This document shows positions 1 through 64,000 of a DNA stretch of 64,000 nucleotides, in pieces. The stretch covers positions 558,001 through 622,000 of the forward strand of contig VSJF01000001.1 in the NCBI GenBank assembly GCA_009739215.1, read 5' to 3'. Both the position numbers and the translations under genes were made by a program. This DNA comes from Floccularia luteovirens. Lineage: Eukaryota; Basidiomycota; Agaricomycetes; Agaricales; Squamanitaceae. Numbering within the stretch: the first letter of the stretch is position 1; every line of letters begins with the position of its first letter. The notes beneath the pieces were generated by a model that saw only the letters and a program-made list of their open reading frames with translations, was not told the DNA's origin and ran no database searches.

Positions 1-1799
<1,799 letters not shown>

Positions 1800-2066
1800 T
1801 GTGTAGTGGGAAAGTGAAGTTGTTGGCTGGGTCAGATATTTCTTATGTCTTGCCGAGTCGAAGGAATAGTCAGGCAGGTATCCAATAGGTAATGTCCCCT
1901 AGTCGTCGTTTAATGTAGTGGTGATGTAGAGTGCATAATTCTGGTGGTTAGTAGTACTGGTATGATAGTTGAAAGATCACGGGTATGCATATGAAGCCGG
2001 ATATTGGAATTCAATTGAAATCCATCACCGTCATATACTTCCCTTCCATTTGTTCATTGTCCAATC

Positions 2067-2542
2067 ATGTCCCTCAATCCCCTTCCAGTTGACCTTTATG
2101 AGAGTCTATTGCCAAAACTTGTTGCTGTTATCGAGCTCACCCAACAAACTGAGGGAGTGGTCTCAACTCAGGCAAAGCGCGTCCTTCAAGCAGTATGTTG
2201 AATACATATTCATCCCTCAAGATTTTTTCTGAGGACTCCGGGTTTTTACAGACAAACGATTTCAAGAACTCATTGGCACAAGCCAAGGACCTCGCTGCTA
2301 ATCTGCCAGGAGGCGAACTATTGATCGAAGAACAAGACGACGTAATTCAAATGCTGGAGACACTTAGAGATAGTAGACTGTACGTCTCTCTATTCATGCA
2401 TACAGACTGATTCGAATTATTCTATCCTAGTGCACAATTGAAAGAGTTCAGAACAAGGGCTGTAGCCTCAGCTGCAATATCAGCTGCAGAATCCAAGATG
2501 GAAATTGATTCTATGGCGTCTACTCCTTTTCATGAAACGTAA
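2067..2542 (+). CDS. Small coiled-coil protein, probable Mediator subunit Med9
   Basis: Three exons (2067-2192, 2252-2379, 2431-2542) join in frame to 121 residues. The donors are GTATGT and GTACGT. The protein is helical and acidic with heptad-like spacing (LPKLVAVIELTQQTEGVV; DFKNSLAQAKDLAANLPGG; QDDVIQMLETLRDSRL). This resembles fungal Med9, a middle-module subunit of the Mediator complex that bridges activators and RNA polymerase II. The identification rests on the overall pattern and the LPGGELLIEEQ segment, not on a catalytic motif, so it is tentative. It starts about 270 bp from the start of the divergent acetyltransferase gene, so the two probably share an upstream region. Confidence 0.6.
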
Positions 2543-2716
2543 CCAAGATCATGCGCGTTCGTTCGTATTTGGCCCGGAGGCTGGATGATTAGCTTATTCT
2601 TGGTCTGCAGATTTCAGAATTTTGCGCGTGTCAGCCAAGATCACTGTGTTATCTTCAGGTTGAATTTGTGTCTAATCATTTCTTTCATTTCACTTCTTTC
2701 GCCTTGAGGGCTTTAC

Positions 2717-4222
2717 TTGTTTTCATACGCAAAAGTTTTATCATCCAAGGCTGGCCCTTCACTTCCATTGATTTTATATTTTATATTCTCATTTTTGGCA
2801 TTCCGTTCAACTCAATCTTCAAAGTTCTGCAATCGGGTTGTCCAGCTAAACACTTCAAACACACCTATACCATTGATAATTTCCCCGCGTTCTGAGCATT
2901 GGAGTAGTATGGACGGCATTACATGGCAATCACCGCAAAAGGACGATACATTCTCCCAAGGAGGCGTCATCGAAGTGAAGTGGAAAGCTCCTGAGGGTGT
3001 GGCCTCACGTTATTTCCGACTATGTACTGAGCAAGAATCAGCAAATGATGCGGAATCCAACAGTTCATGCGGCTCTCCTGTAAGTCCGGAAGTACAGAGG
3101 AGCAGAGGATCATATATTGCATCATTGTAAGGTTGTTTTTCTTAATAGTTGATAAATATATTGATGAAATTTGAACTCAAAGGACTTTGCCAAATGTAAC
3201 TGAGGATACCTCTTTTTGCTTACAGATGGAGGATAGTTCTGGCGTAACCGTTTCTTCTCCATCGTTTCTTGTTACTTGTTCGTATTCATGTTCATCCGGA
3301 GAATCAATACTGATGTCTATGTGTGCATGAAGATGCTACTGCACAACCTGCTGATACGTCCGAGTCTCCTACTGCAGCTCCTTCAGCCCAAATTTCTGAT
3401 ACTGCATCTATACCCACGGACCCCGTACCATCTACTCATGCTACCTTGTCAGAGTCAACCATGGCCCCTAATAGCACTACTTCTTCAATTACTACGGCCA
3501 CTGTTTCAACTGCTACTGCTAACATGCTTGCCACACGTCAGCCCCCGCCAGTGGCGGCTTATACTGTGCCACTTATTGTCGTATTTGCCATCATCATAAC
3601 CGCCGCTGCTTTGTCGCTAAGACATCGACGAAAACTAGAGCATGAACGTAAAACCGACCAAGAGAAATTGAACTTGTCACGCGTTTCGAGTTTAACAAGC
3701 TACAAATCAACTAGCGATGTTGATCATGCTCTCAATATCTTGGCAAAGGCCGACACAACTAGTCACAGAGCTTCTCCAACTTCCGAGCATGTTTATGTCA
3801 ACACTAGAGAACCCAGAAGATCGACCAGACAAGCTTATTCCCCTCCTTCATACATCTCTAGCAGATCAAGTATCTGTCTAACTCCATCAAGTAACTTTCA
3901 TATTGGGGCCCCATCGCCTTCTACGATTATGCGTACACATCCATTTCTGCCTGCAATCTACACATCCCCTCAGGGTTTCATGGATGAAAGTCTACTTGCC
4001 CGTAATGAGAGCCTTTTGACAACACACACGATACCTTGTTCTACGTCATTTTCTGGTCCTGTATCAACACCTCCAAGGCTGTACGTACGCCAAGAAGGGC
4101 CAAGGAGTGTTCCAGAGGTGAATTCATGTTCTGTTATAGATAGCGAAGGAAGGGATTTACAGAATCCTTATGATATCATTACATCCCGTCTAAAGGCTGG
4201 TATTTCTCATCGACAGGCATAA
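2717..4222 (+). CDS. Ser/Thr-rich single-pass membrane protein with a Kre9/Knh1-like ectodomain
   Basis: Exons 2717-3126, 3183-3277 and 3333-4222 give 464 residues. The N-terminus has a signal-peptide-like stretch (LPLILYFIFSFLAF). It is followed by an ectodomain beginning GITWQSPQKDDTFSQGG, which matches the Ig-like Kre9/Knh1 fold of fungal wall and membrane proteins. Next come a Ser/Thr/Pro-rich stalk, likely O-mannosylated, and one membrane helix (VPLIVVFAIIITAAALSL). The tail after RHRRK is about 200 residues, Ser/Pro-rich, basic and cytoplasmic. This architecture is common in Agaricomycetes and has no assigned biochemical role; a wall or surface sensor is a guess. The start is chosen because it yields the signal peptide. 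Confidence 0.75.
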
Positions 4223-4466
4223 TCATGTTTATGTATAACCAAGTTGACAATGAGTATGTATATGTATCTTACTATTTAGTACACGACTATGAAGTTTACG
4301 ACGCGTTGTGATAATTAATGGTCACGTGAGCGTGATGGTAAGTTGAGATTCGAGTGTTTCGTTACGATCTTCAGACTTTGTGCCGTCATAGGCAGGTAAG
4401 CATTTCTATCATACAAGTCTCGTTGTCGGCTTAAGCTTAGTTATAATCAAGTCTTACTCCTCTTCC

Positions 4467-6843
4467 ATGGGTGTTCCGGGTTTATGGGAGGTCAGTGCTC
4501 CTGTTTCAGTCATGCGGGTTCTTAATTGTTCAGAAATTGGATTCAGATTCTAAGGCCTGCTGCAGCTATACGTTCCCTTACTGAAATCTCAGTAGTTGAG
4601 GGATTTCAGGCAAATCCAGACGGTGTCAGAGGATATAGAATTGGGATTGATGCAAGTATATGGTTCTTTCATGCCGAATATGGCAAGGAAGGAGAGAATC
4701 CTGTCCTTCGTACCCTGTTTTTCAGGTGTGCAACATTAATGCATTCACCATTCCTGCCGCTATTCGTTTTCGATGGACCAAAACGCCCGGACGTTAAGCG
4801 TGGCAAGAAAATCAACAAGACTCCTCATAAATTGATACCGGGAATGAAACAAATCATTGAAGCTTTTGGGTTTGAGTGGCGGATGGTTGGTATTGGCCCT
4901 TCATTCCAAAATTGCCCCTTATTAATACGGTTCTATAGGCTCCTGCCGAAGCCGAAGCAGAGCTCGCATATCTAAATCGTATTGGAATTATTGACGGTGT
5001 TCTTTCAGATGATGTGGATAATTTCCTCTTCGGCGCTGTGACAGTTATTCGGAAGTCAGTGTTTACGTTCTCAAGATGTGCATTGTTCTCAAATATAGGC
5101 TTACTAGCCCGAGCAATAATTTGAGTGGCAACCGTGCCAATCCAAATCTGAATTCAGCAGGAAAAGATGACAAAAATCATACACGAGTATATCGACTACA
5201 AGACATCACCGACCATCCTGAGATATGTCTTACCCGAGGCGGGTTGATCCTAATTGGGCTTTTCAGTGGTGGCGACTACCAGCAACAAGGATTGGGTCGA
5301 TTTGGTATCATAACTGCACATGGTCTCGCGAAATGTGGGTTTGGGGATACTCTGTTAACAGCAGCCACAAATCTGAGTCAAGAGCGACTTGAAGAGTTTC
5401 TTCAAACCTGGCGACAGGAAAGTGCGACAGGAACTCAAAACGAATGCCCAGGGACATCTGGGTCGGAAGTCTCCATCACTTGCGAAATCTATTCCAGAGG
5501 ATTTCCCAGATATCGACGTGTTACTTTCATACGTGAAACCAATTACTTCTGAGAGTATGGGAAGAGCAAATAAGAACCTCGAACTAACGTGGTTGAGAGA
5601 ACCTGACTTGGGCAAACTTGCTGCCACATGCGAGCTTTATTTTGAGTGGGGTTATCGGGAAGCGATTATTAAACGGTTCAGGACGGTTATCTGGCACTCA
5701 ATAATCTTACGCAAGCTTCGGCGAGCAGTGCTGGATGGTGAAAATGTTAATCCTCGTGGGATTCGCTCTCCTACGCCAGATTTAACCCAAGCCGACGAAA
5801 CTTCTGACCACGAGGGCCAACCACCTAGCACGCAACCAAGAGACGCCAGCATCCTAGTCAAGATACATTCTTCCAGAACACATACTTACACTGATGGCAT
5901 CCTGGAATATCGTGTGGAGATAGCACCTTCACAGCTCGTGGCTATTGCGGAATCGGGGCTGAGAGGTTTACGGGTTCCTGAAGGACCGGATGAGTGGGCT
6001 AGTGAGAGTGAGGAAGAAAGTGGTGCGAAGGGCGCTGCCAAAACGCCAGTGAACCCTGCATCGCATCTAAGAGTCTGGATGCCGGCTTGCATGATGGAAC
6101 TTGCTGAACCACGCTTAGTGAAAGATTTCAAAGACCTGGTGCTTGAGAAGAAGGCAAAGAAAACCAAAAAGGGAAGATCCACTACAACAAAGAAGAATAG
6201 CAGCAAGACGCTTCCAAAGGCAAAGGAACCTGATACAGAGGTCGATGGAACAAGTTCTCCTGAACTAGAAGCCATACAACCTCTTCAGCCGAAAAACGTT
6301 GACCCACCACCAAAGAAGACTGCCGTTGAGAGTGGACTAGCTGGAGACAACATAAAATCCTACTTCACACATAAGAAATCGAATGTCTTATCTGTTATTG
6401 ATGCAATGTCCACTAAATCTGCCAAAAATCATTCCCCAACCTCCAAGAAAGCTGTGGAAATCAAAGCTCCTAAACGACCACTTCCCGCACCATTTCCTCT
6501 TTCATTTTCGGGTGACTCAAATGATGACTGCGTCAGTAAATCCCCTCGCAACTCGACAGTCCACACCTCACCACACAAGAAGCGAGCAGACGTAAAACTC
6601 ACCAGGTCTATCTCTCCCTCGCCTGGTTCGAACGCTGGCAGCATGCCTCCTCTTATAACTAACAGGCCCCTTTCGCAAGAAATTATTGAAATATCCAGCG
6701 ATTCTGAAACTGATGATGCCCAATCACCACCACCATTATCACTACCGAAATCTTTCCGAAAGAAGACACCGCCGAATATATCTGGAACATCTAAGCTAGG
6801 GACGAAGGAGAACATTTCTGTGGAGGTTATTGATCTTACTTGA
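4467..6843 (+). CDS. Holliday-junction resolvase GEN1/Yen1 (Rad2/XPG family), one apparent +1 frameshift
   Basis: Structure-selective nuclease that resolves Holliday junctions in the nucleus. Exons 4467-4490, 4547-4885, 4939-5054 and 5108-6843. The N-region starts MGVPGLWE and shows the XPG-N block (GIDASIWFFHAEYG, LFVFDGPKRP with its catalytic Asp) and the XPG-I block (AEAEAELAYLNRIG, SDDVDNFLFG). The GGDYQQQGLGRFG segment is the helix-hairpin type DNA clamp. A chromo-like region follows (ILVKIHSSRTHTYTDGILEYRVE). The tail holds basic stretches, a PIP-like NIKSYF and two SUMO-interaction-like motifs (EIIEISSDSE, VEVIDLT at the very C-terminus). One surplus base near 5421 shifts the frame between TWRQE and VRQELKT, although both sides match the family. 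I infer a sequence error or a recent lesion. Confidence 0.9.
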
Positions 6844-7508
6844 GTAGTATATTATATCAACTCACCTCTTTCTACATGTGTTATTGGTTGGAAATATTGT
6901 ATTGTCTCTGTGATGACAGGTTGTTGAATTAGTAAAGATCTTTTATGAATGTAGATTAGCGAGTCATTTTATATGGGGATTTATCGGTAGCTGGAATGAC
7001 ATAGACGTTCTGATTCTAACGTTGCTTGTCTTTGCCAATCGTGAGTCGATAATTAATGTGAGTTACATGTGACATATTGTCTGTGACTGGTGTGGCTTGT
7101 GTCCGCGTTGTGTAAGCGGTACCGTTGGCGGAGTCGGAAAGTCGTTTTACAATCGTTGGTTGTCCCTCAACCACCACGCTCAGTTTTCAATCCCGTTGTC
7201 CGTCATCGTACGCTTCTCTGTACTGGGTTTTTTGATTCAGTCGACTCTCCAGGACTCTCAGGGCTATTGGTTGTGCCCTTAGCAAGCCTTTCTCAGGTCT
7301 TGCTAGTGTTTTCTCGCTTTCCATCAACGGGCAAAACAGCATCCAGGACTTTGTCTCAAAACTCTTCTCGTACTCATAATTCATCTCCTTTCATTAGTAT
7401 ATACTCTGGGTATCTGCAAGGCTATCCTCATACCACTTTTTTCCACTTCTTCTCTTTCTGTCTCCAGCCCCACCCACTTGTTTACCCGTTGCACGTCATT
7501 AAACCATT
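6844..7508. other. Intergenic region, GEN1 3' end to RPB1 5' end
   Basis: About 665 bp with no supportable gene. It holds the GEN1 3' flank and the RPB1 promoter and leader. The stretch before the RPB1 start (7390-7508) is rich in C and T on the coding strand, as is usual for promoters of strongly expressed fungal genes. I see no clear TATA box. Confidence 0.5.
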
Positions 7509-10500
7509 ATGCTTGGCCATCAGTTCGCATTTTCGGCGGCCCCAATCCGTAAAGTGAAGGAGGTGCAGTTTAGTATCCTTTCTCCAGAGGAAATTGTATG
7601 CATCACTCTTATGAAAATTTTATAAATTTTAACTTGTCCTGAATAGAAAGCCATCTCTGTCGCTAAAATCGAACATCCGGAAGTTATGGATGAAGCGAGT
7701 CACAAGCCCAAGATGGGTGGACTAATGGATCCTCGTATGGGGACTATCGACCGAAATTTTAAATGTCAAACCTGCGGTGAAGGGATGTCTGAGTGTCCTG
7801 GTCATTTTGGCCATATCGAGCTGGCAAGGCCTGTCTTTCACCCTGGTACGTGTAGCTGCTCTTCTTCCTCTTAAGTCATTGCTCACAATTAAAATAACCT
7901 GACTAGGTTTCATTGTAAAAGTAAAGAAAATTTTGGAGAGTATATGTGTAAATTGTGGAAAGTTGAAAGCAGACATCGTGAGTCGTGTCTCCAGCCTTCC
8001 TCTACTCGTTTCGCACCCCACCATCCCAATTTTCTGGGGGCTCTCTCCACATCCCATGGGGAACCCCAAACCCGCACCACGTTAGTTCCCTTGACAATCG
8101 AGGGCGTTCTTCCAACCGTTGCGGGGGGCCTAACAGCGCGCGTTTTCGGTCGCTTGATCGCCGCGCTGGCCTCATTGCATCCGTGCGGTTCTGGTTGGAC
8201 ACGAGGCTGTGTGGTGAAATGGGGGGCTGAACGAGGAGTGCGGACAACGTATGGCAGCACGGGGACTATAATCGTATAGTCACGCGTTTGCAATGATGGA
8301 ATTTGGTCAATCACTCTCAGCTGTGACGCAGTTTGAGCTATGTGATTTAGACCCTGCACTTAGGCTCGATGTCCATTGCCCCCTATATTGCGTCCTTATG
8401 TCATGTTTGGGTTTTCGGATATGTTGATGTTTGTAGACACTTTGCTGACGCTTTTATTTTGCATATTCTTGTGCTAAAATCAATCTCGTCGACTATGTCT
8501 CATCATCTCTACCGTCATAATGTGTTTTTAAGTTGGATCCCAATTTCGCGGACAAAATCCGTCATATTCGTGACCCGAAGGCTCGAATGGCTGTTGTTTG
8601 GTCTCATTGCAAGACTAAAATGGTTTGTGAGCCTGATGATCCCAAGGAAGAAGGCGCGGACGGCGAAAACGATGAGCCTAAGAAAGGGCATGGTGGATGT
8701 GGTCACATACAGCCTCAAATCAGAAAAGAGGGACTGAAATTGTTTGTTCAATATAAAAAGGCTAAGGATGATGATGAGGTGCGTTACATCTTGTTTTGTT
8801 AACTTAGTGTTCTCATTGTATTCCAGGACATGAAATCAATGCAACCAGACAAACGCCTAATCACTCCAACTGAAGTCTACGCAGTATTCAAAAAGATGTC
8901 CGACTCGGACTTGCATCTTCTCGGACTCTCTGATGAATATGCACGACCGGAATGGATGATCCTGACCGTAATGCCTGTACCCCCTCCTCCGGTTCGACCC
9001 AGTATCGCGGTTGACGGTGGAGCTATGCGGAGCGAAGATGATTTGACATACAAGCTGGGTGATATCATCAAAGCATCTGCTAACGTTCGCCGGTGTGAAC
9101 AAGAAGGTGCACCAGCCCATGTCATCACAGAATTTGAGCAACTGCTACAGGTGTGTTTTCTTGCTGGACCTCGAATATTTTTAAATTCATATGTACAGTT
9201 CCACGTCGCTACATACATGGATAATGATATTGCCGGAATTCCACAAGCACTGCAAAAGTCTGGTCGACCAGTGAAAGCTATTCGTGCACGGCTAAAGGGA
9301 AAAGAAGGTCGTTTGAGAGGCAATTTGATGGGAAAACGTGTTGATTTTTCAGCACGAACTGTCATTACGGGAGACCCGAATCTGGAACTGGACGAAGTTG
9401 GAGTGCCAAGAAGCATAGCGATGAACTTGACATTCCCAGAACGAGGTAAATCCCTATCTTAAATCTAACTGACTCATGGCTGACGTGATACCGGCTACGT
9501 CAGTGACTCCATACAATATCGCTTACCTGCAGGAGCTTGTTCGAAACGGTCCTACAACATATCCTGGTGCTAGGTATGTCGTTCGCGATACTGGCGAGCG
9601 TATCGATCTTCGATACAACAAACGTGCGGATGCATTCCTTCAATACGGTTGGATAGTAGAAAGGCATCTCAAAGATGGAGAGTAAGTTTGTTTCATTCCC
9701 GAGTTATTGTAGCACTCAATACTAAACTACATTTCTAGTTTCGTTCTCTTCAACCGCCAACCTTCTCTTCACAAAATGAGTATGATGAGTCATCGTGTTA
9801 GACTGATGCCCTACTCAAGTAAGTACTCTTCAATCTCTTCAGTTACTTATAACTGACTGCCTTTGAAGCCTTCCGTTTAAACCTCTCCGTGTAAGTTAGG
9901 TTTCCAAGCGCGATACATGACGAGTTAAACTCTTCATTACTAGTACCCCTCCATACAATGCCGACTTTGACGGTGATGAAATGAACATGCAGTATGTCCG
10001 CATTTAGTTCACTTGATTTCTGTTCCTGAGCTTGTACAGTGTACCTCAAAGCGAAGAAACCCGTGCTGAACTCAGCCAAATTGCATGGGTTCCTCGACAG
10101 GTGAGTTATTTTTATTGTTAAATAAAACAATGAACTTATGAAAACTCTCTCAGATCATCTCCCCACAAGCCAACAAGCCTGTCATGGGAATCGTACAAGA
10201 TACACTTTGTGGCATCCGCAAATTCACTCTCCGTGATACGTTCTTAGACTGGAACCAGGTCCAAAATATTCTGCTATGGGTTCCCGAATGGGATGGCGCA
10301 GTGCCTATACCTGCCATTCTCAAACCAAAGCCTCTATGGACTGGAAAGCAGATCCTGAGCTTGACAATACCCCGTGGAATCAATATCCATCGTTCTCCAG
10401 ACCCTAAATCATCCGACCCCGTGTTTGACGATGGAGTGTTGATAGAAAACGGAGAGCTAATATTTGGTATTGTCGAGAAGAAGACAGTTGGAGCATCCCA

Positions 10501-13500
10501 GGGTGGTCTCGTTCACGTCGTATTTCGCGAAAAAGGACCGGAAGCAACCCGACAACTTTTCACTGGACTACAGATGGTTGTAAATTACTGGCTCTTTCAT
10601 AATGGCTTCAGTATCGGTATCGGTGACACAATTGCAGGCCCCAAAGTCATGTCTTTCATCACACAAACCATTGCAGACCGTAAATCTAACGTTGCACAAA
10701 TCATCGACGATGCGACCCACGATCGGCTTAAAGCTGCCCCTGGTATGACAATACGAGAGTCCTTCGAGAGTTTGGTAGAACGTCAACTCAATTTGGCTCG
10801 TGATACGTCTGGTCAATACGCTCAAAAGCATCTGAAGGAGGATAACAATGTCAAGCAGATGGTCGTCGCTGGCTCAAAGGGTTCTTTCATCAACATTTCG
10901 CAGATGTCGGTTTGTGTAGGACAACAGTCAGTAGAAGGTCGTCGAATTCCTTTTGGATTCCGCCATCGCACGCTACCCCATTTCACCAAGGATGATTTTA
11001 GTCCAGAGTCACGCGGTTTCGTCGAAAACTCATACTTGCGTGGGCTCACAGCCTCAGGAGTTCTTTTTCCACGCTATGGCTGGTCGTGAAGGTTTGATCG
11101 ATACCGCTGTAAAGACTGCAGAGACAGGTTACATTCAACGTCGCCTTGTGAAGGCTCTGGAGGATGTCATGGTTTGCTACGATGGCACCGTGAGAAACTC
11201 CCTTGGCGATCTAATACAATTTATCTATGGAGAAGATGGCATGGATGGTGCCTATATCGAAAAACAAACTATTGAAACTTTCGGGCTTAATGACAAGGAA
11301 TTCGAACACAATTATCGTGTGGACGTCACCGATCCAGCGGGTGGATTTTTACCCGGTGTTCTGCAAGTTGGGGTTGATGATAGTTCTCTGGATCTTCAAT
11401 TGAAATTAGATGAAGAGTTTGCACGTCTAACTGAAGACAGACGCCTCTTAAGAGAATTCGTTTTCCCCCGCGTATCTACCACTCAGCCCCATTATCTTCC
11501 CGTCAATCTCCATCGTATTGTCCAGAACGCGATACAGATCTTTCATATTGATCGCCGGAAACCCAGTGACCTGGAACCTGCCTATATTGTGGACGCGGTT
11601 AACGAGTTAGGAAAACGCCTGGTTGTCGTCCGTGGCGAAGATTTCCTGAGTCGCGAAGCTCAAGAAAACGCCACTCTAAACTTTAGAATGCACTTACGTG
11701 CTACCTTCGCCACCCGCCCCGTTCTCGAGAAATACCACCTCACCCAAGAAGCTTTCGATTGGGTGCTTGGTGAAGTAGAATCCAAGTTTAATCAGTCCGT
11801 CGTACATCCTGGAGAGATGTGTGGTACTCTAGCTGCGCAATCCATCGGAGAACCTGCCACCCAGATGACTCTTAATACATTCCATTACGCTGGTGTTTCC
11901 AGTAAAAACGTCACTCTTGGTGTCCCGCGTTTGAAAGAAATTATCAACGTCGCGACAAATATCAAGACTCCTTCGTTGACTGTATATCTCGATTCCAACA
12001 TTTCAAAATCATCCAGCCTGGCGAAAAATGTGCAACAAGAACTTGCTTATACATCATTACGCACCGTGACAGCTGCCGTCGAAATCTGGTACGATCCTGA
12101 TCCAAGATCGACCATCATCGAAGAGGATTCGGTATTTGTCGAATCGTTCTTTGCCATTCCCGATGAAGAAATCGAAGCCAACTTGCATCTGCAATCGCCA
12201 TGGTTGCTTCGTCTCGAACTTGACCGTGCCAAGATGATTGACCGAAAGCTTACGATGCACTATGTTGCTAGTCGTATTGCAGAGAGTTTCAAAACCGACC
12301 TTTTCGTCATCTGGAGTGAAGACAATTCAGAAAAGCTTGTTATCCGATGCCGTGTTCTGGGAAGTGCTGATAAAGAGGATGATGGGATGGGAACGATTGA
12401 GGAAGATATATTCTTACGTCAACTCGAGAACACCATGCTGAACTCCGTCAGCTTACGTGGTGTTAAAGGGATTCATCGTGTATTCTTGACGGAACAGGAT
12501 AAAGTCACGGTTTCGACAGATGGCAGCATTCAAACAGGAAAAGAGAAGGAGTGGGTACTAGAGACGGACGGTATCAACTTGAAGACGGTGATGTGCATTG
12601 AAGGTGTCGACTTCAAGAGGACCTATTCGAACAGCTGCGTGGAAGTCTTCAATGTTTTAGGTATCGAGGCAGCCCGTGCTGCGATCATGCGGGAACTACG
12701 TGGTGTTATTGAATTCGACGGTTCATACGTCAACTACCGTCATCTGGCCTTACTATGTGACCTTATGACTCACCGCGGTACTTTGATGGCTATTACTCGT
12801 CATGGGATCAATAGGGCGGATACTGGTGCATTAATGCGATGTTCGTTTGAGGAGACAGTTGAAATTCTTATGGAAGCTGCCGCTGTAGGAGAGAAGGATG
12901 ATTGCCATGGAGTTGCAGAGAATGTTATGTTCGGTCAGATGGCTCCAATGGGTACAGGAGCTTTCGAAGTGGCACTTGACATCGAAATGCTAAAGGATGC
13001 CATCGTCGATCACAGACTTCCAGTCCAATCTATGCTCGCTGCGCAAATAGATGGTGGAATGACACCTGGACAGGTTGCAATGACTCCTTACGACATGAAT
13101 TCCCCTGTTTGGCAAGACGGATTGTTCAAGGGTGACGCAGCAGCTGCGTCCTTCTCTCCACTGGCATCGAATGGTGGCGAGGATGCAGCCAATTTCCAGT
13201 ACCTTGCGTATGGCCAAAGTCCTATTGGAGCTGGTGGCATGTCACCCGCAGGCCCTGGATATAGTCCTAATTCACCGAATGTATATTCTCCAACATCTCC
13301 AGGTTATGTTCCGCAATCACCATTTGGTGGCGTAACATCACCGTTTGGAACGTCGCCTTATGCAACATCACCATTCTATGACCGTTCTCGTGGTCCGACG
13401 TCACCAACGTATTCGCCGACATCTCCTGCTCTCAACCTTACATCTCCAGGGTACTCGCCTACAAGTCCAAGATATTCACCTACATCCCCTTCATTCTCTC

Positions 13501-14197
13501 CCACCTCTCCACGTTACAGCCCTCAATCGCCATCGTTCAGCCCAACATCGCCGCGTTACTCGCCGACTAGCCCGTCATTCAGTCCTGCTTCACCTCGCTG
13601 TGAGTTTCCATCTGCTTGGTCTGATGCTCGCTTTTTACTGATCATTCTGTCATCCAGACTCTCCAAGCAAGTATTTTCTAGTTATATCTTGGGGAAAATA
13701 TCTAATCATTTTAATGCTCGCATTCTTTTCTTAACAGCTTGTAAGTATTTCACGAATATTAGGTATAACACATTAGTAATCATACTTCGCATAGCACCTG
13801 CCCATATGTCGCCCTCTTCTCCGAAATACTCTCCAACATCACCTATGGCTTCACCGTCGTCTCCAAAATATTGTATGTGTCTTTTCTGCTCTCCTAACCA
13901 CATATCCTAAAGCACAACCTCCAACAATAGCCCCTACATCACCAACATATTCTCCAGCCTGTAAGTTGCCATTGATGAACTTGTAAAATCTCACCTAATA
14001 CCCCCGCCAATCTAGCACCAGCATATTGTACGCACATGGTCATATTTTTATCAAAGTTTGACTGATAACTAATGCCATCGATAGCACCGGCTTCTCCTGC
14101 GTATAGCCCAACGTCGCCGCAATGGTCTCCTTCGAGCCCTGCGCAGAACGGGAGTACACGCAGCAGTGCCTATCAATCTAATCCGTCTTGGGATTAA
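7509..14197 (+). CDS. RPB1: RNA polymerase II largest subunit RPB1, heavily intron-split, one apparent +1 frameshift
   Basis: Largest catalytic subunit of nuclear RNA polymerase II. Exons place as 7509-7595, 7647-7845, 7907-7977, 8533-8778, 8827-9150, 9199-9445, 9504-9681, 9739-9818, 9869-9890, 9944-9991, 10040-10100, 10154-13599, 13659-13667, 13738-13740, 13795-13872, 13913-13960, 14016-14027 and 14085-14197. After dropping one surplus base they give 1756 residues, normal for RPB1. Visible are the clamp zinc site ([14 protein letters not shown]), the active-site loop [10 protein letters not shown], the bridge/trigger region ([17 protein letters not shown]) and a CTD of Y-S-P-T-S-P-x heptads ending NPSWD. 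The surplus G at 11051 separates LRGLT from PQEFFF. The gene is essential, so I infer a sequence error unless shown otherwise. The CTD tail is cut into tiny exons, including a GC-AG intron and a 3-nt exon. Confidence 0.97.
7978..8532 (+). other. Unusually long, GC-rich intron of RPB1
   Basis: This 555-nt intron lies between KLKADI and LDPNFADK; the neighbours are mostly about 50-60 nt. Donor GTGAGT, acceptor TTTTAAG. Its first 300 nt (about 7985-8290) are clearly richer in G, C and CpG than the flanking exons, so several long overlapping open frames occur on both strands. None resembles a known protein. It may be an inserted sequence or a regulatory intron. Confidence 0.75.
13600..14084 (+). 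other. Micro-exon tract splitting the RPB1 CTD
   Basis: Within 485 bp, six introns separate exons of 9 nt (13659-13667), 3 nt (13738-13740), 78 nt (13795-13872), 48 nt (13913-13960) and 12 nt (14016-14027). Every exon is in phase 1 and each carries heptad code. The 9-nt exon ends at a GC donor (GCAAGT at 13668). Joining it through the 3-nt exon CTT to CACCTGCC reads YSPTSPA, a perfect heptad. Using the nearby GT (13672) destroys the frame. The 3-nt exon could be skipped without a frame change, giving YSPTPA, so its use is an inference. Confidence 0.7.
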
Positions 14198-14676
14198 TCA
14201 AAGGTTAATCATGCTTTTCTTAACTCATCTCGTGGCGTCGTTACACATGCATATCTTATCTACCTTGTCTTTAAACATTATCATGTAGATTACCCATCAC
14301 AGCTACATACTTATTGATTGCTTTTGATAGATCCACAGTGGATCAGTTTGTTACACTTTTTCGTTTATGAGACTAAGAAAGCAGAAAAAGATGGTACGAG
14401 TGTGAGCAATCAATTACTAATTACAAATTCATACAGATGAAACATTACTTTTGGTATGCATCTTACACGGTCCGCAAAACACGAACGGAGAAATGCAAGA
14501 GCCACTATAAGTCCAAGGCGACAAAGATTCCATAATGATGCGACGCCTCCGCATGTGTGTCAGAACCTTACTCGGATGTACTAGTCCTAGCTTCCTTTTC
14601 CAATGAAGTTTTGGCACTCAAATGCCGCTTGACTTGTCTGCTCATTTTTTTCGCTCTTTTAGTTCCCTCCACCATC
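14198..14676. other. Intergenic region, RPB1 3' end to MFS transporter
   Basis: About 480 bp, AT-rich, with no gene I can support. It contains the RPB1 3' flank and the promoter of the next gene. A pyrimidine-rich run precedes the transporter start at 14677. Confidence 0.45.
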
Positions 14677-16283
14677 ATGGACCCCTCACCCTTACGGTCG
14701 ACCGCTATTGACTACCTTGGCCATATACCCTCTCCTGATGAATCAAATAAAGAGACATGGTTAGATTCAATTAGACCAGTCATCTCCACCCCACAACTCA
14801 GACAAAGGGAAGGGTCAATCAGATCACGACCTTTGCCTGCCCCAGTCTTGAACAATGTGGAAGACCCAGAGATGCGACTTCCTGATATTCCATCTTTAAT
14901 TATAGTCCTTGTTGGTGCTGCAATGTTCCAGGTCTGTCCCAATCAATTTCAGCGATCGATGACTTGGGACTAATCATACACAATCAGCTGTCGTTTTTCA
15001 TTGTAGTTTCCTCTGCTAGTGTTTACGCTGAGCACCTTGGGGGTTCTGCTACGTTCTCGGGTTTAACTATTGGAATCCCAACTGTATTCTCTGGCCTTGT
15101 CTTATTGGTCATGGCAAAATATGCCCATGGCAAGTATCCCTTCAATGTAAGCTGAAATGTTAAGTTGATAATTATCCCAAAACCAGGGCGGTATCGTGGA
15201 CCATTGCATATTTCTTATGCAGCGATGGTTTTAGGAAATGTCCTGCACGCACTGGCGTACAAAGCAAACTGGCTATACTTGATCCTTATTGGTCGAATGG
15301 TTGCCGGAGTCGGATTTACTTCATTCATGTTTAACCGAAAATATTGTTCAGATCCCAGAATAGTTGGTCTACGCCGCCGCACAACTTTAGCAGGCTGGAT
15401 CGTGGTTGGCCAGGCATTTGGTTTCTCAGCAGGTCCGTTCTTTGGTGGACTTTTGTACAAGATCGGATTCTCGAATGAGATCTTCAATGGTTATACGAGT
15501 CCTGGATGGATCATGGCCTGTATATGGGTAGCCTTCTGGATTGTTAGCGCATTCTTGTTCAAGGATGTCCCAGATGCACAACCAACGACTCATGAGCTTA
15601 CTTCGCGGAACGACTCAAGTGGAACATCGACTGCCGTAGAAGAAGAGTTAAGTTCTTCAGAAACAGTTAATGATCGAAACTCTCCGGACTACAGGTTGGA
15701 CGCACGGCAATGGGGCGTCATTATTTGCATGTGCTACTATTCCATGACATGCTTTTTCATCCTCGGTAGTTGGGAATCCAACATTCCTGTATACACTGCT
15801 GTCGCGTTGGGGTATACACCATTCAGTGCTGGTAATTTTATCGCATTGGGTGGTGTAACAACATTCCCGTTCCTATTCCTAAACGTCTGGTACGCTCGAC
15901 GTGTTCAAGACCGCGTTACCCTCGCGATTGGTGCGGGCCTCGGCCTTGCTGGGTTGTTGATCATGCTCGCACTGCTCCATACAGACAATGTGACTTTCGG
16001 GCCCTTCTACGTATGTTGGTTCCTGGTCGCCCTTGGTTACAATCTTGCCAGCACATGTACACTTAGCCTTCTCTCCAAGCAACTACCTGATGCATGGAAT
16101 GGGAGAGTCAGCATTGCCATCCAGTACAGCAATTATGCGGGGCGAGTCACTGGTGCTATCCTTGGAGGTGCTGGAGTGAAGATCGGTATGATGAATTATA
16201 TCGGGATTCAGATAGCAATTGTTGGACTAGGAGGGTTGATGCATCTCACTCTTTGGAGAGAAATGAAAGCAAAGACGGGATGA
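14677..16283 (+). CDS. Major facilitator superfamily transporter
   Basis: Exons 14677-14931, 14988-15129 and 15187-16283 give 497 residues. A long hydrophilic N-terminus (MDPSPLRSTAIDYLGHIPSP) is followed by hydrophobic helices: SLIIVLVGAAMFQLSFFIVV, FSGLVLLVMAKYAHG, ISYAAMVLGNVLHALAY, LYLILIGRMVAGVGF and ILGSWESNIPVYTAVALGYT onward. The loop GRYRGPL after helix 2-3 is the usual MFS G-x-x-x-R motif A region. The hydrophilic loop at about residues 270-315 is the central cytoplasmic loop. The second intron (15130-15186) must use a GC donor (GCAAGT), because the GT alternatives break the frame. Substrate unknown. Confidence 0.85.
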
Positions 16284-16612
16284 CGGAGCCAACCTGGGTA
16301 AAAGTTTAAACCTCTCGAGCGCTGCTTACCTATAGAGTCTGTTAATTGACTGATATCATAAAAGTCCCTTATCGTACAATGTTAATGGCCAGGAGCCATC
16401 AGAGAAGTTATAAAATAGAATAAGTAACTGGCAAATATGGAATGAATACATCTGTGTACCACGTATATTCCACAACATCATAATGCTGGGAAAAGGGATA
16501 GAGGTTTTTTGACCACTCTAAAAGAGAGTTGCAGCCAAACACAAATAAGTAGGGGATGGAATTCCATATACAGTGGACAACATTAGGCACATAAGTAATA
16601 CGAAGAATAAAA
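16284..16612. other. Convergent intergenic region
   Basis: About 330 bp between the 3' ends of the MFS gene (plus) and VPS35 (minus). AT-rich; it should hold both polyadenylation regions. No gene seen. Confidence 0.4.
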
Positions 16613-19600
16613 TCATCTCCCGATACCCATTTTCAGCAGAGCTCCGACGACATCAACATCGTCCCACCGGGGATCAATAACCGGATTATTGTCGGCTGCT
16701 GCATTTTTCCTTCGTTGAATGTAATACAATGTATTTTTGAAATGACGAATGATCATTTCTGGAGTTTGAACCCCTTCAATAAGTCCCGGAGGTGCTCTTT
16801 GAGAAGGGTGAACATCCGGGGAAGAGATATTATCAATGCTTGATGTAATCAACTCCACGAGACTATTGACAAATTTGGGTGCAACCTGGATAGTCCAGCC
16901 AGATGAGTATTAACAGTAGATTGGGTAGGCACTGTAGAAACTCACAGCAGGCGCCCCACGGTCTAGATAATATAGATAATGATCCAAGGTATCACAGTAG
17001 AGTTGTACAGTGACAATTTCTTCGATCGCGGAGTTAGCTATACGCAATGATTTCTGTAGGCATTCAAGAACGCGTTTGCTATCCTGGTGGGGGTACTAGA
17101 TGTTGAGAAAAGTTATTGTTAACTTTGATGTGAGAAGATCTAAAGACTAACTGCTTTGACTGTCCCTTCACTGCTTTCATCATCAGTGGGTGACTTCTCA
17201 GAGACTTCCTTCTTCTCCGCATCACCTTCAACTTCATTTGCAGGTACAGCCTCTTGCCACCATAGATGACTCGCCAATCCAACTGCAGTCGCTTGGTGGC
17301 TCTTCTTCAACAATTTTGCTCCATGCAAAGCAGCCTTGGTAATAAGGGTATCATAGTTATCGACGCCAAATACTTTTGCTCCTGCCAAAGTGCCAATGAT
17401 GAGAGTGATTGCTTGAAGTTGTGCTCTTGACTCTGAGATGTTATCTTCGTAAACACTGAACGCTTGAACATAAAAGTCGTAAGCAAGGTCTTCGAAGCCA
17501 CATTCGTCAGCCATCTGTGCAGAAAGTAGGAAAAGCCGTAACGCGATGGTTGGCGCTTCAACTTGACTTGCGAGGATTGATGTGAGTTGGCGAACAAACT
17601 TGAGGATTGCAGAAACTTTGGTTTGCCAGTCATTTTCCTGTAAGATAGATATAAACGGTTAATAACGTATCACTATGACAGTAGTATGACGCATACAACA
17701 TGTTCTCGTTTCTTGTATCTTCTGCACAGCTTTATTGAAGAGGTAATAAGAGCAGGGAATGTGAAGCGCATGCGATCACCTCCTAAATCGAAATGTTTAC
17801 GTGCAATTTGTAGGAGCTGTAAAATAGGTTCTCAAGTTCAGTGTTCCAACGTTTTGGGCCAGATTAATTTTCAACTTTACCTCGAACTGAACATCCAAAG
17901 ATTCTGCACGGAATAGATGTACCATCCTCGCTACCCAACCTTGCTCCTCTGCTGTTTCTTCACGTTCCACAAGATATGGACCCTGTCTCCTGACATCCCT
18001 CACACCAGCCTGCTGACCATTGAGGGAAGGAGTAGATGCAGAATCTGATTGATCTCTGATCAGCACGTGGCAAAGTTCAAGAACACCATGAACGTCCTCG
18101 GGTGCTTCAACGATTGTCTCGTTTTTGAGCACGGAGGAAATAATAGAGTGGGCAATTGACCTCCGCGTGGAAAAGAGTTGCTTTGACAACAAAGGTGCAT
18201 AATTCGGGATGGCAAGTAGAGTAAGCACGGATTGATAGGAATTAATTGGGGCAACGAGTAGTGCGGACAGATTCGCTGAGGTCTGTTGTGTGTGGAGGTC
18301 CGGGCTAAGATACGGTAAGTATCATAATATACAAGAGAAAATGGAGTTTCACCTGTCTGCGAATTCTTGTATCTTGTTTGCGGCAAAACCTAATACCTGG
18401 TCGACATACTCAAGCCTATCCGGATAACAACTAAGTGACAAGTTTGTGAGAGAAACAAAAAGAGCGGTGATGTCTTGAATGGAAAGGTCGGGGCGGGCCT
18501 AAATTGAGTCATGTTGGTCAATACTTTTGTAAGTTGTATGAACGATATATATACCTTGATGAGTTCAACCACCTGCTTCCAGAAAACCTCAAATAGTTGA
18601 ACATCTTCTGGAATACCCCTGAATTTGCGCATGGGCAATCCTTCCTTGTCTTTGCCTTTCCCTAATTTCTCGTCCAGCGAATTCGGGCTCTCATCAACTA
18701 CGGATTTTTCTGATTTCTCAGTGTCGGTACTGGTCCTTGGAGAATGTGGAGATTGTGGAGCACCCCAAGCGTTGGTTTCGGAAGTTGGTGATGTTGGTGA
18801 TGTCGCATTGTACGGAGCACTTTCTTTTGCCCTTGACTTCTGCAACTTGACCTTTTCTGCCAGCCGGCGCGCTGCAGCCTCCTCCTGTCGCTTCGTTTCT
18901 TCTGGATCCTCATTCTCAGCTTCGCGAGCAGCGTATGTTGCAAGACGGTCTATTAGAGCTATCACAATCTGCTTGATGTTAACTTTAGGATGTAGCTGTG
19001 CTGTAGCGGAAAGGAATGGGCCTAGTGTGTGCAAATGGAATTCATCTGTGAAAACCTGTTCGGGAGCGTTAATTGGGTTAAAGTCACATCATATGTTACA
19101 TACTTGGATCACTACTTCCATCAGGTACTCTTGTGCTATAACGTCTTTGCAGCTGACCACTTGCTCTAGAATACTTGGCAAGATTGCACGTTGATACATT
19201 TCCAAATCTACACCATCCAGTTGACTCAACCGGACTAGGTTTGTACCGACAAGTATACGAAGTTCGCGTCGCTCCATTTCACGTTTCTCGCGGTCTCGTG
19301 AATGACCTTGGTGTTGCAACCGGACCCAAAGTTTGTTCATTTCAATGAAATTGGTGAGTACGAAGGATATCGAGTCTTGCAGATTTCCAGCCGGTCTATT
19401 GTTAAGTAAAGAATGTCAGTTCTATGACACCTTGAATCAGGAATGAAAATACCCTGGTTCAGACCCAATTGGAAGATGATCCCTGGTTTGGCCACTCAAG
19501 TAATGACGTAGAAATAAACCTCTGATAGGATGAAGCACACCGCGCGACATCTCCATCATATCCTTCATTACCTCCTTGACGGGTGCATCTGGAATAGACA

Positions 19601-20057
19601 TGTATACTGAACCAACAGTTATCATGAGATACAGGCGCGGGATAATGTTGCCGGCATATTGAACCAGTTCGTACAAATCCGCAAGATGATGTCGAGACTG
19701 GGTATGTGCCTCATACAGGTAGTTGGAAAGATGTCGCAACGCGTCAAAAACAGCCATATCTAGCACAGAATTAGTAAAGAGATATGGGATTGGGGCAGCG
19801 ACGAACAAAGTTCATAATACTGCTTTGGAGAAAGTGATGACGTCCGAAGTTCCGCAAGCATTAGACTAGCGCTTTTGAGTGCATCCATGAGTTGATCCAG
19901 CTCCTTTTGAATTGTCAGAAAGTAATCAGTACTTTGGATAGAAATTCAATATTTGCTTCATACGTACAAGATGCCGCTTCATTTGTTGCACCTGAACTTT
20001 GACAGTGTTCAAGGCTTCGCTGAGAAGCTTGCCCTCTTCAACGACGGGAAGCGCCAT
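16613..20057 (-). CDS. VPS35: Retromer subunit VPS35
   Basis: Core scaffold of retromer, which retrieves cargo receptors from endosomes to the Golgi; it binds VPS26 and VPS29. The start at 20057 reads [20 protein letters not shown]. The diagnostic N-terminal block [22 protein letters not shown] spans an intron. Then come [33 protein letters not shown] and [16 protein letters not shown] long alpha-solenoid follows, with a low-complexity Ser/Pro insert (about 18690-18830, TSPTSPTSE) that is variable in fungi. The C-terminus ends [12 protein letters not shown]...GIGR with the stop at 16613-16615. About ten exons with short introns. Its start lies about 310 bp from the tRNA gene. Confidence 0.95.
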
Positions 20058-20370
20058 TGCAGTTATGTCGGTTACTCCACCAGTCTCGGTGGATTGGAAA
20101 TGAAGGGTTAAGACTGTCGGACTGGACAGATACTAAGTTTACTCTGAGGACGAAGTCTGTTTGGCTATACTTTGGTCATCGCTATCATTACATAAGTTAG
20201 TCGTCTCACTCTCCATAGCTGTGAACCGCAGCAATAAAACTCTTTTACACATATTTTCTAATACAAGTTGATTTATATTTCGTTGTTAACAGTACACTCT
20301 CTACAGCATCTCTATCTACGTGTTCAAGAAGTCATCATATTTACTGGCCACTCAGTAATCCGTCATCGTA

Positions 20371-20451
20371 GGCGCTATAGTGTAGTGGTTATCACTCGAG
20401 ATTCTGATCAGGTGAATTCTCGAAACCCAGGTTCGATCCCTGGTAGCGCCT
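20371..20451 (+). tRNA. tRNA-Gln (anticodon CUG) with a 9-nt intron
   Basis: Acceptor stem GGCGCTA pairs with TAGCGCC (20444-20450). The D-arm TAGTGTAGTGGTTATCAC is the typical fungal tRNA-Gln A-box region. The anticodon stem CGAGA/TCTCG encloses loop TTCTGA...T with anticodon CTG at 20404-20406. The T-arm is CCAGG-TTCGATC-CCTGG and base 20451 is the discriminator. Nine bases (20408-20416, TCAGGTGAA) lie between positions 37 and 38, the canonical tRNA intron site. Removing them gives the normal 72-nt tRNA. Confidence 0.95.
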
Positions 20452-20476
20452 CTCATAAGTTTTTTGAAATCTGAGA

Positions 20477-22111
20477 TCATGGTTTTTCATCCCTGCCTAT
20501 ATAACACCCCAAGCTAGGACTCCAGATATACTCGTGGCGTAATATTTGGCCCAGTACTTCATATGCCCTGACATCTGCAAAAGGTACACCTGTGCGCGGG
20601 TCAAAATACAGCGCTTCCTTTCCCGTTATAGGGCATATTTGTTTTGGACGGGCTAGATAGTCGCATTATATGGTGGTGTCATCATTCAATGGGCAGAAAT
20701 ACTTACTCCAAGGCCTTCCCTTTCCGGTATAAACTTTTAATTCATCCCATTGAACATGGTCACCAAACATCGCCTCCATAGTATCAACCCAGCGGGGCTT
20801 GGGTATACCGTCGAATTGTCCGAACTCGTGAACAAGGTAGTTCCTTGTAATTGTCTCCTTTGTGGTCTCTTCTGGAACTGTTGGTTCTATCGACTGTAGT
20901 TCAGACTGTTCATTTAGTGAGACATTTCCATTTATATTATGCGTCATTTTGTGTTGCGGTTCGCTCTGTGGTGTTGACTGTAGAGGGTTGACTTGAACTG
21001 CCGCTTGCAAGGGTTGGGAAACCTCAGGCTTGAGGTGGTCCGGGTTATTTGGTGGCCCCATATCAGTTGTAGGTTGGGAAATGGACTGAAACGTTTGCTG
21101 AGACAGGTGGCTGGGTGGTGGTGGCAAGCTTGGAGGCTTCACTACTACCGTCTCTGCCTTGCTAACCCAGCGTAGAAGAGGTCCTTCAACCGCAGCCCTA
21201 ACTACATGCGCTCTTCTACGCTTCTCTTCTTCAAGTTTAAGATAATCTCGATGTTCGACAATATTACCTTCTTCATTGTCCAGCGCTTTCGCAATAAGCT
21301 CCATTTGGGCAAATGTACGGGTGGTGATTTTATTTTTCTTCGGCGCAGCTGCCTGTATTCACAGTACATAAGAACAAAATGCTGACGATAACAAGGGCCA
21401 ACCTTCTTTTGTTCTGATTGTTTAAGCCTAGATACTGTAGCAGAGGTATTTTGAATAGTATGTTTTCGTTCACTATGCCTCTGCTTTCTTGGACTGCTAG
21501 AAGACTTGTTGACTCCAATAATCTCACCCGTTTCTGCATTGACTACTGCTCCCAAAGAAACGCGCCTTTTAGACTTCACTTTGGGCTTGCTCTCCACTAC
21601 ATCCTGTGGATTAAATGTCATTTTGTTCTTTGCATGCGCAGCCGCTGTAATCTTCTCCAGGCGTGAGCGAGCAGCCTAAAACAAATCGACATTATTTCCA
21701 AAAAGTGATAATAGGTGTGCACACTTTTCTAGCCTTCCTTTCTTCCATCTCCACCGCTTGTTCTCCAGTTATCGTGTCTCCTTCAGGACCTTCTTCTTCG
21801 GTACTTTCAAAGTCGGACTCGAAGACATCTTCCTCGTCTGTATATACCATACATCACAAGTTGCAATCGTGGAATACAGCCTACAAAGCTACCTTTCAGC
21901 TCCGTGAAGTCGTTGTCATCATCAAGTTCCCTGGCTGTTTCATCTAGTGCCATTTCAGCCAACGCGGCTGCCATACTGTACACAAATTTAGTATGACATC
22001 GGAGTCCGAGACTTATTCCTACCGATTCCCCGCGGTACTTCGCTTCGAACGCCTTGTGGCCAGCAACTCTGGTTCTCCCATTGCGACATCTGCCATGTTG
22101 GAAGAGGTCAT
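20477..22111 (-). CDS. YL1/Vps72-type subunit (Swc2) of the SWR1 chromatin remodeller
   Basis: Histone H2A.Z chaperone subunit of SWR1. An acidic N-terminus (ALAEMALDETARELDDDNDF; EEDVFESDFESTEEEGPEG) would bind H2A.Z-H2B. A basic YL1 domain follows (ARSRLEKITAAAHAKNKMTF, KRRVSLGAVVNAETGEIIG, TTRTFAQMELIAKALDNEEGN). The C-terminal YL1_C motif reads RPKQICPITGKEALYFDPRTG then PFADVRAYEVL, ending GRDEKP with the stop at 20477-20479. Five or more short introns; the last joins GRPW-T-RPKQ through donor GTAAGT. I prefer the start at 22111 (MTSSNMADVAMGEP) because its context GCACCATGA is good; 22096 (MADVAMGEP) is the alternative. It is head-to-head with the mitochondrial ribosomal protein gene. 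Confidence 0.92.
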
Positions 22112-22269
22112 GGTGCCAAGCGATGATTATTCAAAGTAATATTTGAGGTTGCGAGACCAAGTACTATGATGGTGATAGTCCCACGGTTGCATCCTCCGAA
22201 ATAAACAAGAAGAAACATCCGAAAAAAAGTGCTGGGCCCTTGCCAGACAATTTGCATCCGACAACGGTG

Positions 22270-22896
22270 ATGGTTCGCAAGGCCAAACTATACACCGAGG
22301 GCTCTTCTCATCTCTCAAAGGTTTTAGCCCATCTCAATGAGGAACCAAAACTCAAATTATCTGGGCTGAAGAGCCTCAAACTCTCACTCGCGTTTCGGAA
22401 TGATCATTTTGGTGCCCGGCAAGAATTAAATTCGGGTTTCTCTAATTGAAATGATGAACTAATGCTGCCTCAATTGTAGTCATTTTGTGAAAGAAGATCT
22501 CCCCCGTATACGATACGCGAATCCAACGCTTGACATACAAGTCGAAAAAGTGAAGAAAACACCAAGTGAAATATGGAGACCGGAAATGGAACTTCAATTT
22601 GGTGTGTGTTGCTCAATTCTGAACATGTATTATTGTCTCTTATAATATACTCAGCGGATGGCAAACATCAAATTATTGACATGCATGAGAAGTGGTCTAC
22701 TTCAATATTAAAGGAACTCATGGAAGTCGCTGGTGGCAATGCGTGGAGAAGAGTTAAGGCTGAGAGACAAGCTGCTGGACTCCCATTAGTCGCCGGGGAA
22801 GAGAACGAGCGCAAAGTTGTACGAAGGATAACAATACCCCCTCCATCATTGAAAGATTTCCGTGCTTCATCGGGCTCAACCGCACATGAAGCTTAA
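22270..22896 (+). CDS. Mitochondrial ribosomal protein with L51/S25/CI-B8 thioredoxin-like domain (mL61/Mrp49-like)
   Basis: Exons 22270-22418, 22480-22601 and 22655-22896. The core LSGLKSLKLSLAFRNDHFGA, then R-HFVKEDLPRIRYANP, is the L51/S25/CI-B8 fold used by several mitoribosomal subunits. The C-terminal part (ADGKHQIIDMHEKWSTSILK) follows. The first intron (22419-22479) only works with a GC donor (GCAAGA): it restores the conserved Arg-His, and no GT site gives the frame. The start is uncertain. MVRKAKLYTEGSS at 22270 is the nearest in-frame ATG. An upstream exon from 22110 (MVPSDDYS, donor GTAATA) would also join in frame and would make its ATG overlap that of YL1. Confidence 0.82.
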
Positions 22897-23056
22897 AATT
22901 AGTGGTTAAATTGCTCCACATTGGGAGATTCCGGTATCAAAAACTCGACATGCACATGACTATGTTGTTCGAAACATCAATTTGAGGGCTCTACAGCTGA
23001 ATATTATTAATTGACGCTATTACAACTTATAGTAACTTAGATTATAGCCCACAAGA

Positions 23057-24197
23057 TCATGTGGCATACTGTCCTGCAAAGTAAACTATAAACCCTATCC
23101 CAACAACTAGCCCAGCTAGATCATCGAGGAACAGATGGCCCATTTGCATGTATTTCAAGAAGTTGATAATGATCGACTGGAACTGTGGTGGAAGCTGAGG
23201 TAATACCAGCGACATTATAGTCGACGGTTGAACAGTATCCTGAACAGAAAATTAGAATATACCTTCCGAACAGATACAGAAAAATCTCACAAAGCCCGAA
23301 AATATGCGCAATGAGTGTAGCACGAGCTGGGCTGTTGTAAATGCCCAAAAAAATGGCTGTATAATGATAAGTCAAAACTGTAAACAGAGTGTGTATGGAC
23401 GACACATACCACCATTTGAACAAGAGGCCGTAATTCTGGTATACGTACCTCTCCTTCCTTCAGTGGGTTTCTGAAGTTTAACCCAGCCCACCGATAGAAT
23501 ATCCCAGTATCATCCCCGTATACATGAGGCTCCTTCCATATAACGAAATATGCCAGAAGGCACCACATCACTGCAATATGCAGTAGGGGCATAGCTTTTT
23601 GAAGACGTACAGAAGCTTTGCTCAAGGGAACTTTTTCTTGCGTATGTAGATTTGGTGCTTTCTGTGGCCCCGGAGGGAAAAGCATGGCGGCAAAGGGGTT
23701 ATCGAGAGGAGCTAATCTGGCATCGATTGGAGCTGAGGGGTCTCCCAAAGGTGATTGAGGTAAAGGTTCCTGTGGAGTCCCCATACCACCCATCAGGGCT
23801 CGCATGAATTGCTGTTGTTGTTCTGCAGACCACACAGAAGGATCTGGCATGGCACCAGCTCCAAGGCCTGCAGATTCAAAAGGATTCCTAGATGGCGAAG
23901 GTGATGCGGAAGTTCGAGCAGCGCGTGGAGAGGGTGAAGGGGATGGACGATCCGGAGTGGGCATATCACTACTTTCATCACCCAGGAAAATTACGAGAAG
24001 CAGAGAAAGTTGAAGAATCTTAGAATATAATAGAAAATAATGAGTTCAAATACATGCAAAAAATTGTCAGGCGTACCGTCAGTCATATATGCTGGGGCAT
24101 CTTCACCGCGTGCTGAGGAGGTAAGTTTTGCCAGACGGTCACCTTTCCTGCCGAGGATAGCTTTGCGCCTTGCTTCTGCGCGTGCGGTAGCCGCCAT
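23057..24197 (-). CDS. GET2-like receptor subunit for tail-anchored protein insertion
   Basis: Endoplasmic reticulum membrane receptor that, with Get1, docks the Get3-client complex. The start at 24197 reads MAATARAEARRKAILGRKGD; the basic N-terminal helix is the Get3-binding element. A Pro/Ser-rich linker follows (MPTPDRPSPSPSP). Three membrane helices come next: MPLLHIAVMWCLLAYFVIW, FFWAFTTAQLVLHSLRIFSG and DDLAGLVVGIGFIVYFAG. It ends QYAT with the stop at 23057-23059. The first intron (about 23990-24060) is hard to place. The only GT-AG solution that keeps FLGDESSD is 35 nt long; a phase-1 donor at GTACGC gives no usable acceptor. Confidence 0.85.
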
Positions 24198-24412
24198 GGT
24201 AAAGATGGAGTATGTGGTCAAGACGTGGCACGACAACGTACACGACGAACGGATTCGATGTTTGTCAACAGCTATAGAAACAAACAATTGCTGTCACTGG
24301 ACTGGTTAACTGCAGTTATTACGTAAATATAAACCAGGAGCAGCTTCTCGAAGCAAACTATGGTCATGAGCCAGTCGGTAATATATTATCTCCATTGTTT
24401 CCCCACAACGTT

Positions 24413-26447
24413 ATGTCGGACGAAAAAAAGTCGAGTATTAGCAAGCCTAACTCACATCTAGAGACACCAGCGCCTGGTGATAGCGTGGCCTCCGAACCCA
24501 CCACCCAACGATCGCACGATGACGATGAATACCCTGAAGGAGGGTACAGAGCCTGGTTGACAGTTTTCGGAGCGTGAGAGTGACATAAATATCTGAATAT
24601 TTACCAACTGATCAATATTATTACTTGGATATTGTTCCAGATTTTGGATCCAATTCTGTGGTTTTGGGTGAATGCGGGTCTTTATCTTTTTCTGTCTGAT
24701 GATTAAAAATTAATTCCTAGATATTCAACATCATATGGCGTCTTCCAAGGTAACACCGTCCCATTGTTGATGTATTGGATTACTTCCACTCTCCAGATTT
24801 CTATACTCGTGTATATATTACAAATGAATCTTCTTCGCCCATATCGTATGTGCACGCATGTTTGTGTTGGACAATGATGAACTGATCATTTAGGTGGATT
24901 GGCGGCCTTAATTGCTTTCTGGTCGACTCCAGTGGTCTGTTATTCGGAAGGTTATACGACCAAGGCTACTTGTATGCGTTTTCGTAATCAATAGTAATAT
25001 CACCACTCAGTTTTCTATCTAGTCGGCATCTGATATATGGAGGATCACTGCTAAGCACATTCTCCCTGTTTATGCTCTCTTTATCCAAGCCCAATCATTT
25101 ATATCAAGTAATGCCAACCCTGTCAATCTGTTTTATCTAACGCACTTTCTTCAGAACTTCCTTTCCCAGGGTCTAGGGGAAGGAATTGGTGCGGGTATGA
25201 TGTTTGTACCAAGTATTGCTGTGGTATCACACTACTTCAAGAAGAGAAGGGCAGCCGCTATGTCCATCGTGTCTGCTGGGTCTTCCTTAGGGGCGGTTCT
25301 TCACCCCTTAATGTTAAATAATACTCTCAATGACTCCGTCGGATTTGCTACTGCCACTCGAGCAAATGCTGCTTTGATGTCTGGCCTGCTCATTATCGCT
25401 TGCCTCACAATGCGACCTAGGCTTCCCCCTCCGGGTAGTTCTCCAAGCCTCAAGAAATCTCTTATAAAGTTTTATCATGATCGTGCCTATGTACTTGCAT
25501 CTGTTGGGTGGGGCCAATGCTGCTTTATTCGGTGTAATACTAAGGACGGTGATAGGATCATGTTCTTCATTGCGGGATACTACTTCCCAATCTTCTTTCT
25601 TCAGTTATATGCTATTAAGCATGGGCAAAGCAAGAACTTTGCGTTTTACTTGGTCAGTCATATATCAGTCAAATGTTGTCACATGTGAAGCATATTTTGA
25701 TAGCTTGTAATGATGAACGGCTCCAGCTTTGTTGCGAGGCTAGTTGCAGGCTTCCTGTCCCAAAAGTTGGGGGTCATCAACATGCTCATTTTTTCTTCTG
25801 GAAGCTGTGCAATAATGATTTTTGTCATACCCAGAATCGTCAACAATATTGGGTTTATAATTTTTGCAATCATTTATGGGGCGACCGCAGGAGTTTGTAG
25901 GTGAAATTGAACCGCATATCCTACGTTGTTTTAACGCGCAGTATTAGTTGTTACTCTTATGGCACCAGCAGTCGCAGTGTTGACTAATGATATATCGGAA
26001 CTAGGGTATGATTTACATTCACAAGCTATCGAATCCATTGACAGAGTCAGTAGTGCCCGCATGGGAATAACCTTCTTCTTCTGTGGTAAGTCTCTCGTTC
26101 CTCGTGTTTGCTACAACTCTGTCATGAGATTACTCAGGACTTGGGGCGCTCATTGGTGCAGCTTTTCCTCTGGGCTTTCTGGATCACCACTTGACGAATC
26201 ATCTAGGTCCGACGATTGACGGGGCCCTGCTTTCTACTGACTTCATATGGTGGAAACCCATTGTATTCAGTGGGGTATGTACAATATTCCCTGTGGTAAG
26301 TTTGTCTCATTCGTGATTATCATTTTACAGTGTTTGGGACTTTGCAGTTTCGCTTGCTTCCTGGCGATACCATTAATAACTCACAAAAAAATAGTTCAGA
26401 GCTGCAAATCGCTGTACTGTCATTTACAGATAAAAGATATTCTATAA
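24413..26447 (+). CDS. Monocarboxylate-transporter-type MFS protein
   Basis: Plasma-membrane or organellar MFS carrier of the MCT (SLC16/Mch) type. The start is MSDEKKSSISKPNSHLETP, and the MCT signature DEYPEGGYRAWLTVFGA precedes helix 1. Reading across about ten short introns gives YSTSYGVFQDFYTRVYITN, WIGGLNCFLVDSSGLLFGRL, GGSLLSTFSLFMLSLSKPNH, NFLSQGLGEGIGAGMMFVPS, HYFKKRRAAAMSIVSAGSSL, MFFIAGYYFPIFFLQLYAIK, GSSFVARLVAGFLSQKLGVI, MAPAVAVLTNDISELG and a last helix LCSFACFLAIPLI, with the stop at 26447. All twelve helices can be accounted for, so the gene looks intact. Substrate unknown. Confidence 0.88.
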
Positions 26448-27568
26448 CTTGATCTTCCTGCTGGCATTGATCGCTCATATCATCAGCAAGTAAAATAGAT
26501 TCTTACATTTTCACTCTATACAATTTCGCATTTACGTTTCCGCATAACCGGAGTTGAGTCCTCCGCGGTATTTTCTGTTTTCTAGTGCGTGCGTTCACCG
26601 GTAAGTGTCCCGCTTTCCGAAAATTTTGATGTCAATGACAAGAAAGAAATAATGTGCACACCCCGCCCCAATTGTTCACAACGATAACAAACTATTTCAG
26701 GGTGCATAAACATTTTGAGAGAAACGACTAAAAATATTCTCCCGGACAGCGGCTCCCAAGTTTACCCAGGTTTTTTGGGAGTACTAGCATGATGGCCGCA
26801 AGGCAAGTCAATACAATCGTAATGATTCTGTGGGACACCAGGTAAATTTGACAATAAATTGTGTCAACAAATATGATCTCTGCGATTGTGATTTGCATCC
26901 AGGAAAGGTTATGTGTCACTCTTGCCGCCCTGCTATTCAACCGACAGTTACTGCTACTGAAGTATCTCGGGTGTGTCGTATCGCTTGACAGCACATGTCA
27001 TATTTCTCGGGGTGATAATTTTTGGGAAATGAGTGTTCGAGACATCAAAGACTTATAAGCAGGTCTATGAGAATAATTTTGGAGACGAAACAATGACATT
27101 TGTGCCTGTATTGATGTAAGGGCTTGGAGATGCCGGTGTGCGCAGGGTTTTCTGACACAGCCGAATACCTCCTTGCAAGGCGCTACTAAAAATTCTAATC
27201 AGTCGGTTACGTCATATTCTTGTTCAATTGCAAATTTTTGTGAACCGACACTCTCGAACTCACCAGCCGGATAGTGACAGGCCCAGATCCCTGGGATATT
27301 TACTTCCTTATTCCTTCGAGGGGCACATGAAACTCCAGAACGACCCGGAAGAGGGTGTTATTGTTGGCCAGGGTCGTCGCATGTAGGACGTACGGCTGAA
27401 TCGGGACGTCTGGTTAGGAAAACACACTGAGGAATAGACGCTATCAATGATGCAAACAACAGAATCAATGATATCGGGAGGGATGATATGTGCCACCATC
27501 CTCGGGGGGTAGACTTTCAGAGAGCTTTAAAAAGGCTATGGTACCTTGGCATTTTATTCCAGACAAAG
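26448..27568. other. Intergenic region, MCT transporter to FAD oxidase
   Basis: About 1.1 kb without a supportable gene. A TTTAAAAA element at 27526-27533 lies about 36-43 bp before the next start codon and could act as a TATA-like element. The remainder has scattered short open frames without family resemblance. Confidence 0.4.
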
Positions 27569-30166
27569 ATGAACCTTCGTTTAGTTCTCGTGGCAGGGCT
27601 TGCACCTGTCCTCGCTGCTGGAAACTCCCTGTATGCTAGAGCACTGACTCCGTCTGATTGGGCGGCCTTAAACGTCAGCGTAGGTGGACGACTAAGCCAA
27701 GGGTTTCCTTGGTCAAAACCGTGCTACAGCTTTTATAATGGAGTTGGCGTACAACCAGACGCAGCCAAGTGCGCCCAAGTTCAGCAGGCCTATTTCAATA
27801 ACAGCCGTACGTGTTGAACACCACATTCATGAATGAGAACACTCGTAGTTGACAAAACTGCAGTTGTTCGCTCTGACAATTTTGGAGCATGGGGTGCTGT
27901 ATGTTGAATGTCTAATTGGTAAGATATATCGCTGATGCAAAGGAACAGACACAGTGGGAGCAATGTATGTCCCAGGACCAGGAATGCGAACTTGACTGGA
28001 TGGACCCCTCCAACTCGTCGGTATACAATCCACCCAAGGACTGCAAGCAGGGCAGTGTTCCTAATTACTACGTGTGTCATTCATCAACCTTGAGCACGTT
28101 CTAGCAATAACTGTTAAACTTGTCCAGATCACAGTCTTACAGAAGGAAGACGTTATCGCTGCTATGAAATTTGTCAACAAAACGGGCGTGACATTATCCA
28201 TAAAGAACACCGGCGTAAGTCCCTACACTACATCTGCCCCATAATCTGCTGAACCTTATATAGCATGATTTTGCCGGACGGAGCACTGCGCCCAACTCAT
28301 TATCGCTTTGGGTATGTATAAAGTGACCACTTATCAACTATTGGTTAACAATTTGAGATGTTAGACACATAACATCAAATATGTGAGATTTTTGTTATTT
28401 AATAACTTACTTCATACTAACCCAACATCACACATAGATTTCTGATAGCTCCACGTTTGTTCCTGATGGCTGTTCCAGCAACCAAAAATATACTGCTGTA
28501 ACATTTGGTGTAAATTTGTTCCTCTATCTCTGTTATTGTTCTTACATGGCTCTATATGTAGGCTGGAGAACAATTCCAAGAAATATATACCTACGCTGAT
28601 TCAAAGGGACTTGTTGTCCTTGGGGGTACAGATGAGGGTGTTGGAGCAGCAGGAGGATGGGGTCAAGGAGGTGGACATTCATCTCTTTCCCACTCGTTGG
28701 GTCTAGGTGCCGACCGTACTGTGAACAGTTTTTGTCTATATGTTGGGATTAAGGGTGGCACTTACTTTGGTGATAGTTGCAATACAAAATTGTTACTCCT
28801 GATGGTGTGTTCAGGACTGCAAACGCCTGCCAGAATACGGATCTATTTTGGGCACTTCGCGGCGGCGGTGGTGGTACCTTCGGCGTCGTGCTTGAAGCTA
28901 CTATGCTTGCTTCTCCTCGTATTCCGTTAAGAGTGTAAGTAAATTTCATTTCTTCGAACGGTACGATATTTATCTTATATTGATAGTGCCAGCATAAATT
29001 GGACCCCAACGGATGCCAACTATAAACAAGTACTGAAAGTTTTTATTGATAATGCTACGACATTTGCAGAGCAAGGTTGGGGTGGTTATGTCACGGTGAG
29101 CTAGATTCGTACCACTCACTTTTTGAATAAAATATTATAATTTGTCGAAAGGCAAACATAGGAAACATTGTCCTTGCGACGCCAAAGCTTAATATCTCGG
29201 AAGCTAACGCTTCAATGAAGGCTCTCATCGAATTGACGTCAACTATGGGAGGTCAACCCTCCGTTGTCTCTGAGGTCAGCTCCTATCTCAATTGGTTCCT
29301 CCAATATATGCAGCCGAACAGTGGATCTCAAGACGTAAGTTGGTTTTCTTTTACTGGCAACAATCCATTTATCCATTCCCGGGGGTTGAACATAGTCAGT
29401 CGGTTTGCCTATCGTCTTTGGCTCTCGTTTGATTCCAAAGGCAAACCACGATACGCCAGAAGCCCGAGCTCAACTACTGGAGGCATTGTTTGCGGCACAG
29501 ACTAGCGTATTTTGGACCCAAATCATGTTTACCACTTCCTACGGTTCTGGTATCAATGGAAGCGATACAAGTGTAAACCCTGCGTGGCGAACATCGTTAT
29601 ATCACGTATGTTACTGGAACTTTAATGATAAGACTCATCTGACAATTAGCAACTAGGTGATGTTGATCAATACGTGGTTTGAAGGCGCAACCATGTCAGA
29701 CAAACGTGCTGCATTCAACTCCTCAACACAAGCTGCACAGCTCTTGAGGAACATTACCCCTGGATCCGGGGCTTATCATGTGAGTATTTTTAGATAGTGT
29801 CATACGCTTTCTGGATGACAACCTGCTTAGAATGAGGGGGATACTTACGAACCTGACTGGCAAAGTGGGTTGCTATTTCACATTGTTGTTTTGACTCGAT
29901 CTGACGTGTTTCCAGATGCATTTTGGGGAGCAAATTACCCAAGGTTACTTTCGATAAAACAAAAATAGTATGTCCAGTCGTCTACACACCAGATTAGTTG
30001 CAAATCACTAATAAAATTACACGTAGCGATCCCAGCGGTATGCTTGACTGCTGGCATTGTGGTGAGCAATTATTCTGGACGCATTTATGAAATAACCTTA
30101 CTTAGTACTTTGTCTCTAGTTGGTTGGAAAGGGGCTCAAGATCCCAGATATGCGTGCTACCTGTGA
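27569..30166 (+). CDS. Secreted berberine-bridge-enzyme-like FAD-linked oxidoreductase
   Basis: Secreted or vesicular flavin oxidase of the PCMH/BBE family. [18 protein letters not shown] is a signal peptide. The FAD domain shows [20 protein letters not shown], where the His normally carries covalent FAD, then [20 protein letters not shown] and [34 protein letters not shown] is the second FAD block. The BBE C-terminal motif is represented by [12 protein letters not shown], ending in YACYL with the stop at 30164-30166. About a dozen introns of 50-70 nt split it. One exon is only 18 nt (28365-28382, THNIKY). The adjacent co-directional MCT transporter may be unrelated. Substrate unknown; relatives oxidise sugars, oligosaccharides or secondary metabolites. 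Confidence 0.88.
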
Positions 30167-30464
30167 GCCGATGTCTGCTGTAACAAATTTCTATTCGTGC
30201 ATTCTACTTCTATGAACGATTTGTATATCAATACATGCCGAATAAACTCCTTTGAGAATCACGTTGCGCTACAGAGGTTGGACTACGAATATTGGCGTGA
30301 TCTAGTTAATCTGTTTTGTTTCGTTCATTGTCATTCAAGTTTTCATTTTTGGATAACTTTAGTACCGCAGCTATTGTCAGGAAATAATCTCTCTAAACTT
30401 CCAAAATTGCATCAACGTAGCTCTGGAATTCTTTTGGCTGATCGTTAACTAAATATGTCCTGTC

Positions 30465-31226
30465 TCAGAGAGTAGACTCACTTTCACATGCATCTTTGGT
30501 TTTTGAAAGGGCTGAGATATGACCTTCTTCCGCTTCTTGCCTTGCAGATTTGTTGGTCACATTCTGTAAGTGTAGTAATTCCTAGACATGATGGGTGTTA
30601 ATCATGTTTCAAGTCGCGAAAAATACAACCTTACAAGGAGTTCACATTGTTCTTGTCGAATCGCCGCCCAAATACTGTTGATTTTGTCTTCTGAGGTAGC
30701 GTACTCTAGGAGGAATTTATTGAACAAGTCGTCGCTGATGATCTTAATATAAGAAATTTTGAAAGTGGACGAGCTTAAATCTGATTCATACATTGTTTGT
30801 GCACAGATATTAACTTCTCCTGCGGTTTCCGACAGCTGTGAATCTTGTACCTAAGTAGATATTATAGAGGGAGCATAATAGTAGCCCACTTCTTGTTGAA
30901 GCTCTTGCTCAATTCGATTCAAGAAGTTCTTATCCTTTTCTCGTTTCTTCTTGGACTGTTTGTCTGAGAAAAGCTTAGCATATATTCACCCAAACATCAG
31001 GTATTGGCTCGGATTATTACCAGCGCAATGTTTTGCAACTGCGGCCAGCTGCACGCTATCGTAGAAGGATTTTTATGTAGTGATATAATGTGAAAAAAAG
31101 TATGGCAGGTCGTCACTCACGTCTTTTCGTCGCTATGTGTGCTGCTCGATGACTATAGAGGGAACATTATTATTGGTGTCTGGATGGGAAAAATAAAGAT
31201 GAACCACTAACCATCCTTGTGGTCAT
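30465..31226 (-). CDS. Hypothetical small charged coiled-coil protein
   Basis: I do not recognise a family. Splicing six short exons from ATG 31226 gives about 140 residues: MTTRMSSSSTHSDEKTVQL, then VAKHCADKQSKKKREKDK with NFLNRIEQELQQE, then VQDSQLSETAGEVNICAQTM, FNKFLLEYATSEDKINSIWA and a final NVTNKSARQEAEEGHISALS, with the stop at 30465-30467. Each junction uses GT-AG and stays in phase, which argues for a real gene. The middle is strongly basic, then helical; there is no signal peptide or membrane helix. It is convergent with the FAD oxidase and head-to-head with MSH4, about 150 bp apart. Confidence 0.6.
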
Positions 31227-31373
31227 TATTGTCCGGCTTAGAACACAAGAGGCAAGGTATAAGTTGACTATACCCAAAAACAGGCAAGAAATGTGACTGA
31301 TTTTTCCAATTTGTAGTTATGGTTTCCATATATAGAAGCCCAAAACGTTTATATATCCCGAGCCCTCGTAAAC

Positions 31374-34300
31374 ATGCATACATCAATGTCTGCTTATTCA
31401 AACTTCACCTCAGGGCGTGAAACTGATAAATCATGGAGCAACCAATCCCACAGCTACCACAATAGACCACGGAGTGGTCAGTCTCGCCCACAGTTAGCTC
31501 GTCCTCAAACATCAGGAACTATTGCATTTGAAGGAAGTTACGTTATCGCTTTACTAGAGGGTCGAGGGGTGTCAAGAGAAGTAGGTATTGCCGCGTTAGA
31601 TAAGGACAATGGAACTGTTATGCTTGTTCAGGTAATATGCGGAATGAGGCTAAGCAACGGCCACGAAATCTGATCAGATGTCATGGACTTTATACAGGTT
31701 GCAGATTGCCAAACTTACGTCAAGACGCTACATCAAATGCATTTACATAGCCCAACACTTGTGCTGGTACCTGATACGTTCCTGTCAGCTTCAGACGCAT
31801 CACTTGCACATTCTGGGAAAAGGTCTGCATCTACTTCAATGCTTGTGGAATACATCCGTGAAGAATTTTCTTCCGTACCACTGGAACCTATGGCACGAAA
31901 GTATTGGAATGACAACGGAGGTGAAGGAATTATCCTTTTAAGTGTCAAATATTAGTTGATGGATGTCATGCGAAAGGTCTGGAATTCGTTCTTCAGCTTT
32001 GTGTCGAGGATGATGAACGTGCGGGAACAGTCCTCGCGGTATCGAACAAGTACATATATACTATAATATCGTCATCAGAGTTAACTGAATTCCTTTAAAT
32101 GGTCAGGTATTATGCACTTTCAGCTGCCTGTGCCTTATTTAAATACGCAGAAGGCGTGCTAAACACTCGATTTGCCCCAGCATCTTTAAGAATCCGTTAT
32201 GTTCCCGTGGATGGCACTATGATGATTGACATTGATACAGCACGTAACCTCGAGCTGATCGGGAATATGGCACACAGCAAGTCGACTCATTCGTTGTTTG
32301 GGTAAATTCTGGTGACACTTCATAAAAACCGTCTGACCCTAAAAACCAGGGTTCTTAATCATACCTATACAGCAATGGCTGCTCGCCTTCTGAGAGTTAA
32401 CATTCTATCTCCCATCACTTGTAAAATTTCCTCCACATTTCACAAACTATTTCACTGATGCTCTCGAAAGCCCAAGTATCTGTCGATGCCCGCCTTGATG
32501 CTGTTGAAGGTGGATTATAAGAATGTTGGCTATCTCTCGTACTAATTTTTCCGTCAGAAATGATGAAAACCGAGGAACTATTTACTAAAATACGTGATGC
32601 ATTGAAAACCTTGAATAGGATTGACTTGGATAAGCTTACTGCCTCAGTATAAACCATCTTTTTCTTGTTCCGTATACCATCTGATACTACTCCTCCCCAG
32701 TTGGCCACATCAGAAGCTCGGGTAGTAAATACCGCCAAACCTGCCTCACAGCGTGTTTTCCAAATGCTGAGCTTGAGAAACATCCTTAAAAACTTAGTAA
32801 CACTCAGGAAAGCACTAGAAGGGAGTCAAGCACAACTTTTGGCAATCATCTGCAGTGTTAGTCTCTCTCTCATCTCTTACTCCCCTTATTATCACTTCAA
32901 TGGAACGTACAGATTTTGTCTGATGAAAGACTTGCCAAGATTGAAAAGTTTGTATGTGCTAGTTTGAACGATGATTGTGTACCAGCCAAGGTAAGTTAGA
33001 ATGAATTGATTGCCTGAATCTTTCACTAAGGACACAAAAGGGTGGTATCGGTGCGGTAAATGCGAGAGTTTATGCTGTGAAGGTAAGTTCAGAGTATTCA
33101 CAGATATTTTTTGTTGTGGATGACAGGAAACAGGCAAATCATAATCGACTACTGGATGTCGCGCGAGAAACGTACAAAGAAAACGTTGGTGATATATACC
33201 AACTGACTCGCAGTTTATCTGAAGAGCACGACCTTCCATTAACACTAATTTACCAAGACACAGGATTTGTTTTCTCCCTCAAAAAGAGTGAATTAGTTGG
33301 TGAACTTCCAGGGGAATTTATCAATGCGGCCTTACGGAAAGGGAAGTGGAAATTTTCAAGTATGGTTCTTGTAGGTTATTTCTCTCAGAGGGCCTAGGTC
33401 GTAACTCACGTAAGGTTATATCTTTAGAAGAAAATGAATGCACGGATGAAGGACGCTCTCGATGAAACTTTGCTTCTTAGTGATAAGTAAGTGAATTAGA
33501 AGATAAAGGGACATACTTATCCAGCGAAAAAAGAATTATTCAGGACCTTGTAGAGGCAATTCTGGGAGACATCGGAGCGTTGTACAAAGCTTCGGAAGCT
33601 GTGAGTCCCCTTTTGCATCTGCCAAGCATATATTTATACGTGCATCATTATTGTTAGATTGCGCTTGTTGATATGCTCTGGTCGTTTGCTCACATATCGA
33701 TAAGTCAGTAAAAATATATCTCAGCAGTCCTCTTCGTTGCCTGAAGTCAGCCAAAATAAACAGTGCGCAATTACGGTCAGTAAAACCACATTTATTATAT
33801 TGAACTCTGTTACGACACCTAATCATCAGTCCGACCAGAGTTTACAGGAACTTTGGCGATCAGGTCAGGCCGTCACCCTATCTTAGAGACTCTCCTTCCT
33901 GCAGGTACAGTAGTAGCGAATGACGTGTATTGTGACAATTCTTCGTCATTTCAGATTATCCAGGGCCCCAAGTAAGTCTAAATGCTACCCTACTGGCTTC
34001 TCTGAACACGAAAAATGTGCCTTCAGTATGTCAGGTTCGACGGAATAAAATTTGTCCCCGCAGATCTCTTAAACATTTCGAACAGGGAAGAGCACTTATC
34101 TGAAGCAAATTGGTCTTCTATTGGTTATGTCCATGTGCGGTTGTTGTGTTCCGGCAGAGTATGCCAGTTTTAGGTGTGTTTTCCATTGTAAGCCTGGATT
34201 ATCGAGATTACATTATACATGTTGTGGTAGGATTCATGATGCACTTCTAAGTCGCTTATCAAACGATGACGATATGGAAAAAAGTCTGAGTACCTTCGCG

Positions 34301-35337
34301 AGCGAAATGGCCACATCAGCTATGATACTTGGTAGAAAACCACAAATTTTATTTATTTATTTGAAGCGGTTTGGTTAACGCAATCTCACCTATCCTGTTG
34401 CAGGCCTTGTCACCAATAAATCGATGATACTGATAGATGAACTTGGACGTGGTACTTCACCAAAAGAGGGCATCGGTATATCCCATGCGATTGCAGAAAA
34501 GTTGATCAGCCAAAAGGTGAGATAATGTTCTGTTCAGACATTGATGCGTTGGGTTTTTTAAGTTTTGCTAGGCGTTTACTTTTTTCGCCACGTACGTTCT
34601 GACGTTCTTTATAAAAATCAATATCCTACATTCTTCCTTCCCAGACATTTTGACGAGTTGACAATATCTCTTTCTCGACAACCATCTGTTGTGAAGTAGA
34701 GTGGTTGCTTCGTTCAATGTGCATTTATTGACTAAACTCGAAAACTCGAAGATTGCACTTGTCTGTTCAGGTATTTAAGATAGAAGAACTTCTTTGCAGC
34801 AGAGCTTATTCGAACTACAGAGAAATTATCATCGGTCATCAAGTTTTGGGATGAATTTCCAATACAAGTAAGTTGCTGTGCCTTGGACGAGCGTATCAAA
34901 GAAAGGAACTGAAATCTGTTACATCAGAGTTATCGATGGGGCCTGTGACGAGCTGGAACATTATGGTTGCTTGGTTTTATGAACATTACCGAAAGTCCTG
35001 ACAGCGATACACAGGTTTGGAACTAGCAAAGCTTGCTGATTTCCCAGTGGATATTATTGTAGAATCCAACCGAGTTGCTCAACACCTTTCGGCAGCTAAT
35101 GCAAGGAATGAGCATGAAAGCGAAAGTAACAAGATTGCAATCCGAAGAAAGGCTTTGCTGAGGGTAATTAACCTGCGAATTCAGGGTGGTATTATGAGAG
35201 ACTGAAGCTCGTACTATACTTAGCTTCGGACTCAATTGACACAAGTTCTGGAACATTGTGCACTCCCGGACCAGGATATTATTGACTACGTTGGACGCTT
35301 CCAGGCGGATATCGTCAAGGCTTTCCTGAACACTTGA
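31374..35337 (+). CDS. MSH4: Meiotic MutS homologue MSH4
   Basis: MutSgamma subunit that stabilises meiotic crossover intermediates with MSH5. The N-terminal domain reads [20 protein letters not shown] and [20 protein letters not shown]. The lever and clamp follow ([47 protein letters not shown]). The ATPase shows Walker [19 protein letters not shown], the [13 protein letters not shown] loop (here [10 protein letters not shown]), Walker [17 protein letters not shown] and the switch ATHFDEL. A helix-turn-helix tail ends FLNT with the stop at 35335-35337. About two dozen short introns can be placed in frame, so the gene appears intact. Walker A is split by two introns with an 8-nt exon (34027-34034) between them. 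The N-terminal DNA-mismatch domain I of MutS is absent, as in MSH4. Confidence 0.95.
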
Positions 35338-35553
35338 TAGATAATTGTCGTACAAATAATGAAATAATAAATGAGATGTATCACGTGATCGATATGTGGG
35401 CGGAGTCGAATCATTGTCACAGTCACAGGTTAAGTGTCACTCCACTGCGGTCTGTAGGTATCATTAGCAGCTTGCTTCCTTCCGTAAGTCATCTCCTTAT
35501 CATTGCTGCCAGCAAAGGCCTAATGAACCCTATTGCATGCGATTGTAGCCAAC

Positions 35554-36467
<914 letters not shown>

Positions 36468-36653
36468 GAGTAGTAATGACGGTCAGTAGACGGGCTCATT
36501 TTGACTTCTGTATGCAGACTCTTCTATAATCAGTACTTATACCTATCCGTGGTTGCAACACTCTATGATTTGGCATCCATGACGTCAATGCCTCATGTAC
36601 AGTTTACGTTGACACTCCAAAGTTCATATGAAATGCCTTAAACCCATGCCAAT

Positions 36654-39581
36654 TCATTGATAATGAGTGCGGAGGAAGTCCGGTGCTAACTGATTGAAAC
36701 ACCATTTCCAATTTGCTCCCCACCACCTTCTGATAACATCCCCACCAAATTCATCATAGTCTGCTTTAAGAATACCAACTTTGACAAATTCAGGTGTGTT
36801 ACTGAATTTAGCCATGCCTTTCCATGCATCTAGAGAGGGATCTTCAGCACCGGATATTGCGAACGACATTTCAGGAGGCAGAATAGGCCGCAGTGTTGCG
36901 TGGAGGCGTGGGATAAGTCCAGGAAAATTTGAAGGGTAACCAGTGCAAAAGACGTTCTAAAACCATATCAGTAATGCAGCCGACTGGTAAAAGGGAATAC
37001 TGACATTGACAATTCGTTCTTTTTCTGCATCTGAAAAGGGTGAGAGCACGTTCTGAATGACTTCTCCTAGTCCTGCAGAGTCAACCCCTGCCATAGTTGG
37101 GGAGAAATAAGTCTCGCAGACTCTCCAGCGCTCAGTATTTAGATGTATTCGGGTGTTTCCTAAATAAAAATTAGGGATTGGTATGTGGTGGGTGCAGCAA
37201 AAGAACCTTCTATGTCGCCTTCTTCGTATGTTGGCTTAAAAGCAGATATAAGTGCCGATCGCTGTGTTGTGAGGGACGCGTGGGTATGCTGGGTGGTGAA
37301 GGTTGGATCGTATGCAAGTAGTTTTTGTTCAATTGCTTGTAGATTATTCAGGTCGTCTTCTTCGTCTGAAGATTCTACGGCAGTATTCTGTCATAATATG
37401 ATTAGCATATAAATTAGGAAACAACTGTAAGCATTATTAACAATTTTACGATAGATTGCCCAATCTGCATCATCTGCTCCAAACATATCCTCTGAAAACG
37501 GTTTAACAAGGTGCACGAATATCAACAACTTTGATCACGTACCACCACCACCTTTCCTCTTTTTCTTCGATACTCGGTCGTCAGCAGCTAGGTTTGCAAT
37601 ATTCTTCATCCTCGCTTGAGCTGCAGCACTTTTACGATCACTTAATGCTGCCTTGCGCCTTGCCCTATCTTTGATTTTGAATATTAATGCCTACCATCCA
37701 ACCTGACTTGAGTAAATGCACTTAGAGTACTTGGCATCACAGACGAACCTCTTGTTCCTGTCTCATTTTTCTTGCCCAGCCATGAAGGTCCATTTCACGC
37801 TCTTCCTCATCTCTCTTTTCTTCTCGCTCCTTTTCTTCTCGTTCGCGCTCTTTCTCCCGTCTTGCCCTCGCACGGGCATCGAAGCCGGCTTTTATTAGTT
37901 TTTGTTTCTTCTTCTCTTTTAGACCTTCCTCGTCGAGCTATCAAAAGTATTAAACTGTTGTAAGCAGGAGGATATTGACAAGACATACGTCTGCATCAGG
38001 GACTTCCAAGAGAGGGAATGATGGTTCTTCTTGCTGGGGGTGGGGGTGAGATTCATGAAAAACTGGTGATTGATTGCACAACCTGTTCATCTCCTTCGAC
38101 AGCCTCTTTTTTTCTTGCCTTCTTAAGATCATTTTCCAGCTTTTTAATCGTTTCGTCGAGTGCCGCATCATTGTCAAACCCTTCAGCTTGAAGTTTGTTC
38201 TGAGAAAGAAAGGATTAGTCCTTTGAAACGGATCATAAATTTTAGGCACAGCTTACTGTCCATTCCCTTTTATTTTCGTCTCCCTTGCTTTCTTTCAAGT
38301 TAAGAAGATACTGCAGATCATTCTCTTTTTGGACAAGCTAGAAGGATGAAATGAGCAGAGCACTTTCCATGAGGAACCAGTAAATTGAAGCACCTTCTCC
38401 ATCCGAGTTTTCGCTGCGATTTCTTGTAGTTTACGGCCTTGCTCTTTTCGCTTCTCTGCAATCCTTGCTAATTCCTCTTCGGTTTTCTCATCCACTACGG
38501 GGGTTGCATATGGAAATTGTACAATCCTTTCGCAAGATTTCAATTTGATGGGGTCCTTGAGTTGTCGTAATAGAGCTGGGTAGTCTGTAGCAAATTCACA
38601 GAAGTTATATAACATCCACTATATTCAGTATCAGTTTAATAAGTGACTTGGTAGATAGATAAATTGAATTACGTTGGTTTGGTTGGGTGTAACACGTGTT
38701 GGGAAGTTTGGATACTTGAGCTGAATGAGTTTGAGGAGATATTCAGAAGTTTGAGAACCGCCCCATGGGATTCTAAAGTTCATCAATAAGCAATCAGCTA
38801 GCCGTAGAAAAGGGCAATGACCTTTTTGCATGACTCAGAATGCCACGACCACCAAGCATTGGTATCACGGAAGTAGAGGATGTATTAAATGAGAGGACCA
38901 GACCATCAGAAGCGAATTTATCGTTTTGTTCTTTCGTATTGTTCTGGTAAAATGACATGATTCCATCTACACAATATGCCAAAGAGGGCACAGAGTAAAG
39001 CTCAAACATAAGTTCCGATGTTACTGGTAGTCAGTAGTTCGTAAGGATGTCTGCGTGAGTAATGTTGAAAGTCACGTACAGGCACGGGAATGCAAGGGGG
39101 AGCAAAATCGCTCTGTCATCAACACGGGATGGTCAATGGTTGGAGTGTCTATTCCCAACTGAATAAAGGCGTAATCAAAAGCGTTTTCCTTTATGCCTCG
39201 CCGGAAATTTCAGTTTTGCCATAGTTGGCCAGTTGATATATTGCTCACCAAAGCGTCGAAATTCAACAAAACATCCCCTTCCCATGGGTTCCTTGCTTGG
39301 CTGCGCGCTCCACTTTCCGAGTCAATGGCTTCACCAAACAACAAAAGAGGTCGATTGTTTCTTCTTTCCTTGTATTTCGCGACTGCGTTGGTACCAACAT
39401 ACGGAGTCGCGGACGTGGAGAATCCCCATCTCAAGGTAGTCGAGCCATTATCAATGATGATAGGTGTACCTTTATTTCGGTGGTTGTCGTATGGTTCAGC
39501 TTTGGGTGGTAAGGACAACGGTGTTGGTGTTGGTAGACGGGTGATATTCTGATAATTTGTTGGGGGAGTATCAATATCCAT
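36654..39581 (-). CDS. ARP5: Actin-related protein ARP5 of the INO80 complex
   Basis: Nuclear actin-fold subunit of the INO80 remodeller, acting with Ies6. The start at 39581 reads MDIDTPPTNYQN. The nucleotide cleft is represented by GTPIIIDNGSTTLRWGFS. It continues with FDYAFIQLGIDTPTIDHPVL, ELMFELYSVPSLAYCVDGIM and GGRGILSHAKRIPWGGSQTS. The large charged helical insertion typical of ARP5 follows (KTEEELARIAEKRKEQGRKL; ETIKKLENDLKKARKKEA; REKEREREEKEREEKREEEE). The C-terminal actin part is NVFCTGYPSNFPGLIPRLHA and KVGILKADYDEFGGDVIRRW, with the stop at 36654-36656. About a dozen exons. It shares a 225-bp divergent promoter region with NUP93. Confidence 0.93.
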
Positions 39582-39806
39582 TGGTGTAATTTGTTCGTGT
39601 AGTGTTGTGGTAAGCTAAAATACTTTACATATGCACACCAAATTACAAAGGATAACTTGTGGTTAATTGATTGACCAAATTAGCAATCTCCGGATTTCCT
39701 GAAGAAGAAATGTTTGGTATCAATGGTAGAACCAAACACACTGAATTGCAAAGATTTCAAGTGAACCAGCTAACTAGCCACTTAAGCTTCCAATCATCCT
39801 TTGGAA

Positions 39807-42800
39807 ATGGCATCCGACTTGTCTAAACTGTTAACCGCGTCTAAAAGCTTAACTTCTCATTTTTCACGCCCTGATCTCCCTTCAGTCAATCTTTCTCTCG
39901 ATCAAATAGAGGCTCAGAGTCGTCGTCTTGTCTCTCGACAGCCTGGTACCTCCAATGACACGGATCGCGCGTGTGTTGTCTTTATCGACCCTTTTGTTAG
40001 AATGTACTAATAACATTTTAGGAACTATCTGTTGGCACAAGCCCATGTTGATGTCTCTGCTCTTTCAAACTCTATTGCACACCTAAATACATCAACCACC
40101 TTCTCTCCACTACAACCATTACAGGATACGGATGTTGCTGGATATCTCCGTCATGCACATGAGCAGAACCTTATTTCCACTATAGAAGAGGGAAGAAAAG
40201 AGACACAACAAGAGTTCTACCGAGTCTTGGAAGAGCGAAGTCAGCGTGACTGGGAGGCAAAAAAGAGACGCGTCTTTGAAGAGTTAGGTGGTCGGGTTGG
40301 GGGTGATAGTCGAGCTTTGGTCGAATTGAGAAAGAGCACTCACGGAAAAAGTAGTTTGGTGGTAAGTATTTGAGAACCAGTACCCCCCACTAATTTTTAA
40401 CAAGGCTTCAGTCAGGTGTTGCGCCCAGTTTAACCTTGCAAATGCAAAGCAAAATGATGGCTTATGACCGCGTCATTTCTGACCTGAATGCAGCAAGGTT
40501 ACGTGGAAATTCATATCCACTGGTACATTCCTTAATTGACGCATCTCTTACCGTGTCCTCCGATGTCAGTCAGCCCTATTCAATCCAGTTTGTCATAATC
40601 TGACCCGCTGTTTTCTAGCCTCATGTAATTCAGATGACTCAAATTTTCCATGTTCTTTCCAAAATTACTTCAGAGCCACCTGCCCTTCCTCCTGTTGAGC
40701 ATGCTGGCGCGCATATACTCAACGCTCCTCTGTTTGAGCGCAAGTTCGCTAGGACGTACCTAGGTGATCCTGAATCACGAGAAGCTGTAACTCTAAGGAG
40801 GAAAATAGCCGCGGGCTCCAGGGAGGCATTAGAAGAACAATATTGGGATATTGTCGAACGTACAGTCCAATCTAGACCTGCAGAAGCAAAGTTGGGGGGT
40901 GATCCCAGTATATCAAATAAAATAAGGGCGTTTTTACTTGTAAGATACTACCATAACGGGGAATGGGAAGGACGCATTGAAGTGAGAAATTCCTCATTTC
41001 ATTCTCAACGATATATCCATTGATAATGATATTTTACAGATGATTGTGGGACAACCGCTGTGGGCGCGAATATTCTACCTTGTACGCACAGGACATGCTC
41101 AGGAAGCGCTGGACGAGGTTTTACACTTTCAAAATGCTATCGAAAGCCGAGAAGCAAGTTTTGTGAACCACTTTAGGACTTGGATAGAATCTCCCGAACG
41201 GAAGTAAGTGCCTTTAAAGTTCTGTGTTGTGATCTATCTGAGACATTTACAGACTGCCAAAAGCACATCGAGATCATTTGCAAGCTGTATACAATGCACA
41301 CATGTTACATTCCACTACTGCTGATCCTTTTAAGTTGGCCTTATACAAGCTCATGGGTAAACTGGAACCATCACGCAGGAGCGTTCCTCTAATAACTACG
41401 ACAACGGAAGACTGGCTGTGGTTCCAATTTGCTATGGTGAGCTCAAGAGCTTTGTGTCTACTTTGATAGCAAGGCTTACCTAAGGCAAGGTTGACGAGGA
41501 AGAAGATGGCGGATTACGGGCATTGGGCGAGGTTCTCATGAGTTATGGTGAACGCCATTTTGATGGCTCAATGAACCAACCAGGCTCCAGACGTGGTGTG
41601 TGGGCTGGAGTCCTTCTCATGTGTGGTCAATTCGAGCGTGTAGGAAACTTTTATTCCGCAATGATTTATCTAAAATATGAATTATTATCTCGTAGGCTGT
41701 TGCAGCTCTTTGGGAGCATCAAGAAACCGAAATCGAGGCTGTACACCTGGCTATTGCATTAGCATATCACGGCCTTCTGCGTGTTCCATCCCATGCTGAA
41801 ACGTCTGATATGACTCCTTGTAGGTTTTCTATTCGTGTGTACATTAAAGGAGCTCAATTATCTCGTTTAGTGACCCTTTCTCCTGCATCCCCGCCCAGTC
41901 TCAGCTTGTCCACCCTGGTCTGGCGGTATGTCCGTCAATTCGTAAAAATGGATGCAAAAGAGGCTCTCCAGTATGTATACTGCGTCTGTCTCACACATGA
42001 CCAGGGAGAGGTCGGGAAGGAGCAGGTCGAGAGTGCTTGGGAGCTTGTCCGACGTATCATTGTTTTGGCAAACAGTGGACAAGGTTGGGAAGAGCTTGTT
42101 GGGGGTTTGCGAGCAGATGGTTCGCATTTCGTACGTTGACCTATGCCATTTTCGTGCACTTAATTAACCTCTTTTGCAGAGCGGTGCTATTGAACAAGGC
42201 GCGAGTCTATTGCAATTGAAGGATAGTAAACAATTTAAGGAACAGATTCTCATTCGGGCAGCGCGTCATTCTGAGGAAAATGACCGCATATCAGAGGCCA
42301 TCAAGTTATACAATCTCGCAGGAGAGTATGGAACTGTCGTTGCGTGCCTCGCGCAAGCTCTAGGGAACACGATTTCACAGACTAGTGCAGATGAGAAGGC
42401 GCGAGCTATTGAAAAGACAGCTGCTGATATATTGAGGCACTATGAAAAGACTAATAGGGTGGTTGGCAAGGATCGCGATGCTGTGGTAAAGTTGTTAAGA
42501 ATAAGGGAAGCAGTGGATGCAAAGAATGCCGGAAAAGCGGAGGCTGCACTGGATGTCAGTATCCATCGAATTCATGTTGGTTCAAATGTTGATTTTATAC
42601 AGATTATGGAATCGACGGATCTCATCCCGCTCAGCGGCGATGTGGCTAGGATAACCCGCCGAGCAGAAGAATTCAAAGATCTCCATGAAGCTCTCCAGAA
42701 AAACTTACAAATATACATACCACTTACTATGGATGCGTTAGCTGGCGTGCACCAGAAGGTTAAGACCTCAATAGTTGCAGATGCAACGCGACAAATGGTA

Positions 42801-42972
42801 AGTTACATAGAGAAAACATGCATATACCACTGCCAACATCATTTGCACAGACGCTTGTAAACATAAGGAAGAAATCAAGGTCTCTTATGATCTTTGCTGG
42901 CATTTTAAAATATCGCATGTCACCAGATGTGTATTCGTATATTGCAAGGCTAGATGTGGAAATTGCATTGTA
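39807..42972 (+). CDS. Nuclear pore linker nucleoporin NUP93/Nic96
   Basis: Inner-ring scaffold nucleoporin. The start at 39807 reads MASDLSKLLTASKSLTSHF. A coiled-coil N-terminus (EEGRKETQQEFYRVLEERSQ) leads into an alpha-solenoid with the characteristic LFERKFARTYLGDPESREAV, FLLVRYYHNGEWEGRIE, GQPLWARIFYLVRTGHAQEA, TTEDWLWFQFAM and GVWAGVLLMCGQFERAVAAL. The C-terminal part includes AIKLYNLAGEYGTVVACLAQ and a last exon, TLVNIRKKSRSLMIFAG onward, with the stop at 42970-42972. About ten exons, all joinable. The order of blocks matches the Nic96 family over its full length. Confidence 0.92.
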
Positions 42973-43175
42973 ACATACTTTTCTTATATTATGATGAATG
43001 TAATACATTGAGGTGTCGTTGACGTGATCTCTTGGAACGGAAATTGGACTTGACCACAATTTGGGATTCCGTTGGGTATTCAGAACAGTTGGCACCGACA
43101 TTCTATAAAACGAACTGCATTACTTGACCTCCTTGGCTAAAAAAGTGTGACGACATGTGTGTACTCCCCATGAAC

Positions 43176-44089
43176 TCAACGTTGAGCAGATACAAAATCC
43201 TCTGCTCCAACATTTGCCTCCCCATTTTCTGAATCGGTATTTGCTTCCTCAGCTTTTTCAGACTGATTATCCATTGTGTCCGTGAAGCCCTGCAAACGCT
43301 GTTGACGGTGACACTTGAGATACCAAAAACTTTTTTAAACCAAAGAGCACAGATTAAAGAAAGGCACGCACATGGTAAACAGCGGTCCAATATCCACTCC
43401 AATACATAGCATTTATCGCATGGGAGAATGCTTCATCTTGACTTGCCATCTGCCCTACAGGGTTTATGGTAACGTAGTCTGTTGTAGTGATTGGATTGGG
43501 GAGGGCGAGGGCTGGATCATGTGTTGGGACAAACGTATCATAATTGAGAACCTGTGAGTTCTCCTCGCTGTCTGGGTCCGTAAGAGGCGTGTTCTGGACT
43601 AGGGTTGTGGTGGGCCGCGTTATACCATTTGTTTCCCTATTATATGGTTCAGATGGGGGAACGTTGTACCAACTGTTTAACGAGGAGTGAATTTACAATA
43701 GAATGAGATCGTGATACAACTGACAGAGGCGATCTATGAACTGGTTCTGATTTCCAGCCTTTATCAGGACCATTAAAGGCTTCATATTCTTCCATAGCAG
43801 CGTCCCAAGCGTCAATGAGTGCGGAATCGTCCCATATTTCATCATGGGTCAGCTCTCGGCTTAATTCATGCTCATTTCCATCACCCTCTAACCTGGAGTT
43901 CGAGTTTATTCGATTCTGTATTTGATCATTTCGGACGTTTTGTTTAGTGGATTGAATAGGATGTCGTTGATTGTTGTTACGTCTGCGTTTTTTAGCTGGC
44001 GGATGATGTGAGCCGCGTTGAGAAGATCCTACTGGGTTATCGTAGGGGAGCGTAATGTCATCGTAGGATATGATTTGTCTAGCCTCCAT
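43176..44089 (-). CDS. SMN (survival motor neuron) homologue
   Basis: Assembly factor that loads Sm rings on spliceosomal snRNAs with Gemin2. The start at 44089 reads MEARQIISYDDITLPYD. A basic nuclear-localisation stretch (PAKKRRRNNNQR) precedes the Gemin2-binding helix THDEIWDDSALIDAWDAAME. The C-terminal YG-box-like oligomerisation helix reads EAFSHAINAMYWSGYWTAVY. There is no Tudor domain between the two, as in S. pombe Smn1. Three exons; the first junction is L-WYNVPP. The stop is at 43176-43178. The identification rests on both ends matching SMN in the correct order. Confidence 0.85.
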
Positions 44090-44393
44090 GTTTTTTTACG
44101 GGAATTTTGAAAGGTGGCTTGTGGGAGTGTTTGGCAAGCTTATCGAAAAAAAATATACCATATCTGTCTATGTTGGACGTAATTTATGAACATACATACT
44201 TACATATACGCACTTATAATAATGATCGTTCGCGAATATTTCGTGTACAGTACATGGGATGAATCTATCCAATACCCCTTGCAGCTAAGCTATCATGTGT
44301 ATTCCAAATATCTATTATTTGGTTATCATGACCACTTTTGGTTCATTTCGCTTCGTTAAAATTTGCATTCCGTTCATCATTTAGAAGTTCGGA
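44090..44393. other. Intergenic region between SMN and the F-box gene
   Basis: About 300 bp, AT-rich. It holds the SMN promoter and the 3' flank of the F-box gene, which lies on the same strand. No gene seen. Confidence 0.4.
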
Positions 44394-45296
44394 TCACCAG
44401 TCGCTGGATGCAGCTTCCCAGCCACCTTTATCGCGAATTCCAGAACTGCCGAGTTTTGTTTTGCCACGCGCTTTGCGTCCTCCAAGTTCCTTGTACATTT
44501 CGCGCATCTCGAGTTTTCCAGGCTTCGAAGAAGCTTGTGCTTCCTGCCTCCATTGTTCTTCTTTCAACTCTCTGGGTGTCTGATAGCCTGATATTATGGG
44601 TGATGCATATCCGGAGCTGCGAGAAAAGGGGGCTGATGTGGTGGCTCGTTCGTGGGTGGATTTCAAATGCACCACGCGCTACGAGATGTTATTTGAGGAA
44701 AGTTGTTAATGGTAAGCATACGACATACCCAGTTTTGTTTAGACTCTCTTTTGGTCCATTTCCCGGGTGGCAAGCTGTCATCATGGAAATTTTCTTTGCG
44801 GTAATGTTGAAACCATACTATGTGTGGTGTAAAATTAGAAGATATATTGCATTTTGTTTGGGAATGTACCATAATTCAAAGTCTGACTTCTATTCCATTT
44901 TTTTGAAACTAGCGCACATTTAGCTAGTTCTTTCGTAGACAGCGCCGAAAATATTCGTTGAGTGACTTCCGTTGGCAGGGCTTTTAGAGGGTCTCTTTGA
45001 TTAGAGGAGAGATGAATGGGCCCTCGTAATGGACGTGCAGCAGCGCCCCGTACCGGAGATGATGGCCTAGTACGATCTGGAGTGGCCGGTAGTGATTGCT
45101 GAAACGAGTGTGTCAATTAATGAGCATTCTAGCGTGATCGTGAAATACTGACGACAGGGACCCAATCGTCATCAGAGTCATCCTTATCACCTGATACCGG
45201 CTGTTGTCGTTGTGACTGACGAAGGTTATTTAATGGACTTTCTGCGATGGATGAATCCTCTGCATGAAAACGCAATACATCTTGTAAGAGACTCAT
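44394..45296 (-). CDS. F-box protein
   Basis: Likely substrate adaptor of an SCF ubiquitin ligase. Four exons from ATG 45296 (MSLLQDVLRFHAEDSS) to a stop at 44394-44396. The F-box lies near residues 85-125: DPLKALPTEVTQRIFSALST, then KELAKCALVSKKWNRSQTLN. Downstream is VWFQHYRKENFHDDSLPPGK and a charged tail with KEEQWRQEAQASSKPGK and a KLEMREMYKELGGRKARGKT segment. No WD40 or LRR repeats are visible, so the substrate-binding part is unrecognised. All three introns are GT-AG and in phase. Confidence 0.82.
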
Positions 45297-45411
45297 GATT
45301 GTGGTGGAAGGAAGAAAGAAATGATCTGGCAGAGAGCAGCAGACTGGAAGCTATTTATTTTATTTACGATAAGGTTTTGACGTCATCAATAAAAATAATA
45401 TTTATTAATTA

Positions 45412-47888
<2,477 letters not shown>

Positions 47889-49208
47889 TCAGAGGGCATC
47901 AAATTCAGATGCATTCCCTTCATCCTCAAGCATCTCCATCTCATCCTCACTATAAGCACTTTCCAGTTCAGATAAAAACTCTTCATATTCCTCAGAAGGG
48001 ATATAGGGCTTCAGGGATTTCAAAGCTTTTGACATCCATTTCATTGTCTGAGGTGACATCTTTGGCATCTGTATCTATATCATCATAAGATATAGGAAAT
48101 GACTATTATATATCCTTTTCAAACTGTTTAGTAATAGTGCGAAGATTGATATGGCCTATGCTACCACCAGTGAAGCGAATGAACATATCTCTGTCTGGAA
48201 ATCTAATGTCAATATGGTTAGTATTATTATATGCTGGTATTATATTCTCCATTACTTACATGTTAACATAATAGCAAGTATAGTCATTATCACATTCATC
48301 TGCATGCTAGGCTATAGATGGACCCAATAAGTCCTTTGTCTGATTGCTGGTAAATGAGGGAATGAGATAAATAGCCTATACAACAGTGGAGGGATCAATG
48401 AAACTGAATGCATCATTATCATCACCTGGCAGAAAGTGGACTTGGAATAGTTTTCTTACTCTAAATCCTGAGAACATCTGACTGTTGAGCAGCCATGTGT
48501 ATGTGACACAGTGGAGAGACTCAAGTCTTACCTTGTGCTTACTTGGTTCACACCTTACAGTTAGTGTTACTACTACTACCTATAGAATAGGACAAGGGAT
48601 CTATTCTGCATAAGAGTGTCCTTATATACAGTTCTAGCTGTATGTATATATTTACATATAAGGGTCCGTGCATAGGGCATGGGGCATATGTGAGTGTAGT
48701 CATGTGACACATCATGTGACATATCATCTGACTCATCACCTGATGAATTATGTAATCCATCATGTGATTGTGCTGTTGCAACACTGACTGTCAAAGTTAT
48801 ATCATTAAGCTCATAGAAATTCTGCTCAATGAAACTCCTGAAGGATTGATTTGGGATTATCAAATTTGACCATGGCATGGAATATCTCTATTACCTGAGT
48901 GTAGCAGTATGGATGCTCTAGCTCATTACAGTCTTCAAGCATCATGACATCTGAGTGTGTTTTTAGATTAATATTATCTTGCTCCCAATAGTTATCGTAT
49001 ATTGTATAGTTGATACACACTATCTGGTGATGGTAGATAGAATTATTTTGAATGATAAGTGTATATCGATCATTGTCTGTAATCTCTTCTCCTTCACACA
49101 GAAGTTAGTATAGCAGGTAGTCTATGAGTTTTGATGAAAAGCCCTTGAAATAGGCTGTAAAAGTATCATCAGGAATTGCAAGGATAAAAACAAGAATAAT
49201 GCATCTTG
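47889..49208 (-). pseudogene. Decayed DNA-transposon-associated ORF (Agaricomycete repeat family, possibly Plavaka-like), interrupted by a solo LTR
   Basis: Reading the minus strand from 49208, the relic shows SSKLIDYLLY*LLCEGEEIT, VCINYTIYDNYWEQDNINLK, THSDVMMLEDCNELEHPY and CYTQVIEIFHAMVKFDN. After the solo LTR at 48483-48783 it continues RKLFQVHFLPGDDNDAFSFI, DPSTVV*AIYLIPSFTSN and FPDRDMFIRFTGGSIGHINL, and ends in an acidic tail EDEMEMLEDEGNASEFDAL with the stop at 47889-47891. The layout matches a repeat-encoded protein common in Agaricomycetes; the superfamily name is tentative. Internal stops sit where Arg codons are expected (CGA to TGA). Its upstream part appears to lie on the plus strand at 54427-54592, moved away by an inversion. 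Confidence 0.65.
48483..48783 (-). mobile_element. Solo LTR, family L (TGTTG...CAACA), TSD CTGAC
   Basis: 301 bp from TGTTGAGCAG (rc of the 3' end) to TTGCAACA. The 5-bp target duplication CTGAC is perfect at 48478-48482 and 48784-48788. It interrupts the minus-strand relic reading frame. Sequence is closely related to the copies at 50602, 52379 and 53156. Confidence 0.9.
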
Positions 49209-49572
49209 TGTTGTAACAGCAACTATCACATGAAGGATCACATGATTCATGTAACATGATATGTCATATGACCTAGTTATGTGACTCACTCATCATATGC
49301 TTTATATGTCACGTGCATTATGACTAAGCATGTTCTTTGATGTTCTACAACATTCTACAAGGAACATGTGATTTATGGAACTATCTAGCATGGACCACTA
49401 TTTACAAATATGCACATATAGTAAAACTATATATAAGGACCTTGTACTTCGTACTATGCCCCTTGTCCTAATTACATTAGTAGTAGTCAGTATTAGCCTA
49501 TAAGCACAACAAGTAAGCTCTAAGGTAAGGTAGTTCCACTTCACTGTATATAACACAGAGTACTGCTCAACA
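49209..49572 (+). mobile_element. LTR copy E of family L, left breakpoint of an inversion
   Basis: 364 bp, TGTTGTAACAG...GCTCAACA. The left flank is TCTTG and the right flank TGACA, so it has no duplication of its own. The reversed copy at 54593-54955 carries the same two flanks swapped. See the inversion finding. Confidence 0.9.
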
Positions 49573-50601
49573 TGACATTCCTACAAATCAGTCAGCCACT
49601 CCCACTATTTCTTCATCTGTAGTTCATCTGCCAATGCAGCCAGACAATGAGCAATCTCCTCTTGTACTGCCTGTTCAAGCAGAATATGAACCTCCTCCTT
49701 CTCCACTTATACTTGCCACTCCACTACAGTCACCTAGTTCTCAACCAATCTCCTTGCCATGCACTTCTGTCATACAATTCACACCCAATCCAGTAACTCC
49801 TCCTTTAGCTCTTAGGAGAACTAGAAGAAATATTCAACCTCCTGGTAAATGGTGGAAAGTCAGACACTCCCCTGCAATCCCTGAGACTTCTTCTGAATCT
49901 GAAGCAGATGTTGCTAATGATGAAGAAGAGTTCAGTGGTATTGCTATTGCTACTGGTGTTACAGAGCCTAATACATACAAACAGGCAATGAAAGCACCAG
50001 ATGCAGAACTATGGAGACAGGCAGCTGCAGATGAAATTAAGACTCTTATGGATAATGGTACTTGGGACTTGGCTTTGTTGCCAAAGGATAGACAGGCAAT
50101 AGGTAGTAAATGGATGTTCAAAGTAAAGAGGAATACAGATAGCTCAGTTGAAAGATACAAAGCTAGACTAGTTGCAAAAGAGTTCTCTCAGAGACCTGGC
50201 TTAGACTTTACTGAAGTCTTTGCATCCACATTCAGAATGGCTTCAATCAGAACCATTATTGCACTAGCAGCTAAATACAACTACCATCTGCACTCTATTG
50301 ACATCTCATCTGCCTTCCTGAATGGTGATCTAGAGGAAGACATCTACATGTAACAGCCTGCTGGCTTTAAGCAACTTGGACCAGACTATGTTTGTAAACT
50401 CAAAAAGTCTATATATGGTCTCAAGCAATCAGCTAGACAATAGAACAAGAAACTGCATGCAGCTCTTAGTAGTATGGGTTATAGCAGATTGGAATCAGAT
50501 AGGAGTATCTATGTATATGCCAAAGAAGGGATTCTAGTTATTATTCCTATGTATATTGATGACATTACCCTTGCATTAAACTCAACCTCTAAGATTGATT
50601 C

Positions 50602-50911
50602 TGTTGCATCAGCACGATCACATGATGGATTACATAATTTGTCAGGTGATGAGTCACACGTGATATGTCACATGATGTGTCACATGACTACACTCACATA
50701 TGCCCTATGCCTCATGCCTTATGCACGGACCATCATATATAAATATGTACATATAGCTAGAACTGTATATAAGGACACTCTTATGCAAAATAGATCTCTG
50801 GTCCTATTCTATAGGTAGTAGGTAGTAACTAACCGTAAGGTGTGAATCTAAGTAAGCACAAGGTAAGGCTTGAGTCTCTCCACTATGTCACACACACATG
50901 GCTGCTCAACA
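50602..50911 (+). mobile_element. Solo LTR, family L, TSD GATTC
   Basis: 310 bp TGTTGCATCAG...GCTGCTCAACA inserted in the Copia reverse transcriptase. The target duplication GATTC is perfect at 50597-50601 and 50912-50916. Removing the LTR and one duplicate restores STSKIDSTIKELESHF. Confidence 0.93.
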
Positions 50912-51057
50912 GATTCCACAATCAAAGAGCTAGAGAGTCACTTTAAACTCAAGAATATTGGACCTACTACTTGGCTACTTGGCATGAAAATCAATGTTGA
51001 TTCTGCCAACCACACTATCTCCCTATCCCAGCAATAGTACATTAATGACATGCTTGT

Positions 51058-51663
51058 TGTTACTGTTAGGGGCTTATGCATTGTCGTTTACTGGTCTCAT
51101 CATTGGGGTATCCAGGTTAGGGAATGGTTGATTGTTGCCAGTCAGATTTCCCTGATGTAATAGTAGGTTATGCTACTACACAGGTTACAAACCACCTGTC
51201 AAGGTCTCTCTGAGATCAGTTACAGAGGAGGGGATAGCCAGGTGTTTCAGGCTGTACAGTGTCGTCCATGCCGCTATATACAATGATTTTGCCGTCCTAG
51301 ACAAGGGAGGGAGATTTACTTAGAGTGTCATGGAGGTAACAGAGTAATCGCCTGTATTAGAGGGTACTCAAAACTAAGATCAAGCTGAGGCTTGTCTGTA
51401 GTTTCATGCTACTTAAATATAAGTATGCTACTTCTAATTATAACCTATTGCATGCTTGCTCAGTAAGCTATGAGTCAACACAGAGTCATACAGAAGTATC
51501 TACTAGTTATTTAGAAGCATATACAAGTCATTACGAGTTAAAAGAACCAAAGTGCAAGTCATATACAAAACATGTATGAGAAAGTAGTAAATGAGGCAGG
51601 AACACGTTATGCATGCATTCTAAAGTCCAGGGAAATAGCACATATCCAGATAAGGTCATAACA
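51058..51663 (+). mobile_element. Solo LTR, family X (TGTTA...TAACA), TSD CTTGT
   Basis: 606 bp element inserted between NDMLV and QYGFTNCNP of the Copia. The target duplication CTTGT is perfect at 51053-51057 and 51664-51668. A TTAAATATAAGTATGC promoter-like stretch lies near 51411. A truncated inverted copy is at 59877-60295. Confidence 0.9.
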
Positions 51664-52378
51664 CTTGTGCAATATGGCTTTACTAATTGCAATCCAATCT
51701 CCACTCCCATGGATCCAGGACTTGTACTAGAGAAAACTCAAACCCTCTCTGATGAGGATGTAGAGTTCATGTCCAAGGTTCTCTACTTGTCTGCTGTTGA
51801 TACTCTCATCTACTTGGCATAATGCACTAGACCTAACATCTCATTTGCTATTGGTACACTTGCTAAATACAACTCCAATCCTAATCCAACTTATAGGAAA
51901 GCTGTCAAGCATGTATTTAGATACTTGCAAGGCACCAAGGACTATGAGCTTATGTACAGGCAAGATGATGCTAAGGAGCTGTTTATCACATACTCTGATG
52001 CAAATCATGATGCATGCAAAGACACTGGTAGATCTACTGGTGGCTATTGTGTTATGATTGGCAGTGGTGCAGTCAGCTGGTCTTCTAAGCTGCAGACTTG
52101 TGTTGCACTGTCTTCTACTGAAGCAGAGTATATAGCAGCTGTTGAAGCAGGCAAAGAGCTCAAATGGATGAGAAGCCTACTTGGTGAATTTGGATACATA
52201 TTTGATAAACCTTCTACTCTTTGCATTGACAACCAGTCTGCAATCAGTATGTCTAAGAATCCTGAGCATTATAGTAGAATGAAGCATCTTGACTTGAAGT
52301 TCCATTGGCTTAGAGAGAATGTGAAAGCAGGGATTATTACTCCAATTCATGTTGGCACCAATGATATGGTTGCAGACT

Positions 52379-52680
52379 TGTTGCGACAGCACGATCACAT
52401 GATGGATTACATAATTTGTCAGGTGATGAGTCAGGTGATAAGTCACATGACTACACTCACATATGCCCCATGCCCTATACCCTATGCATCATGTCATGGA
52501 CTCTTACACAAATATGTACATATAGCTAGAACTGTATATAAAGACACTCTTATGCAGAATAGATCCCTAGTCCTATTCTATAGGTAGTAGTAGTAACGCT
52601 AACCGTAAGGTGTAAACTAAGTAAGCACAAGGTAAGGCTTGAGTCTCTCCACTGTGTCATGCACACATGGCTGCTCAACA
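52379..52680 (+). mobile_element. Solo LTR, family L, TSD AGACT
   Basis: 302 bp TGTTGCGACAG...GCTGCTCAACA inserted near the end of the Copia RNase H frame. The target duplication AGACT is perfect at 52374-52378 and 52681-52685. Excision in silico rejoins MVAD to CLTKPLA. Confidence 0.93.
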
Positions 52681-52761
52681 AGACTGTCTTACCAAACCTC
52701 TTGCCAGAATCAAGCATGATAAATGCAGAATAGAACTTGGACTTATTACCAAGAAATAGTC

Positions 52762-53147
52762 TGTTACATATAGGATTAAGAGGGCTATGTTACAATAGTC
52801 TACTCCTACATGTACAGACATACTAGAATAGAGAATAGTAAGAGGATAGAATAGTATAGTATGTAATAGTAGACAGGAGGGGAAAGGAAGAATGGGTTCT
52901 AGTAGAAAACCAGTGGCCTTATATAGATACTAGAGGTGCTTCTATCAGAGTAGCCTAGAAGCACTCAGAGTAGACTAGAAGCACTGGTATCATAGTAACA
53001 GAAGTAGACTAGAAGCTGTCAGGGTAAGCTAGAAGTACTACCCTGAGCAGTCTAGAACAGTAGTCTAGGCCTTCCTGAATTATATATAAAGAGGCCTCTG
53101 TAGCATACTTTCCCTCTAACTGAATACACACTATTCCCACTCTAACA
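52762..53147 (+). mobile_element. 3' LTR of the old Copia element
   Basis: 386 bp from TGTTACATATAGG to CCCACTCTAACA. It aligns with the LTR at 57326-57718 on the opposite strand: shared blocks are TTGTTACAATAGTCTAC, GGAAAGGAAGAATGGGTTCT and AATACACACTATTC. It has a TATATAA-like block and short tandem units containing CTAGAAGCACT in the U3 region. The two LTRs of this element now face each other because of the inversion. Confidence 0.82.
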
Positions 53148-53155
53148 AAGGAGTG

Positions 53156-53524
53156 TGTTGCGACAGCACGATCACATGATGGATTACATAATTCGTCAGG
53201 TGATAAGTCACATATGATGTGTCACATGACTACATCCACATATCCCCCATGCCCTATGCATCATGTGCAATATGACTAAGCATGTTCTACAACCTTCTAC
53301 AAGATTCTATGCCCTAGACATGTGATTATGTAGAACAATACATGGACCATTATATACAAATAGATACATATAGTAGAACTGTATATAAGAATGATACCTT
53401 CTTTTATAATAGATGGTCCTTTCTGGATAAGTAGTAGTATACTAACTAAGTGTAAGATTAAGTAAGCACAAAGGTAAGAGCATAAGTCCCTATCACTGTG
53501 CACCACACAAATGGCTGCTCAACA
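53156..53524 (+). mobile_element. LTR of family L without matching target duplication
   Basis: 369 bp TGTTGCGACAG...ATGGCTGCTCAACA. The flanks GAGTG (left) and GAAGA (right) differ, so this copy may have recombined or lost its duplication. It begins 8 bp after the end of the Copia 3' LTR. Confidence 0.85.
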
Positions 53525-53716
53525 GAAGAAGAAGATGAAAGAGAAGCAAAAAGAAAATTTAAGTTTGAAGTATCCAGGGTAATTTTCCCACAGTCATATG
53601 ACTCTGCTGTTGACAAAGATTGGACTCATACTTTTTTTTTCTCAGTCCAATGCAAGTCCGACATTTTGCTTATGTAATCCAGAAAGTGGAATAATATAGA
53701 ATTAGTAATTGATCAC
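53525..53716 (+). other. Unassigned repeat debris
   Basis: A short open stretch reads KKKMKEKQKENLSLKYPG; further on, possible fragments such as YDSAVDKDWTH appear in other frames. No family recognised. Probably part of an older element into which the LTRs and the foldback element inserted. Confidence 0.35.
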
Positions 53717-54022
53717 TGTAAACTTTGTAGAATAGCACGAGATTTTGCAGAATAAAGACATATAAAATTATAGACATAGAAACATGTGCTTATTCGCTTT
53801 CATATGCGTCAAAGAGTAGCCAAAATGGTCCAGAATTCAGTGAGATATAATAAAAACATTATGAGTATGTTTTCTTATGATGTTTTCATGATATCTCACT
53901 CGAATCTGGACCATTTTGGCTGTTCTTTAACGTGTTTGAAAGCAAATAAGCACATCTTTTTATGTTTATAATTTTATATGTCTTTATTCTGCAAAATCTC
54001 GTGCTATTCTACAAAGTTTACA
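53717..54022. mobile_element. Foldback/MITE-like element with long inverted arms
   Basis: Starts TGTAAACTTTGTAGAATAG and ends with the reverse complement, CTATTCTACAAAGTTTACA. The arms are about 140 bp each and match closely (GCACGAGATTTTGCAGAATA; CAAAATGGTCCAGA). The loop of about 30 bp is around 53855-53885. It has no coding capacity. The transcript or single strand could form a long hairpin. Confidence 0.8.
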
Positions 54023-54039
54023 AGTTAATCAAAAACTCA

Positions 54040-54320
54040 TCACACTACATGCTACAGGTTGCTATGAAAATTAGCCTGATATCTATGGCATACTACAGTG
54101 AACTATAGAAAATCCAACAATCTATGAGACACTACAGGCCACTACAGACTACTATGGAAATTAGCCTAACATCTATGGAATACTACAGCTGCTATAGCCA
54201 CTACAGAAAATCCAAAAAACTATGGGTTACTACAGGTCACTATAAGCTGCTATGGAAATTAGCCTGACATCTATGGGTTACTACAGACTGCTATGGCCAA
54301 CTATAAAAAAGGGCAAAATG
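54040..54320. repeat. Degenerate minisatellite, about 95-bp units
   Basis: About three imperfect tandem copies of a unit containing TGCTATGGAAATTAGCCTGA, then CATCTATGG, then TACTACAG. Copies of ATTAGCCTGA or ATTAGCCTAA lie near 54070, 54151 and 54259, and TACTACAG blocks recur between them. Confidence 0.75.
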
Positions 54321-54426
54321 CTACAGGTCACTACATTGTAGAGTCAAGCAATTTTATGCTCATACAAATAAAAAAGGGTTCAAGAAGCAAATTAGAAATC
54401 ATGAACACTGGCAAGAATGATTTTAT

Positions 54427-54592
54427 GTGATAAACCATGCTATGGAAGCAGCTGAGGGGGGTGAGCCAGTTGTCCTCAAGCACTTGCTCTTGTCAAATCC
54501 CAAAGAACACCATCACATCTCAAAGAACAAGAACCAATATATCAATCTTATAAAATGGATCAAAAAAAACAATAAAGATGCTATATTCAAGA
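54427..54592 (+). pseudogene. Displaced upstream fragment of the decayed DNA-transposon ORF
   Basis: Reads MEAAEGGEPVVLKHLLLSNP, then KEHHHISKNKNQYINLIKW and IKKNNKDAIFK, stopping at the LTR. This matches the part of the repeat-encoded protein that should precede the minus-strand relic at 47889-49208. It is now on the opposite strand and 5 kb away. Confidence 0.65.
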
Positions 54593-54955
54593 TGTCGAGT
54601 AGTACCCTATGTTATACACAGTGGAGTGGAACTACCTTACCTTAGAGCTTACTTATTGTGCTTACAGGCTAATACTAACTACTACTAATGTAATTGGACA
54701 AGGGGTATAGTACGAAGTACAAGGTCCTTATATACAGTTTTACTGTATGTGCATATTTGTAAATAGTGGTCTGTGCTAGATAGTTCCATAAATCACATGT
54801 TCCTTGTAGAATGTTGTAGAACATCAAAGAACATGCTTAGTCATAATACACGTGACATATAAAGCATATGATGAGTGAGTCACATGACTAGGTCATATGA
54901 CATATCACGTTACATGAATCATGTGATCCTTCACGTGATAGTTGCTGTTGCAACA
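54593..54955 (-). mobile_element. LTR copy F of family L, right breakpoint of an inversion
   Basis: 363 bp, reverse orientation to copy E. Left flank CAAGA (rc of TCTTG), right flank TGTCA (rc of TGACA). By eye it differs from E mainly at CpG sites, for example TCACGTGA here against TCACATGA in E. Confidence 0.9.
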
Positions 54956-57325
54956 TGTCATACCCCTCTAAATTTGGCATGTCACTGCCATTGATAGGAT
55001 TTACAGTATCTGGAGATGGAATGGAGTTCATCATAGTGGGTTTTATCCTAGGAAAGTATCTCTCATCAAACTCAGCTCTTTCTGAGATAATAAACTTCCT
55101 TGTTACTAGATTGTAAGGCATCAAAGGTGTCTGATTTCCTTCTGAGTCCAAAACCACATTTGAATCTAGTACAGTCATTAACAAAGATGATCCAATACTG
55201 GTAACCACCTATAGACTTGACTTGGATTAGGCCTTTCAAATCCATATGCACTAGTTTAAGAGGTTTTAAAGCTCTAGAATCTGAAGTGGGAAATGGACTA
55301 GCATGCATTTTGCCTGAAAGGCATGGCTCACAGACTGGGTCTGATTTGGAGTTATTGCCAAGATGTATGCCAGTTACCATGTGCATAGAATGAAGTTGCT
55401 TTATACTAGCATGATTGTAGTGGCCAAATCTTCTATGCCAAAGTCCAAGATCCAGTGGGAGAGTAGAGGAGAGGTTTGCAGATTCTAGACAAGTAGAGAT
55501 AGTAATCCCATCCAGGAATGCAGCATTGTGGCTATTAATACTAGCTGTGAAAAGCTGTCTACTGGATTGATTAAAGCGAATGAATTGAGAATCAATGGAT
55601 ATATCATAGCCTTTGTGTCTGACAAGAAAGAGGATAGAAAGAAGATTGCTTTGTAATTGTGAAACATGAAGAACTCTAGTAAATAAAAGAGATTGTGTTT
55701 CCACACCATTAATAAATGGTCTGAAGAGAATGCTTCCAATACCAGAAGAATATATAGTAGTATTATCAGCTAGTCTAATAGGGATCTGGCAGGATTTATA
55801 ATCTCTGAGCCAGTGTTTATGTGGAGTCATGTGGGATGTGGCTCCTGAGTCTGCATTCCAATCATAGTTAGCATGATGGGAAAGTGGGTTATCTAATTGT
55901 ACTTGTGAAAAGATACTTGCCTTTCCTGCTGATTCCTGGGAATTGACTGCCTTTGCCTCTGCCTGTTTTGCTAAAAATAAAGAACACCTTTTAAAGGAAT
56001 GATCTTGTTTACCACAGAAGTAACAAGGAGGATAAGTGGTAGTAACAGAGCTAGATTGCTTCTGTTTTTCCTTATCTGTGGAGACCTTGTTTGCAACCTT
56101 TGAGACTTGAGGTGTAGATCTCCTTATCCTCTGAGTTTCCTCAGTGTGGAATGCTAGGGTGATAGAAGCTCTATCCAGTTTGTCACTCTGCATTAGATTT
56201 GACACAAAGTTACTGTACTAATCTAGAAGAGCCCTAATCATAGCTATGCACAACAACTCCTCATCCAGCTATTTCAGAGTAAAGTCCCTAGGTCTCAGAT
56301 TGTTAATCTACTGCATTGCTGCAGTGACCCTATTTGCAAGTGACTGCAAGGACTCCTTCTCTGTTTTTCTGATGCTGAACAAGTCATCATAGGCATTAAA
56401 TCTGGCACCAGGTTTTTGCTGGAGGTGCATAGACTTTAAGGCTTCCCATATTGCAACAGGGTCATCCTCTATCCCAATCAGATGCACAGTCTGAGATGAC
56501 TCTATATTAAGGTATAGCTATCCAGCTGCTTTCTGGGCTTTACTATCTCAGTCATCTTATCTTTGTATCTGCAACTCATAATCTTTAGAGAATTCCATGG
56601 CTTCAGGTCTCTTTTTGATGCCACACACAATGTGCAACAGCTGATGAGCCTTGAACCAGGCTTGGATTTCTCCACTCTATTGATTGTAGTTGTCAAGTCC
56701 CAGTTTTTTAATATCTGGTCCTTTAGACATAGTGGATTATGGTAAATGTAGCAAGGGGGAGAGGTGTGTAAAAGGAATTAAAGGTGCAAGTCAACTAGAA
56801 TGCAACCAAGCCCTTGATAAAGGTAGGGTTCTAGGACAGCCAAAAGAAATTAAAGAATGAGGGAAAGGAAAGGAAGTGAAAAAAGTGGGGGAGGGGTAGG
56901 GAGGGGTAGAGAGGGGAATAGAGGAATGGAGAATGGATTATTGTCCTTTGGTCTTCTTCACCACCAGTAAGTGTATGTCAACATCTTTAAACTACAGTGT
57001 AGTTGTATTACCTCATAGCTCACAGGGATGACTACCTGAGATATTGCTGTGTGGGTTAAAGGCTGGCCCACTAAAGTGCATAGACCCAATAGTTTACTGA
57101 AGAGACTCCCTGGAAGGGAGGTCTTTTGTCCTTACTGACTACTATGGACTGACTAGCTAATGACTAGCTAAGTTTAGCTTCCCAAAAACTCGGAGTACAA
57201 AGGAGAAAGATAAACTAAGTAGGAAAGAGTTAGGGAGTAGAGGAGATAGTAGTTGAGCAAGCACAGTGGACAAGTAAGACAAGGAGTTAATGGAGGGGCA
57301 CAGTTAGAGCTGAGGGCCCATAACC
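54956..57325 (-). pseudogene. 5' half of the old Copia element (gag, protease, integrase start)
   Basis: Gag begins near 56730 (MSKGPDIKKLGLDNYNQ*SG). The CCHC zinc knuckle is CYFCGKQDHSFKRC, the protease DWNADSGATSHMTPHKHWLR, and the GAG-pre-integrase domain LDLGLWHRRFGHYNHASIKQ with VCEPCLSGKMHASPF. The integrase start is LVHMDLKGLIQVKSIGG. The frame then runs to MPNLEGYD at 54956, which joins IPTNQSATPT at 49573 once the inversion is undone. Stop codons sit at expected Trp and Gln positions in gag. The open part at 55072-56205 is the best preserved. Confidence 0.9.
57314..57325 (-). other. Primer binding site of the old Copia
   Basis: GGTTATGGGCCC on the minus strand directly follows the LTR end CTCTAACA. 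Its complement GGGCCCATAACC resembles the anticodon region of initiator tRNA-Met (GGGCTCATAACC in yeast), which Copia elements use as a half-tRNA primer. Confidence 0.65.
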
Positions 57326-57718
57326 TGTTAGAGTGTGAATAGTGTGTATTCAGTTTTTAGGGGAAAGTATGCTACAGAGGCCTCCTTATATACAATTCAG
57401 AAAGGCCTAGACTACTATTCTAGACTGCTCAGGGTAGTGCTTCTAGCTTACCCTGATAGCTTCTAGTCTACTTCTGTTGCTATGATACCAGTGCTTCTAG
57501 ACTACCCTAAGTGCTTCTAGTCTACCCTGAGTGCTTCTAGTCTACCCTAAGTGCTTCTAGGCTACTCTGATAGAAGCACCTCTGGTATCTATATAAGACC
57601 ACTGGTTTCCAACCAGAACCCATTCTTCCTTTCCCTTCTATTCTACTACTATCTTATACTGTCTGTACATATAGCAGTAGACTATTGTAACAATACTCTA
57701 GTCCTACATACCCAGACA
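57326..57718 (-). mobile_element. 5' LTR of the old Copia element
   Basis: 393 bp, on the minus strand from TGTCTGGGTATG (57718) to CACTCTAACA (57326). The U3 region carries about four tandem 20-bp units of the type AGTGCTTCTAGTCTACCCTA (57490-57570), more than the 3' LTR has. No clear 5-bp duplication is shared with the outer flank of the other LTR. Confidence 0.82.
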
Positions 57719-57955
57719 CTACTACATAGATAATACATAAAGATATAATAAGTAGAGTAGAAGTTGTAGTAGTGAAGTGAGGGAAAGGAAGAATGGGGAG
57801 TGGCATCAGACCAGTGGCCTTATATATTGTACCAGGGACACCTGGTACACAAACAAGGCCAAACTACTAGGTGGTCTGTGCACACTCTCCAAACATATAT
57901 AAGGAGACACTTCTGCCTACTTTTCCCCCAACCAAATACACACTGTTTTCACTCA
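57719..57955 (+). mobile_element. LTR-like fragment
   Basis: Shares with the Copia LTRs the blocks GAAAGGAAGAATGGG, CAGTGGCCTTATATA and AATACACACT in the same order, but the middle differs (ACACCTGGTACACAAACAAG). Plus orientation. It abuts the Gypsy relic, so it probably inserted into it. Confidence 0.55.
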
Positions 57956-58110
57956 AATACTCTGGAACATATATCTTATTGTTATATTGAAGTAATTTAT
58001 CTGGACCCAAAATCCAGCAAGAGTCAGATGAATCATTTAGATAAATTTTATCAAGGGTGTCTTCTAGGATGGAGTTCCAAATATCATCTTAGAGTTTCTC
58101 CAAATCCATG

Positions 58111-59642
58111 AGGACTATATCTCGCAAAATAGGTTCTATGAGTATGATTGCTTGGAGTGATGATGTGAGCTATTCTTGAGTGAACACTGGTCTGAAATTG
58201 TGAGAGTTGACAGCAGCATAGTTGCTACTCCCCTCCTTTGGGTAAACATTCCATCTGCATGTCAGTGCATCAGGCTTAGCTCCGAGTTTTCTGGGACAGA
58301 AATGGATAATTAAATTGAAATGAGAAAGATACTCAGACCACTGAGCTTGTCTCTGAGTCAGGACTTTTATGGTGGAGAAATACTCAAGGTTCTTGTGGTC
58401 AGTAATCATATTCACTGGTGTTGCTGAATCTTTGATGTAATGTCTCCATTTCTGGAAAGCCTCAAAGATGGTGAGTAATTCTTTATCATGTGTGTCATAG
58501 TTGAGTTTTGGTTGGATGAATATTTGGGAGTGGAATGCAACAGGGTGAAGTTTATTATCCGGAGTTTTAACAGAGAGGATTGCAGCCAGTGTATAATCCA
58601 AGGCATCAGTTTCAATGATAATAGGTAGGTCTGGTTGCCAATGGGCAAGCACCAGAGCTATAGTAAAAGAGTGTTTAAGTGTTTCAAATGTCTTTCAGCA
58701 TTGGTCATTAAAATCAAAAGGAACACCTTTGCACATTAAGTGAGTCAAAGGGATAGTAATCTCAGAGTATTCATTAATGAATCTCCAGTAAAAGTTTGCA
58801 AATCCAAGGAAAGACTGCACATCTTTGACTTTACGTGGCTCAGACTAGTCTAGAATGGTTTGTACTTTCACTAGGGTCATGATAAAGCCTTTAGGAGTAA
58901 GAATGTAACCAAGATACTCAATGGTGGTTTGATGGAATTCACATTTGTCTGCTCTGGCAAACAGGCTATTTGCTCAGAGTTGTTAGAAGACTTCTTATAT
59001 ATTTTCTTGATGCTTGGAGATATTGTCCAAGTAAATGAGAATGTCATCTAGATAAATGACAACATTCACATCAATCATGTCACAGAAGATATTGTTCATG
59101 AAATTCTGAAATGCTGCTGGAGAGTTGATAAGTCTAAATGGCATTACCAACTATTCAAATGATCCGTATTGGGTTCTGAATGCTGTTTTCCATTCATCAC
59201 CTTCAGCAATTCAGACCAAATGATATGTTGAAGTTCAAACCGAACTCTGCAATTGTACTACTGTAAGCAGTCAGATACAATGCAAGAAACCCTCTAAAAT
59301 GCGTTCAAACAAGTGTAATATGATTAACTTTGTTTTCAGCAAGTATCTAGTATCTATCTCTAGATACATAAGGAAAGCGCACTTGTTTGGTCCTGTTGTA
59401 CCCAGGAAACCATAAGGTGTGATAAATAGTGTCCACTATATCGCGTTTGAGTGTTTTGCAACACTCAGTGGACCTACAACTACAAAACAAAAGCAGAAAC
59501 ATTAAGAAATGTAAACTAAGTGTAAAAGTGCGAAATGAAAGTATTTTACTAATGCCACTATTGTGGCATTTACATTAAAGTGCACAAAGTGCGAACTAAT
59601 ACTTTACTAATGCCTGTGTTATGGCATCTACTAACTTTAACA
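58111..59642. repeat. Left arm of a 1532-bp inverted repeat
   Basis: Reverse complement of 62469-64000 with equal length and no gap seen. It covers the Copia LTR and the 3' part of the Gypsy relic. The spacer to the right arm is about 2.8 kb. The homology may extend below 58111, but the partner lies beyond the window. Confidence 0.92.
59226..59642 (-). mobile_element. Solo LTR of the younger Copia family, TSD TATCA
   Basis: 417 bp; on the minus strand TGTTAAAGTTAGTAG...GAACTTCAACA. The target duplication TGATA (rc TATCA) is at 59221-59225 and 59643-59647. It lies in the Gypsy reverse transcriptase, splitting YAYH-LV. It is identical by eye to the 3' LTR at 62469-62885. Confidence 0.93.
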
Positions 59643-59835
59643 TGATAAGCATATTGGAGGTCAAGTTTGGTGTAGATCCGAATCTTTCTAGAAGAGTTAA
59701 GGAGATCAGTAATTAATGGTAGGAGATAATGGTCTTTCTTTGTAATCTTGTTAAGACCACAAAAGTCTATGCAAAGGCATAGAGCACTATCCTTTTTCCA
59801 AGTGAAGAATACTGGAGCTCCATGTTTGGACCAAG

Positions 59836-59876
59836 TTGTTAGAGTATAAATAGTGTGTATTCACTTGAGGGGAAAG
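59836..59876 (-). mobile_element. LTR end fragment related to the old Copia LTR
   Basis: TGTTAGAGTATAAATAGTGTG and following bases match the end of the LTR at 57326 (TGTTAGAGTGTGAATAGTG). It interrupts the Gypsy frame after SKHG and is cut by the family X LTR. Confidence 0.65.
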
Positions 59877-60295
59877 TGTTATAATCTTATCTGGACTCCA
59901 CATATATCCCTGGACTTTAGGCCATGCACATAACACGTTCCCACCTTGTTTATTACTTTTCCATACATATTTTGTATATGACTCGCGTTTTGGTTCTTTT
60001 AACTCATAGTGACTTATATAGACTTCTAAATGACTAGTAGATATTTTTGTATGACTCTGTGTTGACTCATAGCTTAATTAGCAAGCGCGCAATAGGTTAT
60101 TATTAGAAGTAGCATACTTGTATTTAAGTAGCGCGAAACTACAGACAAGCCTCAGCTTGATCTTAGTTTTGAGTACCCTCTAATACAGGTGATTACTCTA
60201 TTACCTCCATAATGCTCTAAGTGACTCTCCCTCCTCTGTCTAGGATGGCAGGACCATTGTATATAGCAGCACGGATGACACCGTACAGCCTGAAA
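59877..60295 (-). mobile_element. Truncated LTR of family X, fused to Copia internal sequence
   Basis: Reverse-complement match to about 51250-51663 (shared blocks CCTGTATTAGAGGGTACTC and CAGCTTGATCTTAGTTTTGA). It retains CpGs where the 51058 copy has TpG or CpA, for example TTTCGCGCTAC against TTTCATGCTAC. It stops abruptly at about 60295, where Copia coding sequence begins. Confidence 0.8.
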
Positions 60296-62320
60296 TTTGA
60301 AACTAAGGACACTGGTATAGTTCCTCAGCCACAAGACAAAGCAAGTGAACCAAGTAAGGATACTAGTGATAGTGATATCTACTACACTCCTGTACCTGCA
60401 ATTTCGACTCAGCCAGTCAGTAATGACAATGACAATGACAATGCACTAGTTCCATCAGATAATGAGAGTTCACCTCAGAATGATGAGAATGATGACTTAA
60501 ATGAGCAAACTCCGGACTCAAATGGTGACAAGTCAATTGTTTCAATGGATTCTTCTATGGATTCAGAGAAAAGTCGGACTCAGGATGACAGTTCTAGTAG
60601 TGATACTGAACTTGAACTACCTATTGCACTCAGAAGGACCCAAAGACAAAGAAGGCCTCCAGGTGAATGGTGGAAAGTCAGAGAGCCAACCCCAGCAATT
60701 CCTTCTTCTGATGAAGAGGATAGTGATGATGAGCTTGCTAATGCAACTGGACAGTCAGAGCCATTGACATACAAGGAAGCACTCACCAGATCTGATGCAG
60801 AGTCTTGGAAACAAGCTGCTGCTGATGAAATACAAGCTCACTTCAACAATGGCACCTGGTCAGTAGTTCCATTACCACCTGGGCAAAAGGCAATAGGTTC
60901 TAGATGGGTATTCAAGGTGAAACACAATGCAGATGGGTCGATTGAGAGGTACAAAGCTAGAATTGTAGCAAAGGGTTTCAGTCAGAGACCTGGATTTGAT
61001 TACTCTGAGGTGTTTGCACCAACAATGAGACAAGCTACAATCAGGCTAGTACTTGCTCTGGCAGCTATTGAGGACATGCATCTTCGCTCTGTGGACATAT
61101 CCTATGCATTTATCAATGGAGACATTGATGCTGACATCTACATGAAACAGCCAGAAGGATTTGAGCAAGGTGGTCCGAAAATGGTGTGCAAACTGAACAA
61201 GTCAATCTATGGATTGAAACAAGCTGCTAGACTCTGGAACGAAAAGTTTACTGCAGCATTGAGTGTGATGGGATTCAAGAGAATATACTCTGATCCCTCC
61301 CTCTATATTTATGACTCTGATGGCTTGAAAGTCATTGTACCAGTATTTGTGGATGACATTACACTTGCTTCCAAATCCAAATCTGCACTGGATAAGTTTG
61401 TTGTAGACTTGTCCAAGCACTTCAAACTCAGGGATCTTGGTGAAACTTCGTTTCTACTAGGTGTAGAGATTACTAGAGATAGAGCAAACCGGAAAATCCA
61501 TTTGTCACAGAAGCAGTACATACTGAACATGCTGGAAACATTTGGAATGATGGAATGCAAACCTGTAGACACACCAATGAACCCTGGGGAGCGACTTTCT
61601 AAAGCTCAGTGCCCTCAGACAGCAGAGGAAGTGCAAGAAATGCGAAACATCCCTTATATGAATGCAGTTGGATCCCTAATGTACTTGGCTACAATGTCTA
61701 GACCTGATATTGCATTCACTACTGGAGTGTTGGCTAGATTCAACTCCAATCCTGGAATGCAGCACTGGAAAGCAGTCAAGCATGTGTTCAGATATCTCAA
61801 AGGGACAGTCAACATGAGACTTACCTATGGACCTGACAGTGCAACCAGTGATTTGTTTACAGGATACAGTGATGCAGATCATGGTGGTGATAGAGACAAT
61901 GGGAAATCAACATCTGGTTACATGATTAAAGTGGGAACAGGAGCAGTGTGTTGGAGCAGTAAATTGCAACCAATTGTGACATTGTCTACTACAGAAGCAG
62001 AGTATGTGGCCGGAGTTGCAGCAGGAAAAGAGATTGTCTGGATACAGCATCTTCTGCATGAACTTGGTTACAAAGTACCGAAACCTGCTACTTTGTTTAT
62101 GGATAATCAGTCTTCTATGACTGTTGCTAAAAATCCTGAACACCATGGACATATGAAACACTTGGATCTTGACTACTACTGGCTCAGGGATAAAGTGGCA
62201 GACAAAGCTATTGCACCACAATATCTCCCAACTGAATCAATGCCTGCAGACCTACTCACTAAAGCCTTGCCTCGTGCTCAGGTCTTAAAACTGCGTAGCT
62301 TAATGGGATTAGAGATGTAA
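60221..62320 (+). CDS. Younger Ty1/Copia polyprotein fragment, open RT-RNase H frame, 5' truncated
   Basis: An open frame of 699 codons. The first 25 or so residues are the antisense of the family X LTR, so the apparent start is chimeric. Copia sequence begins near FETKDTGIVPQPQDKASEPS. An acidic linker precedes RRTQRQRRPPGEWWKVREP. RT motifs are GSRWVFKVKHNADGSIERYK, GFDYSEVFAPTMRQATIRLV, SVDISYAFINGDIDADIYMK, IYGLKQAARLWNEKF and VIVPVFVDDITLASKS (FVDD). RNase H motifs are YSDADHGGDRDNGKSTSGYM, LSTTEAEYVAGVAAGKEIVW and PADLLTKALPRAQVLKLRSL. Gag, protease, integrase and the 5' LTR are missing, so it cannot move by itself. Confidence 0.9.
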   Translation: MTLPPLSRMAGPLYIAARMTPYSLKFETKDTGIVPQPQDKASEPSKDTSDSDIYYTPVPAISTQPVSNDNDNDNALVPSDNESSPQNDENDDLNEQTPDSNGDKSIVSMDSSMDSEKSRTQDDSSSSDTELELPIALRRTQRQRRPPGEWWKVREPTPAIPSSDEEDSDDELANATGQSEPLTYKEALTRSDAESWKQAAADEIQAHFNNGTWSVVPLPPGQKAIGSRWVFKVKHNADGSIERYKARIVAKGFSQRPGFDYSEVFAPTMRQATIRLVLALAAIEDMHLRSVDISYAFINGDIDADIYMKQPEGFEQGGPKMVCKLNKSIYGLKQAARLWNEKFTAALSVMGFKRIYSDPSLYIYDSDGLKVIVPVFVDDITLASKSKSALDKFVVDLSKHFKLRDLGETSFLLGVEITRDRANRKIHLSQKQYILNMLETFGMMECKPVDTPMNPGERLSKAQCPQTAEEVQEMRNIPYMNAVGSLMYLATMSRPDIAFTTGVLARFNSNPGMQHWKAVKHVFRYLKGTVNMRLTYGPDSATSDLFTGYSDADHGGDRDNGKSTSGYMIKVGTGAVCWSSKLQPIVTLSTTEAEYVAGVAAGKEIVWIQHLLHELGYKVPKPATLFMDNQSSMTVAKNPEHHGHMKHLDLDYYWLRDKVADKAIAPQYLPTESMPADLLTKALPRAQVLKLRSLMGLEM

Positions 62321-62468
62321 AGGCTTGCAGGATTAGGGGGGAGAATTGGCAGTTACTCTGGATTGCTTGATTTTGATTCATTTTCGCATTTTTGATTTTT
62401 AAACATGGAACACTTTTTATAGTACTATTAGACATTAAAGTTGAACCCTGTATTCTGTCAAGGGGGAC
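62321..62468 (+). other. 3' non-coding region and polypurine tract of the younger Copia
   Basis: 148 bp between the RNase H stop and the LTR. It contains GGGGGGAGAATTGG (62335-62348) and, just before the LTR, AAGGGGGAC (62460-62468), the likely plus-strand primer. Confidence 0.75.
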
Positions 62469-62885
62469 TGTTAAAGTTAGTAGATGCCATAACACAGGCA
62501 TTAGTAAAGTATTAGTTCGCACTTTGTGCACTTTAATGTAAATGCCACAATAGTGGCATTAGTAAAATACTTTCATTTCGCACTTTTACACTTAGTTTAC
62601 ATTTCTTAATGTTTCTGCTTTTGTTTTGTAGTTGTAGGTCCACTGAGTGTTGCAAAACACTCAAACGCGATATAGTGGACACTATTTATCACACCTTATG
62701 GTTTCCTGGGTACAACAGGACCAAACAAGTGCGCTTTCCTTATGTATCTAGAGATAGATACTAGATACTTGCTGAAAACAAAGTTAATCATATTACACTT
62801 GTTTGAACGCATTTTAGAGGGTTTCTTGCATTGTATCTGACTGCTTACAGTAGTACAATTGCAGAGTTCGGTTTGAACTTCAACA
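62469..62885 (+). mobile_element. 3' LTR of the younger Copia
   Basis: 417 bp TGTTAAAGTTAG...GAACTTCAACA followed by TATCA and Gypsy sequence. It contains two copies of a TTCGCACTTT block flanked by TAGTAAARTA repeats. The same LTR with the same flank is at 59226-59642 in reverse. Confidence 0.92.
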
Positions 62886-64000
62886 TATCATTTGGTCTGA
62901 ATTGCTGAAGGTGATGAATGGAAAACAGCATTCAGAACCCAATACGGATCATTTGAATAGTTGGTAATGCCATTTAGACTTATCAACTCTCCAGCAGCAT
63001 TTCAGAATTTCATGAACAATATCTTCTGTGACATGATTGATGTGAATGTTGTCATTTATCTAGATGACATTCTCATTTACTTGGACAATATCTCCAAGCA
63101 TCAAGAAAATATATAAGAAGTCTTCTAACAACTCTGAGCAAATAGCCTGTTTGCCAGAGCAGACAAATGTGAATTCCATCAAACCACCATTGAGTATCTT
63201 GGTTACATTCTTACTCCTAAAGGCTTTATCATGACCCTAGTGAAAGTACAAACCATTCTAGACTAGTCTGAGCCACGTAAAGTCAAAGATGTGCAGTCTT
63301 TCCTTGGATTTGCAAACTTTTACTGGAGATTCATTAATGAATACTCTGAGATTACTATCCCTTTGACTCACTTAATGTGCAAAGGTGTTCCTTTTGATTT
63401 TAATGACCAATGCTGAAAGACATTTGAAACACTTAAACACTCTTTTACTATAGCTCTGGTGCTTGCCCATTGGCAACCAGACCTACCTATTATCATTGAA
63501 ACTGATGCCTTGGATTATACACTGGCTGCAATCCTCTCTGTTAAAACTCCGGATAATAAACTTCACCCTGTTGCATTCCACTCCCAAATATTCATCCAAC
63601 CAAAACTCAACTATGACACACATGATAAAGAATTACTCACCATCTTTGAGGCTTTCCAGAAATGGAGACATTACATCAAAGATTCAGCAACACCAGTGAA
63701 TATGATTACTGACCACAAGAACCTTGAGTATTTCTCCACCATAAAAGTCCTGACTCAGAGACAAGCTCAGTGGTCTGAGTATCTTTCTCATTTCAATTTA
63801 ATTATCCATTTCTGTCCCAGAAAACTCGGAGCTAAGCCTGATGCACTGACATGCAGATGGAATGTTTACCCAAAGGAGGAGAGTAGCAACTATGCTGCTG
63901 TCAACTCTCACAATTTCAGACCAGTGTTCACTCAAGAATAGCTCACATCATCACTCCAAGCAATCATACTCATAGAACCTATTTTGCGAGATATAGTCCT
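62886..64000 (+). pseudogene. Second copy of the decayed Gypsy pol, runs off the window
   Basis: Plus-strand reading starts at HLV*IAEGDEWKTAFRTQYG and repeats the same stops, the same RNase H (IIIETDALDYTLAAILSVKT) and the same termination after FRPVFTQE as the minus-strand copy at 58111-59225. The only coding difference I noticed is Glu for Gly in NVYPKEESSNY. Truncated at base 64000. Confidence 0.9.

Follow-up and report, generated by a model that had tools for sequence, protein, structure and literature searches.

Solo LTRs normally lie between two copies of a short target-site duplication, and the locus described here raises the question of how two of them, E and F, in opposed orientation and about 5 kb apart, came each to be flanked by unlike sequences. 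They lie in the window, by which we mean the whole 64,000-nucleotide stretch analysed, corresponding to C1:558001-622000 in a 27.0-Mb genome of 22 contigs. Positions without a contig prefix are those of the window, and the features that bear on the two LTRs are as follows.

49209..49572, plus strand: solo LTR E, 364 bp, TGTTG...CAACA
54593..54955, minus strand: solo LTR F, 363 bp
49204..49208, plus strand: TCTTG, outer flank of E (partner copy CAAGA at 54588-54592)
49573..49577, plus strand: TGACA, inner flank of E (partner copy TGTCA at 54956-54960)
54588..54592, plus strand: CAAGA, inner flank of F
54956..54960, plus strand: TGTCA, outer flank of F
49573..54592, strand not applicable: segment of 5020 bp from one LTR to the other, read as inverted; the breakpoints proper would lie inside E and F

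The coordinates, strands, LTR boundaries and four flanking 5-mers given for E and F in the initial annotation proved correct to the base. Read in the orientation of each element, E is flanked by TCTTG and TGACA and F by TGACA and TCTTG; both are without a target-site duplication of their own, and the exchange of flanks between them is exact (10/10 bases), just as the annotation had it in describing the 5-mers as swapped crosswise. The alignment of the two LTRs covers 363 positions, of which 344 are identical and 19 mismatched, with 1 gap (94.5% identity), and the segment thus has at its two ends homologous copies in opposed orientation, as inverted-repeat recombination requires. Their longest identical tract is 74 bp (LTR positions 109-182). 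The point of exchange was sought in a comparison of E and F with 28 further copies of the LTR, from which no clear parent copies emerged: of the 20 differences between the two, 11 are departures of E from the majority and 9 are departures of F, in interleaved order.

As a control for the exchanged flanks we surveyed the E family. A genome search with E gave at least 42 matches including E and F; it scored 40 of the 242 candidates from the first look, and the family accordingly extends beyond the matches listed. The 30 best-scoring copies (L001-L030), whose ends were set by rule, comprise 24 solo LTRs and 6 that are ends of longer elements. Six of the 30 loci adjoin sites, recognised by eye in the flanks, that we take to be primer-binding or polypurine sites, and the family as a whole has the features of LTRs, namely TG...CA ends, a 5-bp duplication and, beside the longer members, these putative primer-binding and polypurine sites. 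An own 5-bp duplication is exact in 16 of the 24 solo copies and has at most one mismatch in 20, the copies that fail being E, F, L017 and L023. When the ends are allowed to shift by 1 bp, the mismatches fall to one in L017 and to zero in L023, and an own duplication is then seen in 22 of the 24; E and F, still with four mismatches, are the only two solo copies without one. The 30 loci form 435 pairs, among which E and F are the only one with an exact exchange on both sides and without own duplications. Four near-exchanged pairs (L003/L014, L006/L021, L010/L020 and L024/L026, with at most one mismatch per side) were rejected because every member has its own duplication, exact in all cases except for one mismatch in L003. 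Two 5-mers are expected to match crosswise by chance in about 1.2e-6 of pairs, giving approximately 5e-4 over the 435 pairs before it is required that the two be neighbours in opposed orientation.

Two further observations were made on this family. Of the 353 changes from the majority in L001-L030, 274 run from C to T on one strand or the other; 32% of CpG sites are hit vs 2 to 6% in other contexts, the pattern that decay of methylated CpG would give. In addition, one member (L021, G000:C20:197200-197928) is apparently interrupted by an opposed copy of the same LTR, and has its own duplication.

If the segment was inverted between E and F, any element that it shared with the sequence outside should have been parted, and a Copia element lies in this position.

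54956..56217, minus strand: Copia 5' part, with Pol_BBD and GAG-pre-integrase on 55072-56217 and no Pfam family on 54957-55208
49577..52787, plus strand: Copia 3' part, RVT_2 piece first, broken up by LTRs a and b and by further sequence
57326..57692, minus strand: Copia 5' LTR
52788..53147, plus strand: Copia 3' LTR, in orientation opposite to the 5' LTR

A GAG-pre-integrase domain upstream of RVT_2 is the mark of Copia (Ty1-like) retrotransposons, and both domains are found in the element, the RVT_2 match falling on 49577-50353 (Pfam, 1.8e-30). That they lie on opposite strands would be a consequence of the inversion, and the opposite orientation of the two end LTRs is likewise expected if one part was flipped. 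No Pfam family was found on 51823-52389 of the 3' part; its later portion aligns at 66% with the 3' part of the Copia ORF at 60221-62320.

The initial annotation held that the 54956 side of this element originally continued into the 49573 side. Two junction-side pieces of 400 bp, 54956-55355 (minus) and 49573-49972 (plus), were searched separately in the genome, and gave 68 matches (40 of 53 candidates scored) and 39 matches (39/39 scored), respectively. We paired those of the 68 that extend over the half of the first piece next to the junction (33 matches) with the 38 second-piece matches outside the window; the end of the first piece is reached in 32/33 and the start of the second in 35/38. 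It can be seen that 31 coordinate pairs lie on the same strand and that their overlap is exactly 5 bp in every case (31/31). The pair C8:211829 / C8:211987 overlaps by 3, with a match that starts at position 3, and four second-piece starts had no partner among the matches compared. When 29 loci (L062-L090) were read directly, 28 showed both pieces, each with an overlap of 5, and these included L080 and L087, which had been partnerless among the matches. The shared bases are TGACA, with TAACA in L077 as the one exception; in L076 the site is not seen, as its match begins at position 62. The uninterrupted state is therefore usual for this Copia family, and the proposed join is the one found in its other genomic copies. 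Both the exchanged flanks and this uninterrupted order at the Copia site are direct observations.

Some other features of the element were also noted. Its outer flanks are unlike, with AAGGA at 53148-53152 after the 3' LTR and ATACT at 57693-57697 beside the 5' LTR. Near 55115 the window copy is without bases that are present between the two matched pieces in other copies (477 bp at C22:903445-903921 and at C20:1181959-1182435, and 380 bp at C2:813454-813833). At 57326-57826 two related Copia LTRs stand head to head with seven bases, TGTAACA, in common (57686-57692); the second of them (57686-57826) is partial and 75% similar.

At the second breakpoint the sequences to be rejoined belong to a relic.

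54421..54591, plus strand: relic behind F, an open frame of 57 aa that runs up to LTR F; a second genomic copy was not found
48829..49206, minus strand: relic left of E, with open frames at 48829-49104 and 49108-49206

The relic is presumably like Plavaka-type transposases. No Pfam family reached the cut-off on the relic pieces, and matches to CUT and Destabilase below the cut-offs were taken as chance. A protein search of this genome with the relic behind F returned only itself, and a search that needs shared 5-residue words gave no protein homologues of 48829-49104. The genome contains one other match to 48792-49208, the sequence left of E; this match (C16:1668613-1669019, 90% identical; 2/2 candidates scored) covers 48792-49199, ends 9 bp before the LTR and is followed by bases without an LTR. 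When the window flanks are joined without the LTR, this match can be followed across the TCTTG site and for another 10 bp (8/10, approximately 5e-4 by chance) and then stops; the next 260 bp or so on contig 16 resemble the relic no better than shuffled sequence (236/300 shuffles scored at least as high). A 27-bp match elsewhere, obtained with other scoring and a longer target (30 vs a best of 28 in 100 shuffles), was taken as chance. Continuity of the relic had been claimed as well; its open frames lie on the plus strand behind F and on the minus strand left of E, and the contig-16 copy supports the join over only about 10 bp. Together with the exchanged duplication, these strands and the short contig-16 match give weak support for the inversion from the relic side. 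We conclude that two of the three independent signals first proposed, the exchanged flanks and the Copia join, are strong, and that the third is real but weak.

The segment and its surroundings hold further elements.

50602..50911, plus strand: solo LTR a, second family, own duplication GATTC
52379..52680, plus strand: solo LTR b, second family, own duplication AGACT
53156..53524, plus strand: LTR c, other family, 369 bp, with flanks GAGTG (left) and GAAGA (right) that do not match

Three of the four nearby related-family LTRs have an exact own duplication, as read on the plus strand (a, b and also d, with CTGAC), and LTR c does not. Its unlike flanks are possibly the result of a second exchange. 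A search for its partner with the left-end pattern gave 3 matches, one of them with exact GAAGA (C1:644036), and the right-end pattern gave 13 matches, none with exact GAGTG, the nearest being GAGTT at C1:634614; we claim no partner among these, as only one flank of each was read. Because LTR c and the Copia element both have unlike flanks, at least one additional event of rearrangement, loss or decay is recorded in the surroundings, and one inversion does not account for everything nearby. In an unsystematic look for host genes, the only content noticed in the segment was transposon-derived or unassigned sequence. The segment also contains a hairpin at 53717-54022, with two 149-bp arms that are 89% complementary and 8 bp apart, which is possibly a miniature inverted-repeat element. 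Outside the segment, 58111-59642 and 62469-64000 form an inverted repeat of at least 1532 bp that is 99.9-100% identical, has an RT_RNaseH match and reaches the window end; a Copia reverse transcriptase ORF lies between its arms.

It is very probable, in our judgement, that the 5,020 bp, together with parts of both LTRs, were inverted by ectopic homologous recombination of one opposed LTR with the other. Two LTR retrotransposons of the same family would have inserted approximately 5 kb apart in opposite orientations, one of them inside the Copia element at the target TGACA and the other beside or in the neighbouring relic at the target TCTTG, and both are solo LTRs today. Between the opposed LTRs, a crossover or some equivalent exchange of templates would have flipped the intervening 5,020 bp and left each LTR with one duplication copy from each site. 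Exchanged duplications between opposed copies are what reciprocal recombination within the copies leaves, and we infer both that homologous recombination within the LTRs brought about the exchange and that at this locus the non-inverted order is the older one. The opposed LTRs, the exchanged duplications and the restored continuity of the Copia element are all as predicted, and they support the initial reading of a 5-kb inversion made in this way.

The same pattern of exchanged flanks would be produced by a flip in the assembly, in which the real chromosome is non-inverted and the wrong sides of two similar LTRs were joined. E and F are similar inverted repeats, which are the usual site of such errors; however, at 364 bp and with about 5.5% difference they are short for a long read, and the 11 of the 22 contigs that were listed span 1.36 to 3.29 Mb, which suggests that long reads were used. 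On balance we think an assembly flip quite unlikely. Solo LTRs are not known to serve as a substrate for hybrid-element insertion, and this counts against aberrant transposition, rather than recombination, as the source of the inversion. In transposons, aberrant transposition can give an inversion with two flanking copies in a very similar arrangement, but, as set out for Drosophila, it predicts that these copies are identical (PMC2775673), whereas E and F differ at 20 positions; later changes could explain some of these differences, and this explanation seems to us highly improbable. Finally, it is barely conceivable that two independent solo LTRs each lost a duplication by mutation or deletion and match crosswise by chance since, although six of the 24 solo copies besides E and F do have an imperfect or shifted duplication, such losses would leave the parted Copia element unexplained and all ten crosswise bases to coincidence (about 1.2e-6 per pair) in what is the only exactly exchanged pair of the 435.

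Recombination between the opposed LTRs therefore remains our preferred reading, and its genomic setting may be of wider interest. The 39 matches to the 49573-49972 Copia piece fall in 12 of the 22 contigs (for example C1:607573-626052), and span at most 41 kb in 10 of these 12, 105 kb in C22 and 211 kb in C8; C3 carries the 54956-55355 piece at its end as well, in a search that scored 40 of 53 candidates. Centromere-specific LTR elements have been described in Cryptococcus amylolentus (PMC5568439), and by analogy with that report the Copia clusters here may mark centromeres. On contig 1 this Copia family was found in one cluster only, possibly a centromere, and the segment is part of it; it is conceivable, if unlikely, that the LTRs recombine again there and that the order of the 5 kb is not a fixed relic but a flip-flop polymorphism within the population.

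The E and F pair is a base-level record of one LTR-mediated inversion, in which the uninterrupted state of one breakpoint is kept in many sister copies in the same genome. Pairing duplication-less solo LTRs by their exchanged flanks might make it possible to count past rearrangements in one assembly alone. The case implies no new mechanism: the signature of exchanged duplications and the mechanism behind it are already published (PMC2775673, PMC2603318), the event is of an ordinary and well-known kind, and a review depicts, in a figure legend, inversion as the outcome of recombination between inverted elements (PMC5857280).

Exchanged duplications were used in Drosophila to show that an inversion was made by a transposon, the marks of proof for Galileo being opposite orientation, exchanged duplications and chimeric copies, with aberrant transposition discussed as the rival (PMC2775673). 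That inversion, 2z3 of Drosophila buzzatii, was generated by Galileo and has, like the segment here, opposed copies of the same element at its breakpoints, with exchanged duplications attributed to ectopic recombination, and a non-inverted sequence with single target copies (PMC2775673). It differs in that Galileo is a DNA transposon, that the inversion is a polymorphic chromosomal one compared between chromosomes and that the copies are chimeric; the case of E and F involves solo LTRs, 5 kb and one genome, and shows the first two of the marks of proof, with the differences between E and F interleaved. For inversions that arose through retrotransposons and differ between human and chimpanzee, unlike duplications also distinguish the ancestral from the derived order (PMC2603318), and the ancestral order is judged here on the same grounds, although those inversions involve L1 and Alu elements and were studied by BLAT against other genomes and by PCR. 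In a fungus, Mycosphaerella fijiensis, 125 LTR elements have 5' and 3' flanks that differ, as E and F do, and were read as products of ectopic recombination (PMC3562529). Those elements were counted, apparently without pairing of the partners, whereas with E and F both partners of one event have been identified.
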